NCBI RefSeq assembly: GCF_039839785.1
Contig: NZ_JBDOQT010000002.1
Location: 434,001 to 498,000, forward strand
Length of the DNA: 64,000 nucleotides
Origin: Pelagibius sp. CAU 1746
GTDB taxonomy: Bacteria > Pseudomonadota > Alphaproteobacteria > Kiloniellales > Kiloniellaceae
Direction of reading: 5' to 3'
How positions within the stretch are numbered: the stretch's first letter is position 1; each line of letters opens with the position of its first letter. Position numbers and translations under genes: made by a program. Of this stretch, positions 1 to 64,000 are shown piece by piece. Under the pieces are notes generated by a model. That model did not search any database, had not been told where the DNA came from, and was given only the letters and a program-made list of their open reading frames with translations.

Positions 1-193
1 ACGCGCGCTTCGGCGTGAGGAACTGGGCACGCTGCGGGTCGGCACCTACGGCGATGCCACGGTTTTGGAGATGCGCAGCGGCGGCGTCGAACACGTCGAC
101 GTGGTCGGCGAAGTTCTGCGCGCCGAACAGCATCTCGCCAGCCCCGGGATGGTGATCGCCGGCGCGTGGTGCCCCACCGACGACGCCCTCTAG
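1..193 (+). CDS. Amidohydrolase family protein, C-terminal fragment
   Basis: The frame beginning at position 2 is open from the window edge to a TAG at 191-193 and encodes the last 63 residues of a longer protein. The tail reads LGTLRVGTYGDATVLEM, followed by a segment ending VDVVGE. This is the pattern of the small C-terminal beta domain of dihydroorotase-like amidohydrolase/deacetylase metallohydrolases, where 'G.L..G..AD..V' precedes the strand that closes the barrel. The catalytic part lies outside the window, so substrate and reaction cannot be read. A strong GC hairpin follows directly. Confidence 0.6.
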   Translation, partial: RALRREELGTLRVGTYGDATVLEMRSGGVEHVDVVGEVLRAEQHLASPGMVIAGAWCPTDDAL

Positions 194-203
194 GCCCTCC
201 GGA

Positions 204-240
204 TTCCGCCCCGCCGGCCCACGTGGCCGGCGGGGCGGAA
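204..240 (+). terminator. GC-rich hairpin after the amidohydrolase gene
   Basis: A perfect 16-bp inverted repeat (204-219 paired with 225-240) with a five-base loop lies 11 bases after the amidohydrolase stop codon. No T-run follows, so it is either a weak intrinsic terminator or an mRNA 3'-end stabiliser. The rest of the interval up to the binding-protein gene at 491 is GC-rich and shows no convincing gene; it should hold the promoter of the following operon, but I cannot place it. Confidence 0.6.
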
Positions 241-490
241 CCTGCGGGCCTCCGGGACGCGGCGTCTGCGCCGGCCGGCCCGGGCTTAGGGATCTTTTCT
301 TGAAACGCCCCGGGCCCGCGCGGCCAGCGGGCGGCCAGACCGCGCCGGGGGCATAGCGCGTCCGGGCAGGGTGGCAGCGTCCGGCACCGCCGGCCTCCGC
401 CGGTGTCTTCCGCAGATCGCATTTGCATGGCCACAGGCGGCGGATTAGCCTCCTGCGGGCCTTCAACTCGATCATCCGGAAGCAATGCCA

Positions 491-1861
491 ATGATCAGAG
501 ACCGAGCTTCGATCGGAAGCATTGTTGCATTAACCCTGTTCTGCCTGCTGTTCCCTGCCCCCGCCAAGTCGCAGGGCGCCGGGCCGGCGGCTGCCGGCGG
601 GCTCGAGAGCCAGCTCATCGTCCTGACATCGTTCCCCGAAACGATGTTCTCCGCCTTCCGCGAGGCCTTCGAAGCCGCTCATCCCGGAACCACGCTGCAT
701 TTCTTGAACCGCAAGACCTCGGCGGCGATCACCTACATTCAAGAGAGCCCGACACGCCAGGTGGACGTCGTTTGGGCCTCGGCGCCCGACGCTTTCGAGG
801 TCCTGAAGGAATCCGGGCACCTCACGCCCTGGAGCGGCAGCCGCGAAGACTACCCTTCCGAGATCGCCGGCTACCCGCTGGACGATCCGGATGGCTTCTA
901 CTACGGCTTCGCGCTCTCGGGTTACGGAATCCTCTGGAACAGCGACTACCTCAACAAGCACGGCCTGCCGACCCCGAAGAGCTGGATCGATCTGCTGGCG
1001 CCGATCTATCGGGGGCACATCGGCGTCTCGGCGCCCTCGCGCTCGGGCACGATGCACATCATCGTCGAAACCTTCCTGCAGACCTACGGCTGGCAGCAGG
1101 GCTGGGCGCACCTGCTGCAGCTTTCCGGCAACCTCGCGACGGTCACGGCGCGCAGCTTCGGCGTCCGCGACGGCGTGCGCGCCGGGCGCTTCGGCCTCGG
1201 CCTGGCCATCGATTTCTTCGGCTTGTCGCTGCGCGCGCAGGGGCATCCCGTCGACTTCGTCTATCCGCCGGGAACCCCCCTCATTCCCGCCAACATCGCC
1301 ATCGTGACGGGCGCCGAGCACCCGAAGGCCGCGGCGGCCTTCTTGACCTTCGTCCGCTCCGTGGCGGGGCAGGAGCTGCTGTTCCTGCCCCAGATCAGCC
1401 GGCTTCCGGCCTCCCCCTCCGCCTATTCGAAAGCCCCGGCCAGCCACCCCCATCCCTTCGACAACGGATTGGCCGACGGCGGCCTGCTGTTCGATTCGGA
1501 CTTGTCGCGGCAACGCTACCACCTGGTCAATGCGCTCTTCGACCGGCTGATCACCTTCAGGCTCCGCACCCTGACCGAGGCCTGGGAGCGTTTCCATGTC
1601 CTGGGCAAGCGCGTCGATACGGCGGAACGCCCCGACCTGCAGGCCCGCCTGGACGAGGCCCGCAGACTGCTGACCGCCCTGCCCGTGACTGAAGCGGAAG
1701 CCCTCAACCCGGCGTTTTCCGGACAGTTCGTGCGCCGGCAGCCTGGACTTTCCGTTCCCGAGACGCAGGTCGCCGCGGAAGGCGCCTGGGAAGCCTTCGC
1801 CAGAAAGAACCATGCCGACGCCATGGCCCTGCTGGACGAGATCTCCGAGGCGCTGCGGTGA
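491..1861 (+). CDS. PgtC-like periplasmic binding protein (regulatory partner)
   Basis: Periplasmic solute-binding protein of the iron/phosphonate/PgtC type with a cleavable signal peptide (hydrophobic stretch then PAKSQG). The core has VVWASAPDAFEVLKES, GFALSGYGILWN and APSRSGTMHIIVE, and a helical C-terminal extension of about 100 residues follows. It is clearly paralogous to the transporter binding protein at 5424-6758 throughout, including the extension. Its stop overlaps the sensor-kinase start by 4 bp (GTGA) and no permease follows it. As in the Salmonella PgtABC system, it probably presents ligand to the kinase rather than to a transporter. ATG 491 is chosen because GGAAG at 478-482 is 8 bases upstream; ATG 485 is the alternative. 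Confidence 0.85.
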   Translation: MIRDRASIGSIVALTLFCLLFPAPAKSQGAGPAAAGGLESQLIVLTSFPETMFSAFREAFEAAHPGTTLHFLNRKTSAAITYIQESPTRQVDVVWASAPDAFEVLKESGHLTPWSGSREDYPSEIAGYPLDDPDGFYYGFALSGYGILWNSDYLNKHGLPTPKSWIDLLAPIYRGHIGVSAPSRSGTMHIIVETFLQTYGWQQGWAHLLQLSGNLATVTARSFGVRDGVRAGRFGLGLAIDFFGLSLRAQGHPVDFVYPPGTPLIPANIAIVTGAEHPKAAAAFLTFVRSVAGQELLFLPQISRLPASPSAYSKAPASHPHPFDNGLADGGLLFDSDLSRQRYHLVNALFDRLITFRLRTLTEAWERFHVLGKRVDTAERPDLQARLDEARRLLTALPVTEAEALNPAFSGQFVRRQPGLSVPETQVAAEGAWEAFARKNHADAMALLDEISEALR

Positions 1862-3813
1862 GCCGGAACATTCCCCATGCCGCGGCCGCGACCAGCCGGG
1901 CCGGAATTCGCGCCCGGATGTTCGCCGCCTTTGCCTGTATCCTGGTCTTCGTCGGCGCCGCCGGGGGCGTCGCCTGGTGGTCGTATTCCACGCTTGGCGA
2001 GTACCTGCGGCAGGTCTCCGAAGACACCATCCCGGCTTTCGCCGACGCAACCCGCTTGGCGGAGCGGGGCAGCGAGGTCTCCGCGGCGGCCACCGCCCTC
2101 TCCGTGGCGGCCGACGACAAGGAGCGGCAAGGCGTCTGGCGCCGGCTGGAGCCGGCCCTGTCCGACATGCGGGCGATCCTGGTGCAGTTCCAGTCCCTGG
2201 GCGGCAATACCGAGGTCAAGGCCCTCAACGCCTTGGTGGATCGCGTCGAGGCGACCTTGCTGGCGCTGGACCGCAACGTCCAGCACCGCTTCTTCCTGGC
2301 GGCGGAGAACCTCGAGCACGTTGAGCGGCTGCGCTGGGTCCACGCCGCCTTCCTGGACGAGATCGAGCCGATCGTCTCGGATGCCCGCTTCAACATGGAC
2401 CTGGCGATCCGCAGTTCCGGCGACGGACCGGCCGCCGACCGCCAGATTATTCAGCGGGAAGCCCGCCGGCAGGAACTGCTGCTGCGCATCGACGCCGCCG
2501 GCAACCTGATGGTCGGACTCGTCGGGCGCGCCTCCTCCGCCCCCGACGTGGCGGCACTGGACGACACCTGGCGCTTCGCCGCCGAGGTCGTCGATCAGAT
2601 GAAGGCCGACCTGGCCAACCTCGACAGCCCGGCCAGCGCGCTGTCGCTGCGCCAGACCGTCATCGAGTTGCTGACCTACGTCGACGGCGACAACAGCGTC
2701 TTCGATCTCAGGCGCAGGCAACTGACGGCCATGGATGACGGCATCAGCCTCGTCACCCGCACTTTCGAGACCATCGAGCAGTTGCAGCGCGAGACCGACA
2801 TCAATCTCGCCGGGGTGTTCCAGTCGGCCCGCCAGATGACCGAGCGGTCCGAGAGCGCGATCTACCAGGGTCAGGTCATGCTGATTCTTTCGGCCATCGC
2901 CGTGACGCTCATCTCCATCCTCGTCATCTGGCTCTATGTCGGGCGCCGCCTGGTGCGCCGCATTCTCGAGCTCAACGAATCGATGAAGGCCATCGCCGGC
3001 GGCGACCTCTCGGCGCCCGTTCCATCCGGCGGCGCCGATGAAATCACCACCATGGCCCAGTCGCTGCGGACCTTCAGGGACACGCTGAGCGAAACCCAGG
3101 CGGAGCTTATCCAGGCCGGCAAGCTGGCGGCGCTCGGGCAACTCGCCGCCGGCATCGCGCATGAACTCAATCAGCCCCTCTCGGCCATTCAGTCCTACGC
3201 GCACAACGCTGGCACCTTCCTGGAGCGCGGCGATACGGCGGAAGCCCAGGCAAACCTGAACCACATACAGCGCCTCAGCCGCAAGGCGAGCGCCACCGTC
3301 AACCACTTCAAGACGCTGGCGCGCAAGCCCGCGTCGACCGTCGGCACGGCCTCCGTGCCGACGGTGGTCCGCGAGGCCCTGTCGATACTGGACAACCGGA
3401 TTTCCGGGGAGGGCGTCGAAGTCAGGCTGCACCTGCCCGACGGCGACTGCCTGGCGCAGGCGGGCCCCATCCGGCTGGAACAGGTGCTCATTAACGTCAT
3501 CGGCAACGCCTTGGACGCGATGAAGGACTCGCCGCGCAAGATCCTGGAGCTCAGCGTCCAAGAACGCGGGGAACGGGTCGCCATGGCGATCGTCGATACC
3601 GGCGTCGGCATGACCAGCGAACAGAGCCAGCACGCCTTCGACCCCTTCTACACGACCAAGCAGGTCGGCGAGGGGCTGGGCCTGGGCCTGACGATCTCCT
3701 ACAATATTATCAAAGACTTCGGCGGCAGCATGAAAGCCCTGCCCATGGCTGCGGGTGGCACCAGATTCGAGATCTTGCTGAACAAAGCCCGTCAGAAGGG
3801 GGCGGCGGCATGA
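1858..3813 (+). CDS. Sensor histidine kinase, PgtB/DctB-like
   Basis: Membrane-bound sensor kinase of about 651 residues. A transmembrane segment lies near residues 17-42, then a large mostly helical periplasmic domain, a second transmembrane segment near 338-362 and a HAMP linker. The HisKA motif AAGIAHELNQPLSAIQSY carries phospho-accepting His435. The HATPase domain has N box NVIGNALDAM, G1 DTGVGM and G2 GLGLGLTISYNII. The HELNQPL form of the H box is typical of DctB-family kinases. The GTG start overlaps the preceding binding-protein stop, and its own stop overlaps the regulator start (ATGA), so the three are translationally coupled. The partner is inferred to be the response regulator at 3810. 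Confidence 0.92.
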   Translation: MSRNIPHAAAATSRAGIRARMFAAFACILVFVGAAGGVAWWSYSTLGEYLRQVSEDTIPAFADATRLAERGSEVSAAATALSVAADDKERQGVWRRLEPALSDMRAILVQFQSLGGNTEVKALNALVDRVEATLLALDRNVQHRFFLAAENLEHVERLRWVHAAFLDEIEPIVSDARFNMDLAIRSSGDGPAADRQIIQREARRQELLLRIDAAGNLMVGLVGRASSAPDVAALDDTWRFAAEVVDQMKADLANLDSPASALSLRQTVIELLTYVDGDNSVFDLRRRQLTAMDDGISLVTRTFETIEQLQRETDINLAGVFQSARQMTERSESAIYQGQVMLILSAIAVTLISILVIWLYVGRRLVRRILELNESMKAIAGGDLSAPVPSGGADEITTMAQSLRTFRDTLSETQAELIQAGKLAALGQLAAGIAHELNQPLSAIQSYAHNAGTFLERGDTAEAQANLNHIQRLSRKASATVNHFKTLARKPASTVGTASVPTVVREALSILDNRISGEGVEVRLHLPDGDCLAQAGPIRLEQVLINVIGNALDAMKDSPRKILELSVQERGERVAMAIVDTGVGMTSEQSQHAFDPFYTTKQVGEGLGLGLTISYNIIKDFGGSMKALPMAAGGTRFEILLNKARQKGAAA

Positions 3814-5177
3814 CGTCCGCCGAAAAAGCCACGGTCTTCCTCGTCGACGACGAGCCGGATGTGCGCGAAGCCTATTGCCAGACGCTGCGCCTGGAAGGCA
3901 TCGACTGCCGGGGCTTCGAGACCGGGGGCCAGGCCCTCGAGCGGCTGGGCCCCGGCTTTGCCGGGATCGTGGTTACCGACATCCGCATGCCGGGCCTCGA
4001 CGGGATGGCCCTGTTCCAGCGGGTGCGAGACATCGATCCCGACCTTCCGGTCGTGATCATCACCGGCCACGGCGACGTCTCGCTAGCGGTGGAGGCCATG
4101 CGCGACGGCGCCTACGACTTCCTAGAAAAGCCGGTCGATCCCGAGCGGCTCGTGGAAGTCAGCGCCCGCGCCCTGGACCGCCGGCGCCTCGTCCTCGAGA
4201 ACCGCTACCTGCGCCACCGCACAAAGCCGGACGATGCCATGTCGGAGCTGATGATCGGCGCGACCCCGGCGATGGAGGAAACGCGCGAACTGATCGCGAC
4301 GCTGTCCAAAGCCGACGTCGACGTGCTGATCACCGGCGAGACCGGGGCAGGCAAGGAGCTCGCGGCGCGCTGCATGCACGACTTCGGCCCCAGGCGGGCG
4401 GGGAACTTCGTGGCTCTGAATTGCGGCGCCCTTCCCGAGACGGTGCTGGAGAGCGAGCTTTTCGGCCATGAACCCGGCGCCTTCACCGACGGCAAGCACC
4501 GGCGTATCGGCAAGATCGAACACGCCGACGGCGGCACTCTGTTTCTCGATGAGATCGAGTCGATGCCGCTGCAGGTCCAGGTGCGCTTCCTCCGCGTCCT
4601 GCAGGAACGGCGTATCGAGCGGCTCGGCGGTAACCGCGAGATTCCGGTCGACTTCCGCGTCATCGCCGCCGCCAAGGTCGACCTGCACAACCTGGTGGAA
4701 GACGGCACCTTCCGGGAAGATCTCTACTACCGTTTGAACGTGGCCACCGTGGCCCTGCCGCCATTGCGTGACAGGCTGGCGGACGTCCCGCTGCTGTTCC
4801 AGAACTTCGTCAACCTCTCGGCCCGCCGCCTGGGCCGGGCCGCCGCGGACATCCCCGTCGACGTTCTCCTGGCACTGCAGAACCATGACTGGCCCGGCAA
4901 CATCCGCGAGCTGCGCAACGTGGCCGAGCGCTACGTCCTGGGATTGCCGCTGTTTCCCGGCCGCCGCTCCCAGGACGCCGCCCGCGCGAACGCCGCCGGC
5001 CAGGCCAATTCTCTCGAATCCCAGGTCGACGCCTTTGAACGCGCACTGATCGAGCGCGTCCTCGCGGCGCAGAGCGGCCGCGTCGGCAAGGCCGCCGAAG
5101 CGCTCGGCGTGCCCCGCAAGAAGCTCTATCTGAGAATGAAGAAGTACGGGTTGGACCGCAGGCGGTACCAGGATTGA
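3810..5177 (+). CDS. Sigma54-dependent response regulator, PgtA/DctD-like
   Basis: NtrC-family activator of 455 residues. The receiver domain has FLVDDEPDVRE and phospho-acceptor Asp57 (VVTDIRMPG). The AAA+ domain has Walker A GETGAGKE near 176 and Walker B GGTLFLDEIE. A Fis-type helix-turn-helix at the C-terminus reads KAAEALGVPRKKLYLRMKKYG. The sigma54-contact loop, canonically GAFTGA, reads GAFTDG at 223-228. The gene is followed by paired dyads and a strong sigma54 promoter, so the next operon is its obvious target. Phosphorylation by the adjacent kinase should trigger open-complex formation there. Confidence 0.93.
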   Translation: MTSAEKATVFLVDDEPDVREAYCQTLRLEGIDCRGFETGGQALERLGPGFAGIVVTDIRMPGLDGMALFQRVRDIDPDLPVVIITGHGDVSLAVEAMRDGAYDFLEKPVDPERLVEVSARALDRRRLVLENRYLRHRTKPDDAMSELMIGATPAMEETRELIATLSKADVDVLITGETGAGKELAARCMHDFGPRRAGNFVALNCGALPETVLESELFGHEPGAFTDGKHRRIGKIEHADGGTLFLDEIESMPLQVQVRFLRVLQERRIERLGGNREIPVDFRVIAAAKVDLHNLVEDGTFREDLYYRLNVATVALPPLRDRLADVPLLFQNFVNLSARRLGRAAADIPVDVLLALQNHDWPGNIRELRNVAERYVLGLPLFPGRRSQDAARANAAGQANSLESQVDAFERALIERVLAAQSGRVGKAAEALGVPRKKLYLRMKKYGLDRRRYQD

Positions 5178-5226
5178 GGCCAGCGCCCCCCTCGCCCCCC
5201 AACATTCCTGGGTCGGCGGCCCATAT

Positions 5227-5274
5227 GAGTCATTATTGACCCATCTACTGGTGCCACTGGGTCGCTTATGACCC
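5227..5274. promoter_or_regulatory. Paired enhancer-like dyads (upstream activating sites)
   Basis: Two inverted repeats of form GRGTC-N6-GACCC lie at 5227-5242 (GAGTC, ATTATT, GACCC) and 5259-5274 (GGGTC, GCTTAT, GACCC). Their centres are 32 bp apart, about three helical turns, so they face the same side of the DNA. They sit 95-140 bp upstream of the sigma54 promoter at 5365, the usual place for NtrC/DctD-family enhancers. Binding by the regulator encoded at 3810-5177 is inferred. Confidence 0.75.
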
Positions 5275-5364
5275 CCGGTAGCGTAAGGTCCGCGCCACTT
5301 CAACCGTCACCCATCTCTTTGACTCGGTGTAGGAAAGGGGCCGGCCTTTCGTTTCGCCGCACCT

Positions 5365-5382
5365 TTGGCATGACCTTTGCTT
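5365..5382 (+). promoter_or_regulatory. Sigma54 (-24/-12) promoter of the ABC operon
   Basis: TTGGCATGACCTTTGCTT matches the sigma54 consensus TGGCACG-N4-TTGCW with the invariant GG at 5367-5368 and GC at 5379-5380, exactly ten bases between them. Transcription should start near 5391, giving a leader of about 33 bases before the binding-protein ATG at 5424 with its GGGAGG ribosome-binding site. Confidence 0.85.
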
Positions 5383-5423
5383 GTTCTCCCCCATCAAAAC
5401 ACCAACATTGGGGAGGAAATCAA

Positions 5424-6758
5424 ATGCGTAAGACGCTCACTGGCTTGGCCAGCGTCTCTTTCATTCTCGGGGCGGTCTCGGTCGCCACCGCCGCCGAAGG
5501 CACCTTGACCATCGTCACTTCCTATCCGCCGGACACCACCAAGACCTTCGAGGCAGCCTTCGAAGCCGCCTATCCGAGCGTCGACGTGGAGATCCTCAAC
5601 AAGAAGACCTCCGCCGGCATCAAATACCTGCAGGAAACCGCCGACAACAACGCTTCCGACCTTTTCTGGGCCTCGGCGCCCGACGCCTTCGAGGTGCTCA
5701 AGGACAGCAATCTGCTGTCCAAGTACACACCGAAAGTCGAAGGCATTCCCGAGAAGGTCGGCGCCTTCCCGATCAACGATCCGGACGGCTACTACCTGGG
5801 TTTCGCGGCCTCGGGCTACGGCATCATGTGGAACACCCGTTACCTCGAGGCCAAGGGCCTGGAGCCGGCGCGGCAGTGGTCGGACCTCAAGGACCCGAAG
5901 TATTTCGGCCATGTCGGCATCAGTGCGCCGTCGCGTTCCGGTACCACGCACCTGACGATCGAGACCGTCCTGCAGGGTCTCGGCTGGGAGGAAGGCTGGG
6001 CCGAGTGGAAGGCAATCTCGGCCAACATGAAGACGATCACCGAACGTAGCTTCGGCGTTCCGGACGGCGTGAACAGCGGTCAGTTCGGCCTGGGCATCGT
6101 CATCGACTTCTTCGGTCTCTCCTCGCAGGCTTCGGGCTTCCCGGTCGAATTCGCCTATCCCGAGGTCACCACCCTGGTGCCGGCAAACATCGCGATCATC
6201 AAGAACGCCCCGAACCAGGAAGCCGCGGAAGCTTTCGTCGAGTTCATCCTCTCGCCCGAGGGCCAGGCTCAGCTTCTGGACCCGAAGATCCGCCGCCTGC
6301 CGGTGAACCCGGCCACCTACGCCCAGGCCCCCGCCGACTTCCCCAATCCCTTCAAGGACAAGACCATTGGGGCGGCGGTCAAGTTCGACCTGGACCTCTC
6401 CAAGAATCGCTACAACGTCATCAACTCCCTCTTCGACGTGATGATCACCTACCGTCATGACGAACTGAAGAGTGCGATGAGCGCGATCTACGAGGCCGAA
6501 GCGGCGCTGGCCGGCAAGGACAACGCCGAAGCGGCCGGCCTCATCAAGCAGGCCCGGGCTCTTATCGCCGAAGTTCCGATCACCGCCGAGCAAGCGGCCG
6601 ATCCGGACTTCGCCGCCGTCTTCACCAAGAAGCGGAAGAAGGCAAGCGATAAGGTGACGGGCCGTCAGGCCGAGATCGAACAGCAGTGGGACGACATGAC
6701 CCGCGGCAACTACGAAAAGGCCGCGAAGCTCGCCGAGCAGGCCAAGTCGCTTCTGTAA
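5424..6758 (+). CDS. ABC transporter periplasmic binding protein, PgtC/iron-type family
   Basis: Exported binding protein of 444 residues and first gene of the sigma54-driven transporter operon. It has a standard signal peptide (MRKTLTGLASVSFILGAVSV, then ATAAEG). The core motifs FWASAPDAFEVLKDS, GFAASGYGIMWN and APSRSGTTHLTIET match the regulatory paralogue at 491-1861 almost position for position, as does the helical C-terminal extension. ATG 5424 is chosen because GGGAGG lies at 5411 and the sigma54 promoter lies just upstream; the longer open frame from 5268 would contain the promoter. A 15-bp hairpin separates it from the permease. Ligand is not determined by sequence; an anionic phosphorylated compound is inferred. 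Confidence 0.9.
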   Translation: MRKTLTGLASVSFILGAVSVATAAEGTLTIVTSYPPDTTKTFEAAFEAAYPSVDVEILNKKTSAGIKYLQETADNNASDLFWASAPDAFEVLKDSNLLSKYTPKVEGIPEKVGAFPINDPDGYYLGFAASGYGIMWNTRYLEAKGLEPARQWSDLKDPKYFGHVGISAPSRSGTTHLTIETVLQGLGWEEGWAEWKAISANMKTITERSFGVPDGVNSGQFGLGIVIDFFGLSSQASGFPVEFAYPEVTTLVPANIAIIKNAPNQEAAEAFVEFILSPEGQAQLLDPKIRRLPVNPATYAQAPADFPNPFKDKTIGAAVKFDLDLSKNRYNVINSLFDVMITYRHDELKSAMSAIYEAEAALAGKDNAEAAGLIKQARALIAEVPITAEQAADPDFAAVFTKKRKKASDKVTGRQAEIEQQWDDMTRGNYEKAAKLAEQAKSLL

Positions 6759-6768
6759 CCCTTCCAGG

Positions 6769-6802
6769 AGACGCGGGAGCGGCAATCGCCGCTCCCGCGT
6801 CT
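6769..6802 (+). other. Intercistronic stem-loop after binding-protein gene
   Basis: Perfect 15-bp stem (6769-6783 with 6788-6802) and a four-base loop AATC between the binding-protein gene and the permease gene, with no T-run. Such structures normally protect the upstream mRNA and attenuate read-through, so the binding protein is made in excess over the membrane components. Confidence 0.75.
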
Positions 6803-6826
6803 ACCGCTTGCTCAGATAGGTGAGTC

Positions 6827-8536
6827 ATGCTCTCGGCTTTGCGCGGGCAAAGGACGACAGCCAGCGTCGGCCTCTTCCTTGCTCTTTTTCTGATCGCCTT
6901 CCTCTTCGTTCCCGTGTTGAAGGTGATCTACGTCGCTTTTCAGGACCCGGCGACCGGCGAGTTGACCCTGATCAACTTCGTCGACTTCTTCAACACCGCC
7001 CTGTTCCAGGAATCCTTCTTCAACTCCTTCTACGTCTCGGCCATGTCGGTCCTCATCGCCACCCTGGTGGCGGTGCCCCTGGCCTACTTCACCACCCGCT
7101 TCAACTTCGGCGGCGCGGTCATCATCCAGACCCTGGGAATCGTGCCGCTGATTATGCCGCCTTTCGTCGGCGCGGTGGCGATGCAGCTTCTGCTCGGCGA
7201 GAACGGCTCGGTCAACCTGATCCTGAATGACTGGTTCGGCTTTACCATTCCCTTCATGCGGGGATTGAACGGCGTCATCCTGGTCGAGAGCATCCACTAC
7301 TTTCCCTTCATCCTGATCAACCTTTCCGCGGCCCTGGCGAACATCGACCGCTCGATGGAGGAAGCCGCTCACAACTTGGGGTCCCACGGCCTCAGAATGT
7401 TCCGCCGCATCGTGTTTCCCCTTGCCATGCCCGGCTACGTCGCCGGCGCGGCGCTGGTCTTCATCAAGGTCTTCGACGACCTCGGCACGCCGCTGCTGCT
7501 GAACGTCAACACCATGCTGGCGCCGCAGGCCTATCTGCGCATTTCCTCCATCGGCATCTCCGATCCGATGGGCTACGTGATCTCCGTCGTCCTCATCGCC
7601 TTTTCGGTGCTGTCGCTCTGGGTTTCGCTGCTGGCGCTGAAGGGCAAGGACTACTCGACGACGCAGAAAGGCGGTGGCGGCCTCAGCAAGAGGGACATGC
7701 GCCCTTGGGAAAAGACCGCCTGCTACGGCGTGATCATTCTGATCCTGCTGCTGGTGCTGTCGCCGCACATCGGGTTGCTGCTGCTGTCTTTCGGCACCAT
7801 CTGGTCATTCTCCGTCCTGCCCGACGGTTTCACTCTGGACCACTACCTCACCGTCTTCCAGACGGCGACGCAGTACGTTTCCAACACGCTGCTCTACGCC
7901 GGCATCGCGGCACTGGCGGATGTCATCCTCGGCACCGCCATCGCCTACGTGGTGTGGCGCACCGGCCTGCCCGGGCGCAAGTGGCTGGACTACGGCGCCA
8001 CCATGGCTCTGGCCGTGCCGGGCGTCGTGATCGGCATCGGCTATCTGCGCACCTTCTACGCGCTCGACGTGCCCATCGTGGACAAGCCCCTGGCGTCCTG
8101 GTGGGTCATCATCGTCGTCGCGTTGACGGTTCGCCGCCTGCCCTATGCCCTGCGGGCCTGCGTGGCCGCCTTGCAGCAGGTCAGCGTCGCCCTGGAGGAG
8201 GCCGGAGAGAACCTCGGCGCCACCAAGGGACGCACCGTCTGGCGCATCCTCGTGCCGTTGATGAGCGGCGGCATCCTCGCCGGCTTCGTGACCAGTTTCG
8301 CCACGGCGGCGGTCGAGCTTTCGGCCACCATCATGCTGGTTTCGACGTCGGCAGACGCCCCCCTCGCCTACGGCATCTACGAGTTCATGCAATCGGCTTC
8401 GGGCCGCGGTCCGGGCGCGGCTCTGGGCGTGATCGCCGTGGTCATCGTCGGGTTCGGCACCTATCTTTCGCATCGCGTCATTGAAAGCGGGCGCAAATCC
8501 CGCGCACCGGCGGCCGCCGCCGTTCAGGAGATATAA
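6827..8536 (+). CDS. ABC transporter permease, fused double-domain
   Basis: Inner-membrane permease of 569 residues containing two fused BPD_transp_1 domains of about six helices each, as in FbpB/AfuB-type importers. Each half carries an EAA loop contacting the ATPase: EEAAHNLGSHGLRMFRRIVF in the first and EEAGENLGATKGRTVWRILV in the second. One polypeptide therefore supplies the whole translocation pore. ATG 6827 follows AGGTGAG. The ATPase gene begins 3 bases after its stop, so the two are co-translated. Confidence 0.93.
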   Translation: MLSALRGQRTTASVGLFLALFLIAFLFVPVLKVIYVAFQDPATGELTLINFVDFFNTALFQESFFNSFYVSAMSVLIATLVAVPLAYFTTRFNFGGAVIIQTLGIVPLIMPPFVGAVAMQLLLGENGSVNLILNDWFGFTIPFMRGLNGVILVESIHYFPFILINLSAALANIDRSMEEAAHNLGSHGLRMFRRIVFPLAMPGYVAGAALVFIKVFDDLGTPLLLNVNTMLAPQAYLRISSIGISDPMGYVISVVLIAFSVLSLWVSLLALKGKDYSTTQKGGGGLSKRDMRPWEKTACYGVIILILLLVLSPHIGLLLLSFGTIWSFSVLPDGFTLDHYLTVFQTATQYVSNTLLYAGIAALADVILGTAIAYVVWRTGLPGRKWLDYGATMALAVPGVVIGIGYLRTFYALDVPIVDKPLASWWVIIVVALTVRRLPYALRACVAALQQVSVALEEAGENLGATKGRTVWRILVPLMSGGILAGFVTSFATAAVELSATIMLVSTSADAPLAYGIYEFMQSASGRGPGAALGVIAVVIVGFGTYLSHRVIESGRKSRAPAAAAVQEI

Positions 8537-8539
8537 GCA

Positions 8540-9628
8540 ATGAAGATCAACAACAAGGAAGCTTCGGGAGTCAGAATCAGGAACCTCAGTCTGTCCTTCG
8601 ACACCACCGAGGTTCTAAAAGACGTCAACCTGGAGGTCATGCCCGGCGAGTTCTTCTCCTTCCTGGGCCCGTCGGGCTCCGGCAAATCCACCCTGCTGCG
8701 GGCCATCGCGGGCTTCGGCCCGACACCCAAGGGCCAGATCCTGATCGGCGGCGAAGACATTGCCAAACTGCCGCCCTGGGAACGCAACGTCGGCATGGTG
8801 TTCCAGAGCTATGCCCTCTGGCCGCATATGACGGTGCGGCGCAACGTCGCCTTCGGCCTGGAGGAACGCAAGATCCCCAAGGCGCAACGTGAGGAGCGGG
8901 TGGAAGCGGCCCTCGATCTCGTCGGCCTGCTCGACTACGCGGAACGGCGGCCCTCGCAGCTCTCCGGCGGCCAGCAACAGAGAGTGGCCTTGGCCCGCAC
9001 CGTGGTGATCGAACCGAAAGTGCTGCTGCTGGACGAGCCCCTGTCCAATCTGGATGCGAAGCTGCGTATCCAAATGCGCCAGGACATACGCGCCCTGCAG
9101 CGCAAACTCCAGCTCACGACCATCTTCGTCACCCACGACCAGGAAGAGGCCAACTCGACATCCGACCGTATGGCCGTGCTGCAGGACGGCATCATCCAGC
9201 AGGTCGGAACGCCCATGGAGCTCTACGACCAGCCGAAGAATCTCTTCGTCGCCAACTTCCTCGGCACCGCCAACGTGTTCGAGGGAGGAGTCGAGAAGAC
9301 CGGGAACGGTACGGTCTTCCGCACCGACCGGGGCGTCGCCCTGCCGGTCGACGAAAGGCTGGCGGGGGACTGCCGCAACGTCGTGTTCCGTCCGCAGAAC
9401 GTGGGAATCTCGGAGCACGGCGCCTCCGACCTCCCCAATCACGCGAGGGTGGACGGCAAGGTCGTCCGCGCCGAATTTCTTGGCAGCATCATTCGCTATG
9501 CGGTGGAGACCAATGGCGAGGTGGTCCAGGTGGACAGCTCGCACCAGCTCGGATCGGCACCCTTCGCCATCGGCGAGCCGGTCAGCCTTCAGATCCGCCG
9601 CGACCAGATCGTCTTCCTGGAGCACTGA
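8540..9628 (+). CDS. ABC transporter ATP-binding protein, Fbp/Pot type
   Basis: ATPase of 362 residues. Walker A GPSGSGKST is at 43-51, the Q-loop FQSYALWPHMTV follows, the signature LSGGQQQRVALART starts near 141, Walker B is LLLLDEPLSNLD and the H-loop is VTHDQEEA. A TOBE-like C-terminal domain of about 120 residues follows, as in iron, polyamine and sugar importer ATPases. It powers uptake through the fused permease encoded just upstream. Small stem-loops lie over and after its stop codon (9621-9639 and 9652-9683) before the phosphatase gene. Confidence 0.93.
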   Translation: MKINNKEASGVRIRNLSLSFDTTEVLKDVNLEVMPGEFFSFLGPSGSGKSTLLRAIAGFGPTPKGQILIGGEDIAKLPPWERNVGMVFQSYALWPHMTVRRNVAFGLEERKIPKAQREERVEAALDLVGLLDYAERRPSQLSGGQQQRVALARTVVIEPKVLLLDEPLSNLDAKLRIQMRQDIRALQRKLQLTTIFVTHDQEEANSTSDRMAVLQDGIIQQVGTPMELYDQPKNLFVANFLGTANVFEGGVEKTGNGTVFRTDRGVALPVDERLAGDCRNVVFRPQNVGISEHGASDLPNHARVDGKVVRAEFLGSIIRYAVETNGEVVQVDSSHQLGSAPFAIGEPVSLQIRRDQIVFLEH

Positions 9629-9683
9629 GCACCAGTGCTTTCTACCCACCCGGTTCGGGGCGCCCGCTGAAGCGTCCCGAACC
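9621..9683 (+). other. Two weak stem-loops between ATPase and phosphatase genes
   Basis: AGCACT at 9621-9626 pairs with AGTGCT at 9634-9639 across the ATPase stop codon and is followed by TTCT. GGTTCGGG at 9652-9659 pairs with CCCGAACC at 9676-9683. These could attenuate rather than end transcription, which bears on whether the phosphatase at 9740 belongs to the transporter operon. Confidence 0.4.
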
Positions 9684-9739
9684 GCCGGTCCCTGCGCGGT
9701 TTCGGCAAGCCGCCGCGGACAAGCCTCGGAATTCAAGAA

Positions 9740-10423
9740 ATGCCTCTTCTGAACGCCCATCTGACAAGAGTCGACGCCCCTCCCCTGCTGATCCTTCGAC
9801 ACGGCGAAACCGTCTGGAACGTGGAGGGCCGCTATCAGGGTCACAGCGACAGTCCACTGACCGAAACCGGCGAAGCGCAGGTCCGCGCCGTGGTCCGCAC
9901 TCTCGCCGACCGCTACCCCGATCTGCCCGGCAGGCAGCTTTGGTGCAGCCCGTTACCGCGGGCAGCACGCTCCATGGCGATACTCTGTGAGGAGTTGGGT
10001 CTGCAGCCGCAATCGGCTCACTACGACGAGCGTCTAAAGGAGCGGGCTTACGGCCACTGGGAAGGCCTCAGCCGGGACGAGATTTTCCGCTCCTTCCCGG
10101 CGGATGTCGCCGAACACGAGCTGGATCCCTGGAGCAGCGTCGCCCCCGGAGGCGAGAGCTTCGCAGCCGTGGCGGAGCGGCTGCGTGACTGGCTGAGCGA
10201 ATTGGACTTGCAGCAGCCCGCGCTGGTCATGGCACACGGCGGGTCGGGGCGGGTTCTCACGGCGCTCTGCTGCGGCCTCACACGGGCCGCCGTCTTCGCG
10301 CTCGACAATCCGCAGGCGTCGGCCATCACCTTGGATGGGAAATCGGCCGCCGTCATTCCGGCGGACCCCGCCCATCTTTCGGCGGTCGGCTGCGCCGACG
10401 CGGGACGCAGTGTCACCTTGTGA
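9740..10423 (+). CDS. Histidine phosphatase family protein
   Basis: Cytoplasmic branch-1 histidine phosphatase of 227 residues with the phospho-accepting motif LRHGETVWN (His21 in RHGET). It also has YQGHSDSPLTETGEAQ, a distal ERAYGHWEG loop and the second catalytic histidine at 166 in MAHGGSGRVL. The family includes phosphoglycerate mutases and broad or sugar-phosphate phosphatases; at this length and with an ERAYGHWEG loop a phosphatase is more likely than a mutase. It lies 111 bases after the ABC ATPase on the same strand, which suggests it acts on the imported phospho-compound. That link is inference. Confidence 0.85.
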   Translation: MPLLNAHLTRVDAPPLLILRHGETVWNVEGRYQGHSDSPLTETGEAQVRAVVRTLADRYPDLPGRQLWCSPLPRAARSMAILCEELGLQPQSAHYDERLKERAYGHWEGLSRDEIFRSFPADVAEHELDPWSSVAPGGESFAAVAERLRDWLSELDLQQPALVMAHGGSGRVLTALCCGLTRAAVFALDNPQASAITLDGKSAAVIPADPAHLSAVGCADAGRSVTL

Positions 10424-10528
10424 ACCCGCGTCCGAGAGGTGAACCTGCGTCCGGACGGCCCGGCCGCCGCGCCTTCCCCGATCCGGGACGAACGCGGCGG
10501 CACAGACCTTCGAAGAGGCTTTGCCTAC

Positions 10529-10665
10529 ATCGGATTACGATTTGACGGAACCACAATGTGGTCCTGTCTAATCGTGTGAATCCGATCCAACTCAAAGGTA
10601 TAGAGCAGGGTCACAGGGCCGGTGGATCGCCTTCGGCGATTCCAGCCGGCCCTGATCTGCTCTAG
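10529..10665. repeat. 137-bp intergenic repeat element, copy 1
   Basis: The element has the same length as 35570-35706 and differs at about 20 of 137 positions by my count. The first half is an imperfect inverted repeat (ATCGGATT..ACGATT against AATCGT..AATCCGAT). The second half is a long hairpin closed by AGAGCAG/CTGCTCT with inner CAGGGCCGG/CCGGCCCTG and ATCGCC/GGCGAT. It ends in CTAG, which supplies the stop codon of the minus-strand OmpA gene at 10662. The 105 bases before it show only a 15-bp direct repeat (10420-10434 and 10439-10453). Confidence 0.85.
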
Positions 10666-11519
10666 CGCCGGAACTCGATTTCAACACGGCGGTTGCGCTG
10701 CTCCGGGGCCTCGGTCATGACGACCGGATTGGCCTCGCCCAAGCCGCGACCGACGATCCTGGCGGCATCGACCCCTCCGGTAACGAGGAACTCGATGACC
10801 GAGTTGGCGCGCCGCTCGGACAGGACCTGGTTATAGGCCTCGGCACCTGACAGATCGGTGTAGCCGGTGATGTCGATCGCGCCGTCACCCGTCTTCTCGG
10901 CCGCCTCGACCACGTCGGCCAGCTCAACCTGGGCCTGGGAGGTCAGGGCAGAGCTGTCGAAGTCGAAGTAAACGACGAAGGGACCCGGCAGCGCCATCGG
11001 TGCAGGCGCCGGCGGCGGCGGCGGTGCCGGCGCGGCCATCGGCTTCGGCTCCAGCCGTTCCATCGCCGCGATGAAGCGGTTCTGGCAGGCCGCGATGTCG
11101 TCGGGCTGGAAGTTCTCTTCCTGCTCCTGCATCCAGCAATCGAAGCTGACCTGAGCCTCCGCCGCGTCGGCGGGCTGCCGGCTCGGCGCGCCGGCGGCCA
11201 GTGCCGCGACCAGACGTTCGCGGGCGCCCGTCAAAGTGCCGACTTTGTTACCCGGCAGCTCGCGCGCGGAAATCTCCTCGGGCTGGACGGTATCGCCCCG
11301 GGCGGCCGCCATCGCGCGCTCGGCGAAGTGATCCGAGTCGATGTAGTCCGCCTCGTCGAATTCCTTTTCGGAGAGATCCAGATAGCCGCTGTAAAGGGCT
11401 TGATCGAAAGCGCTGCCCTGGGGCGAGGCCATCTGCGCTTCTTGCAGGCCGAAGCCGGCGCAGCCCGACAACAGGGCGAGTCCGGCCACGGCCAGGAAGG
11501 TACGTATCACACGATTCAT
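10662..11519 (-). CDS. OmpA-family lipoprotein
   Basis: Outer-membrane lipoprotein of 285 residues. The lipobox ALLSGC puts the lipidated cysteine at residue 20. A helical domain follows with the conserved FDCWMQEQEENFQP and a paired-cysteine segment (DIAAC), then a Pro/Ala linker. The C-terminal OmpA domain has FDFDSSALT, ITGYTDLSGAEAYNQVLSERR and NRRVEIEF, so it should bind peptidoglycan. ATG 11519 is preferred because GGAG lies 9 bases upstream and it starts the signal peptide directly. It is a tandem paralogue of 11629-12483 and lies downstream of it. Its stop codon falls inside the 137-bp repeat. Confidence 0.9.
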   Translation of the reverse strand: MNRVIRTFLAVAGLALLSGCAGFGLQEAQMASPQGSAFDQALYSGYLDLSEKEFDEADYIDSDHFAERAMAAARGDTVQPEEISARELPGNKVGTLTGARERLVAALAAGAPSRQPADAAEAQVSFDCWMQEQEENFQPDDIAACQNRFIAAMERLEPKPMAAPAPPPPPAPAPMALPGPFVVYFDFDSSALTSQAQVELADVVEAAEKTGDGAIDITGYTDLSGAEAYNQVLSERRANSVIEFLVTGGVDAARIVGRGLGEANPVVMTEAPEQRNRRVEIEFRR

Positions 11520-11628
11520 TATCGACGCTCCCATTTCTTCTTGTCTATACGGCAATTTTGCCGCGGGGTCAGGCGCCGCGGCCGCGTGACGTCAGTGCGT
11601 GACGCCGCGTGGCTGCGGCGGGGTTATT

Positions 11629-12483
11629 TCACGGCTCCAGCCTGATTTCGACGCGCCGGTTGGCCATTTCCGGTTTCTGCACGTCAACGACGGGGTCGGC
11701 CTTGCCAAGCCCGCGGCCAACGATCTTCCCGGCCTCGATGCCGCTGTCGACCAGGAAATTGATGACCGAATTGGCGCGCTGCTCGGAGAGCACCTGATTG
11801 TAGGCATCGGCGCCCACGAGGTCGGTATAGCCGCTGATATCGATGGTCTGGTAGTCGTCCTTCTTCGCGGCGTTGACCACGTCGGCCAGCATGGCCCGCG
11901 CATCCGGAGTCAAGCCGGAGTCATCGAAGTCGAAGTGCACGGTGAAGGCCTGGGGTTCCGCCATCATCGGCGCGGGCGGCGGTGGCGGCGCCGCGGCGAC
12001 CTTCGGCCGCTCTTCCAGCTTGGTCATCGCCATCATGAAGTCGTCCCGGCAGGCGGCGATATCGGCCGGCTGGAAATTCTCTTCCTGCTCCTGCATCCAG
12101 CAGTCGAAAGCGATCTGGGCGTCGGCAGCCTCCAGGGGCTTGGCCTCCGCCGCCCCGGCGGACATCGCCGTCATCAGGCGCAGCCGAGCGGCAGTCAGCT
12201 CTTGAACCTTGTCGGCAGGCAGCTCGCGCGATGCAATCATGTCCGGCTGCACGGCCTTACCGCTGCCCGCGTCCATCGCCTTCATCGCGAAAGCATCGGA
12301 GTCCGAGTAGTCGCCCTCCTTATATTCGCCTTCCGAAAGCGCCAAGTAGCCGTCGTAGAGACTGCGGTCGTGGCTCGAGCCCTGCGGCGACATGGATTCC
12401 GCCTTCTGCAGCTCCATCCCGCTGCAGCCGGCCAGCAACGCTACCCCGGCCGCGGCCAGGGCCATGCGAAAAGCTCCATTCAT
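11629..12483 (-). CDS. OmpA-family lipoprotein, tandem paralogue
   Basis: Lipoprotein of 284 residues with lipobox ALLAGC and Cys20. It has the same architecture as the gene at 10662: a helical N-terminal domain with FDCWMQEQEENFQPADIAAC, a proline-rich linker (APPPPPAP) and a C-terminal OmpA domain (FDFDDSGLTPDA, ISGYTDLVGADAYNQVLSEQR, NRRVEIRL). It probably ties the outer membrane to peptidoglycan. The shared unusual N-terminal domain shows that the pair arose by tandem duplication. It lies 109 bases upstream of its paralogue on the same strand, so the two may be co-transcribed. Confidence 0.9.
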   Translation of the reverse strand: MNGAFRMALAAAGVALLAGCSGMELQKAESMSPQGSSHDRSLYDGYLALSEGEYKEGDYSDSDAFAMKAMDAGSGKAVQPDMIASRELPADKVQELTAARLRLMTAMSAGAAEAKPLEAADAQIAFDCWMQEQEENFQPADIAACRDDFMMAMTKLEERPKVAAAPPPPPAPMMAEPQAFTVHFDFDDSGLTPDARAMLADVVNAAKKDDYQTIDISGYTDLVGADAYNQVLSEQRANSVINFLVDSGIEAGKIVGRGLGKADPVVDVQKPEMANRRVEIRLEP

Positions 12484-13203
12484 TGTCTGATGCTCCCCTT
12501 TGCTGTCTCGTTGTCCGGCAGGGCCCGGAGCTGCGCAGCATCCGGCCGGGTGCCCCGCTCATAGCGGGTCAGCACAAAGCCGAAACGCCGATCTCCTCGG
12601 CCGCGACTTTTGTCCCGGCGCATTTTCCAAGGCAGCAGGCCCTCAAGATCATCCCGGTCCCCGGAACCATCCCTCTGTCTTTCCGGGGGCGGGAAATCCC
12701 AACCAAACCGTCCTACTGAGCCAATAGTCTATTCGACTATTTCCTCATCTGTGCAGGTGAAAAACAGCTACCCGACCTGAACGTTTGTCAGGGATAAAGC
12801 TGATCAACTCGTATATCACTAACGCCGCGGAAAGCCGCGGCACAAGGGGCAAAGAATGGCTGGGAAGCCATTGAGAATCAAGAATAGTATCCTACATCGT
12901 TGAAGCTGACGCCATCCCGGGCAATTCCGAGGAGGTTCTTCCCGCCAGTCCAGGCCGCCAAGGCGGACCCCGGCGCTTCGGGCCCAACCGGTTCGGGTCC
13001 CACCAATTCGGGCCCCACCAATTCGGGCCCAGCCAATTTTGACAGGGACACCGCCGGACCGCCGGCAGCCCTGCGCCACCGGGGGAACAGATGCGAACAA
13101 TAGGCATCCCTTCCGTTCCCAATTGGTGCTATTGGGGGAAGCTTCGTCCCGGTCCCCGTTGCGGGTCCTCCGAGACTCCGCCCTGTGATTCCGTGAGTAT
13201 CCT
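12484..13203. other. 720-bp intergenic region, AT-richer with repeats, no gene supported
   Basis: This interval separates the minus-strand OmpA pair from the plus-strand MFS gene and should contain both promoters. The part around 12715-12820 is visibly AT-richer than the surroundings. A hairpin GCCGCGG/CCGCGGC lies at 12824-12841, and a four-unit 15-bp tandem repeat at 12976-13035. Open frames through the repeat exist on both strands but have no recognisable domain, ribosome site or neighbours supporting them. Confidence 0.6.
12976..13035. repeat. Four tandem 15-bp repeats
   Basis: Four consecutive units of consensus NTTCGGGYCCMACCA lie at 12976-12990, 12991-13005, 13006-13020 and 13021-13035, differing at a few positions each. 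Because the unit is a multiple of three, any frame crossing it reads as a pentapeptide repeat, which does not by itself indicate coding. Confidence 0.85.
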
Positions 13204-14463
13204 ATGGGGACCCTTCTCTCCTTCGCCGCCCTCTTCCTGTCGATCTACCTGGTGCAGCTGGGCTCCGGCTCGCTGGGGCCCCTGGACGCCCTATCCGGTG
13301 CCGTCATGGGCTTCAGCACGGAGCAGATCGGCCTGCTGGGTTCGGCGCATTTTTTCGGCTTCTTCCTCGGCTGCTACGTGACGCCGCGCCTGATCGGCAG
13401 CATTGGGCACTCGCGCGCCTTCGCGGCGGCGGCCGCCATCGGCGCCATTGGCGCGCTGCTGCACCCGATCCTCCAAGGGCCTTACGTCTGGGCGCTGCTG
13501 CGCGTCTTCACCGGTCTGGCCATTGCCGCCGCCTACACGGTGGTGGAGAGCTGGCTGCACGCCAAGACCGGCAACGACAACCGCGGCCGGGTCTACGGCG
13601 TCTTCCGCGTGGTCGACCTGGCCGGGGCGCTCTGCGCCCAAGGCCTCATCGCCTTTCTGGAACCTGCGAGCTACACCGCCTACAACCTCATCGCCATGTT
13701 CTGCTGCCTCTGCCTGCTGCCGCTGGCCCTGTCGCAGCGCGTGGCCCCGGACACGCCCAAGGCGCCGCGCCTGCGCCCGATAAAGGCGGTGATGCTGTCG
13801 CCGGCGGCGGCCCTGGGCATCGTCGTCGCCGGCGTCACCGGCGCCGGCTTCCGCATGGTGGGGCCGATCTACGGCGTCGAGAACGACCTGGACCAGGGGC
13901 AGATCGCCATCTTCCTGGCCTCGGCCATCCTGGGCGGCGTGGCCGCGCAGTACCCCGTCGGCTGGGTCGCCGACAAGACGGACAGACGTCACGTCCTGCT
14001 CGGCCTCTCGGTCCTGGCCGCCGGCAGCTGCCTGGGCATCGCCACCCTGGTGCCGCCCGGCGAGGCCGCCAGCCTCTACCTCGGGGCCTTCATCTTCGGG
14101 ATCACCGCCTATCCGGTCTACTCGGTCTCCGCCGCCTACGCCAACGACCTGGCCGAACCGGACTTCATGGTCGAGCTGAACGCCGCCCTGATCTTCCTCT
14201 ATTCCCTGGGGGCCATCGTCAGTCCGACGATCTCCGCATGGCTCATCGCCCTGGCCGGCCCCGAAGCCATGTTCCTCTTCATGGCCGCGGTCCACGTCAT
14301 GCTGGTGGCCTTCACGCTCTACCGCATGACGCGGCGCGCCGGCACCGAACCGCGCACCCCCTACCGCTACCTGCCGCGCACCTCCATGCTGCTGGGCCGC
14401 ATGTTCAAGGGGGTGAACGGCGGCCCAGGAAGCAGGAACGGGGCGAAACAGGACCGGGCCTGA
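13204..14463 (+). CDS. MFS transporter, YcaD-like
   Basis: Inner-membrane major facilitator of 419 residues with about 12 hydrophobic segments. Loop 2-3 carries TPRLIGSIGHSRAFA, helix 4 reads LLRVFTGLAIAAAYTVVESWL, and the central loop is followed by VGWVADKTDRRHVLL (the second-half copy of the MFS G-x3-D-x2-x-R-R motif). The VVESWL signature is typical of the YcaD/DUF-MFS subgroup of uncharacterised carriers. It has a hydrophilic tail of about 45 residues. Substrate is unknown. It is transcribed alone, converging on dodecin with a 7-bp gap. Confidence 0.88.
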   Translation: MGTLLSFAALFLSIYLVQLGSGSLGPLDALSGAVMGFSTEQIGLLGSAHFFGFFLGCYVTPRLIGSIGHSRAFAAAAAIGAIGALLHPILQGPYVWALLRVFTGLAIAAAYTVVESWLHAKTGNDNRGRVYGVFRVVDLAGALCAQGLIAFLEPASYTAYNLIAMFCCLCLLPLALSQRVAPDTPKAPRLRPIKAVMLSPAAALGIVVAGVTGAGFRMVGPIYGVENDLDQGQIAIFLASAILGGVAAQYPVGWVADKTDRRHVLLGLSVLAAGSCLGIATLVPPGEAASLYLGAFIFGITAYPVYSVSAAYANDLAEPDFMVELNAALIFLYSLGAIVSPTISAWLIALAGPEAMFLFMAAVHVMLVAFTLYRMTRRAGTEPRTPYRYLPRTSMLLGRMFKGVNGGPGSRNGAKQDRA

Positions 14464-14470
14464 CCCGCCG

Positions 14471-14680
14471 TCAGTTCTCGTAGCGGAAGCCGAGCTTCAC
14501 GCCGACCTGGTAGTGGCCGACGTCACCCTCGACGATGTGGCCCCGGATCTCCGAAACCTCGAACCACTCCAGGTTCCGAAGGCTCTTGGACGCGGTCCTG
14601 ATGGCGTTGCGGATGGCGGCGTCGAGGGAGTCGGTCGAAGACCCGTAGACCTCGGTAACGGAATAGACGTGATCGGACAT
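14471..14680 (-). CDS. Dodecin
   Basis: Small flavin-binding protein of 69 residues, the usual dodecin length, beginning MSDHVYSVTEVYGSSTDSLD. The conserved features are the S-x-x-S-x-x-x-A-I helix, LRNLEWFEVSEIRGHI with the flavin-stacking Trp, and the C-terminal YQVGVKLGFRYE strand. Family members assemble as dodecamers that store or buffer riboflavin/FMN. The start at 14680 is chosen over the longer frame to 14716 because it matches the family N-terminus exactly. Confidence 0.95.
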   Translation of the reverse strand: MSDHVYSVTEVYGSSTDSLDAAIRNAIRTASKSLRNLEWFEVSEIRGHIVEGDVGHYQVGVKLGFRYEN

Positions 14681-14769
14681 GGTCGGGCTCCGCTTTCTGC
14701 TGGTTGAAATCACCACCAGTCTAGCGAAAGCAGCGCCAGCCGTCGCGGGCGCCGAGTCGCTCAGTCAGT

Positions 14770-16413
14770 TCAGGAGCTGCGGCCCTGTTTCATTAGTCTT
14801 GCGTAAAGTTCCGGTTCGTTCAGAAGGGCCATGCCCAGCGCAACAGCCAAGTCATCGGAGTCCGGGTCGGGCGGACAGAGCGCGCGCTGCTCGGCGATTG
14901 CGACTGTATCGTCGGGCTCCATGGCACGTGCAAGCTGGGCATCCGGAATCAATCCCTCTCCCCGGCGCAGAGTACTCAGCAATCCTTGCAGCGATCCCCC
15001 TGGCAAAGACGTGCAGATCCGAGGTGTCACGCCGCGGCCCTCGATCCCATAGCCCGAAGGCGCGTGAGCGAAAGCCCAAGGAAGATTGACAATGCCCAGA
15101 TTGTGAAGCGAGACATTCCGCCGAATGGTGCCGGAACCTGCGGTGCCGGCGCCAATGACAAGCGCTCGCCCGGAATCCTGAAGCGCAGCGGCAGCAATCT
15201 CTGCACCGCCAACAGTGAAAGAGTCAACAACCACGACCAGGGGCAATTGATCCGACGGATCGATCCCACCGGCTTCGATAACAGTATCGGCTCCCCTCTG
15301 TCTGCTGCGCTGCCGGACCACAACCCCATCGCTCATGAACGCAGTAACAAGGGCGCGGGCGGCCTCCGGCGACCCTCCCGGCCCTGCCATGAAACCGGCA
15401 TCGATGTAGCTACCAAGACTGGACCAGTCGCGCCGCTTCGGCCCGAGAGCGACCGAAGGACTGCGCACCACGTTCGATGGCACCGGTGGCTCACCGCGCA
15501 AATCAAGCAAAATGCCCTTTGGCGGCTGGTTCCCGACATCTGTCCTTTTGGTTTCTACTGCCAAGCTCTTCGCAAGTGCACCGGCAGCAAGCTCGTTAAG
15601 AACCGGCAGGTCGTAGACCGCAACGCCGCCCGTCCGCCTGAAGGTGAAGCTGCGTGGCTCGACCAACCACCGCTGGCCCACGATCGGGGAAGGTAGCGCC
15701 TCGCCATCGCGCAGAACATTGAAGACAATCTTCGTGTCCACCGGGCCACGTAGAAGCGAGTATACCTCGAAACGCGAACGGCCTGCTGTTGCCTTGCTGT
15801 CGATATGGGTGATGACATCGTTGGTCTTCAAGCCCGCTGCATCCAGATGGCCGCGACGGTCCAGCGACACCAACCGCAGTCCCTCGGCGACCGGCACATA
15901 GGTCAGGTCGACGAGCCCGTCTATGGCAGCATAGAGATAAGCGTAGAACTCCTCTGAGGGGAAGTACCGGGAATTGCCGCCCAGGGCGCTCGCCAGGCCG
16001 TTCATGTAGCTGTCGTAGAGCCGCCGGGGTTCGATCCGCTGGAGCCGCCCAGAGCGTCCATGTACGGCAATCAGCGCCGCGCTGACGGCTTCGGCCCATT
16101 CATCAGCGCTTTCACCAGCGGGCTTGTCGAACCGATAAATCGGTTCTGTGCCGAGAGACATTGTAACGGTGCCGCCGGATTGCTCGAGAGCGAGACTGGG
16201 GTCGACAGTCGCAAGATTGGCGAGACCGGCCAACGCCATTTCAGAGACCGCCACTTCCCCATTGTAGGCTTCACCGACCTCCTCATATGCGTCGGCGAGC
16301 ACCTCTTCGACTCGACCGGCGTTTTCTGCCTGCAACTCAGGCGGAAATGGCGCGACACATCCCCCTAGGAATGCCATAGCAGTCAACAACGCCAATGTGC
16401 GCAGCACAACCAT
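14770..16413 (-). CDS. S41-like lipoprotein, probable inactive protease
   Basis: Predicted lipoprotein of 547 residues with lipobox AFLGGC (Cys19). A helical N-terminal domain is followed by a PDZ domain (GLRLVSLDRRGHLDAAGLKT) and a C-terminal S41/tail-specific-protease fold with VVVVDSFTVGGAEIAAAALQ and GRALVIGAGTAGSG. In active CtpA/Prc enzymes these segments read SASASEI and (S/T)FGKG. Here the aligned nucleophile Ser appears to be Gly and the general-base Lys appears to be Ser. ATG 16413 has AGGAAAG at the right distance; ATG 16431 is the alternative. The region looks less GC-rich than its neighbours. It may be a scaffold or binding lipoprotein. Confidence 0.75.
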   Translation of the reverse strand: MVVLRTLALLTAMAFLGGCVAPFPPELQAENAGRVEEVLADAYEEVGEAYNGEVAVSEMALAGLANLATVDPSLALEQSGGTVTMSLGTEPIYRFDKPAGESADEWAEAVSAALIAVHGRSGRLQRIEPRRLYDSYMNGLASALGGNSRYFPSEEFYAYLYAAIDGLVDLTYVPVAEGLRLVSLDRRGHLDAAGLKTNDVITHIDSKATAGRSRFEVYSLLRGPVDTKIVFNVLRDGEALPSPIVGQRWLVEPRSFTFRRTGGVAVYDLPVLNELAAGALAKSLAVETKRTDVGNQPPKGILLDLRGEPPVPSNVVRSPSVALGPKRRDWSSLGSYIDAGFMAGPGGSPEAARALVTAFMSDGVVVRQRSRQRGADTVIEAGGIDPSDQLPLVVVVDSFTVGGAEIAAAALQDSGRALVIGAGTAGSGTIRRNVSLHNLGIVNLPWAFAHAPSGYGIEGRGVTPRICTSLPGGSLQGLLSTLRRGEGLIPDAQLARAMEPDDTVAIAEQRALCPPDPDSDDLAVALGMALLNEPELYARLMKQGRSS

Positions 16414-16994
16414 CGTGTAATCTTTCCTCATTCCTATAAAACCTGAAGCTTAACTAAAGATCAGGCGCAAGGCGACTACATTTGGGACAATGCAACCTGC
16501 CAATTCAATAATCGGAATTGTGGACGTCAGAACTCCTAGAGCCGTGCCGGGGTGTCGACGAAGATCAGTTGCCGCACTGCTACGTCGGGGGCCCAGTCGA
16601 GCATCAGATCCAGCAACTCGCCGTCGCGGTCACGGCCGCCACGCACTTGATGACACGCCTGGCCACGGGGTCCGCGAGATCCCTGCCACCCCCGGCGCTT
16701 CGCGCGGAGATCAAGCGGAGATCGAAAAGGCCGGGCGGCTATCCGACAATGCCGCGTGGCGGCGGTTGCCTGCGGCTCGCCGAAGCGCATGAAATTACAG
16801 AGTACTTCCTCAGAAACGCCCCGCCCCCCGGAATCGCGCAACAAGATGCTTCGCGAATGTGCGTAGATTCACAACGGCACACGGGCGCCGCGCCCCGGCG
16901 GTGACACGGGGCTTCGGCGGTGCAGAACGGCATCGCGAGAAGCGTGAAAGACGCACACTCTGATCATGCGGTCACCGGACACAGGAGGCCCTTC
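16414..16994. other. 580-bp intergenic region, no gene supported
   Basis: The region lies between the divergent S41-like gene and the repeat-protein gene. The first 100 bases are AT-richer and probably hold the promoter of the minus-strand gene. Several overlapping open frames of about 100 residues on both strands lack domains and ribosome sites; one minus-strand frame (16536-16844) could be a gene remnant but I recognise no family. A clear GGAGG at 16984 belongs to the gene starting at 16995. Confidence 0.5.
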
Positions 16995-18584
16995 ATGCCC
17001 GAACAGTTCACCGAACTCGTCGAAGTCCTGAACAACAGCGAACAGGCGACCATCGTCCTGAACGCCAACAACAGCACCATCTCGCTCCTCGACAGCGGCG
17101 GCGTCGAAGTCCTGAACATCGATGCCGCCTCGGGACTGATGCGGCTGGGGACCGCGGGACAGCGCGGCGACCTCAGCCTGCGCGACGCGAGCGATCACGA
17201 AGTCTTCCGTCTCGACGGCGGCACGGCGACCCTGCGCATCGGGAACAGCGGCAATGCCGGAGAGATCAGCGTGCGCGACGGACAGGACCGGCAGGTCCTA
17301 AGCTTCAATTCGTCCAGCGCCGCGCTTTATATCGGCGCCACCGGCAACGAGGGCGATTTGGTGATCCGCGACGCCGAAAACCGCGATACACTGCATTTCA
17401 ATTCCGCTGCCGCCGCCCTCTACGTGGGCGTCACCGGCAACGAGGGCGACATCTTCCTGCGGGACGGGGAAGGCCGCCAGGTCTTTCACATGAATGGCAG
17501 CAACGCGGCGCTCTATATCGGTGCGAACGGCAACGAAGGCGACATCATCGTCTATGACGGCGCGGGCCGCAGCGTGATCCATGCCGACGGCAACAATGCC
17601 TGGCTGCGCATCGGCGCCGACGGCAACGAGGGCGACATCTCGGTGGAGGACGGCGACGGCCGTCGCGTCTTCCACATGAACGGCAGCAATGCCGCAGCCT
17701 ACATCGGCGCCGCCGGCAACGAAGGCGACGTGGTGATCCGGGACAACCGAGGCCGCGACATCATCCACCTGGACGGCGGCAACGCGGTCGGCTACTTCGG
17801 CGGCAGCGGCAACGAAGGCGACGTCATCGTGCGCGACAGCGCCGGCCGCGACGTCATTCACCTGAACGGCAGCAACGCCGGGCTCTACGTCGGCACAACG
17901 GGCAACGAGGGCGACGTCATCGTCCGCGACTCGTCGAATCGCGAGGTCATCCACGCTGACGGGAACAATGCCTGGCTGCGCGTCGGAATCGACGGCAACG
18001 AAGGCGACATTTCGGTCCAGGACGGCGACGGCCGGCAGGTTTTCCATCTCAACGGCAGCAACGCCGCCCTTTATGTCGGCGCCGCGGGCAACGAGGGCGA
18101 CATCATCGTCCGCGACGACGCCGGCAACGACACCATCCACCTGAACGGCGCGACCGGCGACATCATCCTCAGCAACGCGGATGCCGCCGAGCAATTCGCG
18201 GTGGCCGACGAGACCGCGGCCGAACCCGGCGACGTCATGGTCATGAGCGCCGACGGGCGCCTGGAGCCTTGCAGTCGCGGCTACGACCGGCGGGTGGTCG
18301 GCGTCGTCGCCGGCGCCGGGGCCTATCGGCCGGGTATCGTGCTGAACCACAGCCCGGACCACCGGCAGATGGCCACCATTTCCATGCTCGGGCGCGCGGC
18401 CTGCAAGGTCGACGCGAGCTACGGCCCGATCGAAGTCGGCGATCTGCTGACGGCCTCCCCCACCCCGGGTCATGCGATGGCAGCGCGCGAGTCCGGCCAG
18501 GCCTTCGGCGCCGTCATCGGCAAGGCCCTGGAACCTCTCGCCGAAGGCCGTGGCCTGGTGGCCATGGTCATCGCCCTGCAATAG
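16995..18584 (+). CDS. Beta-solenoid-like repeat protein with conserved C-terminal domain
   Basis: Protein of 529 residues. After a 54-residue N-terminus come eleven 31-residue repeats (residues 55-395), consensus GNEGDIIVRDxxGRxVIHLN then NAALYVGAx. The C-terminal domain of about 130 residues includes VVGVVAGAGAYRPGIVLNH, CKVDASYGPIEVGDLLTASP, TPGHAMAA and GAVIGKALEP. I recognise this tail as recurring in large repeat and tail-fibre-like proteins of unknown function. No signal peptide or membrane helix is visible. ATG 16995 follows GGAGG; the longer frame from 16920 has none. It is 10 bp from the protease gene, so first of a three-gene cassette. A rigid rod or fibre is inferred. Confidence 0.8.
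   Translation: MPEQFTELVEVLNNSEQATIVLNANNSTISLLDSGGVEVLNIDAASGLMRLGTAGQRGDLSLRDASDHEVFRLDGGTATLRIGNSGNAGEISVRDGQDRQVLSFNSSSAALYIGATGNEGDLVIRDAENRDTLHFNSAAAALYVGVTGNEGDIFLRDGEGRQVFHMNGSNAALYIGANGNEGDIIVYDGAGRSVIHADGNNAWLRIGADGNEGDISVEDGDGRRVFHMNGSNAAAYIGAAGNEGDVVIRDNRGRDIIHLDGGNAVGYFGGSGNEGDVIVRDSAGRDVIHLNGSNAGLYVGTTGNEGDVIVRDSSNREVIHADGNNAWLRVGIDGNEGDISVQDGDGRQVFHLNGSNAALYVGAAGNEGDIIVRDDAGNDTIHLNGATGDIILSNADAAEQFAVADETAAEPGDVMVMSADGRLEPCSRGYDRRVVGVVAGAGAYRPGIVLNHSPDHRQMATISMLGRAACKVDASYGPIEVGDLLTASPTPGHAMAARESGQAFGAVIGKALEPLAEGRGLVAMVIALQ
17157..18179 (+). repeat. Eleven 93-bp tandem coding repeats
   Basis: Eleven in-frame units of 93 bp (31 residues), starting with GQRGD, then GNAGE, then nine GNEGD units. 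Units 5-6 and 9-10 are much more alike than average (both carry HADGNNAWLR followed by EGDIS and EDGDGR or QDGDGR). This shows an additional four-unit, 372-bp block duplication. Confidence 0.85.
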
Positions 18585-18594
18585 GAGGCGCTCC

Positions 18595-19323
18595 ATGGCT
18601 TCTCTGCGCGCCTTGGCTCAATGTATCGGCGTCGATGGAGGCGATATCTCCATCCTCGGCCACTTCCTCGGCTTCGCGCGCTGGCGCATCCCCTCGGACC
18701 CCACCGGCGCTCCAGTCCAGATCTCGCTGAAGCGGCAGGCGCAGCGCCTGCAGGGCAAGCACCTGCACCTGAACGTCATCGCCGTCGGCTCCGACAACTT
18801 CACCGATGCCGAGTACGAGCGCATCGACTACATGATCTATAAGACGCGCAATATCTATAACCAGCGATCGCTGGGCGTGGGCCGCGTACAGCACTGGATC
18901 ATCTCGGTTGCCGATGCCGACGGCCTAGACGCCCCCACCAGCAAGGGCCAGCTCGAAGAACTGACAGACCGCTGGGAGGTCGACAACAACGGCATCGACC
19001 TTTTCATCCCGCACGACATGAACATTCCCTCGGGCACGGGCATTCTGCTGGGCCGTTCGCCCAATCCGGGTCCCTGCATGAGCGATGGAAAAGACAAGAA
19101 GGGCCAGGACTCGCCGGTCAGCGGCCTCTGGGGATCGGACCAACTGGCGCGAACCTCGGCGCACGAAGTCGGTCACTACTTGGATCTCGATCACAAGAAC
19201 TCCTCGCCCGACAACCTTATGTGCCAGAGTGGCAAGGCCAACAGCATTCGCAATTCCACCGACCTGACCAGCAGCCAGGGCAGCGAGATGCGCGGCCACT
19301 GCATGGTATGGAACGGCTGCTGA
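18595..19323 (+). CDS. Metzincin-like zinc metalloprotease
   Basis: Protein of 242 residues with HEVGHYLDLDH at 190-200. The zinc ligands would be His190, His194 and His200 and the catalytic base Glu191. DNLMCQS follows, with Met209 as probable Met-turn. The spacing is that of metzincins (HExxHxxGxxH), but the usual Gly is Asp here, as in some pappalysin relatives. Four cysteines in the C-terminal half could form disulfides. There is no signal peptide, so export, if any, uses another route. GGAGG overlaps the upstream stop; the gene sits between the repeat protein (10 bp) and the HEAT-like protein (16 bp). Confidence 0.8.
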   Translation: MASLRALAQCIGVDGGDISILGHFLGFARWRIPSDPTGAPVQISLKRQAQRLQGKHLHLNVIAVGSDNFTDAEYERIDYMIYKTRNIYNQRSLGVGRVQHWIISVADADGLDAPTSKGQLEELTDRWEVDNNGIDLFIPHDMNIPSGTGILLGRSPNPGPCMSDGKDKKGQDSPVSGLWGSDQLARTSAHEVGHYLDLDHKNSSPDNLMCQSGKANSIRNSTDLTSSQGSEMRGHCMVWNGC

Positions 19324-19339
19324 TACCTGGGAGGGTATC

Positions 19340-20392
19340 ATGACCACCTACCGCGACGATTCCACCGAGGCGGACCCGTTATCGATCCCCGCCGAGCGCC
19401 TTCGCGGCATGATCCGGGCTCGCGACGCGAAAACCGACCGTCAGCCCTTGCTCGCCGCCCTGAGGCTGCGCAGCGACATCACACCCGCGGAAAAGGTCGT
19501 CGACTTCGCCGCCGTGCTGCGCGACCGGGAAGAGTCGCCCTCTCTGCGGTTCACCGCCGCGGCGGAGCTGGGACGGCTGTCCACCCGCGAAAGCCGCGCG
19601 GCGCTCGCCGAAGCGCTCTCACTGGCGGCGGCGCGCGACGAACCCGAAATCGTCGTCCGCGGGGCGGCTTGCGCCCTGCTCACGGACGATGCCGCGGATC
19701 CGGAAGAGATCGCCGCCGCCATCGCCGAGCGGCCGGAATTGGCCAGGAGCCTGCGCTTCCCCTTGACGCTTTTCGCCCTGCGCCACGACCTGGCCCCGGA
19801 AGAGCTGAATGCCCCGCCGCTGGACCTGGGGAGCCTGAAAGGCACGCGCGTGAGAAAAGAGGAAGCGCGGCCCATGGCCGTCTTGCCGGCCTCACCCGAA
19901 GTCGTATCGCGCATCGCCGCGGGAGCGGCCCCGATCCTGGGCGCCGCCGAACTCGATCCCCGCACCGTCACCTGCCTGCAGTGCGGCGATCAGCAGCTCG
20001 CCGTCGCGGTCACGGCAGGCACGCTCTCCGAAAGGGGCCTGCTTCGGCTGCAACGCCGGCGGGGCGTTATCGGAGTTGTCTCGGTCCACTACCACCTGGA
20101 AAGCGATAGCTGGGAGCCCAAGTACGCGCTGACGACGCGCCCCGGTGCGAAGAAAGGGACACTGGAACTGATCCTCCTGGACACCGCAGGCACACCGGCC
20201 TTCTTGGGCGAGGCCGCCGTCAACCGCTCGGAAGTCCGCTTTTCCCTCAAGGCGCTGCGGAAGCCCGGGGCCATACCTGCCCGGCTGAAAGGCCGGGTCC
20301 GCCAGGGCCGCCTGGAATTCGACGAGGCGCTTTCCGAACTGCACAAGATCGGGCGCCGCAAGCCGCGCCGCCTGGCCCCGCCAAAGCGTTAG
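19340..20392 (+). CDS. HEAT-like helical-repeat protein of unknown function
   Basis: Protein of 350 residues, third gene of the cassette with the repeat protein and the metalloprotease. Residues about 30-165 form helical repeats resembling HEAT/PBS-lyase units (LRFTAAAELGRLSTRESRAALAEALSLA, shown in part by AAAELGRL and VVRGAACALL). The C-terminal half is predicted mixed alpha/beta with no family I recognise, ending in a basic tail (RRKPRRLAPPKR). It has no signal peptide. ATG 19340 follows GGGAGGGT. A chaperone or adaptor role for the other two proteins is possible but unsupported. Confidence 0.7.
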   Translation: MTTYRDDSTEADPLSIPAERLRGMIRARDAKTDRQPLLAALRLRSDITPAEKVVDFAAVLRDREESPSLRFTAAAELGRLSTRESRAALAEALSLAAARDEPEIVVRGAACALLTDDAADPEEIAAAIAERPELARSLRFPLTLFALRHDLAPEELNAPPLDLGSLKGTRVRKEEARPMAVLPASPEVVSRIAAGAAPILGAAELDPRTVTCLQCGDQQLAVAVTAGTLSERGLLRLQRRRGVIGVVSVHYHLESDSWEPKYALTTRPGAKKGTLELILLDTAGTPAFLGEAAVNRSEVRFSLKALRKPGAIPARLKGRVRQGRLEFDEALSELHKIGRRKPRRLAPPKR

Positions 20393-20677
20393 CCTGCAGC
20401 CAGGACAACCTCGCCGATATCTGCTTCGGTTGATTGCAACACGATAAAGTTCGCCTTGAACAAGGCAATATCGACGCCAGGCTGAAGTCGCTACCGGGCG
20501 CGCAACCGGAATGCGGTAGGTTTCCCATTTTCGCCTCCGATGCCGCGTAGTTGTCACGGTTTGAATCAACTCTTCACCAGCGATTAATGCCAGACTGGGA
20601 AGCTTTCACCGTGAGAAGCGTCGGCTTCATTGATGGGTCTCCGCAGGCAGCGGAGACGACAAAAGAGGGAGATGCGT

Positions 20678-21379
20678 ATGACACGATACGGTAGCGCCAC
20701 GAAGCTCGCCCTGGCGGCCTTGTTTGCCGCCGGCATGACAGCGGCGCCGCTTTCCGTTTCCGACGACCTGGGCCTCGATTCCGCGGCCGCCTTTGCCAAG
20801 GGCGGCAACGGTGGCGGCAACGGCGGCGGAAATGGCGGCGGCAACGGTGGGGGTAACGGTGGCGGTAACGGTGGCGGTAACGGCGGCGGCAACGGCGGCG
20901 GCAACGAATCCGCCAGCGCCAGCGGCCGCGAGGAGGCCCCCGGCCAGAACAAGCCCGAAGACGGCAGCAGGAATGGCGGCCTTGGCAGCCTGAGTGCCAG
21001 CAACGCCTCCGAGACGGCCCGCCAACATGCCGCCGAGGGCTCGCAGGTCGGCAAGATGCGCGACTACGAGAACGCGATGGCCGCCGGCGATCTGGATGCC
21101 GCCGCGGCCGCGCTTGGTTCGGCCGCCAATAAGGAGATCACACCGGAGGTGGTCCACGAGGTGAACCAGAACATAGGCATCGAGGCCACGCCGGAGGAAG
21201 AGGAAGAGGTCGCCGGAAAGGCCGAGGCGGCGCGGACCGCCGCGCCGGCCGAAGCCGAGGGTGAGCCCGGGGAAGACGGCGAGATGGCCGCGGGCGAAGG
21301 CGAAGAGGGTGACCCGGACGATGAGCCGGATGAGATCGCCCAGGCGGCCGACGAGTTGGTCGATGGCGGCGCTCAGTAA
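20678..21379 (+). CDS. Exported Gly/Asn-repeat acidic protein
   Basis: Protein of 233 residues with an N-terminal signal-like segment (KLALAALFAAGMTAAPLSV, cleavage probably near AAFA-KGG). A 35-residue GGGN repeat follows, then a helical middle and a strongly acidic C-terminus (EEEEEV, GEEGDPDDEPDE). The composition suggests a secreted or cell-surface low-complexity protein; I recognise no domain. ATG 20678 has GAGGGAG 8 bases upstream; ATG 20672 would abut that site. The 285 bases before it hold no gene I can support, only a small stem-loop near 20452-20466. An intrinsic terminator follows. Confidence 0.7.
   Translation: MTRYGSATKLALAALFAAGMTAAPLSVSDDLGLDSAAAFAKGGNGGGNGGGNGGGNGGGNGGGNGGGNGGGNGGGNESASASGREEAPGQNKPEDGSRNGGLGSLSASNASETARQHAAEGSQVGKMRDYENAMAAGDLDAAAAALGSAANKEITPEVVHEVNQNIGIEATPEEEEEVAGKAEAARTAAPAEAEGEPGEDGEMAAGEGEEGDPDDEPDEIAQAADELVDGGAQ
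20801..20905 (+). repeat. 12-bp coding repeat (GGGN)n
   Basis: Nine Asn residues spaced every four, encoded by a 12-bp unit close to GGCGGCAACGGT with only third-position variation. Repeats like this can change copy number by slippage without shifting frame. Confidence 0.85.
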
Positions 21380-21417
21380 TCGCTTCCTACGGCAGGCAGC
21401 CTGAACGGACGTGCAAT

Positions 21418-21448
21418 GGCGGGGCCTTCTGGCCCCGCCGTTTTTTTT
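21418..21448 (+). terminator. Rho-independent terminator
   Basis: A nine-bp perfect stem GGCGGGGCC/GGCCCCGCC (21418-21426 with 21431-21439), loop TTCT, is followed by G and eight T residues. It lies 39 bases after the Gly/Asn-repeat gene and is the clearest intrinsic terminator in the window. Confidence 0.95.
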
Positions 21449-21538
21449 ATTCCGCCCGCCTCCCGTTCCGCTCCGCTATCACGTGCCCGATCTTCGCGGT
21501 AGAAGGGAGCAGGAACAAAACGCTGCGGGAGCCGGCCC

Positions 21539-22330
21539 ATGACCTATACCACCCTCGACTACGACGTTCGCGACGCCGTCGCCTGGATCAGCTTCAACCG
21601 GCCGGACCGCTTCAACGCCCTGGATCCGGTCATGGCCCGCGAACTCTGCGATGCGGCCAACCGCTGCAGCAGCGACCGGGGCGTGCGCGCGGCGGTATTG
21701 ACCGGCAGCGGCGAACAGGCCTTCTGCGCCGGCGGCGATGTCGCCGTCTTCGGTGAACATCTCGACTCGCTGGACCTGCTGGTCAAGGAGATCACCGCCT
21801 ATCTGCACGCCGCGATCTCCCGCTTCACCCGCATGCGCGCACCTCTGATCGGCGCGGTCAACGGCGTCGCCGCCGGAGCGGGTCTGGGGCTGGTTGCCGC
21901 CTGCGACCTGGTCGTCTCCGCCGAGAACGCCACCTTCACCAGCGCCTACACCCGCATCGGCCTGGCGCCCGACGGCAGCTCGACCTACTTCCTCAACCGG
22001 CTGCTGGGGCCGCGCCGGGCCATGGAGCTGTTCCTCACCAACCGCGTGCTCTCCCCGGCCGAGGCCCTCGACTGGGGCCTGGTGAACCGGGTGGTGGCCG
22101 CCGACAAGCTGGCCGAGGAGGCCGGCGCCCTGGCCCGTCAACTGGCCGAGGGGCCGACCGGCGCCCACGGCAGCGTCAAACGGCTGCTGGAGAGCGCCGC
22201 CAGCGCCGGCCTGGAGACCCAGATGGAGCTGGAGTCCCTCGCCATCGCCGCCGCCGGCGCCAGCACCGACGGCCAGGAAGGCATCCGCGCCTTTCTGGAA
22301 AAGCGGACACCGAGTTTCACCGGAGGCTGA
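21539..22330 (+). CDS. Enoyl-CoA hydratase/isomerase family protein
   Basis: Crotonase-fold protein of 263 residues. NRPDRFNALD and AFCAGGDVAVF form the first oxyanion-hole strand, and NGVAAGAGLGLVAACDLVVS the second. In the region of the catalytic acids, TRIGLAPDGSSTYFL has Asp where hydratases have the second Glu, as in PaaG-type isomerases. It is therefore more likely an isomerase or PaaG-like enzyme than a classic hydratase. It acts on acyl-CoA in the cytoplasm. It appears monocistronic, bounded by a terminator upstream and the iron-box promoter downstream. Confidence 0.88.
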   Translation: MTYTTLDYDVRDAVAWISFNRPDRFNALDPVMARELCDAANRCSSDRGVRAAVLTGSGEQAFCAGGDVAVFGEHLDSLDLLVKEITAYLHAAISRFTRMRAPLIGAVNGVAAGAGLGLVAACDLVVSAENATFTSAYTRIGLAPDGSSTYFLNRLLGPRRAMELFLTNRVLSPAEALDWGLVNRVVAADKLAEEAGALARQLAEGPTGAHGSVKRLLESAASAGLETQMELESLAIAAAGASTDGQEGIRAFLEKRTPSFTGG

Positions 22331-22393
22331 GACCCCAGCGGCACTCCCGCAACCCTCGCCGCGGCTGGGCGGCCACAACACAGGCTTCGGCCC

Positions 22394-22429
22394 TTGACGT
22401 TGATAATACTGCGAGTCATTCTCATTCGC
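22394..22429 (+). promoter_or_regulatory. Fur-like box overlapping a promoter
   Basis: The minus strand of 22411-22429 reads GCGAATGAGAATGACTCGC, which carries the Fur core AATGAGAAT(G/C)A and outer GCGA/TCGC dyad. It sits directly in front of the first ATG (22430) of the downstream gene. TTGACG at 22394-22399 is a plausible -35 element, which would put the box over the -10 region and start site, a repressing position. Iron regulation of the next two genes is inferred. Confidence 0.6.
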
Positions 22430-23557
22430 ATGATTTCATCAATGGATGCCGAGATGCCAGCCAATACCGACCTGCCCGACGGCTTCGCCGGGTCGCACTT
22501 TCATCGCGCCAAGGGCGCGGCCCCGCGCCATGTCGCCAACCTGGCCTTCCCCGAGGTGCTGGTGATCTGGGCACTGCGCCGCTACGCCAACAGCCGACAG
22601 CCGGCGGAGACGCGCAGCGCCGTCGTCGCGCCGGAGTTCTCCCGCGCGCTCGGCCTCGCCCGGCTGGAGGAGACCCTGGCCGCCTTCTCGGCGCTGGCGG
22701 AGAGCCTCATGGCCGCGGCCCGCCTGCCGCAGGCGCTCTCGGTCATCGAGGACGACCGCGTCAACCCGACCGAGGAAGCCCTGCTCTCGGTGCTCGCCGC
22801 CTTCCAGCAGGGCGAGACGGCGCAAGCCCGCGCGCTGGGTGAATGGTGCCTGCTGCCGCCCGGGCGCCGCCGGTTCATCGATGGCGCCGAGCGTCTGGCG
22901 CAGAGCCTGCGCGCGGCCGGACAGATGATCCCCTACCAGGCGCCACGCCGCCGCGCGCTGATGCTATCGGGCCGGACCGATGACGCCCCGCCGATGCCCT
23001 CCGCGACAAACATGGCGGCCCTCGAGGGCGCCGAACGCGGAGTGGTGACGGCAACCCGGCTCTGGGTCGCCGCCTACCGACAGGATCAGGACGCCCTGGC
23101 CGCCGCACGGCGGCACTTCGAACGCCAATTCAACGCCTCGGACGCATTATGGGGCGACCGGCGCAGCGGCGATGCCGCCGGGCTCCACCTGCACGCCATC
23201 CTGCGCAACACCACCCTGGCGGCGAGCCGCCCGGTGGACGTGCGCTGTCCGACCTGCCCAGGCCTCTCGCCGGACGAGGCCCGCCTGCTGGAGGCGCTCG
23301 CCTGGCTGCAGCGCGACCTCGGCGAGCCCGCCGCCGCGGCGCTGGGCGATTGGCTGACGCCGGCCGCGCTGCGCCTCTCGCTGCCCGCCGCGCGCGGCCT
23401 CGCCCAGGGCCTGCTGGCGGCCGAGCAGCCGCTGCCGCCGCGCGCCTGGGATCTGGCCGCCCTGGAAGCCGCCGCCGCCGAGCCGCACCATCCCGCAAAG
23501 CCTGCCGCCGAGCCGCGCCAGGCCGACCGTCCGGCTGGCACGCCCACCCTGCATTGA
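22430..23557 (+). CDS. Unknown protein with internal duplication, possibly iron-regulated
   Basis: Protein of about 375 residues that I do not assign to a family. It contains two copies of a domain of about 140 residues. The first includes ALLSVLAAFQQGETAQARAL and AERLAQSLRAAGQMIP; the second includes LLEALAWLQRDLGEPAAAAL and ARGLAQGLLAAEQPLPP. The second copy also has a CPTC pair. It is predicted almost wholly helical and soluble, with a Pro/Ala tail. The start is uncertain (ATG 22430, 22442 or 22454; none has a good ribosome site). The peroxiredoxin gene follows after 35 bp, and the Fur-like box precedes it. Confidence 0.6.
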   Translation: MISSMDAEMPANTDLPDGFAGSHFHRAKGAAPRHVANLAFPEVLVIWALRRYANSRQPAETRSAVVAPEFSRALGLARLEETLAAFSALAESLMAAARLPQALSVIEDDRVNPTEEALLSVLAAFQQGETAQARALGEWCLLPPGRRRFIDGAERLAQSLRAAGQMIPYQAPRRRALMLSGRTDDAPPMPSATNMAALEGAERGVVTATRLWVAAYRQDQDALAAARRHFERQFNASDALWGDRRSGDAAGLHLHAILRNTTLAASRPVDVRCPTCPGLSPDEARLLEALAWLQRDLGEPAAAALGDWLTPAALRLSLPAARGLAQGLLAAEQPLPPRAWDLAALEAAAAEPHHPAKPAAEPRQADRPAGTPTLH

Positions 23558-23592
23558 TTCCGATGCATCGAAGAAACCAAGGAGCGAAGAAC

Positions 23593-24126
23593 ATGCGCGA
23601 GGCCGGCGAGCGCCTGCCCCAGGTCACCTTCAAACTGCGCCAAGACGGTGCCTGGTCGGAGAAGACCAGCGACAGTCTCTTCCGCGGCCGCCGCGTGGTG
23701 CTCTTCGCCCTGCCCGCGGCTTTTTCCACCACCTGTAGCGCACGACACCTGGCTGGCTACGTCGCCCTGGCGCGCAACATTCGCGCCATGAGCATCGACG
23801 AAATCTTCTGCCTTGCCGTCAACGACGCCTTTGTCATGAATGCCTGGGCGCGCGACCAGGGCCTCGCCGGCGAAGTCACCCTGCTGCCCGACGGCAGCGG
23901 CGCCTTCACGCGCGAGATGGGCATGCTGACCGACAGGTCGGCAGAGGGCTATGGCCAACGATCCCGACGCTACTCCCTGTTGGCCGACGACGGCACCATC
24001 GAGCGGATCTTCGTGGAAAGCCGGGAGGGCGGCATGAATGCGCTGGACGTCAGCGACGCCATCACCATGCTCGACCATCTGGATGACCGGCGGCTGGCCG
24101 CCCGCCAGCGCGTCGCTGCCGAATAG
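23593..24126 (+). CDS. Peroxiredoxin, Prx5 type
   Basis: Thioredoxin-fold peroxidase of 177 residues. The peroxidatic cysteine is Cys48 in PAAFSTTCSARHLAGYV, which matches the Prx5/type II motif PGAFTPTCS-x-x-HLPGY. VNDAFVMNAWARDQG is also diagnostic. It reduces hydroperoxides using thioredoxin, glutaredoxin or glutathione; no resolving cysteine is obvious, so a 1-Cys mechanism is likely. ATG 23593 follows AAGGAGCG. It is probably co-transcribed with the Fur-box gene upstream, which fits peroxide defence linked to iron status. Confidence 0.92.
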   Translation: MREAGERLPQVTFKLRQDGAWSEKTSDSLFRGRRVVLFALPAAFSTTCSARHLAGYVALARNIRAMSIDEIFCLAVNDAFVMNAWARDQGLAGEVTLLPDGSGAFTREMGMLTDRSAEGYGQRSRRYSLLADDGTIERIFVESREGGMNALDVSDAITMLDHLDDRRLAARQRVAAE

Positions 24127-24234
24127 GTCGCTCCGGGCTCAAGCCTTGACGGCCCCGGCTTGAGGCATCTCAATGCCGCTCCGGCTGCGGCTGCTAGGTT
24201 GCCCGCAGCCAGGACGAAACCAGCGGAGAGGGCC

Positions 24235-25809
24235 TTGCCGAGCAAAGCGGCGCCGAAGACGGCAACCCATGTGACCGGCGACCAGAGCGCCGTCCTGCGT
24301 CTGCTTGCCGATCCGGCAACCTATGGCCCGGAGGTGAAATCGGTCGAACGCATCGACACCCACGGCGCCGTAGTCTTCCTGGCGGGACCACGCGCCTACA
24401 AGATCAAACGCGCCGTCGCCTATCCCTATATGGACTTCTCGACCCTGGAGAGGCGGCACCGCTTCTGCCTGCAAGAGCGCACAACAAACACGCGCAGCGC
24501 GCCGGGACTCTATCTCGATGTGGTTCCGGTCACCGAAACCGACGGCCGTCTGTGCCTGGACGGGGATGGAGAACCCGTCGAGTGGGTGCTGGTCATGCGC
24601 CGCTTCGAGCAGGACTGCCTGCTGAGCTCCCTGGCGCGGGCCGGCGAGTTGACGCCGGAGATCATGACCGCCCTGGCCGACGCCATCGCCGCTTTCCACG
24701 AAAAAGCGGAGGTCCGCCGCGGCCGCGCCGCCGGCGCCGGGGCCATGACCTGGGTGGTGCGCGAAAACGGCGAGGAATTCCTGGAACGCCAAGACATCTT
24801 CAATCGCGGCGATGCGGAAAGACTGACCCGGGCGGCCCTGTCGGAGATCGACCGCCTGGCGGCGCTCCTCGATGCCCGCGCGGAGGTCGGGCGGGTGCGG
24901 CTCTGCCACGGCGACCTGCACCTGCGCAACGTGGTGCTGCTGGACGGTAGGCCGGCCCTCTTCGACGCCATCGAGTTCAACGACGCCATCGCCTGCATCG
25001 ACGTCCTCTACGACCTCGCCTTCCTGCTGATGGACCTGGACCACCGCGGCTTGAGGCCCTTCGCCAACCTGGTGCTGAACCGCTACCTGGAGCAGACGGA
25101 GGAGGCCGGGGCCCTGGCTTTGCTGCCGCTCTTCCTCGCCACCCGCGCGGCGGTAAGGGCCAAGGTGGCGGCCAGCCTGGAAGCGGTCGGCGAAACCGAG
25201 CCCGCGAAGCTGCAACACCGCGCCGAGGCCGCGGCCTACTTCCAGCGCGCCGCCAGCTACCTGACGCCAGAGAAGGCCCGCCTGGTCGCCGTCGGCGGCC
25301 TTTCGGGCAGCGGCAAGACCACCCTCGCCCGTGCCCTGGCGCCGGCGCTGGGCCGCGCGCCCGGCGCCCTGCACCTACGCAGCGACGTGCTGCGCAAGCG
25401 CCTGGCCGGGGCGGCGGAGCTGGAGCGGCTGCCCCCCGCGGCTTACACCCAAGAGGCCAGCGACCGCGTCTATGCCGAACTGCACGAACGCGCCGCCGCC
25501 GCCCTGCGGAGCGGCCAGTCGGTCATCGTCGACGCGGTCTTCGCCAAGCCCGCGGAGCGGGATGCAGTGGCGCGAACCGCGGCCCAGGCCGGGGCCGAAT
25601 TTACCGGGCTGTGGCTGGACGCCGCGCCGGAGACCCTCACCGCCCGAGTGACACAACGCCGGGGCGATGCTTCCGACGCCGATGCCGCGGTGGTCGAGCG
25701 GCAACTCGCCTACGACCTGGGACGCATCGACTGGCCCCGCCTGGAGGCCGGCCGTCCGCTTCGCGAATTGCAGCGCGCGGCCACACGGATCCTGACCGCC
25801 GTTCCCTGA
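24235..25809 (+). CDS. APH-like/AAA kinase fusion protein
   Basis: Two-domain protein of about 524 residues. The N-terminal 340 residues are an aminoglycoside-phosphotransferase-like kinase, with IDTHGAVVFLAGPRAYKIKR providing the ATP-binding lysine and RLCHGDLHLRNVVL plus FDAIEFNDAI the catalytic and metal sites. The C-terminal domain is a P-loop kinase (AAA_33) with VGGLSGSGKTTLARAL. Such bifunctional proteins are common in proteobacteria and of unknown substrate; drug resistance should not be assumed. The start is uncertain: TTG 24235 after GAGAGGG is my choice, but TTG 24160 and GTG 24271 are possible. Confidence 0.82.
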   Translation: MPSKAAPKTATHVTGDQSAVLRLLADPATYGPEVKSVERIDTHGAVVFLAGPRAYKIKRAVAYPYMDFSTLERRHRFCLQERTTNTRSAPGLYLDVVPVTETDGRLCLDGDGEPVEWVLVMRRFEQDCLLSSLARAGELTPEIMTALADAIAAFHEKAEVRRGRAAGAGAMTWVVRENGEEFLERQDIFNRGDAERLTRAALSEIDRLAALLDARAEVGRVRLCHGDLHLRNVVLLDGRPALFDAIEFNDAIACIDVLYDLAFLLMDLDHRGLRPFANLVLNRYLEQTEEAGALALLPLFLATRAAVRAKVAASLEAVGETEPAKLQHRAEAAAYFQRAASYLTPEKARLVAVGGLSGSGKTTLARALAPALGRAPGALHLRSDVLRKRLAGAAELERLPPAAYTQEASDRVYAELHERAAAALRSGQSVIVDAVFAKPAERDAVARTAAQAGAEFTGLWLDAAPETLTARVTQRRGDASDADAAVVERQLAYDLGRIDWPRLEAGRPLRELQRAATRILTAVP

Positions 25810-26054
25810 TTTCCGTCTCGCCTTTGCCGCTTGTTAACTTCAGCGTGCGAGGGTCCAAGCAGGTCCCGGCAGCGCCGCCGCCCGCCTCGCCATGCGGAAA
25901 ACGCAGAGGCGGGTCGCGCAAAGGGAGCTTGCCGCAACGGCAGCCTTTCCTTACGGAACGGCGCCGCCCGAGACGGGCGCACCTCCGGGAAGAAAGGCCG
26001 CCGTTCGCCGTCTATCCGGTGAGAACTTTGGTAGCGATTAGGAGTAGCGTCAGG

Positions 26055-26261
26055 ATGACTTCCATAGCGGCAGGTAGCGGCCACAGCGGCCAGGACCCCG
26101 AGGAAGCAGAGCAACAAAACACGCCCCGCGCCGGGGACCTTGCGGCACTGGCCCGCGACCTGGTGGACAAAGTGGGCATCGAGGGAGCCATCCGCTATTG
26201 CAGCAGCCTGGGCTGGCGCGGCGTCCTGGACCAGGTCGAGCTTCTGCGCCGCAGCCACTAG
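26055..26261 (+). CDS. Small hypothetical protein, 68 residues
   Basis: Short acidic N-terminus followed by amphipathic helices (LAALARDLVDKVGIEGAIRYCSSLGWRGVLDQVELLRR). AGGAG at 26040-26044 precedes the ATG by 10 bases and codon use is good. I recognise no family. The 245 bases upstream, back to the kinase fusion gene, contain no supported gene and should carry its promoter. Confidence 0.6.
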   Translation: MTSIAAGSGHSGQDPEEAEQQNTPRAGDLAALARDLVDKVGIEGAIRYCSSLGWRGVLDQVELLRRSH

Positions 26262-26590
26262 GTCGATCCACGATCCGGTGGACTCATCCGATCGAGGAAG
26301 AACTGATCAGTCCTAGAAGGTTAGAGCAGTTTGTCCGCGGCCGCCTGGACGCGGGCCGATCCTGCGGGGAACCTGGGCACGCCGCTGCCCTTTAGAGGCA
26401 GCGCTTCCCACTCCGGGCTACTCCCTCTGCCCAGCTTGAGACCATAGCCGCCCCAACGCAGACTGGTCCCCACGCCGAACGCGATGAAGCCTCATCGGAA
26501 GTCTTCTTCGGCGTGTCCGTTTTTTGCCCGACACTCCCTGTTTCGACGACTCCCCCGGCGTTCGCGCGCCGGGGCCTTCTTCAGCGACAC
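26262..26590. other. 329-bp intergenic region with a hairpin
   Basis: The two flanking genes converge here. A stem CCCCGGCG/CGCCGGGG (26553-26560 with 26567-26574, six-base loop) lies just beyond the stop of the minus-strand dehydratase and can end its transcription. Nothing else convincing was seen; TTAGAGCAG at 26325 resembles part of the 137-bp element's hairpin but the similarity does not extend. Confidence 0.5.
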
Positions 26591-27634
26591 TCAGTCCAGC
26601 AGGAACCCCTCGGCGAGGGGATCCTCGGGCTCCAGAGTGAACCGCGCCTCGCCGTGGTAGTGGGCCTGGCCGGAAACTTCGACCGTGACGGCGCGATAGG
26701 GCCCGGCGCGGGTCTCCTCCACCGCGGTGCCGGTGAAGCGCGCGCCGGTCAGGCTCTCGAAGCGGCGCGCCTGCCCGAGGCCGATCTCGCCGCGGGTCCA
26801 CTGCAGGGCGAGCCGCGCGGAGACGCCGGAGCCGGTCGGGCTGCGGTCCACTTGGCGGCCGGCGAAGACGCAGGCGTTGCGCGTTGGCGCCTCGTCGTCG
26901 TAGGCGTCACGCCCGTCGGTGAAGATGGTCCCGTAGAGGAAGGCCAGGTCCTGGTCGTCGGGATGCGAGAGGCGCACTTGCATCGCCGCGGCCCGGGTAA
27001 TCGCCTCGCCGGCGTCGGCCAGCAGGCGCGCCGGGCAGTTATAGAGATCCAGCCCGATGTTGTCCGCCGCGAGGATGGCATAGAAGGCGCCGCCGTAGGC
27101 GATGTCGACCTGCAGCGGCCCCCACTCCACGGTGTCGACCACCAGTTCGCGGGCGAAGACGAAGGCGGGAACCGAGCGAAAACTGACGGCGCCGCTTTTG
27201 CGCCCCGCCTCACCGCTCTCCACGGCGACGCGGGCGCGCACCAGCCCGCAGGGCGTCTGGATGGCTACCTCGGTCTCCGGCTCCTTCACTTCCACCAGGC
27301 CCGAGTCCACCGCCCAGCGCCCCAGGGCCATGATGGCGTGGCCGCACATGGTGGAATATCCCTCGCCGTGCAGGAACAGGACCGCCAGGTCGGCTTCCGG
27401 ATCGTCGGGCTCCACCAGCACCGCCCCGTACATCTCCGCATGGCCGCGCGGCTCGTGCATCAGCAGACGGCGGAAGGTGTCGTGATTGGCCAGGGCGTCG
27501 CGCCGCTTGTCCAGCAGGCGGCGTCCCTTCAGCTTGGGATAGCCGGACGTGACGATACGCAGCGGCTCACCGCCGGTGTGCATCTCGATGGTGGTGACTT
27601 CGAAAGCGCCGGCTAGAAAAGGCGTTGAGGCCAT
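26591..27634 (-). CDS. Trans-3-hydroxy-L-proline dehydratase (proline racemase family)
   Basis: Proline-racemase-fold enzyme of 347 residues. The first catalytic site keeps cysteine (Cys97 in STMCGHAIMALG). The second, Cys in racemases and 4-hydroxyproline epimerases, is Thr267 in DRSPTGSGVSAR. Cys/Thr is the combination known for trans-3-hydroxy-L-proline dehydratases, including the human enzyme, which give delta1-pyrroline-2-carboxylate. IEMHTGGEPLRIV is the family N-terminal signature. The first 22 bases overlap the end of the small lipoprotein gene upstream, so the two are likely co-transcribed. No hydroxyproline transporter or reductase gene is adjacent. Confidence 0.88.
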   Translation of the reverse strand: MASTPFLAGAFEVTTIEMHTGGEPLRIVTSGYPKLKGRRLLDKRRDALANHDTFRRLLMHEPRGHAEMYGAVLVEPDDPEADLAVLFLHGEGYSTMCGHAIMALGRWAVDSGLVEVKEPETEVAIQTPCGLVRARVAVESGEAGRKSGAVSFRSVPAFVFARELVVDTVEWGPLQVDIAYGGAFYAILAADNIGLDLYNCPARLLADAGEAITRAAAMQVRLSHPDDQDLAFLYGTIFTDGRDAYDDEAPTRNACVFAGRQVDRSPTGSGVSARLALQWTRGEIGLGQARRFESLTGARFTGTAVEETRAGPYRAVTVEVSGQAHYHGEARFTLEPEDPLAEGFLLD

Positions 27635-27849
27635 GCTTCGTTCCGCTCGACCGAGGTCGGCTCGTCATAGAATCCCACCCGGCGGCTCTCTTCGCCCGCC
27701 AGCGGGCGGGCGTGGCAGTCGACCTCCGCCAGGGTGCGGTAACAGGGCCGCTCCGCATAGCTCAGGGCCGGAAAGGGCTCGGCCGCACAGCCGGCCAGCA
27801 GCAGCGCCGCCCCGGCCGCTGCCGTTATCGTCGGAATGGTCTTGGCCAC
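27613..27849 (-). CDS. Small lipoprotein, 78 residues
   Basis: The GTG start at 27849 follows AAGGAGAA at good spacing. The signal peptide ends in lipobox ALLLAGC with Cys21. The mature part of about 57 residues has two further cysteines (RPCYRTLAEVDCHARP), which could form a disulfide. Its 3' end overlaps the dehydratase gene by 22 bp. I recognise no family; small lipoproteins of this type are common and poorly annotated. Confidence 0.7.
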   Translation of the reverse strand: MAKTIPTITAAAGAALLLAGCAAEPFPALSYAERPCYRTLAEVDCHARPLAGEESRRVGFYDEPTSVERNEAWPQRLF

Positions 27850-27967
27850 CTTGCGTTCTCCTTCTACGGAGGGTTGAGGAGGGTCCCCGACAGCATAACC
27901 CACGGGAGGCGACGGTTGGCAAGCCGGAATAGGCCCGGAAATGGGACGGGAGGAAGCCGAACCGAGC

Positions 27968-28037
27968 GAGGCGCGCCGTGCTTCCCGCGCGGCGCGCCTC
28001 CTCCCCCCGGGAAATGGCTTTCCCCGCGGGGAAAGCC
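27968..28037 (-). terminator. Two hairpins after the Liv operon
   Basis: Stem 28016-28025/28028-28037 (GGCTTTCCCC with GGGGAAAGCC) lies 7 bases after the LivF stop on the minus strand. A second stem 27968-27978/27990-28000 (GAGGCGCGCCG with CGGCGCGCCTC) follows. Neither has a T-run, but together they are the likely 3' end of the operon mRNA. Confidence 0.6.
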
Positions 28038-28043
28038 CGCCGG

Positions 28044-28805
28044 TCAGATGGCCAGGTACTGGTGCCGCAGGTCCTCGTCGTCCAGCACCGCCTGGGCGGT
28101 GCCGTCGAAGACCACTTGGCCCATGTCGAGAATGATCGCCCGGTCGGCCAGATGCAGGGCCGCGATGGCGTTCTGCTCGACGATGATGGTGGTCAGCCCC
28201 AGGGACTTGATCTCTTCGACGATCTTCTCGATTTCCTGCACGATGACCGGCGCCAGGCCCTCGTAGGGCTCGTCCAGGAGCAGCAGCTTCACGTCGCGCG
28301 CCAGGGTGCGCGCTACCGCCAGCATCTGCTGCTCGCCGCCGGACAGCGTCACACCCTCCTGCTTGCGGCGCTCGGCCAGGCGCGGGAAATGCTCGAAAAG
28401 GCGCTCGATGGTCCAGCCGTGCGGCTTTTCGATCTGCGCCAGCTGCAGGTTCTCCTCCACCGTCAGGCCGGGAATGATGCGCCGGTCCTCCGGGACCAGC
28501 CCGACGCCGACGCGGGCCGCCTGATAGGCCTGCATCTCGTGCAGCGGCTGGTGGTCCAGCCAGACCTCGCCGTGGGTCAGGTGCGGCTCGGCCAGGCGCG
28601 CGATGGTGCGCAGGGTCGAGGTTTTGCCCGCGCCGTTGCGGCCCAGCAGGGCGACGATCTCGCCTTCATGGATATTGAAGCTGACGTCCTGGACGATGTA
28701 GCTCTCGCCGTAGTAGGCCTTGAGTCCCCAGGCCGAGAAATAGGCCGGCTGCGACGCGGCGCGCGAGGCCAGGGCCGCCGACTGGAATTGGCTGTGCAGA
28801 CTCAT
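28044..28805 (-). CDS. livF: Branched-chain-type ABC transporter ATPase LivF
   Basis: ATPase of 253 residues with GRNGAGKTS Walker A, the LivF-specific GLVPEDRRIIPGLTVEENL, signature TLSGGEQQMLAVART, Walker B LLLLDEPYEGLAP and VEQNA in place of the usual H-loop histidine motif, as is normal for LivF. It pairs with LivG to drive uptake. The N-terminus is about 25 residues longer than E. coli LivF. ATG 28805 overlaps the LivG stop by 4 bp. It is last in the five-gene operon. Confidence 0.92.
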   Translation of the reverse strand: MSLHSQFQSAALASRAASQPAYFSAWGLKAYYGESYIVQDVSFNIHEGEIVALLGRNGAGKTSTLRTIARLAEPHLTHGEVWLDHQPLHEMQAYQAARVGVGLVPEDRRIIPGLTVEENLQLAQIEKPHGWTIERLFEHFPRLAERRKQEGVTLSGGEQQMLAVARTLARDVKLLLLDEPYEGLAPVIVQEIEKIVEEIKSLGLTTIIVEQNAIAALHLADRAIILDMGQVVFDGTAQAVLDDEDLRHQYLAI

Positions 28806-29557
28806 AGGTGGGCCCCTCCCAGATAGGCATCGCGCACGCGCTGGTCGCCCTTGATCTCCTCCGGCGCGCCTTCGGCGATGATGGTGCCCTGGGCCATCAC
28901 CGAAATACGGTGCGCCAGGGAGAACACCACATGCATGTCGTGCTCGATGACGATCTTGGTGATGCCGCGCTCGCCGATGCGCTTCAGCAGATCGATGGTG
29001 TCGTTGGTATCGCCGCGCGACATGCCGGCCGTCGGCTCGTCGAGCAGCAGCAGCTTGGGGTCCTGCACCAGGCACATGGCCAGCTCCAGGCGCCGCTTGT
29101 CTCCGCGCGACAGGTAGTCGGCCTTCATGTCCTTCTTGTCGATCAGGTTGACGTCTTCCAGCAGGTGTTCGGCCTTTTCGGTGACCTCCGCCTGGCCGTC
29201 GACCCGGCCCCAGCCGTTCAGCTTGAAGGCGCCGTCGCGCTTGGCCAGCGTTGGAATCATCATGTTCTGCAGCAAGGTCAGGTCGCCGAAGATCTCCGGC
29301 GTCTGAAACACGCGGCAGACCCCGACCTGGTTGATCTGGTGCGGCGCCAGCCCCAGCAGCGAGGTTCCGTTGAAATCGACGCTGCCGGTGTCCGGCTCCA
29401 GGCGGCCGACGAAGCAGTTCAGCAGGGTCGACTTGCCCGCGCCGTTGGGGCCGATGATGGCGTGCACGCTGCCCTGTTCCACCGTCAGGTTGACGTCGTT
29501 GAGGGCGCGCAGACCGGCGAAGCTTTTGTGAACGCCTTTGACTTGAAGAATGCTCAT
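28802..29557 (-). CDS. livG: Branched-chain-type ABC transporter ATPase LivG
   Basis: ATPase of 251 residues with IGPNGAGKSTLLNCF Walker A, RVFQTPEIFGDLTLLQNM, signature YLSRGDKRRLELAM and Walker B LLLLDEPTAGMS, then VIEHDMHVVFSLAHRI. The signature is LSRGDKR rather than the common LSYGQQR, a form found in a subgroup of Liv-like importers often linked to substrates other than leucine. It partners LivF. Confidence 0.92.
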   Translation of the reverse strand: MSILQVKGVHKSFAGLRALNDVNLTVEQGSVHAIIGPNGAGKSTLLNCFVGRLEPDTGSVDFNGTSLLGLAPHQINQVGVCRVFQTPEIFGDLTLLQNMMIPTLAKRDGAFKLNGWGRVDGQAEVTEKAEHLLEDVNLIDKKDMKADYLSRGDKRRLELAMCLVQDPKLLLLDEPTAGMSRGDTNDTIDLLKRIGERGITKIVIEHDMHVVFSLAHRISVMAQGTIIAEGAPEEIKGDQRVRDAYLGGAHL

Positions 29558-29567
29558 GATACGGCCC

Positions 29568-30716
29568 TCACTCGGCGGAATGCGGCTGCTGGACCGCGGC
29601 CGGCGCTGCGGCGTCGGGCCGCCGGCGCGCGAAGTCGGTCAGCTTTCCCAGCCCTTCGATGACCCCGCCCGGCATGAAGATGACGATCAGCATGAAGACC
29701 GCCCCGAGCGTCAGGTGCCAGCCTTCGCCGACGAAGAGGCCGAGCACGCCGGCGACCGGCTCGGCCAGCCAATCCGGCAGGAAATCGAAGGCGCTGAGCA
29801 GCGCTGCCTCGTGGAACGACGAGAAGATGTTCTCGAAGTACTTGATGATGGCCGCGCCCAGCACCGGGCCGAGCAGCGTGCCCGCGCCGCCCAGGATCGT
29901 CATCAGCACCACTTCGCCGGAGGCGGTCCACTGCATCCGCTCGGCCCCCGCCAGCGGGTCCGTCACGGCCATCAGCGAGCCGGCCAGGCCGGCGTACATG
30001 CCCGAGATGACGAAAGCCGCCAGGGCATAAGGCCGCGTATTGACGCCGATGTAGTTGAGGCGGTTCTGGTTCGACTTGATCGCCGAGAGCATCATGCCGA
30101 AGGGCGAGCGGGCGATGCGCAGGGCGATGATGAAGCCGATGATCAGCAGGACGGCGCAGAAGTAGAAGCCGACGTAGCCCTGCATTTCGAAGCCGAAGAG
30201 GTTCGTCACCGGCAATCCGGCCTCCGGCACCACGCCGATGGCGCGGTCGATGACCCGCGGGTCCTGCTGGCTGAGCTGCAGGCCGGTCTCGCCGTTGGTG
30301 ATCGGCGTCAGCACCGAATAAGCCAGGTTGTAGGACATCTGCGCGAAAGCCAGCGTGAGGATCGAGAAGTAGATGCCCGAGCGGCGCAGGCTGATGTAGC
30401 CGATCAGCGCCGCGAAGACACCGGCCAGCAGGGTGCCGAAGATCACCGCCGGAATGACGTTCATGGTCAGCAGCTTGAACGACCAGACCGCCGTGTAGGA
30501 GCCGACCCCCAGGAAGGCGGCATGGCCGAACGACAGGTAGCCGGTGAAGCCGAAGAGAATGTTGAAGCCGATGGCGAAGAGCCCGAAGATCGCGAACTTC
30601 TGCATAAGGTCGGGATAGGCCGCGCCGATCGGCTGAAGCCAGATCGGCATGGTCAGCACCGCCGCCGCGAAGAGGCCGCTCAGGATAACGTCCTGCCGTG
30701 CGTTCTGTGACTGCAT
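29568..30716 (-). CDS. livM: Branched-chain-type ABC transporter permease LivM
   Basis: Inner-membrane permease of 382 residues with about ten hydrophobic segments, including [20 protein letters not shown] near the N-terminus and the cytoplasmic motif [20 protein letters not shown] that contacts the ATPases. A periplasmic loop around residues 135-165 is longer than in E. coli LivM. A 10-bp gap separates it from LivG and one base from the LivH stop, indicating tight coupling. Confidence 0.92.
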
Positions 30717-30717
30717 G

Positions 30718-31740
30718 TCAGCTCTCCATCACACCCTTGCGGCCCATCAGGCCACGCGGGCGAACCAGCAGGATCACAACGGCGACCAGATAGATGATGA
30801 TCTGATCGATGCCGGGGAAAATCGATTTGATCTCGGTCATCGAGGCAAAGGACTGCAGGATGCCCAGCAGAAAGCCCGCGGCAACTGCGCCGGGCAGCGA
30901 GCCCATGCCGCCGACCACCACGACGACGAAGGACAGCACCAGGAAATCCATGCCCATGTGATAGTCCGGCGGCAGGATGGGCGTGTACATGACGCCCGCC
31001 AGCCCGGCCACCACCGCGGCGATGCCGAAGACGATGGTGAAGCGGCGCTCGATGTTGATGCCCAGCAGGCCGACCGTCTCGCGGTCCTGCATCCCCGCGC
31101 GCACCACCATGCCGAAAGTGGTGAACTGCAGGAAGGCGAAGACCAGGCCGATGATGGCCAGGGAGAAGGCGAGATAGACCAGGCGCCACCAGGGATAGAC
31201 CACGCCCTGTCCGAGGCCGAACAGCAGGCCGATGTCGGCGCTGCCGGAGACCACGTCGGGCGCCGGCTGCGGGATCGGGTTCGCGCCGAAGACCGTCTTT
31301 ATGATCTCCTGCAGCACGATGGCCAGGCCGAAGGTCACCAGGATCTGCTCGGCGTGGCTGCGCTTGTAGAAGAAGCGGATCAGGCCGCGCTCCATCGCGA
31401 GGCCGATCAACAGCATGGCGGGAATGGCCAGAAGAATGGCCAGCGGCACCGAGTAGTCGATGATCGCCTTGCCGCTGTCGCCCAGCCATATCTCCAGATA
31501 AGGCACTTCCTTGTAAGCGTCGAAGAAGGTGACGCTTTCGTCCTTGATCCGCTTGGACAGCGTCAGGAGCTGCTGCAGGCTGACCGCGCAGAAGGCGCCC
31601 AGCATGAACAGCGCGCCGTGGGCGAAGTTGACCACGCCCAGGGTGCCGAAAATCAGCGTCAGGCCCAGCGCGATGAGGGCGTAGGCCCCGCCCTTGTCGA
31701 GACCGTTCAGGATTTGCAGAAGGATTGCGTCCATAGCCAA
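30718..31740 (-). CDS. livH: Branched-chain-type ABC transporter permease LivH
   Basis: Inner-membrane permease of 340 residues starting with the family motif [20 protein letters not shown] and [16 protein letters not shown]. An insertion of about 45 residues after the second helix ([20 protein letters not shown]) is absent from E. coli LivH and also typical of the non-leucine subgroup. The ATPase-contact region reads [20 protein letters not shown]. It works with LivM as the heterodimeric pore. Confidence 0.92.
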
Positions 31741-31757
31741 TCACCCATTGTCTTGCC

Positions 31758-31831
31758 CCCTCCCCGGCGGGCAGCTGCCGGAGAGGGAACAAGATACAGC
31801 GCATGCCGGCCGTCTTTCGGGACAGCCGGCA
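31758..31831 (-). other. Two intercistronic stem-loops after the binding-protein gene
   Basis: Stem 1 pairs 31758-31768 with 31777-31787 and stem 2 pairs 31804-31814 with 31821-31831. Each has 11 bp with one mismatch. They lie between the binding-protein stop (31852) and the LivH start (31740) and lack T-runs, fitting 3' stabilisation of the binding-protein mRNA with partial read-through. Confidence 0.65.
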
Positions 31832-31851
31832 CACACGACTTTCGACGCGAC

Positions 31852-33195
31852 TCAGACCTCGTAGGGGCCGAGCTCGCCACCGAAGATCGACGGGTCGTAC
31901 TCGACCTGGCTGCGCGGCACTTCCTGCACCACTTCCAGCAGGTCGAACTGGCTGGTCGGGTTTTCGTTGCCACGCACCACCAGCACGTCCTTGAAGCACT
32001 GGTGGTCTTCCGCGCGGTACAGCGTCTTGCCGTTGCCCATGCCGTCGAACTCGAAGCCTTCCAGCGCCTTGATGACTTCCGGCGGATAGAAGGTGCCCGC
32101 GGTCTCGCAGGCGTTGGCATAGAGCAGCGTCTGCACATAGCAGGTGTGCGCGGCCTGCGACGGCGGGAAGCCGTACTCCTGGCCGAAGGACTTCACGAAG
32201 GCCTGCGAGCCCGCGTCCTGCAGCGACCAGTTCCAGTTGGTCGAGCCCAGGATGCCCTTGATGTTCTCGCCGGCGCCCTGCGCCATGAGGCGGGAGAACA
32301 GCGGAACCACGATCTCGAAGTTCTTGCCGTTCGCCTGCTTGTCGCGCAGGCCGAACTGAACCGCCTGGGTCAGGGAGTTGACCATGTCCTTGCCGTAGTG
32401 GTTCAGGATCAGCACGTCGGCGCCGGAGTTGAGCACCGGCGTGATGTACTGCGAGAAGTCACCGGCGCCCAGCGGGGTCTTGACCGCCGCGACGGTCTCC
32501 CAGCCCAGGCCTTCGGTGGTGTTCTTGATCGACTCTTCCTGGGTCCAGCCCCAGGTGTAGTCGGCGGTCAGGTGATAGGCGCGGCGGTCGGAGCCCATCT
32601 CTTTCTGCAGCACCGGGCCGAGCGCGGCGCCCGACATGTAGGCGTTGAAGAAGTGACGGAAGCCATAGCGGCGCTTGTCCTTGCCGGTGGTGTCGTTGGA
32701 GTGCGTCAGGCCGCACATGAAGACGATGCCCATCTCCTGCGCCAGCGACTGCTGGGCGATGGCGACGCCGGAGGACGAGCCGCCGGAGTACATGATGACC
32801 CCGTCCTTCTCGATCATGCGGCGGGCCGAGGCGCGGGCCGCATCGGACTTGGTCTGGGTGTCGCCGGTCACGTAGGTGACCTTCTTGCCCAGGATGCCGT
32901 TCCCCTTGAGCGCCTTCGGCGTCATGGTGTTCAGCATGCCGCCGTCGCCCTCGCCGTTGATGTGCTTCACCGCCAGCTGGTAGGCGCGCAGTTCGTCCGC
33001 GCCTTCGTCGGCATAGGCGCCGGTCTGCGGCACGTTGAAACCGAAAGGCACGGTGGCGTTGCTGCCCGGATTGTTCCGGAACTCGGCACCGAAGGCATGA
33101 CGCACGAAAACCGTCGGCGCCAGGGCGGCGCCGGTCAGCGCCGCGCCGCCCTTGAGCACCGTACGGCGGCTAAAACCATTGGGGAATTTGACCAT
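31852..33195 (-). CDS. Branched-chain-type ABC transporter binding protein
   Basis: Periplasmic binding protein of 447 residues with a Tat signal (SRRTVLKGGAALTGAALAP). It is a type I fold with VPFGFNVPQTGAYADEGADE, MYSGGSSSGVAIAQQ and TADYTWGWTQEE. It is longer than LivJ/LivK (about 345) and belongs to the subgroup that accompanies the LSRGDKR-type LivG, so leucine should not be assumed. ATG 33195 follows GGGAGGAA; the longer frame to 33273 has no support. It is the first gene of the operon, reading away from the ScfR-like regulator. Confidence 0.9.
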   Translation of the reverse strand: MVKFPNGFSRRTVLKGGAALTGAALAPTVFVRHAFGAEFRNNPGSNATVPFGFNVPQTGAYADEGADELRAYQLAVKHINGEGDGGMLNTMTPKALKGNGILGKKVTYVTGDTQTKSDAARASARRMIEKDGVIMYSGGSSSGVAIAQQSLAQEMGIVFMCGLTHSNDTTGKDKRRYGFRHFFNAYMSGAALGPVLQKEMGSDRRAYHLTADYTWGWTQEESIKNTTEGLGWETVAAVKTPLGAGDFSQYITPVLNSGADVLILNHYGKDMVNSLTQAVQFGLRDKQANGKNFEIVVPLFSRLMAQGAGENIKGILGSTNWNWSLQDAGSQAFVKSFGQEYGFPPSQAAHTCYVQTLLYANACETAGTFYPPEVIKALEGFEFDGMGNGKTLYRAEDHQCFKDVLVVRGNENPTSQFDLLEVVQEVPRSQVEYDPSIFGGELGPYEV

Positions 33196-33340
33196 GTTGT
33201 TCCTCCCAGTTTCTTCTTTTTTGGGTAGCCCGCCGGAGGTTTCCGGCGGGCGGAGCGCGGGGCTAACGCGCAACGATTCCGTAAAGAAAGCTAACCGAGA
33301 TCAGTCAATTCAACAATAAGTCATTGTTCTTCAAAAGATT

Positions 33341-33390
33341 TTCTGTAAAAACTGCTGGACAAGAAAATCCCTTTCTGTAAAATGTTTACA
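33341..33390. promoter_or_regulatory. Operator-like dyad between Liv operon and regulator
   Basis: A perfect inverted repeat TGTAAA-ATG-TTTACA lies at 33376-33390. Ten bases of its left side, TTCTGTAAAA (33373-33382), recur at 33341-33350, 32 bp away, about three helical turns. The region is AT-rich and sits between the divergent binding-protein and ScfR-like regulator genes. Control of both by that regulator is inferred. Confidence 0.65.
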
Positions 33391-33430
33391 TTGCGGCGCA
33401 CAAAGTTTCGTGAAACGAGAGGCTTACGCC

Positions 33431-35041
33431 ATGCCCACCCCACTCATCGGGTTGAGAATCCGCGAGCGCCGCAAGGAACTCGGCCTCACTCAAACCGAGC
33501 TGGCCGCGCGTATCGGCATCTCCGTCTCCTACCTGAACCTCATCGAGCACAACAAACGCAGCATCGGCGGCCGCCTGCTGCTGCAGATCGCCGAAGAACT
33601 GGACGTCGGGCTGGAGATGCTGGACGGCGCCACGGAGCGCCGCCTGGTCGGCGACCTCAACGAAGCTCTGGCCGAGCCGCTGTTCGACCAGTTGCGGCTC
33701 GACCCGGCCAGCATCGGCGATCTGGTCGGCCGCCACCCCGAATGGGCGCAGGCACTGGTCACTCTGCACCGCGCCTTTCTCGACCGCTCCCAGGCTATGC
33801 ATGCCCTCGCCGACCGTCTCAATCAGGACCCCTTCCTGGGCGACGCCATCCACCGCATCCTCACCAACGTCTCGGCGATCCGCTCGATCTCGGAGATTCT
33901 GACATCGGTCGAAGATGTCGACGCCGCCCAGCAGCACCGCTTCCACACCATCCTCTCCGAGGAAAGCGCGCGCCTGTCGAGCGCGGCCCAGGGGCTCTCG
34001 ACTTTCTTCGACAAGGCCCACACCGCCACGCGCTCGACCACTCCAACCGAGGAGGTCGACGACTTCATTCTGGAGAACCGCGCCCACTTTCCAGTCCTGG
34101 AGGACGCCGCCAAGCGGCTGCGCCGCCGGTTGGGCGCGCACCCGCGGGTCATGGAGGAGCGTATGCTGGAGGTGCTGGCCGAAGATCACGGCCTGCACAT
34201 CAGCCACGCCTCGCCGGATAACGAGAGCCACTACGCCTCGCGCGCGCCGCTGCGCTACAGCCCGCACAACAAGCGTGTTCTGCTGCTGGACAGCGCCCCC
34301 GCCGCCGGCAGGCGCTTCGCCCTGGCGCGGCTGCTGGCCCGGTTGGACTTCGCCGGCGAGATCGGAGGCATCATCTCCGCCAGCGCCACGATGACCACCC
34401 CGGCCGCGCGCGAGCGGGCGGCCGCCGCTCTGCAGTCCTACTGCGCCGGCGCCGCCCTCATGCCTTACGACAGCTTCCTGGAAGACGCGGTCAAGGCACG
34501 CTACGACATCGACCTGCTGCGGCGCGCCTACGGCACGAGCGTCGAGCAGGTCTGTCATCGCCTGGTGACCCTGCGCCGTCCGGGAAGCGAAGGCATCCCC
34601 TTTGCCTTCCTGCGCTCCGATCCCGCCGGCTACGTGACCAAGCGTTTTCCCCTGCCCAACCTGCCGCTGCCGCGCTACGGCGGCGCCTGCCCGCTGTGGG
34701 CCGTCTACCGGGCCTTTCAGATGCCGGAGACGGTCGTCAGCCAGCTCGCCGAATTCCCCAGCGGCGACCGCTTCCTCTTCGTCTCCCGCGCCGTGACCAA
34801 GGGCGACGCCGCCTACGGCCAGCCGCGCCACCTGCTGTCGATCATGCTGGCCTGCGAGGCGCTCTATGCCGACCAAACGGTTTACGGCGACCGCCTCGAC
34901 CTCTCCGCGGCGGCCCCGGCCGACCGTGTCGGCGCCACCTGCCGGCTTTGCGCGCGCGGCGATTGCCCGCAGCGCCAGGAAGATGTGATCATCAAGTCGC
35001 CGCCTCCCGGCCTCGGCGGAGCCGGCCCGGCTGCCGCGTGA
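33431..35041 (+). CDS. ScfR/PccR/RamB-type transcriptional regulator
   Basis: DNA-binding regulator of 536 residues. The N-terminal XRE helix-turn-helix reads IRERRKELGLTQTELAARIG and SYLNLIEHNKRS. A central IrrE-like domain follows, then the family C-terminal domain with RLVTLRRPG, PLWAVYRAF and the cysteine cluster CRLCARGDCPQR. Relatives (RamB, PccR, ScfR, MccR) sense acyl-CoA or related metabolites and control short-chain acyl metabolism. ATG 33431 follows GAGAGG. It diverges from the Liv operon with a shared operator-like dyad, so it probably regulates that transporter and itself. Confidence 0.88.
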   Translation: MPTPLIGLRIRERRKELGLTQTELAARIGISVSYLNLIEHNKRSIGGRLLLQIAEELDVGLEMLDGATERRLVGDLNEALAEPLFDQLRLDPASIGDLVGRHPEWAQALVTLHRAFLDRSQAMHALADRLNQDPFLGDAIHRILTNVSAIRSISEILTSVEDVDAAQQHRFHTILSEESARLSSAAQGLSTFFDKAHTATRSTTPTEEVDDFILENRAHFPVLEDAAKRLRRRLGAHPRVMEERMLEVLAEDHGLHISHASPDNESHYASRAPLRYSPHNKRVLLLDSAPAAGRRFALARLLARLDFAGEIGGIISASATMTTPAARERAAAALQSYCAGAALMPYDSFLEDAVKARYDIDLLRRAYGTSVEQVCHRLVTLRRPGSEGIPFAFLRSDPAGYVTKRFPLPNLPLPRYGGACPLWAVYRAFQMPETVVSQLAEFPSGDRFLFVSRAVTKGDAAYGQPRHLLSIMLACEALYADQTVYGDRLDLSAAAPADRVGATCRLCARGDCPQRQEDVIIKSPPPGLGGAGPAAA

Positions 35042-35179
35042 GGCCGTCGCCGGAGCGGCCGAGACGATTGTTGGCCCCGCTTGCGGCAGCCTGTGCTACA
35101 TCAAGGCCGCCCTCCGGGCAGCGGGGCTAAATGACAAAGGAGCGGCGTCCGAAGAAGCGCCGCCACGTTGGGGGAAATT

Positions 35180-35569
35180 GTGTCGATGCGCGTGATGATC
35201 GTCGAGGACGAGCCGAATATCGTCGAATCCTTGAGCTTCGTATTCAGCCGGGAAGGCTGGCAGGTGGCCGCGGCCCTGGACGGCGACACCGCCATCGAAC
35301 GCCTGCTGAGCGAACCGCCGGACGTCCTGGTGCTGGATGTGATGATCCCGCCGCACAGCGGCTTTGAAGTCTTGAAACGGGTCCGCAGCGAGGCTTCCCT
35401 GCAAGACCTGCCGGTTCTGGTCCTCACCGCGAAAGGCCAGGAACAGGACCGCCATACGGCGCTGCGCCTGGGCGCCGACGCCTTCGTCACCAAACCCTTT
35501 TCCAACCGCGACATCGTCCAGCAGGTGCGCGACCTGGCGAATGGCGATGGCCGCCCGCCGGCCCGCTAG
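35180..35569 (+). CDS. Single-domain response regulator
   Basis: Receiver-only protein of about 129 residues: MIVEDEPNIVES acidic pocket, phospho-acceptor in VLVLDVMIPP, Thr in VLVLTAKG and the conserved Lys in FVTKPFS. It has no output domain, so it must act by protein contact or as a phosphate relay. Relatives are often encoded near acs and its sensor kinase in alphaproteobacteria; no kinase is next to it here. The start is GTG 35180 after GGGGGA; ATG 35186 is possible. The 137-bp repeat begins right after its stop. Confidence 0.85.
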   Translation: MSMRVMIVEDEPNIVESLSFVFSREGWQVAAALDGDTAIERLLSEPPDVLVLDVMIPPHSGFEVLKRVRSEASLQDLPVLVLTAKGQEQDRHTALRLGADAFVTKPFSNRDIVQQVRDLANGDGRPPAR

Positions 35570-35706
35570 ATCGGATCGCGATTAAACGGAACCGCAAAGT
35601 GGCCCCGTCTCATCGTGTGAATCCGAACTCTCTCAAAGGTATAGAGCGGGGTCGCAGGGACGGTGGATCGCCTTCGGCGCTTCCAACCGACCCTGATCCG
35701 CTCTAG
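35570..35706. repeat. 137-bp intergenic repeat element, copy 2
   Basis: The element has the same length and layout as 10529-10665. The closing stem of the second hairpin is AGAGCGG/CCGCTCT here and AGAGCAG/CTGCTCT in copy 1, a compensatory change that keeps pairing. It abuts the stop codon of the response regulator gene and both ends carry CTAG. It could be a mobile REP/MITE-like element or a family of structured 3' ends. Confidence 0.85.
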
Positions 35707-35742
35707 ACACCCCCTCTTGACGATGAAGAGGCCGGGCGGAGT

Positions 35743-36111
35743 TTAGAGGAGCTTCCACTCGCCGCTGGGAACCTTGCAACGGTCGAAGATGTAGCGGAAG
35801 GGATCGGCGACGTTCTTGATCTTGATGTCGTGCTGCAGGCGGCGGCAGGGCAGCCCCTTGTGCTCGAAGATGCCGATCAGCTGCACCGAGCCGGTGTTGC
35901 CCGACTTCGGATTCGACCAGGTCTCGACCGTGCCCACAGGCACCGACTCATCGCTATAGAGCTTCTCGGCGGTGCCCCTGACGATCTCGATATCCTCAGG
36001 CGACAGCTCGAAGCCGGCCCGGGTGAAGGGGTTGAGCTGTGCCTGAACCGGCGCCCCCAGAACTGCCAGCACCACAGCGGCCGCGAGGCCTCCCAAAATG
36101 AACTTCGTCAC
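35743..36111 (-). CDS. RT0821/Lpp0805-like surface protein
   Basis: Exported protein of 122 residues with a signal peptide (ILGGLAAAVVLAVLGAPVQAQ). The mature domain has TWSNPKSGNTGSVQLIGIF, GLPCRRLQHDI and a terminal RCKVPSGEWKLL. This spacing of W-NP-SG, CR and C-x-G-x-W-K matches the small surface-antigen family first noted in Rickettsia and Legionella. The two cysteines probably form a disulfide. Function is unknown. It is transcribed alone. Confidence 0.7.
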   Translation of the reverse strand: MTKFILGGLAAAVVLAVLGAPVQAQLNPFTRAGFELSPEDIEIVRGTAEKLYSDESVPVGTVETWSNPKSGNTGSVQLIGIFEHKGLPCRRLQHDIKIKNVADPFRYIFDRCKVPSGEWKLL

Positions 36112-36248
36112 GCCCTGCGCCCTCCGATTTCTTCACGAAACAAACAGGTTGTCGCTGCGGGGGAGTTTACACGACGCGGCGCGCAAATCCATGGATCTCC
36201 CGCCCCCTCCTCGGGAGCGACGGCCGGATGCCCGACCGCGGCCGTGCC

Positions 36249-36428
36249 TCAGCCCTTTGGTCCGGCAAGAAACCAGATGATCAGGCCCAGCAGAGGCAGG
36301 ATAAGGATCAGCACGATCCAGAACACCTTTGCACCGGTCGAGGCGTTGCTCTGAACGGTTTTCACGATGGCCCAGATATCGGCCACCAGCAGCAGCAGAC
36401 CGAAGATTCCGCCGACCTCAATACCCAT
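36249..36428 (-). CDS. PLDc_N-type small membrane protein, 59 residues
   Basis: Two-helix membrane protein starting MGIEVGGIFGLLLLVADIWA, followed by IVKTVQSNASTGAKVFWI and ending LPLLGLIIWFLAGPKG. This is the phospholipase D-nuclease N-terminal (PLDc_N) motif W...V..S..s...K..W....l.lP..G...Yf..GP, found alone or fused to cardiolipin synthases. The length is typical for stand-alone members. Only a weak GAAG precedes the ATG. Function is unknown. Confidence 0.8.
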   Translation of the reverse strand: MGIEVGGIFGLLLLVADIWAIVKTVQSNASTGAKVFWIVLILILPLLGLIIWFLAGPKG

Positions 36429-36557
36429 GTTTCTTCACTTTCCGGCTGGTCAAAGATCCAGAATGACATGAGGGGACGGCACCGCAAATGCAATGGATCG
36501 CCCCCAAAGCGTCACTCAACCTGCATAATGGCCTGAAATTCATTCTATTCCAATTGC

Positions 36558-36992
36558 TTATAGTTTGAGCACCCCGTCCAAGCGGCGCCGGGCGTCTTCC
36601 GCCAGGGCCGAAGCGGCGGCCTTTTCATCGCCGCGCAGCGGGGCGCGCCGGGCAGCCTCCGCCCGGCTCAGCACCTCCTCCTCCCGCGCCCGGCAATCCG
36701 CCAGAAGGGTTTCTTCGGCATCCCCGGCCAGAGCCGCCTTGCCGCGCGCCAGGGCCGATTGCAGCAGGCTGCGTTCCTCCGGCGGCCCCTCGGGGATGTC
36801 GTCCTCGGCCAGCATACGCTCGCCAAAGAAGTCGGCCTCTCGGTTGCGTTGCGCCGCGAGGGCCTCAAGGGCCCCGGCGCGGGATTCCTCCGGCAGAGAC
36901 TCGGCCACCAGCGCGCAGTGACGCGCAGAGGCGCGGCAGGCCTCGACCAGGTCGTGCAGGGCGACAAGACGCTCGTCACGCAAGATGCTCAT
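36558..36992 (-). CDS. DUF2383/PA2169-like four-helix protein
   Basis: Soluble helical protein of 144 residues beginning MSILRDERLVALHDLVEACR, with ESRAGALEALAAQRNREADF and a helical C-terminus. The pattern suits the ferritin-like PA2169/DUF2383 family, but the metal-ligand spacing is not clearly kept and similarity is by eye only. The start overlaps the end of the lipid-kinase gene by 4 bp, so it is translated with it. Confidence 0.6.
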   Translation of the reverse strand: MSILRDERLVALHDLVEACRASARHCALVAESLPEESRAGALEALAAQRNREADFFGERMLAEDDIPEGPPEERSLLQSALARGKAALAGDAEETLLADCRAREEEVLSRAEAARRAPLRGDEKAAASALAEDARRRLDGVLKL

Positions 36993-37897
36993 ACCAAGCC
37001 TCCTCGCTCTCCAACGGCCGCCGGCGGCGGGGCGAAAACCTCGACAGCGCCCGGCAGCACCTCGACGACAACCGGCGTCATGCCGTCCAGCTCTCCATCG
37101 ACGTTCACTGCGCGCGGACGCCGGGTGCGCAGTTCGACACGCTTGGCCCGCTTCACCTCGGCCTCCGGCGCGCGCCGCAGCCAGCCGAAGCGCAAGGCCG
37201 GCAGGACCCGCAGCATGGCGAGCGGCCCGGCCGGCCGCAAGTAGTAGACGCGCAGCCAACCGTCGTCGATCTGCGCCTTCTCATCCACGGTCATGCCGCC
37301 GCCGTAGTGACGTCCGTTGCCCACGGCCACCTGCATGCAGAGGCACCTGATCGGCTCGCCGTCGACCACCAGCTCGGCGCGAAACGGCCGATGCCGCCGA
37401 AAGGCCTGCCAGGCGCTCAAGGGATAGTTCAGCACGCCCAGGCGCTTCTTGCGTTCACCTTCGTGCTCGCGCGCCACCTCCGCGCTAAGGCCGATACTGG
37501 CGACGTTGAAGAAGGGACGCCCGTCGATGAGGCCGAGGTCGATACGGCGCGTCCGCCCCGCCGCGATCACCGCCGCGGCCTGCACGGTATCGAAGGGAAT
37601 TTCCAGGGTGCGGGCCAGGTCGTTGGCGGTGCCCAGCGGAAGGATGCCGAAGGGCCGCTCCAAGGACATAAGCGCCGGCGCCGCCGCGTTCATGGTGCCG
37701 TCGCCTCCTGCGAGGATCACAGTGCTGTCGCCGCTGTCGCGGATCCGGCGGCGCAGGTCGTCGACACTTTCGGGCGCCGCCAAGGTGACCGAAAGGCCGG
37801 CGTCCTCCAGGCGGCGGACCGCCGGTTCCAACCCATTGTCGGCCCCGCCGCTGTGCTTGTTGGTCAACACCAGGACGGAACGCACAGCCTCTGCCAA
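36989..37897 (-). CDS. YegS/diacylglycerol kinase family lipid kinase
   Basis: Soluble or membrane-peripheral lipid kinase of about 302 residues. The nucleotide motif is VILAGGDGTMNAAA, with FGILPLGTANDLARTLEIP and the C-terminal RAVNVDGELDG. Relatives phosphorylate diacylglycerol, phosphatidylglycerol or sphingoid lipids. The start is most likely TTG 37897, six bases after AGGAAGGGG; GTG 37885 is an alternative, and the long frame to 38041 overlaps the preceding gene. It lies 15 bp after acuI and overlaps the next gene, so it may be in the same transcript. Confidence 0.85.
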   Translation of the reverse strand: MAEAVRSVLVLTNKHSGGADNGLEPAVRRLEDAGLSVTLAAPESVDDLRRRIRDSGDSTVILAGGDGTMNAAAPALMSLERPFGILPLGTANDLARTLEIPFDTVQAAAVIAAGRTRRIDLGLIDGRPFFNVASIGLSAEVAREHEGERKKRLGVLNYPLSAWQAFRRHRPFRAELVVDGEPIRCLCMQVAVGNGRHYGGGMTVDEKAQIDDGWLRVYYLRPAGPLAMLRVLPALRFGWLRRAPEAEVKRAKRVELRTRRPRAVNVDGELDGMTPVVVEVLPGAVEVFAPPPAAVGERGGLV

Positions 37898-37911
37898 ACC
37901 CGTCCCCTTCC

Positions 37912-38898
37912 TCAAGCCCGGACGTCCACGACGACCCGACCGCGCACCCCGCCTTTCAGGATGTCGCCGCCCAGCGTCAGCAGGTCGGCCAGCTTCGCCT
38001 CCACGATCATGCCGTCCAGCTTGTCCATGGGCAGTTCGCACACCAGACGGGCCCAGGCTTCCCTGCGCTCCGCCGGCGGCGACAGCACGGAATCGATGCC
38101 CAGCAGGTTCACCCCGCGCAGCAGGAAGGGGATCACCGTGGTCTCCAGCTTGTTGCCGCCGGCCAGGCCCACCGCCGCCACCGAGCCGCGGTAGGCGATC
38201 TGCGGCAGCACAGAGGCCAGGGTCGAGCCGCCGACCGCATCGATGCAGCCCTGCCAGCGCTCCTTGTCCAGCGGCCGGCCGCTGGGCTCGGCGATCTCCT
38301 GGCGGTCGATGAGCGTCGTCGCGCCCAGGTCCTTCAGGTAGGCGTGGGTCTCGGCCCGCCCGGTGGAGGCCGCCACCCGGTAGCCGAGCCTCGCCAGCAC
38401 CGCGACGGCGACCGAGCCGACGCCGCCGGCGGCACCGGTCACCAGCACCTCACCCTTATCGGGCGCGGCACCGTGGGCCTCCAGCGCCATGACCGCCAGC
38501 ATGGCGGTAAAGCCGGCGGTGCCGATGGCCATGGCGCGCTTGGTCGTCAGTCCGTCGGGCAGCGGCACCAGCCAGTCGCCCTTGACCCGCGCCTTCTCGG
38601 CGTAGCCGCCCCAATGATGCTCGCCGACCCGCCAGCCGGTGAGGGTCACCTTGTCGCCCGGCTTGTAGCCGGGATGGGAACTCTCTTCGACCGTGCCGGC
38701 GAAGTCGACGCCGGGCACGTGCGGATAGCTGCGCACCAGGCGGCCAAGGCCGTTCAGCACCATGCCGTCCTTGTAATTGAGAGTGGAATATTCGACGGCG
38801 ACGGTGACATCGCCCTCGGGGAGCCGCGACTCCTCCAGTTCGGTGAGTCCAGCCGAGACCTTACCCTCGCTTTCTTCCAGGAGGATCGCCTTGAACAT
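37912..38898 (-). CDS. acuI: Acryloyl-CoA reductase AcuI-like (MDR family)
   Basis: Medium-chain dehydrogenase/reductase of 328 residues without zinc ligands, starting MFKAILLEESEGKVSAGLTE. Diagnostic motifs are YSTLNYKDGMVLNGLGRLVR, HVPGVDFAGTVEES and GAAGGVGSVAVAVLARLGY for NADPH binding. This is the YhdH/AcuI group, which reduces acryloyl-CoA to propionyl-CoA. It follows the thiolase, acyl-CoA ligase and PCC-domain genes on the same strand, in keeping with short-chain acyl-CoA metabolism. Confidence 0.9.
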   Translation of the reverse strand: MFKAILLEESEGKVSAGLTELEESRLPEGDVTVAVEYSTLNYKDGMVLNGLGRLVRSYPHVPGVDFAGTVEESSHPGYKPGDKVTLTGWRVGEHHWGGYAEKARVKGDWLVPLPDGLTTKRAMAIGTAGFTAMLAVMALEAHGAAPDKGEVLVTGAAGGVGSVAVAVLARLGYRVAASTGRAETHAYLKDLGATTLIDRQEIAEPSGRPLDKERWQGCIDAVGGSTLASVLPQIAYRGSVAAVGLAGGNKLETTVIPFLLRGVNLLGIDSVLSPPAERREAWARLVCELPMDKLDGMIVEAKLADLLTLGGDILKGGVRGRVVVDVRA

Positions 38899-38928
38899 CT
38901 TCCTTCTCCCCTGTGTTTTCTCTTCGGC

Positions 38929-39315
38929 CTAAGCCGGGAGCCACTCCTGCAGGACCAGTTCCAAGGTGATGCAGATGGGATTGGCGCCACGCCGGAAGCG
39001 GCCGCCGTAGACCTGGGCCTTGCCGTCGGCGATGGTGCCGCGCAGCTCGGCCCGCGGCTTGCCGCCGGCATCGGGGCGCACCTCGCCGGCCAGCGTCAGG
39101 ATCTCGATACCGGGGCCCGGCACCTGGATGGTCCTCTCGCCGGCCTCCAGCACCGCGTCGACCAGGCTGCCGACCGCCGAGCGCACCACGGCATGGCTGA
39201 GCGCGTGCTCACCGCAGGCCGCCTCCACCGCGGTTACCAGATCCTCGTTGGGACGCAGGCGCACCACGGCAATGCGGCCCAGCTTGCCTTCCTCGAAGGT
39301 GGCGCTCCCGCTCAT
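38929..39315 (-). CDS. PCC/DUF296-domain protein A
   Basis: Protein of 128 residues made of one PCC (DUF296) domain: IAVVRLRPNEDLVTAVEAAC, VVRSAVGSL, GPGIEILTLAGEV, and a C-terminal RFRRGANPICITLELVLQEW. In plants this domain accompanies AT-hook motifs; bacterial stand-alone members are uncharacterised trimers. The gene overlaps its sister at 39312 by 4 bp (ATGA). Confidence 0.85.
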   Translation of the reverse strand: MSGSATFEEGKLGRIAVVRLRPNEDLVTAVEAACGEHALSHAVVRSAVGSLVDAVLEAGERTIQVPGPGIEILTLAGEVRPDAGGKPRAELRGTIADGKAQVYGGRFRRGANPICITLELVLQEWLPA

Positions 39316-39830
39316 GCCGGCAACCTTGTCGGCTGGAACAGAGGATAGTTGGTCTCGCTGTCGTAGCTGGCGGCGAAGACGGCTTCGCGCAGCGGCGTCG
39401 CCAGCGCCACCGCGCCGCCCGCGCCCAGCAGGCAGTCGCCCGGCGGCAAATGGCCGCCGTGCAACCGCCCCGCGGCGTCGACCACCACCGCGTGGCAGTG
39501 CAGCAGGGTATCGCCGTCCGGGCCGGGCCCCAGGATGCCGTTGGCGCCCAGCAGGGTTACCGGCCCCTCCAGCCAGGTCGGCGGCCCGTAGGTGGCAACC
39601 CTCTCGCCGCTGGGGTCCTCGGCGCCGGTCAGATAGGCCATGCGGTCGATCTCCGCCGCGACCACCTGCACGGCGGCGTGCGCCACATCCCGTTCGGCCA
39701 GGGCAGATACCAGGCCGCGCAGCAGGTCCTGGCCGCCGGCCAGGCAGACGCGCAGGTCGCCCGCCGGCGCGGCCCATTCCAACAGGCGGCGCGGCTGCAG
39801 GGCTTGGCCCGGCTGGACGAGCGTTCTCAT
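39312..39830 (-). CDS. PCC/DUF296-domain protein B
   Basis: Protein of 172 residues related to its downstream neighbour: LRVCLAGGQDLLRGLVSALA, GPPTWLEGPVTLLGANGILG, LLHCHAVVVDAAGRLHGGHL and a final SETNYPLFQP. His and Cys residues in LLHCH and PPGDC lie where a metal could bind. It overlaps the CoA-ligase stop and the sister gene start by 4 bp each, so the four genes form one translationally coupled unit. Confidence 0.8.
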   Translation of the reverse strand: MRTLVQPGQALQPRRLLEWAAPAGDLRVCLAGGQDLLRGLVSALAERDVAHAAVQVVAAEIDRMAYLTGAEDPSGERVATYGPPTWLEGPVTLLGANGILGPGPDGDTLLHCHAVVVDAAGRLHGGHLPPGDCLLGAGGAVALATPLREAVFAASYDSETNYPLFQPTRLPA

Positions 39831-41413
39831 TGCGCCGCCGTCTCTTCCGCCAGGTCGCCGCGCGCGTAGAGCTCGTCGCGGATCAGGTGCTTGGGCACCT
39901 TGCCGTAGCCGGACTTCGGCAGCTCCTCCCAGAAGAAGACGCGGCGCGGCTGCTTGTAGCGGGCGAGCTTGTCCTTCAGGAAACCCAACAGCTCTTCCGC
40001 GCCGGCGCTCTGCCCCGCTTCCAGCACCACCACCGCGACACCGGTCTCGCCCCATTCCGGATCCGGCACACCCAGCACCGCCACCTCGGCGACGGCGGGG
40101 TGGGTCAGCAGCACTTCCTCGGCTTCGCGCGGATAGACGTTGGAGCCGCCCGAGATGTACATGTCGGAGGCGCGCCCGGTGATGGTGAGGAAACCCTTGT
40201 CGTCGAGCCTGCCGAGGTCCCCGGTATGGAACCAGCCCTCCTTCAGGGCCTTGGCGTTGGCTTCCGGGTTGTTGTGGTAGCCGGCGAAGACGGCGGGGCC
40301 GCGCACGCAGATCTCGCCCTGCGCCCCGGCGGGCAGGCGCTTGCCCCCTGCGTCCTTGATGGCGATCTCCATGCCGGTGCGGGCATAGCCGCAGGAGCCC
40401 AGCGGCATCTCGGCGTCGTCCAGGCTGTGCGCCTCGCGCGGCAGCACGGTGATGTTCCCCGTCACCTCGCCCAGGCCGTAGTACTGCACGATCACCTTGC
40501 CCAGTTTCTGCAGCGCTTCCTTCTGGTCGGCGCGGTACATGGGCGCGCCGGCGTAGATCACGTAGCGCAGCGAGGAATGGTCGACGCGGTCGACCGCCGG
40601 GTGGCGCACCATGCGGGTCAGGATGGTCGGCACGGTGAACATGTTGGTGATGCGGTGCTCCTCGACCAGACGCCAGATCTCTTCCTCGTCGAACTTCTCG
40701 CCGGACAGCAGCACCGACTTGGTGCCCCGCGCCACCTGGGAGAGGGCGTGCGCCCCCGCGCCGTGGCTGAGCGGCGCCACCACCAGCGAAGCGTCGCCCC
40801 AGTGGGTGGTGCCGGGCATGAGGTCGGCCAGGTGGTTGTTGGTGACGAAGGCAAGCTGGCCGTGGGTCAGCACCGCCGCCTTGGGCCGCCCCGTGGTGCC
40901 GGAGGTGTAGAAGAACCAGCAGGGATCGCCGTAATCGACCTCCGCCTCCTCCACGTCGCCGCCGTCATCCTCGGCGACCAGGTCCTCGTAGGCTTCCGCA
41001 CCGTCTCCCGCGGTCCCGATGACGATGACATGGTCCAGCGCCGCAGAGGCCTCCCGCACCGCCGCGGCGTGTTGCGGGAAGCTGTCGTCGACGATCATCG
41101 CCCTGGCGCCCGAGGAGGAACCCAGGTAGGCGACCTCGGCCGGGGTCAGGCGGTAGTTGGTCGGCACCCAGATGCCGCCCAGCTTGAAGGCCGCCCACAT
41201 GGACTCGAACATCTGGTTGGAGTTCCTGGCCTGCACCAGGATCGGATCGCCCTTGCCGAGGCCCCGTCGCCGCAAAGCGGCGACCAGCGCATCGACGCGG
41301 GCGTCGGTCTGTGCCCAAGTCCAGGTCTTGCCGCCCCAAACCAGCGACGTCGCCCCGGGCAGACGCCGCGCCGTGTCGGACAGCAGCCGCCCCAGGTTCA
41401 TGACGTTGCCCAT
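39827..41413 (-). CDS. Acyl-CoA synthetase (AMP-forming)
   Basis: ANL-superfamily ligase of 528 residues. The P-loop-like motif is FFYTSGTTGRPKAAVLTHGQ, adenylate binding YYGLGEVTGN, the hinge GWFHTGDLGRLDDKGFLTITGR and the C-terminal catalytic Lys in LPKSGYGKVPKH. It forms an acyl-adenylate and then the CoA thioester of a fatty or aryl acid; chain length cannot be read. It lies between the thiolase (20-bp gap) and the PCC pair (4-bp overlap), so it probably activates the substrate of this pathway. Confidence 0.92.
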   Translation of the reverse strand: MGNVMNLGRLLSDTARRLPGATSLVWGGKTWTWAQTDARVDALVAALRRRGLGKGDPILVQARNSNQMFESMWAAFKLGGIWVPTNYRLTPAEVAYLGSSSGARAMIVDDSFPQHAAAVREASAALDHVIVIGTAGDGAEAYEDLVAEDDGGDVEEAEVDYGDPCWFFYTSGTTGRPKAAVLTHGQLAFVTNNHLADLMPGTTHWGDASLVVAPLSHGAGAHALSQVARGTKSVLLSGEKFDEEEIWRLVEEHRITNMFTVPTILTRMVRHPAVDRVDHSSLRYVIYAGAPMYRADQKEALQKLGKVIVQYYGLGEVTGNITVLPREAHSLDDAEMPLGSCGYARTGMEIAIKDAGGKRLPAGAQGEICVRGPAVFAGYHNNPEANAKALKEGWFHTGDLGRLDDKGFLTITGRASDMYISGGSNVYPREAEEVLLTHPAVAEVAVLGVPDPEWGETGVAVVVLEAGQSAGAEELLGFLKDKLARYKQPRRVFFWEELPKSGYGKVPKHLIRDELYARGDLAEETAAQ

Positions 41414-41433
41414 GCCTCTCTCCCCCGGAGAGC

Positions 41434-42603
41434 TTACGAGCGCAGCGGTTCGAGGATCGAGACGTAATTGGCCACGGCGGCGCCGCCCATGTTGAAGATG
41501 CCGCCCAGCTTGGCGTCCTTTACCTGGATGCCCCCCGCGGCACCGGTGAGCTGCATGGCGGAGAGCACGTGCATGGAGACGCCGGTGGCGCCGACCGGAT
41601 GGCCCTTGGCCTTGAGGCCGCCCGAGGGATTGACCGGCAGCCTGCCGTCCTTCTCGGTCCAGCCTTCGGCGACGGCGCGGGCGCCCTGACCGCGCTTGGT
41701 CAGGCCCATGGCCTCGTACTCCAGCAGCTCGGCGATGGTGAAACAGTCGTGGGTCTCGACGAAGCTCAGGTCGTCCAGCTTCACGGCGGCAGCCTCCAGC
41801 GCCTGGCCCCAGGCCTGCTCGCAGCCCTCGAAGAGCGTGATGTCGCGCTTGCTCATGGGCAGGTAGTCGTTGACCTGCTCGGCAGCACGGAAGGCCACCG
41901 CCTTCTTCAGGCCGAGGGCGCTCTCCACGTCGGCCAGCACCAGCGCCGCCGCGCCGTCGGAGACCAGCGAACAGTCGGTGCGCTTCAGCGGGCCGGCGAC
42001 CAGCGGGTTCTTTTCCGAGACGTTGCGGCAGAACTCGAAGCCCAAATCCTTGCGCATCTGCGCCAGGGGGTTCTCGACACCATTCTTGTGGTTCTTGGCG
42101 GCGATGCCGGCCAGGGCGTCCGACTGGTCGCCGTGCTTCTGGAAGTACTTCTGGGCAATGAGGCCGAAGACCCCGGCGAAGCCGCCCTCGATCTCGCCGT
42201 CCTCCTTCTGGTAGGAGGCCTTCAGCAGCACGTCGCCGATCTCCTTGCCGGAGATCGCCGTCATCTTCTCGACGCCGATGACCAGCACGAAGCGCGCCTT
42301 GCGCGCGGCGATGGATTTCAGCCCCTGATAGACGGCGGCCGAGCCGGAGGCGCAGGCGTTTTCCACGCGCGTGGCCGGCTTGAAACGGAAGTGGTCGCTG
42401 AACTGCAGCGCCAGGGACGACGGGAAGGCCTGGCGCGAGAACCCCTCGTTGAAGTTGCCGACGAAAATCTCGTCGACCTCGTCGGGGCCGATGCCGGCGT
42501 CTTCCAGCGCCTGCACGGCCACCCGGCCGATCAGGGATTCGATATCGTCGTTCTCGTGCTTGCCGAAAGGCGTATGGCTCCAGCCGACAATACAGGCGGT
42601 CAT
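41434..42603 (-). CDS. Thiolase-family acetyl-CoA acetyltransferase (SCP2-type)
   Basis: Thiolase of 389 residues. The nucleophile is Cys84 in RVENACASGSAAVYQG, the second site is FVETHDCFTIAELLEYEAMG, and the C-terminal motif is NPSGGLKAKGHPVGATG. The HDCF form and overall pattern fit the SCP-x-like thiolases, which lack the second catalytic Cys of classic thiolases. It cleaves or forms beta-ketoacyl-CoA. ATG 42603 follows AGGGAGAA; the seven extra residues to 42624 are unlikely. It is the first gene of the acyl-CoA cluster. Confidence 0.9.
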   Translation of the reverse strand: MTACIVGWSHTPFGKHENDDIESLIGRVAVQALEDAGIGPDEVDEIFVGNFNEGFSRQAFPSSLALQFSDHFRFKPATRVENACASGSAAVYQGLKSIAARKARFVLVIGVEKMTAISGKEIGDVLLKASYQKEDGEIEGGFAGVFGLIAQKYFQKHGDQSDALAGIAAKNHKNGVENPLAQMRKDLGFEFCRNVSEKNPLVAGPLKRTDCSLVSDGAAALVLADVESALGLKKAVAFRAAEQVNDYLPMSKRDITLFEGCEQAWGQALEAAAVKLDDLSFVETHDCFTIAELLEYEAMGLTKRGQGARAVAEGWTEKDGRLPVNPSGGLKAKGHPVGATGVSMHVLSAMQLTGAAGGIQVKDAKLGGIFNMGGAAVANYVSILEPLRS

Positions 42604-42821
42604 CTCAATTCTCCCTTTGGGCACTCCCTATAGGCGGGGCCCGTTGTATTCCGCGGCGCAGCATAGCAAAGCGCCCCCTCAGGGTACAGGGGCGGCAGGG
42701 GGCTGCGGCGGCGGCTCGCGGCGCCCGGCGGGGCAAAAAATCCTCCGCAAAGGTGGCCCGCCGGGAATGAAAAGGGTAGGACTGACGTCCAGAATCAGAC
42801 GCTGACCGCTCAGAGGTAAGT

Positions 42822-43898
42822 TTGAGGCATTTACGCACTCTTAGGCGCGGCCTCCTATCGGCCCTTTTTCTCGCCGTCTGGCCGCTCGCGGCCGGCGCCC
42901 AGGACGGCGCGGCCAAAGAGAGCGCCGACGGGATCGAGGACGCCGATCCCGCCTGGATCATCACCGGCCAGTTCAGCAACGACCTCTTCGGCGGCTCCGA
43001 CCGCCACTTCACCCATGGCATGCGCCTCAGCGCCCTCTCGCCCGAAGGGATCGTGCCGGACTTCATCGAGGAGGCGGGCAAGGCGCTGCCGATTTTTCCC
43101 GACAAAGGCCGCCTGCGGGTCACCTACAGCCTGGGCCAGGAGATGTTCACGCCGGAGCGCATCGAGCTTCGCGAGCTGATCGAGGACGACCGGCCCTATG
43201 CCGGCTGGCTCTATGCCGGCGTCGGACTGGTTTCAGCAACCGACGACCGGCTCGACAACCTGGAGCTCAATGTCGGCATGGTCGGCCCGGCCTCGCTCGC
43301 CGACAAGACGCAGATCGAATACCACAAGCTGATCGGCGTGCAGGTACCGGAAGGTTGGGACAATCAGCTCGAGAACGAACCCGGCATCGTCCTCTACTAC
43401 GAGCACAAGTGGCGCAGTCTATGGAAGGCCAAGGAGGGGGACGTACCGCTGCTGGCCGATCTGCCGCTGCTCGACAAGCTGCAGTTCGACGTCACGCCGC
43501 ATCTCGGCGGCGCGCTGGGTAACGTCTACACCTACGGCGCCGGTGGCCTGACCCTGCGGATCGGCGACGACCTGCCCGCCGACTATGGCCCGCCGCGTAT
43601 CCGGCCCGCTCTTCCGGGCTCCGACTACTTCCGTCCCAACGACTGGTTTAGCTGGTATTTCTTCGCCGGCGCCGAAGGACGCGTGGTGCTGCGCAACATC
43701 TTCCTGGACGGTAACACCTTCCAGGACAGCCACAGCGTCGACAAGTACCCGCTCGTGGCCGATCTGCAGGCCGGGGTCGCGGTGATGCTGGGCGAGCAGC
43801 TACGCCTCGCCTATACCCATCTGTGGCGCACCAAGGAGTTCCGCGAACAGGACGCCCCGAATCAGTTCGGCACCCTGAGTCTGTCGGTACGCTTCTAG
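42822..43898 (+). CDS. LpxR-like lipid A deacylase (DUF2219)
   Basis: Outer-membrane beta-barrel enzyme of 358 residues with a signal peptide (LLSALFLAVWPLAAGAQ). The first strand carries GQFSNDLFGGSDRHFTHGMR, holding the Asn-Asp pair and Ser/His region used by Salmonella LpxR. DDRPYAGWLYAGVGLV and the final aromatic TLSLSVRF strand fit the family. LpxR removes the 3'-acyloxyacyl group of lipid A in a calcium-dependent reaction. Start TTG 42822 follows GAGGT. The 218 bases upstream hold no supported gene. Confidence 0.85.
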   Translation: MRHLRTLRRGLLSALFLAVWPLAAGAQDGAAKESADGIEDADPAWIITGQFSNDLFGGSDRHFTHGMRLSALSPEGIVPDFIEEAGKALPIFPDKGRLRVTYSLGQEMFTPERIELRELIEDDRPYAGWLYAGVGLVSATDDRLDNLELNVGMVGPASLADKTQIEYHKLIGVQVPEGWDNQLENEPGIVLYYEHKWRSLWKAKEGDVPLLADLPLLDKLQFDVTPHLGGALGNVYTYGAGGLTLRIGDDLPADYGPPRIRPALPGSDYFRPNDWFSWYFFAGAEGRVVLRNIFLDGNTFQDSHSVDKYPLVADLQAGVAVMLGEQLRLAYTHLWRTKEFREQDAPNQFGTLSLSVRF

Positions 43899-43957
43899 GG
43901 CCGGGCCGATCGACCGCCGCCTGAAGACCGCGGCCTTCTCCTTAGCTTCTTCGAAGT

Positions 43958-45307
43958 TCAGTCCCCGCCCCCCTGCCGCAGGGTCTCCGTGAAGCGCACG
44001 GGGCGCCCCGTCGGGCCGCCCAGCAGTTCGCCGTCGCGCATGGCGACGTGGCCGCGGATAACAGTGGCCATCGGCCAGCCGGTGATGGGCTTGCCCTCGA
44101 AGGGCGACCAGCCGCACTTGGATTGCAGCCAGGCCCGCTCGATGTGCTTCTTGGCTTTCAAATCCACCAGCGAGAAGTCGCCGTCGTAGCCGACGGCGAT
44201 ACGGCCTTTGCCGGCGATGTTGTAGATGCGCTGGGCGCCCGCCGAGGTGAGGTCGACCAGGCGCTCCAGGGTCAGCTTGCCGGCATTCATGTGGTCGAGC
44301 AGCAGCGGCAGCAATGTTTGAACGCCGGGCATGCCGGAGGGCGAGCGTGGATAGGGCGCGGACTTTTCCTCTCGCGTGTGGGGCGCGTGGTCGGAGCCGA
44401 CCACGTCGACGATGCCCAGACGCACCGCCTCCCACAGCGCCTCGCGGTGGCGCGCCTCGCGGATCGGCGGGTTCATCTGCGCGAAGCTGCCGACCTCCTC
44501 ATAGCAATAGGGCGCCGCCAGCGTCAGGTGCTGCGGCGTCACCTCCATGGTGGCGATGTCCTTGGCGGCGGCCAGCAGCGGCACCTCCTCCGCCGTCGTG
44601 ATGTGCAGCACGTGAACGCGCTTGCCCGCCTCCCGCGCCAGGCGCAGCAGGCGCTTGGTCGAGCGCAGAGCGGTTTCCACGTCGCGCCATTCCGGATGCT
44701 GGGAGACCTTGCCGCCCTCTCGGATCATCTCGAAACGCTCGCGCAGCCGCACCTCGTCCTCGGAGTGCACGGCGACGCGGCGGCGCACGTGCTTCAGGAT
44801 GCGGCGCAAATCATCATCCTCGTGCACCAGCAGCGAGCCGGTAGAGGATCCCATGAAGATCTTGACCCCGCAGACGCCGGGCAGGCGCTCCAGCTCGCCC
44901 AATCGCTCGGCGTTCTCCGCCGCCGCGCCGGCGAAAAAGGCGTGGTCGCACCAGGCGCGCCCCTCGGCGCGGGTCAGCTTGTCATTGATCGCCTCTGCGT
45001 CGATGGTGGCGGGCGAGGTGTTCGGCATTTCGAAGACCGCGGTGACGCCGCCCATGACCGCCGCGCGGGTGCCGCTCTCCAGATCCTCCTTGTGCTCCAG
45101 ACCCGGTTCGCGGAAATGCACCTGCGTATCGATGACGCCGGGCAGCACCGTCAGGCCCTTGGCGTCGAAGACCTCGTCGGCGCGCGTCGCATCCAAGGCA
45201 CCGATATCGGCGATGCGCCCTTCTGCCACCGCCACGTCGGCGGGGACCAGTCCGGAGGGGGTGAAGACCTCGCCGCCGGTGATGATGAGATCCCAGTCCT
45301 TGGCCAT
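43958..45307 (-). CDS. pyrC: Dihydroorotase, class I
   Basis: Amidohydrolase of 449 residues. The metal site is TQVHFREPGLEHKED (HxR), the bridging Lys is in VCGVKIFMGSSTG, His ligands are in AVHSEDE and VLHITTAEE, and Asp is in GSDHAPHTREEK. The HFREPG and flexible-loop motifs identify dihydroorotase for the third step of pyrimidine synthesis. ATG 45307 has GGGAAGG upstream. It sits 23 bases after the GT4 gene, away from other pyr genes. Confidence 0.92.
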   Translation of the reverse strand: MAKDWDLIITGGEVFTPSGLVPADVAVAEGRIADIGALDATRADEVFDAKGLTVLPGVIDTQVHFREPGLEHKEDLESGTRAAVMGGVTAVFEMPNTSPATIDAEAINDKLTRAEGRAWCDHAFFAGAAAENAERLGELERLPGVCGVKIFMGSSTGSLLVHEDDDLRRILKHVRRRVAVHSEDEVRLRERFEMIREGGKVSQHPEWRDVETALRSTKRLLRLAREAGKRVHVLHITTAEEVPLLAAAKDIATMEVTPQHLTLAAPYCYEEVGSFAQMNPPIREARHREALWEAVRLGIVDVVGSDHAPHTREEKSAPYPRSPSGMPGVQTLLPLLLDHMNAGKLTLERLVDLTSAGAQRIYNIAGKGRIAVGYDGDFSLVDLKAKKHIERAWLQSKCGWSPFEGKPITGWPMATVIRGHVAMRDGELLGGPTGRPVRFTETLRQGGGD

Positions 45308-45330
45308 ACTTCTGCCTTCCCTGCCGTTGC

Positions 45331-46383
45331 TCACGACGCGGCGGCGGCCGGGCGCGCGGCCAGCAACCGGTCGAAGAGTTCAAGATAGCGCCGTACGGCC
45401 ACCGCCTCCGTAAAGCCTTCTTCGAAACGCGCACGGCCGGCCTGGGCCAGGCGCTCTGCCGTCTGCGGATCGTCGATCAGACGCTTGAAGGCCGCCGCCA
45501 TGGCGCCGGCGTCGTCGATGGGCACCAGCAGGCCGTCCTCGTCCTCGCGCATCAGCCACGACGGCCCCTGGCTGGCCGCGGCCACCATGGGCAGGCCGTG
45601 CATCCAGCCCTCCAGAACCACGCTGCCCAGCGGCTCGTGGCGCGAGGGCACGACATAGAGATCGGCGGCCGCGAAATAGGGCGCGGCGTCATGCTGCCAG
45701 CCGAGGAAACGCACTCGTTCGGCAAGGCCGAGTTCGCCCGCCTGACGTTCCAGCGCAGCGCGCAGGGGGCCGTCGCCGGCGAGCCACAAATAGGCGTCGG
45801 GAAGCCGCGATACCGCTTGCAGCAGCACGTCGAAAGCCTTGTTCTCGTGCAGGCGCCCCAGGGCGAAGATCAGCGGCGCCTCCGCGGGCGTGCCCAGAGC
45901 CGCGCGGTCGGCGGGCGGCGTCGCCCGCCGGTCCTCGACGAAGTTCGGAATGACGTGGACGCGCGCCTCGGGAAAGCCGTGCTTCACGCAATGCGCCTTG
46001 ATGTCCGGCGTGATGCAGACCAAGTGGTCGCAGTTGCGGTAGTACTTCATGTTGTAGTAACCGCCGAGGCGCGCCAGATGCAGGAAGTCGCCCCTGGGCA
46101 TGGCGGCGGACGCGCGGTTCATGTAGGTCAGCGCCAAGTCGGGGCGGAACTCGGCGATCTCACGGCGCAGAATCCGCCCGGTCTTGCGATCGAAAAACCC
46201 GCCGAAGGGCGCCGTCACCGGATCGATGCCGCCGGCGCGCAGCACCTCCAGGCTCTTCCCGTGCGGTCGGATGACCACGCGCTGCTCGACCCCGGCTCGC
46301 TTCAATGCCAGGCAGAGTCGCAGAAAGTGCATCTCCGCGCCACCTTGCGGGGCGCCCGCCAGGGCCTGCAGCAAGCGCGGCAT
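45331..46383 (-). CDS. Glycosyltransferase family 4
   Basis: GT-B glycosyltransferase of 350 residues. The acceptor domain starts with ALAGAPQGGAEMHFLRLC, and the donor domain has IFALGRLHENKAFDVLLQAV and the nucleotide-sugar motif VPSRHEPLGSVVLEGWMHGL with the conserved E-x7-E. It probably adds a sugar to lipopolysaccharide or another envelope glycan in the cytoplasm. It lies 29 bases after the membrane-protein gene and near two GT9 genes, forming an envelope-glycan neighbourhood. Confidence 0.88.
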   Translation of the reverse strand: MPRLLQALAGAPQGGAEMHFLRLCLALKRAGVEQRVVIRPHGKSLEVLRAGGIDPVTAPFGGFFDRKTGRILRREIAEFRPDLALTYMNRASAAMPRGDFLHLARLGGYYNMKYYRNCDHLVCITPDIKAHCVKHGFPEARVHVIPNFVEDRRATPPADRAALGTPAEAPLIFALGRLHENKAFDVLLQAVSRLPDAYLWLAGDGPLRAALERQAGELGLAERVRFLGWQHDAAPYFAAADLYVVPSRHEPLGSVVLEGWMHGLPMVAAASQGPSWLMREDEDGLLVPIDDAGAMAAAFKRLIDDPQTAERLAQAGRARFEEGFTEAVAVRRYLELFDRLLAARPAAAAS

Positions 46384-46412
46384 GGAAGCGGTGGAACTCC
46401 TCAGAAGCGATT

Positions 46413-47192
46413 TCAGTGCGCCGCCGCTGCGGGGCGCGGCGGCAGTCCCGCCGCGCGCCGGGCGCGCAGCCGGTTGCGGAACACGATCAGATAGAAAAGG
46501 ATGAAGAGATAGATGTAAAGCTCCTGCACCTCGCTGGCGTTGTAGAAGATCGTCCCGTCCCAGAGGCCGAGACCGCGCAGACGCTCCGACATCTTGGCGA
46601 TTTCACCGATCACGGCCACCGGCAGGCAAGCCATCGGCGGCAGAAAAAGCGCGAAGCGTCCCTCGCGGATCGACGGATACCTAAGCGCCAGCAAGGGGAT
46701 AACGATGCCGCCGACGATAACCCCGATCTCCAGCAAAGTGCGCGGCTTCTGATCCAGCCAGGCCGAGGTGTTGTGCAGGTTGGTCTCGCCCTGGTCGTTG
46801 ACCGCCTGCCAGCCTTCCGGAGTCAGCCAGCCGATGTAGTGCTGACCCCAGCTCGCTTCCTCGCCGGCCATGTAGACGCAGCCCAGGAGACCGAGCAGAA
46901 CCCAGACAAAAACCAACGGATCCCGGCGCACCTCGGACAACAGCAGGATGCGCAGCGCAACGACCGCGGCGATCAAGGGAATGATGACGTGCGTCGATTC
47001 CAGCGGCGCGGTCTCGCCGACCACGAAATCGCGATAGAAATCCGGATCGAGATGCCAGGTCAGCACCAGCGCAAAGGCGACGGCCAGCGGGAGCCAGAGC
47101 GACAGCCAGAGAGGCAGACGCTCGGCTTCCCGCAGGCGCGGCGCGGCCTGCGCCCCGGCGGCGCCCGTGGTGGTATCGCTGTAGTGAGACAT
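46413..47192 (-). CDS. Multi-span membrane protein of unknown function
   Basis: Protein of 259 residues with six to seven hydrophobic segments (WLPLAVAFALVLTW, VIIPLIAAVVALRILLL, FVWVLLGLLGCVYMAGEEAS, EIGVIVGGIVIPLLAL, YIYLFILFYLIVF). MAGEEASWGQHYIGWLTPEG lies between helices, a conserved E-E-x-x-W-G-Q-x loop seen in uncharacterised proteins encoded near glycosyltransferases. It might process or flip a glycolipid; this is conjecture. The 294 bases upstream hold only a 13-bp direct repeat near 47293-47318. Confidence 0.65.
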   Translation of the reverse strand: MSHYSDTTTGAAGAQAAPRLREAERLPLWLSLWLPLAVAFALVLTWHLDPDFYRDFVVGETAPLESTHVIIPLIAAVVALRILLLSEVRRDPLVFVWVLLGLLGCVYMAGEEASWGQHYIGWLTPEGWQAVNDQGETNLHNTSAWLDQKPRTLLEIGVIVGGIVIPLLALRYPSIREGRFALFLPPMACLPVAVIGEIAKMSERLRGLGLWDGTIFYNASEVQELYIYLFILFYLIVFRNRLRARRAAGLPPRPAAAAH

Positions 47193-47486
47193 TTTTTCCG
47201 CGTCCCGGCTGCGCAGAACCTTGCCAAGCGTCCTGCCCTGATGGAGCTGCCAATATGGCAGCTATGCCAGAAAATTCAATCGCATGGGGGAAGCGCACGG
47301 GGAAAGCGCACGGGGAAAGCGCCGGGGCCGCCGGGCGGCCGGGAGCGCCTGCCGGCTGGAAATGCCGGGGCAGGCGATGCCGCGGCGCAAGCCCTCGAGG
47401 CGGTTGTTGGGATTGCCACGCCGCCAAGATTGCCATGCCGCCGCGCTTGCCCTATCCCTGGAGATCGACCGCGCCCACGGAACCCC

Positions 47487-48422
47487 ATGCCCTCAGACGC
47501 TCCTTCCCGCATCCTGGTCATCAAGCTCTCGGCCTTCGGCGACTTCGTGCTGTCGATCGCCAGCTTTCAGGCGATCCGCGCCCACCACTGCGCGGCGGAG
47601 ATAACGCTGCTGACCACGGCGCCCTTCCGGCCTATGGCGGAAGCCAGCGGCTGCTTCGACCGGGTGTGGATCGACCGCCGCCCGGCCTGGTGGCAACTCG
47701 GCGCCTGGCTCGACCTGCGCCGGCAACTGGCCGGCGGACGTTTCGAGCGGGTCTACGACCTGCAGCGCTCCGACCGCAGCGCCGGCTACTTCCGCCTGTT
47801 GCCGACGCCAAAGCCCGAATGGGTCGGCATCGCGCCCGGCTGCTCCCACCGCTACCGGCCACCCCAGGACAGGGGGCTGCACATCTGCGACCGTGAAGCA
47901 CAGCAGCTCGCCCTGGCCGGCGTGCCCCGACCGGGCCTGCCCGACCTCTCCTTCCTGGATGCCGACCTCAGCGGCTTCGACCTTCCGGCGCGCTTCGCCC
48001 TGCTGGTCCCGGGCGGCTCGGCGCACCGTCCCGGCAAGCGCTGGCCGGCGGAGAACTACGCCGCCCTCGCCCGCCACCTCTTGGCACAGGATATCGTGCC
48101 GCTGTTGCTGGGGGCCGAGGCCGAGCGGGCGGAGATCGAGGCCATTGCCGCCGCCGCGCCCGGCGTCCGCGACCTCTGCGGCAGGACCAGCCTGGAGGCC
48201 ATTGCCGCGCTCGGCCGCCGCGCAGAGCTTGCGGTCGGCAACGATACCGGGCCCATGCACCTCATCGCCGCCGCGGGCGCGCCCTCGCTGGTGCTCTACT
48301 CCCACGAATCGGACCCGGCCAAGATCGCCCCGCGCGGCCCCAGCGTGGCCACCCTGCGCCGCGAGCGCCTGGCGGAGCTGTCCCTGGAAGAGGTGCTTGC
48401 CGCCTTGCCGGCGGAAGCCTAA
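47487..48422 (+). CDS. Glycosyltransferase family 9 (heptosyltransferase-like)
   Basis: GT9 enzyme of 311 residues: N-terminal RILVIKLSAFGDFVLSIASF, central LLVPGGSAHRPGKRWPAENY and the donor-binding LAVGNDTGPMHLIAAAG with the ADP-heptose signature D-T-G-x-M-H. The family transfers heptose or related sugars to lipid A-linked core. ATG 47487 starts at the conserved N-terminus, although the frame is open far upstream. It converges on the second GT9 gene with a 4-bp stop overlap. Confidence 0.9.
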   Translation: MPSDAPSRILVIKLSAFGDFVLSIASFQAIRAHHCAAEITLLTTAPFRPMAEASGCFDRVWIDRRPAWWQLGAWLDLRRQLAGGRFERVYDLQRSDRSAGYFRLLPTPKPEWVGIAPGCSHRYRPPQDRGLHICDREAQQLALAGVPRPGLPDLSFLDADLSGFDLPARFALLVPGGSAHRPGKRWPAENYAALARHLLAQDIVPLLLGAEAERAEIEAIAAAAPGVRDLCGRTSLEAIAALGRRAELAVGNDTGPMHLIAAAGAPSLVLYSHESDPAKIAPRGPSVATLRRERLAELSLEEVLAALPAEA

Positions 48423-49375
48423 GCGGCCGACACCCGGGCCCAGAGGTTGCGGGCGGCGGTCTCCGCCGCGTCGACGCTGAGGCTTTCCATGAAGCACTGG
48501 CGGGCGGCGAAGTCGAAATCCGGCGCGCCGGTCAGTTCCTCGAAGCTCTCCGGCGTGCGCACGAAGGCGGCTTTCGGCCCCCAGGGGCGGTAGCGCGCCT
48601 CGGGACTGGGGCCGAAGAGTCCCAGGGTGGGTATGCCCGCTGCCGCGGCGAGGTGCATCAAGCCCGAATCGTTGCCGACGAAGAAGTCCGCGCGCTCCAG
48701 GCAGCCGGCGGCCATCAGAAGATCGCTTTTCTCGAAGAGGTTGACCCCGCGCTCCCCTGCCGCCTGCAGCACCGGCCGCGCCTGGAACATCTCCTGCGGC
48801 GCCGCCAGCACGGCGATACGCGCGCCGGGCAGGATGCCGTCCTCGGCGGTGAGCCGCAGGGCCAGCTCGGCGAAGCGTTCGGCCGGCCAGGTCTTGCCCT
48901 GCCAGTTGGCGGCCGGGGCCACGGCCAGCACCGGCCTGCCGTCGTCCGGCAGCAGCGCTGCCGCCCTCTCGCGCACCGCCGCGGCCAGCCAGAGGCGCGG
49001 CGCCGGCGGCGGCGACATTCCGATCAGGTCGCCCAGTTCCTCCACCCGGTGGCGGCCCGGCTTGCGCTTGCCGATAACGTAGCGCCGCCCCGCCGGCACC
49101 AGGTAGGAGACCGCCGAGCCGCGCAGGTCGATGACGATGTCCCAGTAGCGGAAGGCCGTGTGGCGCCAGACCTTCAGCCAGTGACGGTTGTAGCTCTGCT
49201 TGTCGATGAGGATGATGCGCTCCAGCCCCGGCACGGCGGCGAAGAGCGGGGCCGAGAGGCGGCCCACCGCGACGGTCACCTTGATCCCCGGACGGTGTGC
49301 GATCATCTCGCCCAAGAGGCCGGTCGAGAGCACGGCATCGCCGATGCGGGTCGCGGTGATGAAAAGCAGGCGCAT
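48419..49375 (-). CDS. Glycosyltransferase family 9, second copy
   Basis: GT9 enzyme of 318 residues: MRLLFITATRIGDAVLSTGL, VAPAANWQGKTWPAERFAEL and FFVGNDSGLMHLAAAAGIPT. The same D-[ST]-G-x-M-H site as its convergent neighbour but low overall similarity, so the two probably transfer different sugars or to different positions. Together with the GT4 gene it suggests a short lipopolysaccharide-core locus. Confidence 0.9.
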   Translation of the reverse strand: MRLLFITATRIGDAVLSTGLLGEMIAHRPGIKVTVAVGRLSAPLFAAVPGLERIILIDKQSYNRHWLKVWRHTAFRYWDIVIDLRGSAVSYLVPAGRRYVIGKRKPGRHRVEELGDLIGMSPPPAPRLWLAAAVRERAAALLPDDGRPVLAVAPAANWQGKTWPAERFAELALRLTAEDGILPGARIAVLAAPQEMFQARPVLQAAGERGVNLFEKSDLLMAAGCLERADFFVGNDSGLMHLAAAAGIPTLGLFGPSPEARYRPWGPKAAFVRTPESFEELTGAPDFDFAARQCFMESLSVDAAETAARNLWARVSAA

Positions 49376-49520
49376 GAGGCTCGGCGGGCGGCTTGTCCGG
49401 AGAAAAGGGGCTTATCTGCGTTATAGGGCTGCCGCCGGGGCTTGGCAAAGCCCCCTTGCGCCGCGGCAGTAGGGATGCCACCTGTTAGGCGCTGAAGAAA
49501 TGGGTAGGATTCGGCAAATC

Positions 49521-50417
49521 ATGGCAGATTCCAAAGCGGTCGTGCTGGAGCACCGCGGCGTCCTGCGGATCGGCGGTGCCGAACGGCGCGACTTCCTGCA
49601 GGGCATCGTCTCCAACGACGTGACGCGGGTTACCTCGGAGAGCGCGGTCTGGACCGCCTTTCTGACGCCCCAAGGCAAGTTCCTGCATGAGTTCTTTCTG
49701 ATCGAGCGGGAAGATGCCTTCCTCGCCGACTGCGAGGCCGAACGCGCCGCCGACCTGGCCCGGCGTCTGAAGCTCTACAAGCTGCGCGCCCAGGTTACTA
49801 TCGAAGCGGCCGACGACCTGGCCGTCGCCGCCCTCTTCGGGGCCGGCGCTCTCGCGAAACTGGAGCTGCCCGCCGAGCCGGGGCGCGCGCGCCCTTTCGC
49901 CGGCGGCCTCGCCTTCGTCGACCCACGCCTGCCGGAGCTGGGCGCCCGCATTCTCCTGCCGAAGGCAGGCGCGGAGGCGGCCCTCGGCGAGGCCGGATTT
50001 TCGATGACGGCCTTGGCCGACTACGACGCCCTGCGCATCGCCGCCGGAGTGCCCGACGGCAGCCGCGACCTGGAGGTCGAGAAGGCGACGCTGCTGGAAA
50101 GCGGCTTCGACGAGTTGCACGGCATCGACTGGGACAAGGGCTGCTACATGGGCCAGGAACTGACCGCGCGCACCAAGTACCGGGGCCTCGCCAAGAAACG
50201 CCTGATCCCGGTCGAGATCGCCGGCCCGGCGCCGGAGCCCGGCACGGCGATCACCCGCGACGGCAAGGAGAGCGGCACTCTGCGCTCGGCGGTGGCGCAC
50301 AACGGCGGCTCCATCGGCCTTGCCCTTCTGCGCCTCGACGCCCTGGCAGACGGCGCGCCGCTGATGGCCGGCGAGACCGAGGTCACGCCCAGGAAGCCTG
50401 CCTGGGCAGAGTTTTAG
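49521..50417 (+). CDS. ygfZ: Folate-binding protein YgfZ
   Basis: Tetrahydrofolate-binding protein of 298 residues related to GcvT. The diagnostic motif KGCYMGQELTARTKYRG is present with the invariant Cys, and the N-terminal RRDFLQGIVSNDV is conserved. YgfZ/IBA57 assists maturation and repair of particular 4Fe-4S enzymes such as MiaB. ATG 49521 is preferred over 49500 by family length; neither has a strong ribosome site. The 145 bases upstream carry a hairpin (49437-49443 with 49448-49454). Confidence 0.92.
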   Translation: MADSKAVVLEHRGVLRIGGAERRDFLQGIVSNDVTRVTSESAVWTAFLTPQGKFLHEFFLIEREDAFLADCEAERAADLARRLKLYKLRAQVTIEAADDLAVAALFGAGALAKLELPAEPGRARPFAGGLAFVDPRLPELGARILLPKAGAEAALGEAGFSMTALADYDALRIAAGVPDGSRDLEVEKATLLESGFDELHGIDWDKGCYMGQELTARTKYRGLAKKRLIPVEIAGPAPEPGTAITRDGKESGTLRSAVAHNGGSIGLALLRLDALADGAPLMAGETEVTPRKPAWAEF

Positions 50418-50432
50418 GGTCTATCTTGGGGT

Positions 50433-50514
50433 GTCACCCTCGGGCTTGCCCCGAGGGTCCAGGGGCAAGCGACAGATGGCCGCCCTGGATGCTCGGGACA
50501 AGCCCGAGCATGAC
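50433..50514. repeat. 29-bp inverted-repeat intergenic element (REP-like)
   Basis: Arms 50433-50461 and 50486-50514 are inverted copies with about five mismatches and a 24-bp spacer. Each arm is itself a hairpin around CTCGGG/CCCGAG with an inner CTTGC or ACAAG. The sequence resembles palindromic repeats spread through many alphaproteobacterial genomes. It lies just after ygfZ and before the meaB stop, so it may also act as a bidirectional transcript end. Confidence 0.8.
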
Positions 50515-50537
50515 ATCAAACGAAATCTGGCAAATCG

Positions 50538-51476
50538 TCAGTCGACGATGGCGGCCGAAAGGTCGGCGAGGCGCTCGTAGGGAGCGTCGCCGCGGTCCAG
50601 GTTCATGCGGCAGCCCAGCAACTCCGCGCGCTTCACGCCTTCGCGCCCGAAACGGGTGGTCAGCGCCTCGCGGAACCACAGCTTGGCGTTGGCGTGGCGG
50701 CGCGCCTCCAGGCGGCCGGCCTCGCCGAGCCAGTCGCGGTGGCGGTCGATGGCCTCCACCAAAGGCGCGAGGCCCGATCCCTTCTGCGCGCCCACCGGCA
50801 GGATCGGCACGGTCCAGCCGTCGCGGCGGCGCTGGTGGGCCAGGGCGGCCTTCAGGTCGGCCTTGGTGCGCTGGGCGGCCTCCATGTCGGCCTTGGTGAC
50901 CACCGTCAGGTCCGGAATCTCCATGATGCCGGCCTTCATGAACTGCAGGGAATCGCCGGAGCCCGGCTGCACGCAGAACACCACGGTGTCGGCGACCCAG
51001 GCCACGTCGGTCTCCGACTGGCCGACGCCCACGGTCTCGATCAGCACCACGTCGTAGACGGCGCGCATCAGCAGCATGCCGCCGACGGTCATCTCCGCCA
51101 GCCCGCCCAGGCGGTCACGCGCGGCCATGGAGCGCACGAAGACACCTTGATCCTCAGGGTCGGTCATGAGGCGCAGGCGGTCACCCAGCAGAGCGCCGCC
51201 GGTCTGCCGCGAGGAAGGATCGACGGCGATGACACCGACCGTCCGGCCGCTGTCGCGCAGCTTCGGAATCAGCGCGCCCAACAGCGTCGACTTGCCGACG
51301 CCGGGCGGGCCGGTGATGCCCACGACCTGAGCGCGCGGCGCCGCGAAGGCCGTGTCCAGCAGGCCGATGGTCTGGGGCGAGTCAGGGGCGGATTCGAGTA
51401 CCGCCAGGGCCTCCGCCATGGCGGCCTTGCCGCCGGCGGTCAGGTCCTGGAGGGTCATGCTGCGCCCGAGTGACAT
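50538..51476 (-). CDS. meaB: Methylmalonyl-CoA mutase-associated GTPase MeaB
   Basis: G3E-family P-loop GTPase of about 312 residues: GITGPPGVGKSTLLGALIPK, the Mg site VIAVDPSSRQTGGALLGDR, IETVGVGQSETDV and the base-recognition VVTKADM. MeaB/ArgK chaperones adenosylcobalamin loading of methylmalonyl-CoA mutase. No mutase gene is in this window. ATG 51476 is chosen; ATG 51458 is possible. Confidence 0.92.
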   Translation of the reverse strand: MSLGRSMTLQDLTAGGKAAMAEALAVLESAPDSPQTIGLLDTAFAAPRAQVVGITGPPGVGKSTLLGALIPKLRDSGRTVGVIAVDPSSRQTGGALLGDRLRLMTDPEDQGVFVRSMAARDRLGGLAEMTVGGMLLMRAVYDVVLIETVGVGQSETDVAWVADTVVFCVQPGSGDSLQFMKAGIMEIPDLTVVTKADMEAAQRTKADLKAALAHQRRRDGWTVPILPVGAQKGSGLAPLVEAIDRHRDWLGEAGRLEARRHANAKLWFREALTTRFGREGVKRAELLGCRMNLDRGDAPYERLADLSAAIVD

Positions 51477-51578
51477 GCCCTCAAGTTGGCCGCGTCCCGC
51501 CCCGGGGGTCAAGGGCGAAGATGTTACCAAAGCCCTTAAAACACACGAAAACCGGACGCAGAAGACCTACTCCGGAGG

Positions 51579-51607
51579 GTTGATCTGCCTCAAAGCGCCA
51601 CCTATCT
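51579..51607 (+). promoter_or_regulatory. RpoH-like heat-shock promoter
   Basis: GTTG at 51579-51582 and CCTATCT at 51601-51607 are separated by 18 bases, close to the alphaproteobacterial sigma32 pattern CTTG-N17-CYTATNT. It lies 64 bases upstream of the Hsp20 gene, which is the expected target. Confidence 0.55.
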
Positions 51608-51670
51608 GGGAGGCCTAGGCTCAATCGAACGTCATCCAAAGACGTCCTTTGTTTTCACAGGAGGTTAGGA

Positions 51671-52159
51671 ATGGCTCTCAGAGATTTAGCCCCATGGCAT
51701 CACGGCAAAAGCGGAACTCCGGCGCTGAGCGATCTGCAGCGGGAGGTCGACCGCGTTTTCGAAAGCTTCTGGAACGGCCTGGGCAGCACCTCGCTGCTGC
51801 GCGAAAACGGTGGTGCGATGGCCTTCGACGTACGCGTCGACACCAGTGAGGACGACAAGGCCTACCACGTGACCGCCGAGCTGCCCGGCATGACCGAGAA
51901 GGACATCGAGGTTACCTTCGCCGACAACATGCTGACCATCTCCGGCGAGAAGAAGGAGGAGAAGGAGGTCAAGGAGGAGAACTATCACCGCCGCGAGCGC
52001 TCCTTCGGCAGCTTCCGCCGCTCCTTCACCCTGCCCAGCGAGGTCGACGAAGGGAAGATCAGCGCCGCCTTCAAGGACGGCATCATGACCATCGACCTGC
52101 CCAAGGTGAAGTCGGCGCAGAAGAAGGCCAAGAAGATCACCATACAGCGCGGCAAGTAG
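51671..52159 (+). CDS. Hsp20 small heat-shock protein
   Basis: Alpha-crystallin-family chaperone of 162 residues. The N-terminal arm ends in LQREVDRVFESFWNGL. The alpha-crystallin domain runs from VRVDTSEDDKAYHVTAELPG to AAFKDGIMTIDLPK with the GxL-type AFKDGIMTI strand, and a basic C-terminal tail follows. It holds unfolding proteins in the cytoplasm. ATG 51671 follows AGGAGGT. An RpoH-like promoter lies upstream and a good terminator downstream, so it is a stand-alone heat-shock gene. Confidence 0.95.
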   Translation: MALRDLAPWHHGKSGTPALSDLQREVDRVFESFWNGLGSTSLLRENGGAMAFDVRVDTSEDDKAYHVTAELPGMTEKDIEVTFADNMLTISGEKKEEKEVKEENYHRRERSFGSFRRSFTLPSEVDEGKISAAFKDGIMTIDLPKVKSAQKKAKKITIQRGK

Positions 52160-52208
52160 TCCGCGCGGGGCTTAGCCTCAACGCATTTGTTTCCCAAGCC
52201 CTATCCTC

Positions 52209-52240
52209 GGGCCGCCTCTTGCGGGCGGCCCTGTTTCTTT
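52209..52240 (+). terminator. Rho-independent terminator of the Hsp20 gene
   Basis: Stem GGGCCGCC/GGCGGCCC (52209-52216 with 52224-52231), seven-base loop, followed by TGTTTCTTT. It lies 49 bases after the Hsp20 stop and just before the convergent membrane-protein gene. Confidence 0.85.
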
Positions 52241-52246
52241 GTGCGC

Positions 52247-53164
52247 TCAGGCGGAGTGCGTCAGCCGCTTCTGCAGCTTGCTCAACAGCATGTCGCCGGC
52301 ATGGCTCTCCGATTCCAAGGTCACACCATTGGGGAACTCGTCATAGACCAGGCGAAACGGTAGCGTCTCGATCTTGACGTTCCAGATGTGCATGCCAGCG
52401 GCATAACCCTTCTCTGTTACCTTGCCGTCGAGCCGGCGCATCAGTTCTTCCGCGTAGCGTCCGAAGTCTTCAAAAACCATCCGCTCGGTCAGCAGCAGGG
52501 AAAGGTGCCCGCCGGCCTGCCGCTCGATCTTCAATGCTTCCAACGGCGGGTTCACGATCATGGGATCGCCGTACTCGAAGCGTCTGACGAGCGACCTGAT
52601 ACGCCGATGCAGGAAGAACGCACCGAAGAACGGGAGATACAAGAAGAGAAGGAAGGTTCCGAAAGCCTGGAGCCCACCATAGTACAGGCCTTTCTCCGCC
52701 TCGAGCAGCCTTACCGAAGCGGCGATCCACAGGTAGAACCATGCCACGCCGAACAGCGCCGCCATGCTGCCCGCGACGTACCGTGCTGCAGTTGGGACCT
52801 CATACGCACTGCCGGTAACCAGGTAGCCAACAAGTAAAACGAACAGGCCGCCGATTCCGACATAGATGAAGGCTGCGACAGGCAGACGCAGTCCCCGTGG
52901 TGAGGAGGACGCGAATCGGCCGGAAACGAGCAGGATGACGAACAACGGATAGGACTGCAGCAGGAGCAGTACGACCGGGCCAGTCAGAACCTGAGCAACG
53001 GCACCGGTTCTTTGGAGCATCTCGTCCCAAAGCGCGCCGCCAAATCCTGCCGCGAAGTAAAATAGCATTACGAGGCCCGGGTGCAGGCGCGCGAGGCGCC
53101 ACAGTGGGCCATCGGGGCCGTTCGCGGGGTTCATCTCTTTCTGTTCGGCGGCAGTATCGACCAT
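52247..53164 (-). CDS. Integral membrane protein of unknown function
   Basis: Protein of 305 residues. The N-terminal 185 residues contain about five hydrophobic segments (GLVMLFYFAAGFGGAL, VLTGPVVLLLLQSYPLFVIL, VAAFIYVGIGGLFVLLVGYL, AGSMAALFGVAWFYLWIA, AFGTFLLFLYLPFFGAFFL). The C-terminal 110 residues are soluble (LSLLLTERMVFEDFGRYAEE) and probably cytoplasmic. I recognise no family. The base composition around 52600-53160 looks somewhat less GC-rich than nearby genes. It converges on the Hsp20 gene. Confidence 0.65.
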   Translation of the reverse strand: MVDTAAEQKEMNPANGPDGPLWRLARLHPGLVMLFYFAAGFGGALWDEMLQRTGAVAQVLTGPVVLLLLQSYPLFVILLVSGRFASSSPRGLRLPVAAFIYVGIGGLFVLLVGYLVTGSAYEVPTAARYVAGSMAALFGVAWFYLWIAASVRLLEAEKGLYYGGLQAFGTFLLFLYLPFFGAFFLHRRIRSLVRRFEYGDPMIVNPPLEALKIERQAGGHLSLLLTERMVFEDFGRYAEELMRRLDGKVTEKGYAAGMHIWNVKIETLPFRLVYDEFPNGVTLESESHAGDMLLSKLQKRLTHSA

Positions 53165-53296
53165 GCCTCCTTATATCACAGGTTGCAAACCACATACCGA
53201 AATGCGCCGGCAGGGGTAATCCGTTAACCTTTGTTAAGTCTTAAGGTCGGATACTGCGCGGCAGCACAGAGCGCCGAGGGCGCAAGGATGGAATTC

Positions 53297-53524
53297 ATGA
53301 CCTTCAAGCACCTGGTGTCGCACGACAACCCGGACGGCAAGCGCACCGAGGAGATCCTCACGGAGATCCGCGCCGAGATCCTGGTGCGCATGGCGAACTA
53401 CGGCGACGATCCGCGCCCCGAGGCCAAGGCGGTGATGGAGAACAACCTGGAGATCGCCCAACTGCTCACCGAGGCCATCCACCTGGCCGAGGTCAACACC
53501 AACACGTTGGCCGAGGACATCTGA
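53297..53524 (+). CDS. Small helical protein, 75 residues
   Basis: Protein starting MTFKHLVSHDNPDGKRTEEI, predicted to be two long amphipathic helices (LTEIRAEILVRMANYG and ENNLEIAQLLTEAIHLAEV). AAGGATGG precedes ATG 53297 by six bases; ATG 53288 is an alternative. No family recognised. Its last codons and stop lie in the first unit of a 26-bp tandem repeat, so the C-terminus AEDI and the stop are part of the repeated sequence. Confidence 0.7.
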   Translation: MTFKHLVSHDNPDGKRTEEILTEIRAEILVRMANYGDDPRPEAKAVMENNLEIAQLLTEAIHLAEVNTNTLAEDI

Positions 53525-53602
53525 CGATGTCGGGGGCCGAGGACATCTGACGATGTCGGGGGCCGAGGACATCTGACGATGTCGGGGGCCGAAGACACCT
53601 GA
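53509..53602 (+). repeat. 26-bp tandem hairpin repeats spanning a stop codon
   Basis: Three identical 26-bp units lie at 53509-53534, 53535-53560 and 53561-53586, followed by a degenerate partial fourth (53587-53602). Each unit contains the dyad GACATC-TGAC-GATGTC, so the array gives three identical six-bp hairpins in a row. The first hairpin's loop contains the TGA stop of the 75-residue protein. Identity between units indicates a recent expansion. Confidence 0.9.
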
Positions 53603-53694
53603 GGGCAATCAAACGATGCGACGCGACCAGATGAAGCGCGGCAAGCGCAAGGGCTTGCAGGCTCTGCCCCGCCGGTGCCATGCTCGCCTCACCG

Positions 53695-54537
53695 ATGAGC
53701 CAATTACCCTCCGTCGCACAGCACTACGCCCGGGAAGGCGCGCTGACAGGCCGCATCCTCTCCACGCTTACGGCCGAGGGTAAGGACCTCGACCGGCTCA
53801 CCGCCGAAGACCTCTCCCCCTACGATCAATTCCACAGCCGCGGCCATCAGGCCACGGCCGAGCTGGCGCAGCTTCTGAACCCCCAGACCGGGCAACTGGT
53901 GCTGGACCTCGGCTGCGGCATCGGCGGTCCGGCGCGCTGGCTGGCGACCCATCGCGGCTGCCGCGTGGTCGGCCTGGACCTGACCGAGGTCTACTGCCGC
54001 ACCGCCGGCGAGCTCAGCGCCCGCGTCGGGCTGTCCCGGCAGACCGCCTTCGTCTGCGCCGACGGCCTGGCCCTGCCCTTAGCCGAGGCCGGCTTCGATC
54101 TGGTCTGGACCCAGCACGCGGCCATGAACATCGCCGACAAGGCACGCCTTTACCGCGAGGTCGCCCGCGTGTTGAAACCCGGCGGGCGCTTCGGGCTCTA
54201 CGACGTCATGGCGGGTCCGGCCGGCGCGCCTTACTTTCCCGTGCCCTGGGCGTCCAGCGCCGAATGGAGCCACCTGACGGCGCCGGAAGGCGTGCGCGAG
54301 ACCGTCCTCGCCAGCGGCCTGAAGCAGCGCCACTGGCGCGACCTGACCGCCGAAGCCAAAGTCTGGAGCGAGAAGGCCGTGGCCGCGCAGACCGCCGGCC
54401 CCAAACCGGGTCGGGGACCTTCCGGCCCGGCCATCATCCTCGGCCCTTCCTTCGCCGAGATGGTGGCCAACCTGCGGCGCAGCCTCTTCGAGGACCGCAT
54501 CGCCGTCGTGCAGGCGGTCTTCGAGAAAGCCGGCTGA
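53695..54537 (+). CDS. SAM-dependent class I methyltransferase
   Basis: Methyltransferase of 280 residues with VLDLGCGIGGPARWLAT as SAM-binding motif I, VVGLDLTEVYC as motif II, DLVWTQHAAMNIADKARLY and the beta-strand motif ARVLKPGGRFGLYDVM. It resembles UbiE and sarcosine/dimethylglycine methyltransferases, but the acceptor cannot be named. ATG 53695 or 53680 is the start; neither has a clear ribosome site. Confidence 0.85.
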   Translation: MSQLPSVAQHYAREGALTGRILSTLTAEGKDLDRLTAEDLSPYDQFHSRGHQATAELAQLLNPQTGQLVLDLGCGIGGPARWLATHRGCRVVGLDLTEVYCRTAGELSARVGLSRQTAFVCADGLALPLAEAGFDLVWTQHAAMNIADKARLYREVARVLKPGGRFGLYDVMAGPAGAPYFPVPWASSAEWSHLTAPEGVRETVLASGLKQRHWRDLTAEAKVWSEKAVAAQTAGPKPGRGPSGPAIILGPSFAEMVANLRRSLFEDRIAVVQAVFEKAG

Positions 54538-54687
54538 GGCCCGCCGGACCCGGCGCCCAAAAGCCCTACCTCTTCTTTGACCTTCTCCTGCCACCCCCGA
54601 GATATTGCGAATTTTGCAATCGACGGTATTAAATGGCATCTCAGGCAAGGATCATCCTGTGCCGCCACCAGATGGGAGGAACGCGTC

Positions 54688-55539
54688 ATGGCCCTACCCG
54701 CAACCGAACCCCACAACCGGCTCGAACGCGGCGCCAAGGGCGCCGAGGTCGAGGCCCTGCAGGCCCTGCTGAACCGCGTCGGCGCCCTGTTGAGCACCGA
54801 CGGCGACTTCGGCGGCGGCACCGAAGGGGCCCTGCGCGAAGCCCAGATGCTCGCCGGCCTGCCGGTCAACGGCGCGGCCGACGCCGCCACCTGGCAGTGG
54901 CTGGAAAACCAGCCCGAGCCTTCCGGCATCATCCCTACGGAGGCGGTGACCTTCATCGTGCGCGAGGAGGTCGGCGGCCGGAAGTTCTACGACGAGCACG
55001 TCGCAATGCCGCACTTTCCGGGCGAGGCCAGCGGCGTCACCATCGGCGTCGGCTACGACCTGCGCTTTCAGGAACCGCAGGACTTCGAGGCCGACTGGAC
55101 CGGCATCCTGACGCCGGCACAGATGGACGCCCTGCGCCCGCACCTGGGCAAGAAGGGCAGCCAGGGCGCCGTCAACGCCTTGTCGAACCTGCGCATTCCC
55201 TTCCACGCCGCCTGGAAGGTCTTCGTGAAGCGCGCATTGCCGCGCGGTATCGAGCAAACCGAAAGCTGCTACGGCGATCTGGCGAAGCTGCCGCCGCTAT
55301 GCCGCGGCGCCCTGGTCAGCCTGGTCTACAACCGCGGCACCAAGCTGAGCGGCGACAGCCGGCGCGAGATGAAGGCGATCCGCGACCACATCGCCGGCGG
55401 CGCGTTGGACGAGGTCGCCGCCGAGTTCGAGCGCATGAAGCGCCTCTGGCCCGGCAGCGAGGGCCTGCGCAAGCGCCGCGACAAGGAAGCGGCGATGTGG
55501 CGCCAGGGCCTTGCGCAAGCCGGACCGCCGGGCGCCTAA
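54688..55539 (+). CDS. Endolysin-like protein: PG-binding domain plus T4-type lysozyme domain
   Basis: Protein of 283 residues. The N-terminal peptidoglycan-binding domain 1 reads LERGAKGAEVEALQALLNRV and STDGDFGGGTEGALREAQ. After a short linker a lysozyme-like domain begins with FIVREEVGGRKFYDEHVAMP, then SGVTIGVGYDL. This keeps the Glu and Thr of the T4-lysozyme Glu-8aa-Asp/Cys-5aa-Thr site, though with a longer insertion. There is no signal peptide, as in holin-dependent phage endolysins. ATG 54688 follows GGGAGGA. No phage genes are adjacent; it converges on the LysR gene with a 4-bp overlap. Confidence 0.8.
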   Translation: MALPATEPHNRLERGAKGAEVEALQALLNRVGALLSTDGDFGGGTEGALREAQMLAGLPVNGAADAATWQWLENQPEPSGIIPTEAVTFIVREEVGGRKFYDEHVAMPHFPGEASGVTIGVGYDLRFQEPQDFEADWTGILTPAQMDALRPHLGKKGSQGAVNALSNLRIPFHAAWKVFVKRALPRGIEQTESCYGDLAKLPPLCRGALVSLVYNRGTKLSGDSRREMKAIRDHIAGGALDEVAAEFERMKRLWPGSEGLRKRRDKEAAMWRQGLAQAGPPGA

Positions 55540-56495
55540 GCGGTCTTGCCGCGGCGACGCAGGCTGCGCCGCGCGGTGGCCTGGATCTCGGCCCTCGCGT
55601 CCTCTTCATCGTGGGCGGCGAACAGCCAGTCGATGAAGACACTGACGATGGGCGCCGCCTTCACCTCGTTGCGGCAGGCGACGTAGAAGCGGTCGACCGC
55701 CGGCACCGCCAGGTCGAAAGGCGCCACCAGGCTGCCGTTGGCCATGAGGCGGCTGGCGGTCATGTTGTCGCCCAGGGCCACGCCGTTGCCGGCCAGGGCC
55801 GCATCCATGGCCAGGCGCGCATCGCCCATGAAGTGATGCGGCCCGCGCTCCAACTCCAGCGCCTTGGCCGCCGTCTGCCAGGTCTGCCATTCCCGCCCGC
55901 CGTCGGCATGCAGAATGACGTGGTCCGCCAAGTCCTTCACCGAGCGCAGCGGCCGCATGTTCAGCAGCGTCGGGCTGGCCACGGGGAAGAGCTCGATCTC
56001 CGCCCACTCCCGCACCCAGCAATCGTTCCACTCACCCTGGCCGTAGCGGATGCAGATGTCGATATCGGGGTCGAAGACATCCGCGGGGTCGTTGGAGCCC
56101 AGCACCCGCAGGCGGATGCCCGGAAACTGCTCGGAGAAGCGGCCCAGGCGGGGAATGAGCCAAAGCGAGAGCAGCGCCGGGACGCAGCTCACCACCAGAT
56201 CGCCGCCAGTGGTCGGGCGCGTCATGCGTGCGGTGGCGGCGGCGATCTCCTGGAACGCGACGGTCAGCGTCGGCAGCAGCGCCGCGCCGTGCGGCGTCAG
56301 GCGGACGCGCCGTGCACCGCGTTCCAGCAGCGTCACCTTCAAGGCCGCCTCCAGGCTGCGGATCTGATGGCTGACGGCGCCGTGGGTGACGTTCAATTCC
56401 CTGGCGGCGCGGGTCACCGAGCCGTGGCGGGCCGCCGCCTCGAAAGCACGCAGCGGGTTGAGGGGCGGCAGGCGGGCGGACATGGCGAAATCCAT
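55536..56495 (-). CDS. LysR-family regulator, GcvA-like
   Basis: LysR regulator of 319 residues: winged HTH LRAFEAAARHGSVTRAAREL with NVTHGAVSHQIRSLE, then a periplasmic-binding-like effector domain including DIDICIRYGQGEWNDCW, a GcvA-group hallmark. It diverges from the ureohydrolase gene with 110 bp between them containing a TTGTGA/TCACAA dyad over its own start codon. It probably activates the guanidino/polyamine island and represses itself. Confidence 0.9.
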   Translation of the reverse strand: MDFAMSARLPPLNPLRAFEAAARHGSVTRAARELNVTHGAVSHQIRSLEAALKVTLLERGARRVRLTPHGAALLPTLTVAFQEIAAATARMTRPTTGGDLVVSCVPALLSLWLIPRLGRFSEQFPGIRLRVLGSNDPADVFDPDIDICIRYGQGEWNDCWVREWAEIELFPVASPTLLNMRPLRSVKDLADHVILHADGGREWQTWQTAAKALELERGPHHFMGDARLAMDAALAGNGVALGDNMTASRLMANGSLVAPFDLAVPAVDRFYVACRNEVKAAPIVSVFIDWLFAAHDEEDARAEIQATARRSLRRRGKTA

Positions 56496-56513
56496 TGTGA
56501 AAATTTCTCACAA
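56495..56513. promoter_or_regulatory. LysR-type operator dyad
   Basis: TTGTGA-N7-TCACAA is a perfect inverted repeat beginning on the last base of the LysR start codon's complement. It fits T-N11-A LysR boxes and is placed to autoregulate the LysR gene; the rest of the 110-bp gap (to 56605) is AT-richer and should hold the ureohydrolase promoter. Confidence 0.6.
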
Positions 56514-56605
56514 AAAACGCTACAACAATGTCAATTGCGGTCGCAACGCGAAATCAGCAGTATTTTGCGTGATACGGCGCGAGGTTCTTACGGGGTGGCG
56601 AACGA

Positions 56606-57655
56606 ATGACGTGGGATCGGGAAAAACTGGACTCTCTCCGGGAGAAGTACGGCCAGGGTCACGGCGGCGACCTCTTCGATCCGGCCTTTCAGAAGGTCGC
56701 CAACAAGATCTTCGACAAGACCGGCACGCGCATGGCGCCCTACGCCGGCATCTGCACCCTGCTCGACGCCCCCCAGCGCGACGTCGACCCGGCCGACCCC
56801 GACTTCGGCGACCTGCAGGTCGCGCTGATCGGCGTCCCCATGGATCTGGGCGTCACCAACCGCCCCGGCGCCCGCTTCGGCCCCCGCGCGATCCGCGACA
56901 TCGAGCGCATCGGCCCCTACAACCACGTTCTGGAGTGCGCGCCGGTCTACGATCTGCGCGTCGCCGACCTGGGCGACGTGCCCTTCGCCAGCCGCTACCG
57001 CCTGGAAGGCAGCCTCGACGACATCGAGCGCTACTACCAAAAGGTCCACGCCGCGGGCGTGGTGCCGCTCTCGGTCGGCGGCGACCACTCCATCACCCAC
57101 CCGATCATGAAGGCCATCGGCAAGGACCAGCCGGTCGGCATGATCCACATCGACGCGCATTGCGATACCGGCGGCGCCTTCGACCACACCAAGTTCCATC
57201 ACGGCGGCCCCTTCCGCAACGCGGTGCTGGACGGCGTGCTGGACCCGACCCGCACGGTGCAGATCGGCATCCGCGGCTCCGCCGAATATCTCTGGGAATT
57301 CTCCGTCGACAGCGGCATGACCGTGATCCATGCCGAGGAAGTGCCCCAGATGGGCATTCCCGCCGTCATCGAGAAGGCGCTGGAGGTCGTCGGCGACGGC
57401 CCGACCTATATCTCCTTCGACATCGACGGCATCGACCCGGCTTTCGCGCCGGGCACCGGCACGCCGGAGGTCGGCGGCCTGACGACCCGCGAGGTTCTGG
57501 CGATCCTGCACGGCCTCAAGGGGCTGAACATCATCGGCGGCGACGTCGTCGAGGTGGCGCCGCAGTACGACACCACGACCAATACCGCGCAGGCCGGCGC
57601 GCAGGTGTTGTTCGAGATATTGAGCTTGATGGTCTACAGCCCCCGCCTCGCCTGA
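56606..57655 (+). CDS. Ureohydrolase (agmatinase/guanidino-acid hydrolase family)
   Basis: Binuclear manganese hydrolase of 349 residues: VGGDHSITHPIM, MIHIDAHCDTGGAF and SFDIDGIDPAFAPGTGTPE supply the metal ligands. The N-terminal region of about 60 residues before LIGVPMDLGVTNRPGARFGP is longer than in E. coli SpeB, as in guanidinobutyrase and guanidinopropionase enzymes. It releases urea from a guanidino compound. It is divergent from the LysR gene and followed by a polyamine-type transporter, so agmatine or a guanidino acid is the likely substrate. Confidence 0.9.
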   Translation: MTWDREKLDSLREKYGQGHGGDLFDPAFQKVANKIFDKTGTRMAPYAGICTLLDAPQRDVDPADPDFGDLQVALIGVPMDLGVTNRPGARFGPRAIRDIERIGPYNHVLECAPVYDLRVADLGDVPFASRYRLEGSLDDIERYYQKVHAAGVVPLSVGGDHSITHPIMKAIGKDQPVGMIHIDAHCDTGGAFDHTKFHHGGPFRNAVLDGVLDPTRTVQIGIRGSAEYLWEFSVDSGMTVIHAEEVPQMGIPAVIEKALEVVGDGPTYISFDIDGIDPAFAPGTGTPEVGGLTTREVLAILHGLKGLNIIGGDVVEVAPQYDTTTNTAQAGAQVLFEILSLMVYSPRLA

Positions 57656-57749
57656 CCCGCCCGGGGCCAAAGCCTTGTAACGAGTGAACGGGTTTCAACC
57701 GATAAGCCGCATGAAGCGGCCACGGCAACGACAGTGGAGGAAGCAAAAA

Positions 57750-58841
57750 ATGAGCAAAAAGATCCTTAAAGCGGGCGTCAGCCGCCGCAGCGTGGTGGCC
57801 GGCGGACTTGCCGGCGCCGGCCTCCTGGCCATGCCCTCGGTCCTGCGCGCGCAGGACCGTTCCTTGAAGGTCGGCGTCTATGGCGGCTACTTCAAGGACT
57901 CCTTCGACAAGCACATCTTCCCGGACTTCACCGCGGCGACCGGCATCGCCGTCGAGTCGGTCGCGGAGCCGACCGGCGAAGCCTGGCTGGTGCAACTGGA
58001 GCAAGCCGCGCGCGCGGGGCGCGCCCCGGCCGACATCTCCATGATGTCCCAGGTCGCCATGCTGAAGGGCCAGTCGACCGACCTCTGGGCCGCGTTGGAC
58101 CTGAAGCGCCTGCCCAACGCCGAGAACCTGATCCCGACCTTCGTGAATCGCTACACCGACGGCCGCGTCGCCGGCATCGGGGCGGTTGCCTGGTACATCA
58201 CCCTGGTTTCCAACACCAACGTCTTCCCGCAGGCACCGACGTCCTGGGCGGAGCTGTGGAACCCGGCCAATGCGGACAAACTGGGCCTGCTGGCCCTGGT
58301 CTCCAACTCCTTCCTGCTGGAGGTGACGGCCAAGACCTTCATGGGCGGCACCGCCGCGCTGGACAGCGAGGAGGGCCTCATCAAGGCCTTCGAGAAGCTG
58401 GCGGAGGTGAAGCCGAACGTCCGCCTGTGGTACCGCGACGAGGCACAGTTCGAACAGGCGCTGAAGTCCGGCGAGATCCCCATGGGACAGTACTATCACG
58501 ACGTGACGGGCCTCGCCGCCGCCGACGGCCATCCGGTGCGCTCCACCTTCCCCAAGGAGGGCGGCATCCTGGACAGCGGCTGCTGGGCGCTCTCGCGGGC
58601 GTCGAAAAAGAACGACGAAGCGCACATCTTCATCGACTACATGAGCCAGTCCTCGATCCAGGCCACGATGTCCCGCAAGGTCGGAACCGCCCCGACGGTG
58701 AAGCGCAGCCTGCTCGACCTGAGCGACGACGAGTTCGCATCGGTTTCCTCCGACATCGATCCGATCATCCCGCGCTACGACCTCTATCAGGGCAAGTCGG
58801 ACTGGTTGAATCAGAAGTGGACCGAGCTGATCGTCGGCTGA
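57750..58841 (+). CDS. Polyamine-type ABC transporter binding protein
   Basis: Periplasmic binding protein of 363 residues with a Tat signal (SRRSVVAGGLAGAGLLAMPS). The PotD-like fold has LKVGVYGGYFKDSFDKHIF, FTAATGIAVESV and a C-terminal DLYQGKSDWLNQKW. It should deliver a cationic amine or guanidino compound to the permeases encoded at 59953 and 60824. ATG 57750 follows GGAGGAAG. A GC-rich stem-loop separates it from the ATPase gene. Confidence 0.9.
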   Translation: MSKKILKAGVSRRSVVAGGLAGAGLLAMPSVLRAQDRSLKVGVYGGYFKDSFDKHIFPDFTAATGIAVESVAEPTGEAWLVQLEQAARAGRAPADISMMSQVAMLKGQSTDLWAALDLKRLPNAENLIPTFVNRYTDGRVAGIGAVAWYITLVSNTNVFPQAPTSWAELWNPANADKLGLLALVSNSFLLEVTAKTFMGGTAALDSEEGLIKAFEKLAEVKPNVRLWYRDEAQFEQALKSGEIPMGQYYHDVTGLAAADGHPVRSTFPKEGGILDSGCWALSRASKKNDEAHIFIDYMSQSSIQATMSRKVGTAPTVKRSLLDLSDDEFASVSSDIDPIIPRYDLYQGKSDWLNQKWTELIVG

Positions 58842-58857
58842 CGGTCGCTTCATGAAG

Positions 58858-58885
58858 GGGGGCAGCCGGCAGGACCGGCGCCCCC
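58858..58885 (+). other. Intercistronic stem-loop after binding-protein gene
   Basis: GGGGGC (58858-58863) pairs with GCCCCC (58880-58885), with an inner CCGG/CCGG stem (58866-58869 and 58875-58878) and a small bulge. It lies 17 bases after the binding-protein stop, the same position as in the two other ABC operons of the window. Confidence 0.6.
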
Positions 58886-58921
58886 GCCACCGTCCGATAC
58901 AACCAAAGCGGCGGACACAGC

Positions 58922-59956
58922 ATGTCGGGTCTCTCTCTCGAGGGCATCACCAAGCACTTCGGTAACGTTGCCGCGGTCGACGATGTGGCTCTCAACGTGC
59001 CCCACGGCACCTTCGTGTGCCTGCTCGGCCCCTCGGGCTGCGGCAAGACGACCCTGTTGCGCATGATCGCCGGCCTGGAGGACCCCAGCGCCGGGCGCAT
59101 CCTGCTGGACGGCGGCGACATCACCGGGGTGCCGACCCATAAGCGCGACTTCGGCATGGTGTTCCAGTCGCTGGCGCTTTTTCCGCACCTGAACGTCGGC
59201 GACAATATCTCCTACGCCCTGCGCATCCGCGGCCTGCCCAAAGCGGAGCAACGCGCGCGAGTGGAGGAACTGCTGGCCCTGGTGCATCTGCCGGGCTACG
59301 CCGAACGCCCGGTCAGCAAGCTTTCCGGCGGCCAGCGCCAACGTGTCGCCATTGCCCGCGCCCTGGCGGTGTCGCCGCGCCTTTTCCTGCTCGACGAACC
59401 GCTCTCGGCCCTCGACGCAAAGCTGCGCGAGGCCATGCAGGTAGAACTGCGCCAGCTTCAGCAGCAGCTCGGCATTACCACCATTGTCGTCACCCACGAC
59501 CAGCGCGAGGCCATGACCATGGCCGACCTGGTGGTGGTGATGAGCGAAGGCCGTATCCGCCAGGCCGCACCGCCGGTGGAGATCTACCGGAGCCCCGCGG
59601 ACAGCTTCGTCGCCGACTTCATCGGCTCCACCAACCTGCTGGAGCTGACGCGGCACAACGGCCAGGCGGCCATCGCCGGCCACGTCCTGCCGGACCTCGC
59701 CCTGCCGGAAGGGCAGGACAACGCGCGCCTGTCGATCCGTCCGGAGGACGTCCGCCTCACGGCGCCGGGCGACTGCGCGCTGACCGGCCGCGTCACCTTC
59801 CTGCGCGACCTGGGCGGAACGGTGGAGATCTTCGTCGAAGTCGCCGGCACCACCGTGACCGTGGTCACCCCGCCGCGCGAGCGGCCCGGGGTCGCAGCCG
59901 GCGATGAGGTGGGCGTGGCGCTGCCGCCGGACGCCTGCGTGGTGTTGAAGCAATGA
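58922..59956 (+). CDS. Polyamine-type ABC transporter ATPase (PotA-like)
   Basis: ATPase of 344 residues: LLGPSGCGKTTLLRMIAGLE Walker A, FQSLALFPHLNV Q-loop, KLSGGQRQRVAIARALA signature, FLLDEPLSALDAKLR Walker B and VVTHDQREAMTMA H-loop. The C-terminal TOBE domain binds regulatory ligands in this family. Its stop overlaps the first permease start by 4 bp. Confidence 0.93.
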   Translation: MSGLSLEGITKHFGNVAAVDDVALNVPHGTFVCLLGPSGCGKTTLLRMIAGLEDPSAGRILLDGGDITGVPTHKRDFGMVFQSLALFPHLNVGDNISYALRIRGLPKAEQRARVEELLALVHLPGYAERPVSKLSGGQRQRVAIARALAVSPRLFLLDEPLSALDAKLREAMQVELRQLQQQLGITTIVVTHDQREAMTMADLVVVMSEGRIRQAAPPVEIYRSPADSFVADFIGSTNLLELTRHNGQAAIAGHVLPDLALPEGQDNARLSIRPEDVRLTAPGDCALTGRVTFLRDLGGTVEIFVEVAGTTVTVVTPPRERPGVAAGDEVGVALPPDACVVLKQ

Positions 59957-60810
59957 GACGGGACAAGCCGCACAGCCTCGCCGACCTGGCGCCGCTGATC
60001 TTCCCGGCACTGATGCTGCTGGTGTTCTTCGTCATCCCTTTCGGGATCATGATCGCCGTCAGCTTCTTCCAGCGCGAGCAAGGCGGCTTCTACACCACCG
60101 ACTTCGTTCTCGACAACTACCAGCGCTTCCTCAGCTTCTTCTTCGGCAGGGTGCTCGGTTTCTCGCTGCTGCTGGCGGCCTGCGTCGCCGTCTGCTGCGT
60201 GGTTCTGGCCTACCCCTTCACTTACTTCCTGACCTGCCGGGCGCGCTCCGTGCAGATCGCCTGGCTGGTCGCACTGCTCTCGGTGCTCTCCCTCTCGGAA
60301 GTCATCATCGGCTTTGCCTGGTCGACGCTCTTCTCGCGCACCGCGGGGATCACCAACCTCCTGACCGCGCTCGGCCTCATGGAGCAGCCGACGGCGCTGC
60401 TGCCCGGCTTCGGCGCGGTGCTGACAGGCATGGTTTACCAGGCCCTGCCTTACACGATCCTGGTGCTCTACCCGGCGCTGATCCGCCTGGAGCCGACCCT
60501 GCTGGAGGCCTCGCGCACCCTCGGTGCCTCGCCGCTGCGCGGCTTCTTCGACGTGGTCATTCCGGCTTCGCGCAACACCATCGTCGCCACTTTGATCATG
60601 GTCTTCGTTTTCGCCCTCGGCTCCTACCTGCTGCCGCAGATTCTCGGGCGCCCGCAGCACTGGACTCTTTCGGTCCTCATCACCGACCAGGCGATCTACC
60701 AATCCAACATGCCCTTCGCCGCGGCCATGGCGGTCTTCCTAGTGCTCATTTCCCTGGCGCTGGTGGGGCTGACCCTGCTCGTCGGCGGACGGCGGGAACT
60801 GCAGGCATGA
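59953..60810 (+). CDS. Polyamine-type ABC transporter permease (PotB-like)
   Basis: Permease of 285 residues with six hydrophobic segments, starting at LIFPALMLLVFFVIPFGIMI. The EAA loop EASRTLGASPLRGFFDVVIP contacts the ATPase. It forms the heterodimeric pore with the permease at 60824, 13 bases downstream. Confidence 0.92.
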   Translation: MRRDKPHSLADLAPLIFPALMLLVFFVIPFGIMIAVSFFQREQGGFYTTDFVLDNYQRFLSFFFGRVLGFSLLLAACVAVCCVVLAYPFTYFLTCRARSVQIAWLVALLSVLSLSEVIIGFAWSTLFSRTAGITNLLTALGLMEQPTALLPGFGAVLTGMVYQALPYTILVLYPALIRLEPTLLEASRTLGASPLRGFFDVVIPASRNTIVATLIMVFVFALGSYLLPQILGRPQHWTLSVLITDQAIYQSNMPFAAAMAVFLVLISLALVGLTLLVGGRRELQA

Positions 60811-60823
60811 GGAGGCCTCCGTC

Positions 60824-61630
60824 GTGACCCCGGTCTGGCTGCGCAACGGCTACATGGCGCTGATCGCCCTCTTCCTGGCTGCCCCCCTGGTGGTGGTGGC
60901 CGGCGTCTCGGTGAACGAGAAGAAGTCGCTGCTGTTCCCGCCGCAGGGCTTTTCTCTTGCCTGGTATGCGGAAATCTTCGCCGCCGGCGACTGGCGCGCC
61001 GCGCTCTTCGCCTCCATCGGCGTCGCCGCCCTCTCCGCCGCCTTGGCGGTGGCCATCGCCATGCCGCTGGCCTGGTTCCTCTGGCGCCGCGTCGCGCCCT
61101 GGGCGCGGGTCTTCCAGTTCCTGGGCATCGCCCCCTTCCTGCTGCCCCCGGTGATCACCGCGCTCGGCTTTCTATCCTTTTGGGCCACCGCCGGCGCCTA
61201 TGGCGAGCCCTGGACCGCGGTCATCAGCCACGCCATCTTCTTCGTGACCCTGCCGCTGGTCACGCTTTCCCTCGGCTTCGCCTCCATCGACCGATCCCTG
61301 GTCGAGGCGGCGGCCACCATGGGCGCCGGCGACGGCCAGGTCTTCCGCAGCGTCATCCTGCCGCTCATCACGCCTTATCTCGTCTCCGGCTACGCCTTCG
61401 CCTTCGTCCTCTCGCTGAACGAGTACATCGTCGCCTACATGACGGTCGGCTTCACCCTGGAAACCCTGCCGATCAAGATCTTCAACGCCCTGCGCTACGG
61501 CTATACGCCGACCATGGCCGCGGTCTCGATCTTCTTCGTCGCCATCGCCGCGGCGGTCTTCGGCCTGGTCGCCCGCTACGGCGACCTGCCGCGCCTGCTG
61601 GGCGCCTGGTCCTCGGACGAACGGACATGA
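60824..61630 (+). CDS. Polyamine-type ABC transporter permease (PotC-like)
   Basis: Permease of 268 residues with six hydrophobic segments. The EAA loop reads EAAATMGAGDGQVFRSVILP, and the C-terminal helices include VSGYAFAFVLSLNEYIVAYM. It starts with GTG 60824 after GGAGG. The stop overlaps the amidase start by 4 bp, tying the amidase to transport. Confidence 0.92.
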   Translation: MTPVWLRNGYMALIALFLAAPLVVVAGVSVNEKKSLLFPPQGFSLAWYAEIFAAGDWRAALFASIGVAALSAALAVAIAMPLAWFLWRRVAPWARVFQFLGIAPFLLPPVITALGFLSFWATAGAYGEPWTAVISHAIFFVTLPLVTLSLGFASIDRSLVEAAATMGAGDGQVFRSVILPLITPYLVSGYAFAFVLSLNEYIVAYMTVGFTLETLPIKIFNALRYGYTPTMAAVSIFFVAIAAAVFGLVARYGDLPRLLGAWSSDERT

Positions 61631-62403
61631 AGGCCGCGCTGCTGCAGATGCAGGCCGCCACCGGCGCGGTCGAGGCCAACCTGCAAACCATTGAGGAGGC
61701 CGCCGCGCAGGCCGCCGCTCAAGGCGCCGAACTGCTCATCGCCCCGGAACTGGCGACCACCGGCTATGGCGCCGGCGAGGCGATCCGCGATCTCGCCGAG
61801 CCCGCCGCGGGTCCGCAGGTCGCACGCCTCGCCAGCATCGCCGCCCGCCACGGCCTCGCGGTGGCCGCCGGCTTCGCCGAACGCGACGGCGATGACGTAT
61901 TCAATTCCCTGGCGATGGCGGCCCCCGGCCTGGCGCCCGCGGTCTACCGCAAGACCCACCTCTACGGCGACTACGAGCGCGCGCTCTTCACGCCGGGAGA
62001 GGTCCGCCCCGCGATTGCGGACTGGGGCGGCCTCAAGCTCGGTTTCCTGATCTGCTACGACGTGGAGTTTCCGGAAAACGTGCGCCGCCTCGCCGAGGCC
62101 GGTGCCGAGGTCATCGTGGTGCCGACGGCGCTGCCGGAGGGCCCCTACGCAGGCTTCATCGCCACGCAGGTCGTGCCGGTGCGCGCCTTCGAGAACCAGA
62201 TCTTCGTGATCTACGCCAACCACGCCGGCCGGGACGCGCGCTTCGGCTACGCCGGCCTGTCGTGCATCGCCGCCCCGGACGGCCGCTGCCTTGCCGCGTC
62301 GGACGGCAACGAACCCGCCCTGCTCTTCGCGGAGATCGACCCGGCCGCCTACGAAGAAAGCCGCCGGGCCAACAGCTACCTGGCCGACCTGCGGCGGCCT
62401 TAA
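61627..62403 (+). CDS. Nitrilase-superfamily carbon-nitrogen hydrolase
   Basis: Amidase of 258 residues with the full catalytic triad: Glu41 in LLIAPELATTGYG, Lys109 in YRKTHLYGDYERALFTPG and Cys143 in LGFLICYDVEFPENV. It resembles omega-amidase and R-selective amidases more than true nitrilases. Coupled to a polyamine/guanidino transporter and ureohydrolase, it could hydrolyse an amide intermediate of the same pathway, for example a carbamoyl or guanidino-butyramide-type compound. It is last in the island and converges on ppdK with a 4-bp overlap. Confidence 0.9.
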   Translation: MKAALLQMQAATGAVEANLQTIEEAAAQAAAQGAELLIAPELATTGYGAGEAIRDLAEPAAGPQVARLASIAARHGLAVAAGFAERDGDDVFNSLAMAAPGLAPAVYRKTHLYGDYERALFTPGEVRPAIADWGGLKLGFLICYDVEFPENVRRLAEAGAEVIVVPTALPEGPYAGFIATQVVPVRAFENQIFVIYANHAGRDARFGYAGLSCIAAPDGRCLAASDGNEPALLFAEIDPAAYEESRRANSYLADLRRP

Positions 62404-64000
62404 GCGTTCTTCCTGGCCAGCGCCGCCTGCGCTGCCGCCAAGCGGGCGATGGGCACGCGGTAGGGCGAGCAGGAGACGTAGTCCAGAGGCACGGTCTGGC
62501 AGAAGGCGATGGAGGCCGGGTCGCCGCCGTGCTCGCCGCAGATGCCCAGCTTGATGTCCGGGCGGGTGGTGCGGCCGCGCTCGGCGCCGATCAACATCAG
62601 CTCGCCGACGCCTTCGGGGTCCAGCGAGATGAAGGGATCCTGGTCGATCAGGCCACGCTGCTCGTAGGCGCCCAGGAAATTCCCGGCGTCGTCGCGGGAC
62701 AGGCCGAAAGTGGTCTGCGTCAGGTCATTGGTGCCGAAGGAGAAGAACTCGGCGCCCTCGGCGATCTCGGCGGCCCGCAGGCAGGCCCGCGGCAGCTCGA
62801 TCATGGTGCCGACGAGGTACTTGATCTCGACGCCTTCCGACTTGCGCACGTCCTCGGCCACCTTGTCGACCAGTTCGCGCAGCACCTCGAACTCCTTCTT
62901 CACGGAGATCAGGGGGATCATCACTTCGGGTTCGACGGAGGTGCCGGTTTCCTTTTCCACCGCGGCCACGGCCTCGAAGATGGCGCGGGCCTGCATCTCG
63001 TAGATTTCCGGATAGGTGATACCCAGGCGGCAGCCGCGATGGCCGAGCATGGGATTGGTCTCGACCAGCTTCAGCGAGCGGGCGCGGACATGTTCCACCG
63101 TCAGGCCCGACGCCTCGGCCACCTCCAGCACCGCCGCATCCTCGTGCGGCAGAAACTCGTGCAGCGGCGGGTCGAGCAGGCGAATGGTGACCGGACGGCC
63201 GGCCATTTCCTTGAACAGGGCGATGAAATCCTCGCGCTGGTAGGGCAGCAGCTTGTCCAGCGCGCGGCGGCGCTGCTCGCTGCTGTCCGCGAGAATCATC
63301 TCGCGCATGGCGACGATGCGCCCGGCATCGAAGAACATATGCTCGGTGCGGCACAGACCGATGCCCTCGCAGCCGAACTTCACCGCCACCTTGGCTTCCT
63401 GCGGCGTATCGCAGTTCACCCGCACGCCCATGGTGCGGTACTTGTCGGCCCACTCCATGACGGTGGCGAAGTCTCCGGAGAGCTCCGGCTGCACCGTCGG
63501 CACGGCGCCCTGCATGACCTCGCCGGTCGAACCGTCGAGGGTGATAAGATCGCCCTCCTTGAATTCCAGGTCGCGCACCCGCATGACGCCGCTCTTGTGG
63601 TCGATGCGCAGTTCGCCGGCACCGGCCACGCAGGCGCGGCCCATGCCGCGCGCCACCACGGCGGCGTGGCTGGTCATGCCGCCGCGCGTGGTCAGAATGC
63701 CGGCCGCGGCGTGCATCCCGTGGATGTCCTCCGGCGAGGTCTCGGTACGGCAGAGGATGACGCGCTCGCCGTCGTTGGCCTGCGCCTCCGCGGCGTCGGC
63801 GGTGAAGACGATCTTGCCCGAGGCGGCGCCCGGCGAGGCCGGCAGGCCGCGGGCGATGACCTTGCGCTCGGCCTTGGGGTCGAGCGTCGGATGGAGGAGC
63901 TGATCGAGCGAGTTGGGGTCGAGCCGCTGAATCGCCTCGGCCTCGGTGATGAGGCCCTCGCCGACCATGTCGACGGCGATCTTCAAGGCCGCCGGCGCCG
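62400..64000 (-). CDS. ppdK: Pyruvate, phosphate dikinase, C-terminal part
   Basis: The frame is open to the window edge with no start codon, so about 533 C-terminal residues of a protein near 890 are present. The phosphohistidine domain carries ILTTRGGMTSHAAVVARGMG with the catalytic His. The PEP/pyruvate barrel has GIGLCRTEHMFF, NPMLGHRGCRLGITYPEIYE, FSFGTNDLTQTTFGLSRDD and GICGEHGGDPASI with the catalytic Cys. It interconverts pyruvate and phosphoenolpyruvate using ATP and phosphate. The nucleotide-binding domain lies beyond position 64000. Confidence 0.95.
   Translation of the reverse strand, partial: APAALKIAVDMVGEGLITEAEAIQRLDPNSLDQLLHPTLDPKAERKVIARGLPASPGAASGKIVFTADAAEAQANDGERVILCRTETSPEDIHGMHAAAGILTTRGGMTSHAAVVARGMGRACVAGAGELRIDHKSGVMRVRDLEFKEGDLITLDGSTGEVMQGAVPTVQPELSGDFATVMEWADKYRTMGVRVNCDTPQEAKVAVKFGCEGIGLCRTEHMFFDAGRIVAMREMILADSSEQRRRALDKLLPYQREDFIALFKEMAGRPVTIRLLDPPLHEFLPHEDAAVLEVAEASGLTVEHVRARSLKLVETNPMLGHRGCRLGITYPEIYEMQARAIFEAVAAVEKETGTSVEPEVMIPLISVKKEFEVLRELVDKVAEDVRKSEGVEIKYLVGTMIELPRACLRAAEIAEGAEFFSFGTNDLTQTTFGLSRDDAGNFLGAYEQRGLIDQDPFISLDPEGVGELMLIGAERGRTTRPDIKLGICGEHGGDPASIAFCQTVPLDYVSCSPYRVPIARLAAAQAALARKNA

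Follow-up and report, generated by a model that had tools for sequence, protein, structure and literature searches.

The pre-neck appendage protein gp12 of phage phi29 ends in an intramolecular chaperone domain (Peptidase_G2, PF11962) with the motif DxAExF at its fragment boundary, and phage tail spikes can carry chaperones of a different family, S74 (PF13884). Metzincin proteases of the Reprolysin/M12B and M43 types have the motif HExxHxxxxxH and a Met-turn. In polymorphic toxin systems, as set out in PMC3482391, a carrier is combined with a variable effector and a specific partner gene, and tables of that work list HEAT repeats among the immunity types, for a nuclease toxin. Injection systems of the eCIS type combine a phage-derived fibre with enzyme payloads (PMC12923769). 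Here we compare with these systems a three-gene cassette whose fibre gene is found again in numerous bacteria and archaea, there followed by other enzymes, and which therefore looks like an undescribed modular system for protein delivery or display.

The cassette lies in a window of 64,000 nucleotides (the whole stretch of DNA that was analysed) from a 4.66 Mb genome in five contigs. A preliminary description had reported three genes in one direction, the first with eleven 31-residue repeats, the second with HEVGHYLDLDH and a Met-turn, the third with HEAT-like repeats, and none with a signal peptide. All of this was confirmed: the genes are on the plus strand with gaps of 10 bases (rod to protease) and 16 bases (protease to HEAT gene), each behind a strong ribosome-binding site (RBS) 5-6 bases ahead of its start (Table 1), the repeats are exact, and no signal peptide was seen on the three proteins. 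Scans of these proteins against Pfam, PHROGs, NCBIfam and PADLOC gave no usable name, and no PADLOC model matched any of them. Farther from the cassette, the flanking genes have, by eye, an ordinary metabolic or transport look. Directly after it, the ORF 20630-21379 has a long GGN-rich tandem repeat and, by eye, a possible signal peptide. Before it, the divergent minus-strand gene 14770-16431 is lipoprotein-like and resembles, by eye only, C-terminal-processing (S41) proteases. Also upstream, a 37-base stretch (16611-16647, within the region 16490-16904, to which no gene was assigned) is 89% identical to 19991-20027 in the third gene and is perhaps the remnant of a related gene.

Table 1. Features of the cassette, in positions of the window
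Feature	Position	Strand	Remarks
AGGAGG RBS, rod gene	16983..16988	+	sequence
Rod (fibre) gene, 529 aa	16995..18584	+	
11 exact 31-residue repeats of the rod (residues 55-395)	17157..18179	+	
Rod C-terminal domain, like a self-cleaving chaperone (residues 396-529)	18180..18581	+	predicted cut A395/D396; motif D396-x-A398-E399-x-F401
AGGAGG RBS, protease gene	18583..18588	+	sequence
Metzincin-type protease gene, 242 aa	18595..19323	+	
N-terminal S-L-R module of the protease (about residues 1-62), proposed docking tag	18595..18780	+	
Zinc-binding motif HEVGHYLDLDH, protease residues 190-200	19162..19194	+	
Met-turn methionine M209, protease	19219..19221	+	
GGGAGG RBS, third gene	19329..19334	+	sequence
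HEAT-repeat partner gene, 350 aa	19340..20392	+	
HEAT-like helical repeats, partner residues 36-156	19445..19807	+	
Beta-rich C-terminal domain, partner residues 176-333	19865..20338	+	

The rod consists of 54 N-terminal residues, the eleven perfect repeats and an end domain of 134 residues. By fold comparison, this end domain has the Peptidase_G2 fold of the phi29 gp12 intramolecular chaperone, which supports the earlier view of the rod as a fibre and gives it a chaperone end of the phage tail-spike type; predicted viral structures match the same fold. Counterparts of gp12 residues D692 and E695, which we take to act at the cleavage point, are present in the rod, and DxAExF was found in all 89 rod domains compared, these relatives having been chosen by similarity. 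PF11962 gave weak matches in two of nine members of the rod family (best E 0.013) and none in the window rod; since its curated score was not reached, we describe the rod end as a relative, and not a member, of Peptidase_G2. Kinship with gp12 is thus carried by the fold, the position of the motif and its full conservation, the sequence match alone being weak. A weak match of phrog_8960 (head scaffolding) over the whole end domain (E 0.0024) agrees with a head-decoration-like fold. Fold and motif suggest that the rod cleaves itself between A395 and D396, and by analogy with phi29 gp12 it may be a trimer. The preliminary description had also proposed that the protease might mature the rod, an idea that we dropped because the rod has its own self-cleavage motif and many sets contain no protease. 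The reading frame stops at most 78 bases from the rod-domain match in 89/89 loci; carrier and effector are not one polypeptide.

Two further matches were set aside. FdtA matched the rod above the Pfam cut-off (E 1e-10) and was taken as a repeat artefact, because 43 residues within the repeats were covered and no single stretch passes alone. The window genome also gave a second, weak match to the rod domain, which was dropped, its long frame overlapping a cyclase-like gene on the opposite strand. Among the relatives (numbered L for loci), the rod of L091, from a Mycobacterium metagenome genome, has by eye a LysM-like N-terminus, a possible cell-wall anchor, and L026 (4220-6429) holds rods in tandem duplicate.

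By scanning 84,980 species genomes with five rod ends as seeds, we confirmed 404 relatives, and the best 80 of these 404 were used. These 80 come from several proteobacterial classes, Actinomycetota, Cyanobacteria, Acidobacteria, Nitrospira, Bacteroidetes, Chloroflexi-type groups, Verrucomicrobiota, Bacilli and archaea. Within single groups the rod is infrequent, with three strong and two weak matches in 385 genomes of the window's class and three in 292 genomes of the phylum to which the cyanobacterium Nodosilinea (G445) belongs, seeds included in both counts. It was also found on nine of 72,556 plasmid records, where the genes seen with annotation were labelled hypothetical or left unannotated.

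By motif and homology, the second gene encodes a metzincin, which is predicted to act as an endopeptidase. In an alignment of its family (n = 20), two zinc-binding histidines, the glutamate, the methionine and several cysteines are kept. The family profile matched snake-venom metalloproteinases (reprolysin structures) over most of the catalytic domain with an E-value of 3e-7, and one relative, in L130, passes the Reprolysin_3 cut-off; the window protease alone falls below the Pfam cut-offs.

The ORF beside the rod varies between loci. Three of the 89 loci lacked a downstream ORF, and 16 more, L081 among them, were excluded on visual inspection or for their length (picks in the wrong frame, a missing adjacent gene, or genes that were short or degraded). 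The 70 usable partners fell into 30 BLAST clusters. HExxH is present in 25 of the 70, and Pfam (E up to 0.01; 69 partners) matched reprolysin, matrixin and M43 metzincins, phosphoesterase, M23, galactose-oxidase-like and PLAT domains. The pattern S[VLI]Rxx[LAIVM], at most 90 residues from an end, occurs in 44/70 partners (12/18 in the window's protease family, 32/52 outside it) versus 10/225 other ORFs of the same loci; the choice of ORFs was mechanical, and some of the controls may be non-coding. Residue-shuffled partners gave a mean of 6.5 pattern hits and a maximum of 14, compared with 61 observed. Moreover, a profile built from the first 62 residues of the protease family matched the C-terminus of the L051 cargo (E 2e-8) and, with E 7e-7 to 4e-5, three N-termini, those of L080b, L061 and L043b, and none of 225 control and 57 reversed proteins came below E 1. 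This S-L-R module is common, not universal, among cargo, and its sharing by unrelated cargo suggests that it docks them on the carrier. Because unrelated enzymes occupy the place of the protease and share its end module, the earlier suggestion that the protease is a cargo or effector is supported. Three cargo (L031, L062, L108) have, by eye, Tat-like signals and could carry a folded partner along, and a pair from Bacteroidota (L009) looks Sec-exported, its cargo bearing a T9SS sorting tail.

Several cargo loci deserve separate mention. L012, L037, L043 and L080 form a second recurrent cassette, made of a rod, a protein of 160-200 aa and, in third place, a metzincin of another kind. The profile of the docking module matches three of these four metzincins, two below E 1e-4, and a HEAT partner match was found in none. 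The Spirosoma protease of L104 (4428-5402) and the Cryobacterium rod of L095 have in common, by eye, an N-terminal module of the W-R-x-C-x-K-C type, possibly an alternative tag. Also by eye, the L051 cargo (6455-8200) looks like a trypsin-type protease, that of L020 (6505-8157) like an endonuclease/exonuclease/phosphatase, and that of L090 (6435-7778) like a phospholipase-D-type barrel with a PLAT domain, PLAT alone being confirmed by Pfam.

The HEAT-like repeats of the third gene were recovered by HEAT profile/fold comparison, Foldseek giving no E below 1e-3 for this protein. HEAT_2 matched in 10/10 scanned partners, in L028 and L135 below the Pfam cut-off, as was also the HEAT match of the L130 partner. 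Linkage was measured with six-frame profiles over the 89 rod loci. A metzincin matched in 25, of which 22 belong to the window's family and three (L037, L043, L080) are weaker matches of another type with no HEAT match. HEAT-partner profiles matched in 20 of these 25, all of the window's family (the partners of L055 and L027 being found by the six-frame profiles), versus 0/64 other rod loci. The two family loci without a profile match are L017, which has masked bases, and L081, where a protease-family member is present and the partner is HEAT-like by eye only. Outside the 22, the partner is present in L103, L104, L130 and L135. These four and G152 bring the protease loci to 27; with L017 (masked bases) and G152 (contig end) left out, the HEAT partner adjoins the protease in 24 of 25 testable loci, L007 being degraded. 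The order is protease, HEAT, rod in L016 and L103. L023 (6452-7903) has tandem proteases ahead of one HEAT gene, and in L007 (9015-10311), from a plasmid of Acaryochloris, the rod is still open but both the protease and its partner have decayed. An adaptor between rod and protease, as had been proposed for the HEAT protein, is unlikely, because this gene trails the protease without a nearby rod (L104, L135) or with a different rod end (L130), and because its profiles match no rod locus without a protease match. Its tight, protease-specific linkage points instead to an inhibitor or immunity protein of the protease; a chaperone role is also conceivable.

Searches seeded with the protease bear on whether the set recurs as a whole. 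In 318 genomes of the window's class they found G000, G152 and G302 (part of the profile) with E below 1e-12, and in 292 genomes of the cyanobacterial phylum they found G445 and G558 at full length and short, weak matches in 49 others. The full-length HEAT family adjoins the protease in G445 and G558, 265 other genomes having weaker, mostly short repeat matches. Since G000 and G445 are seeds, the independent cases number three, a small sample: G152 has rod and protease, the contig ending before the partner could come into view; G558 has a rod with an S74 end, protease and partner; and G302 has a protease with another N-terminal domain and a partner, with no rod. Among plasmids, a tblastn search with three protease and two HEAT queries gave the whole cassette in SC52, the rod with degraded genes in Acaryochloris, and protease, HEAT and rod in S. 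avidinii. In Spirosoma it gave protease and HEAT with a different N-terminal domain, the surrounding 5 kb holding no rod; a partial match to Aliiroseovarius (E 0.07) was taken as chance. The three genes are thus a recurrent set in widely different organisms. The co-occurrence check proposed in the preliminary description, run in part, showed homologues mostly side by side. Each part has a known fold, but no known system explaining the set was found in the open-access literature, an absence that is no proof. Of the earlier interpretation, the recurrent set, the fibre and the cargo or effector are supported; the maturation enzyme is not, and the adaptor is unlikely.

HEAT genes that stay with the protease whatever the carrier, a carrier end that can give way to another self-cleaving chaperone, and swappable cargo, many with the module, give a pattern of carrier, effector and specific partner, and we see an even chance that the locus is a cassette of this kind. 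The first gene would form a trimeric beta-repeat fibre, whose C-terminal domain would serve as intramolecular chaperone and cut itself off between A395 and D396 after folding. The metzincin would use its N-terminal S-[VLI]-R module to dock on the carrier, and the HEAT protein, an inhibitor or immunity protein, would bind it and hold it back as long as it is in the cell that makes it. The loaded fibre would act outside the cell, being exported in some hosts (Tat-like signals on a few cargo, Sec on one pair) and in others perhaps set free by lysis or by a different system; the same carrier would be loaded with other enzymes elsewhere. More broadly, and somewhat short of an even chance, the cassettes may represent an undescribed, horizontally moving delivery system of bacteria and archaea, in which a self-processing phage-type fibre, with no phage or recognised secretion machine, takes up interchangeable, mostly signal-less enzymes by a short docking module, and in which each dangerous cargo has a partner of its own to check it, the HEAT protein in the case of this metzincin family.

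The same genes could build a display fibre and no weapon, on which hydrolases would be exposed on the cell surface or in the matrix and serve feeding or remodelling, while the HEAT protein would help the protease to fold or to assemble. The named cargo, for the most part hydrolases and oxidases such as phosphoesterase, M23, galactose-oxidase-like enzymes and metzincins, the Sec-exported look and T9SS tail of L009 and the Tat-like signals would fit such a fibre. However, a HEAT gene that is specific to the protease, with or without the carrier, suits restraint of a dangerous enzyme better than fibre assembly, and a rare, patchy distribution (three strong matches in 385 genomes and three in 292, seeds included) together with nine plasmids suits a conflict gene better than housekeeping, so that we consider display rather unlikely. 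M23 peptidases, galactose-oxidase-like enzymes and cysteine-rich metzincins are enzyme types that act outside cells. Their presence among the cargo, as well as the lack of a PADLOC match for the three proteins, makes it improbable that the system works intracellularly, for instance in abortive infection with a fibre that senses a phage component and frees the protease from its HEAT inhibitor, even if most rods and cargo have no signals and the partner could be an inhibitor.

Two readings would tie the rod to phage-derived machinery. It could be the fibre, with its payload, of a contractile injection system (an eCIS or a cytoplasmic CIS) whose genes lie in another part of the genome, as PF14065 (Pvc16_N) was found, anywhere in the genome, in 17 of the 48 rod genomes searched (48 of the best 80), and in Actinomycetota in 6/16 rod genomes versus 22/246 sampled genomes, although rod genomes may simply be larger. 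PF14065 was not found in 31 of the 48, nor in the window genome, where the preliminary description had suggested looking for contractile-injection genes; the link is loose, and we hold this reading to be improbable. A domesticated prophage tail fibre with chance neighbours would agree with the tail-spike fold of the rod end and the matching viral structures. Yet tblastn of the rod end against 50,697 phage records gave no match, that of the protease nothing, and scans confirmed no close relatives in viral contigs. Around the 89 loci, clustering of neighbours (clusters not named by profile) showed no recurrent family except rods, cargo, partners and generic genes, and clusters of at least three loci included no phage-like family, as judged from clustering and not from phage profiles. 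Also, the common cargo module and the partner linkage exceed chance, so that this second reading is largely contradicted and most improbable.

If the delivery reading is true, modular effector or display systems of a so far hidden class would extend across archaea and a wide range of bacterial phyla. The end domain of the carrier and the S-L-R module would then be simple sequence handles to find more cargo, including unknown enzyme types, and candidate means of attaching a protein to a fibre that trims itself. A phage tail-spike chaperone would here be reused outside phages alongside enzymatic partners, and one cassette offers an evolutionary test, its carrier having an analogous chaperone end (S74) with the cargo pair unchanged.

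Compared with phi29 gp12, the rod is alike in fold, in the fibre-end position of the domain and in DxAExF at the fragment boundary, whereas the window rod belongs to a bacterial and archaeal gene family without a match in phage records, falls below the Pfam cut-off and is paired with cargo genes. S74, a family different from the rod end, is absent from the window rod and replaces the G2-like end in the L130 cassette. The window protease shares HExxHxxxxxH, the Met-turn and a family-profile match with Reprolysin/M12B and M43 metzincins, but in place of a recognised prodomain it has the N-terminal S-L-R module. Phage-derived fibre and enzyme payloads are as in eCIS, whose marker PF14065 is absent from the window genome. 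Unlike in polymorphic toxin systems, carrier and effector are separate genes with a proposed docking module, and no known secretion system was recognised; as in those systems, the effector is accompanied by a specific partner gene, in 24/25 testable protease loci. The parts of the cassette belong to known fold families, and it is their arrangement that appears to be new.
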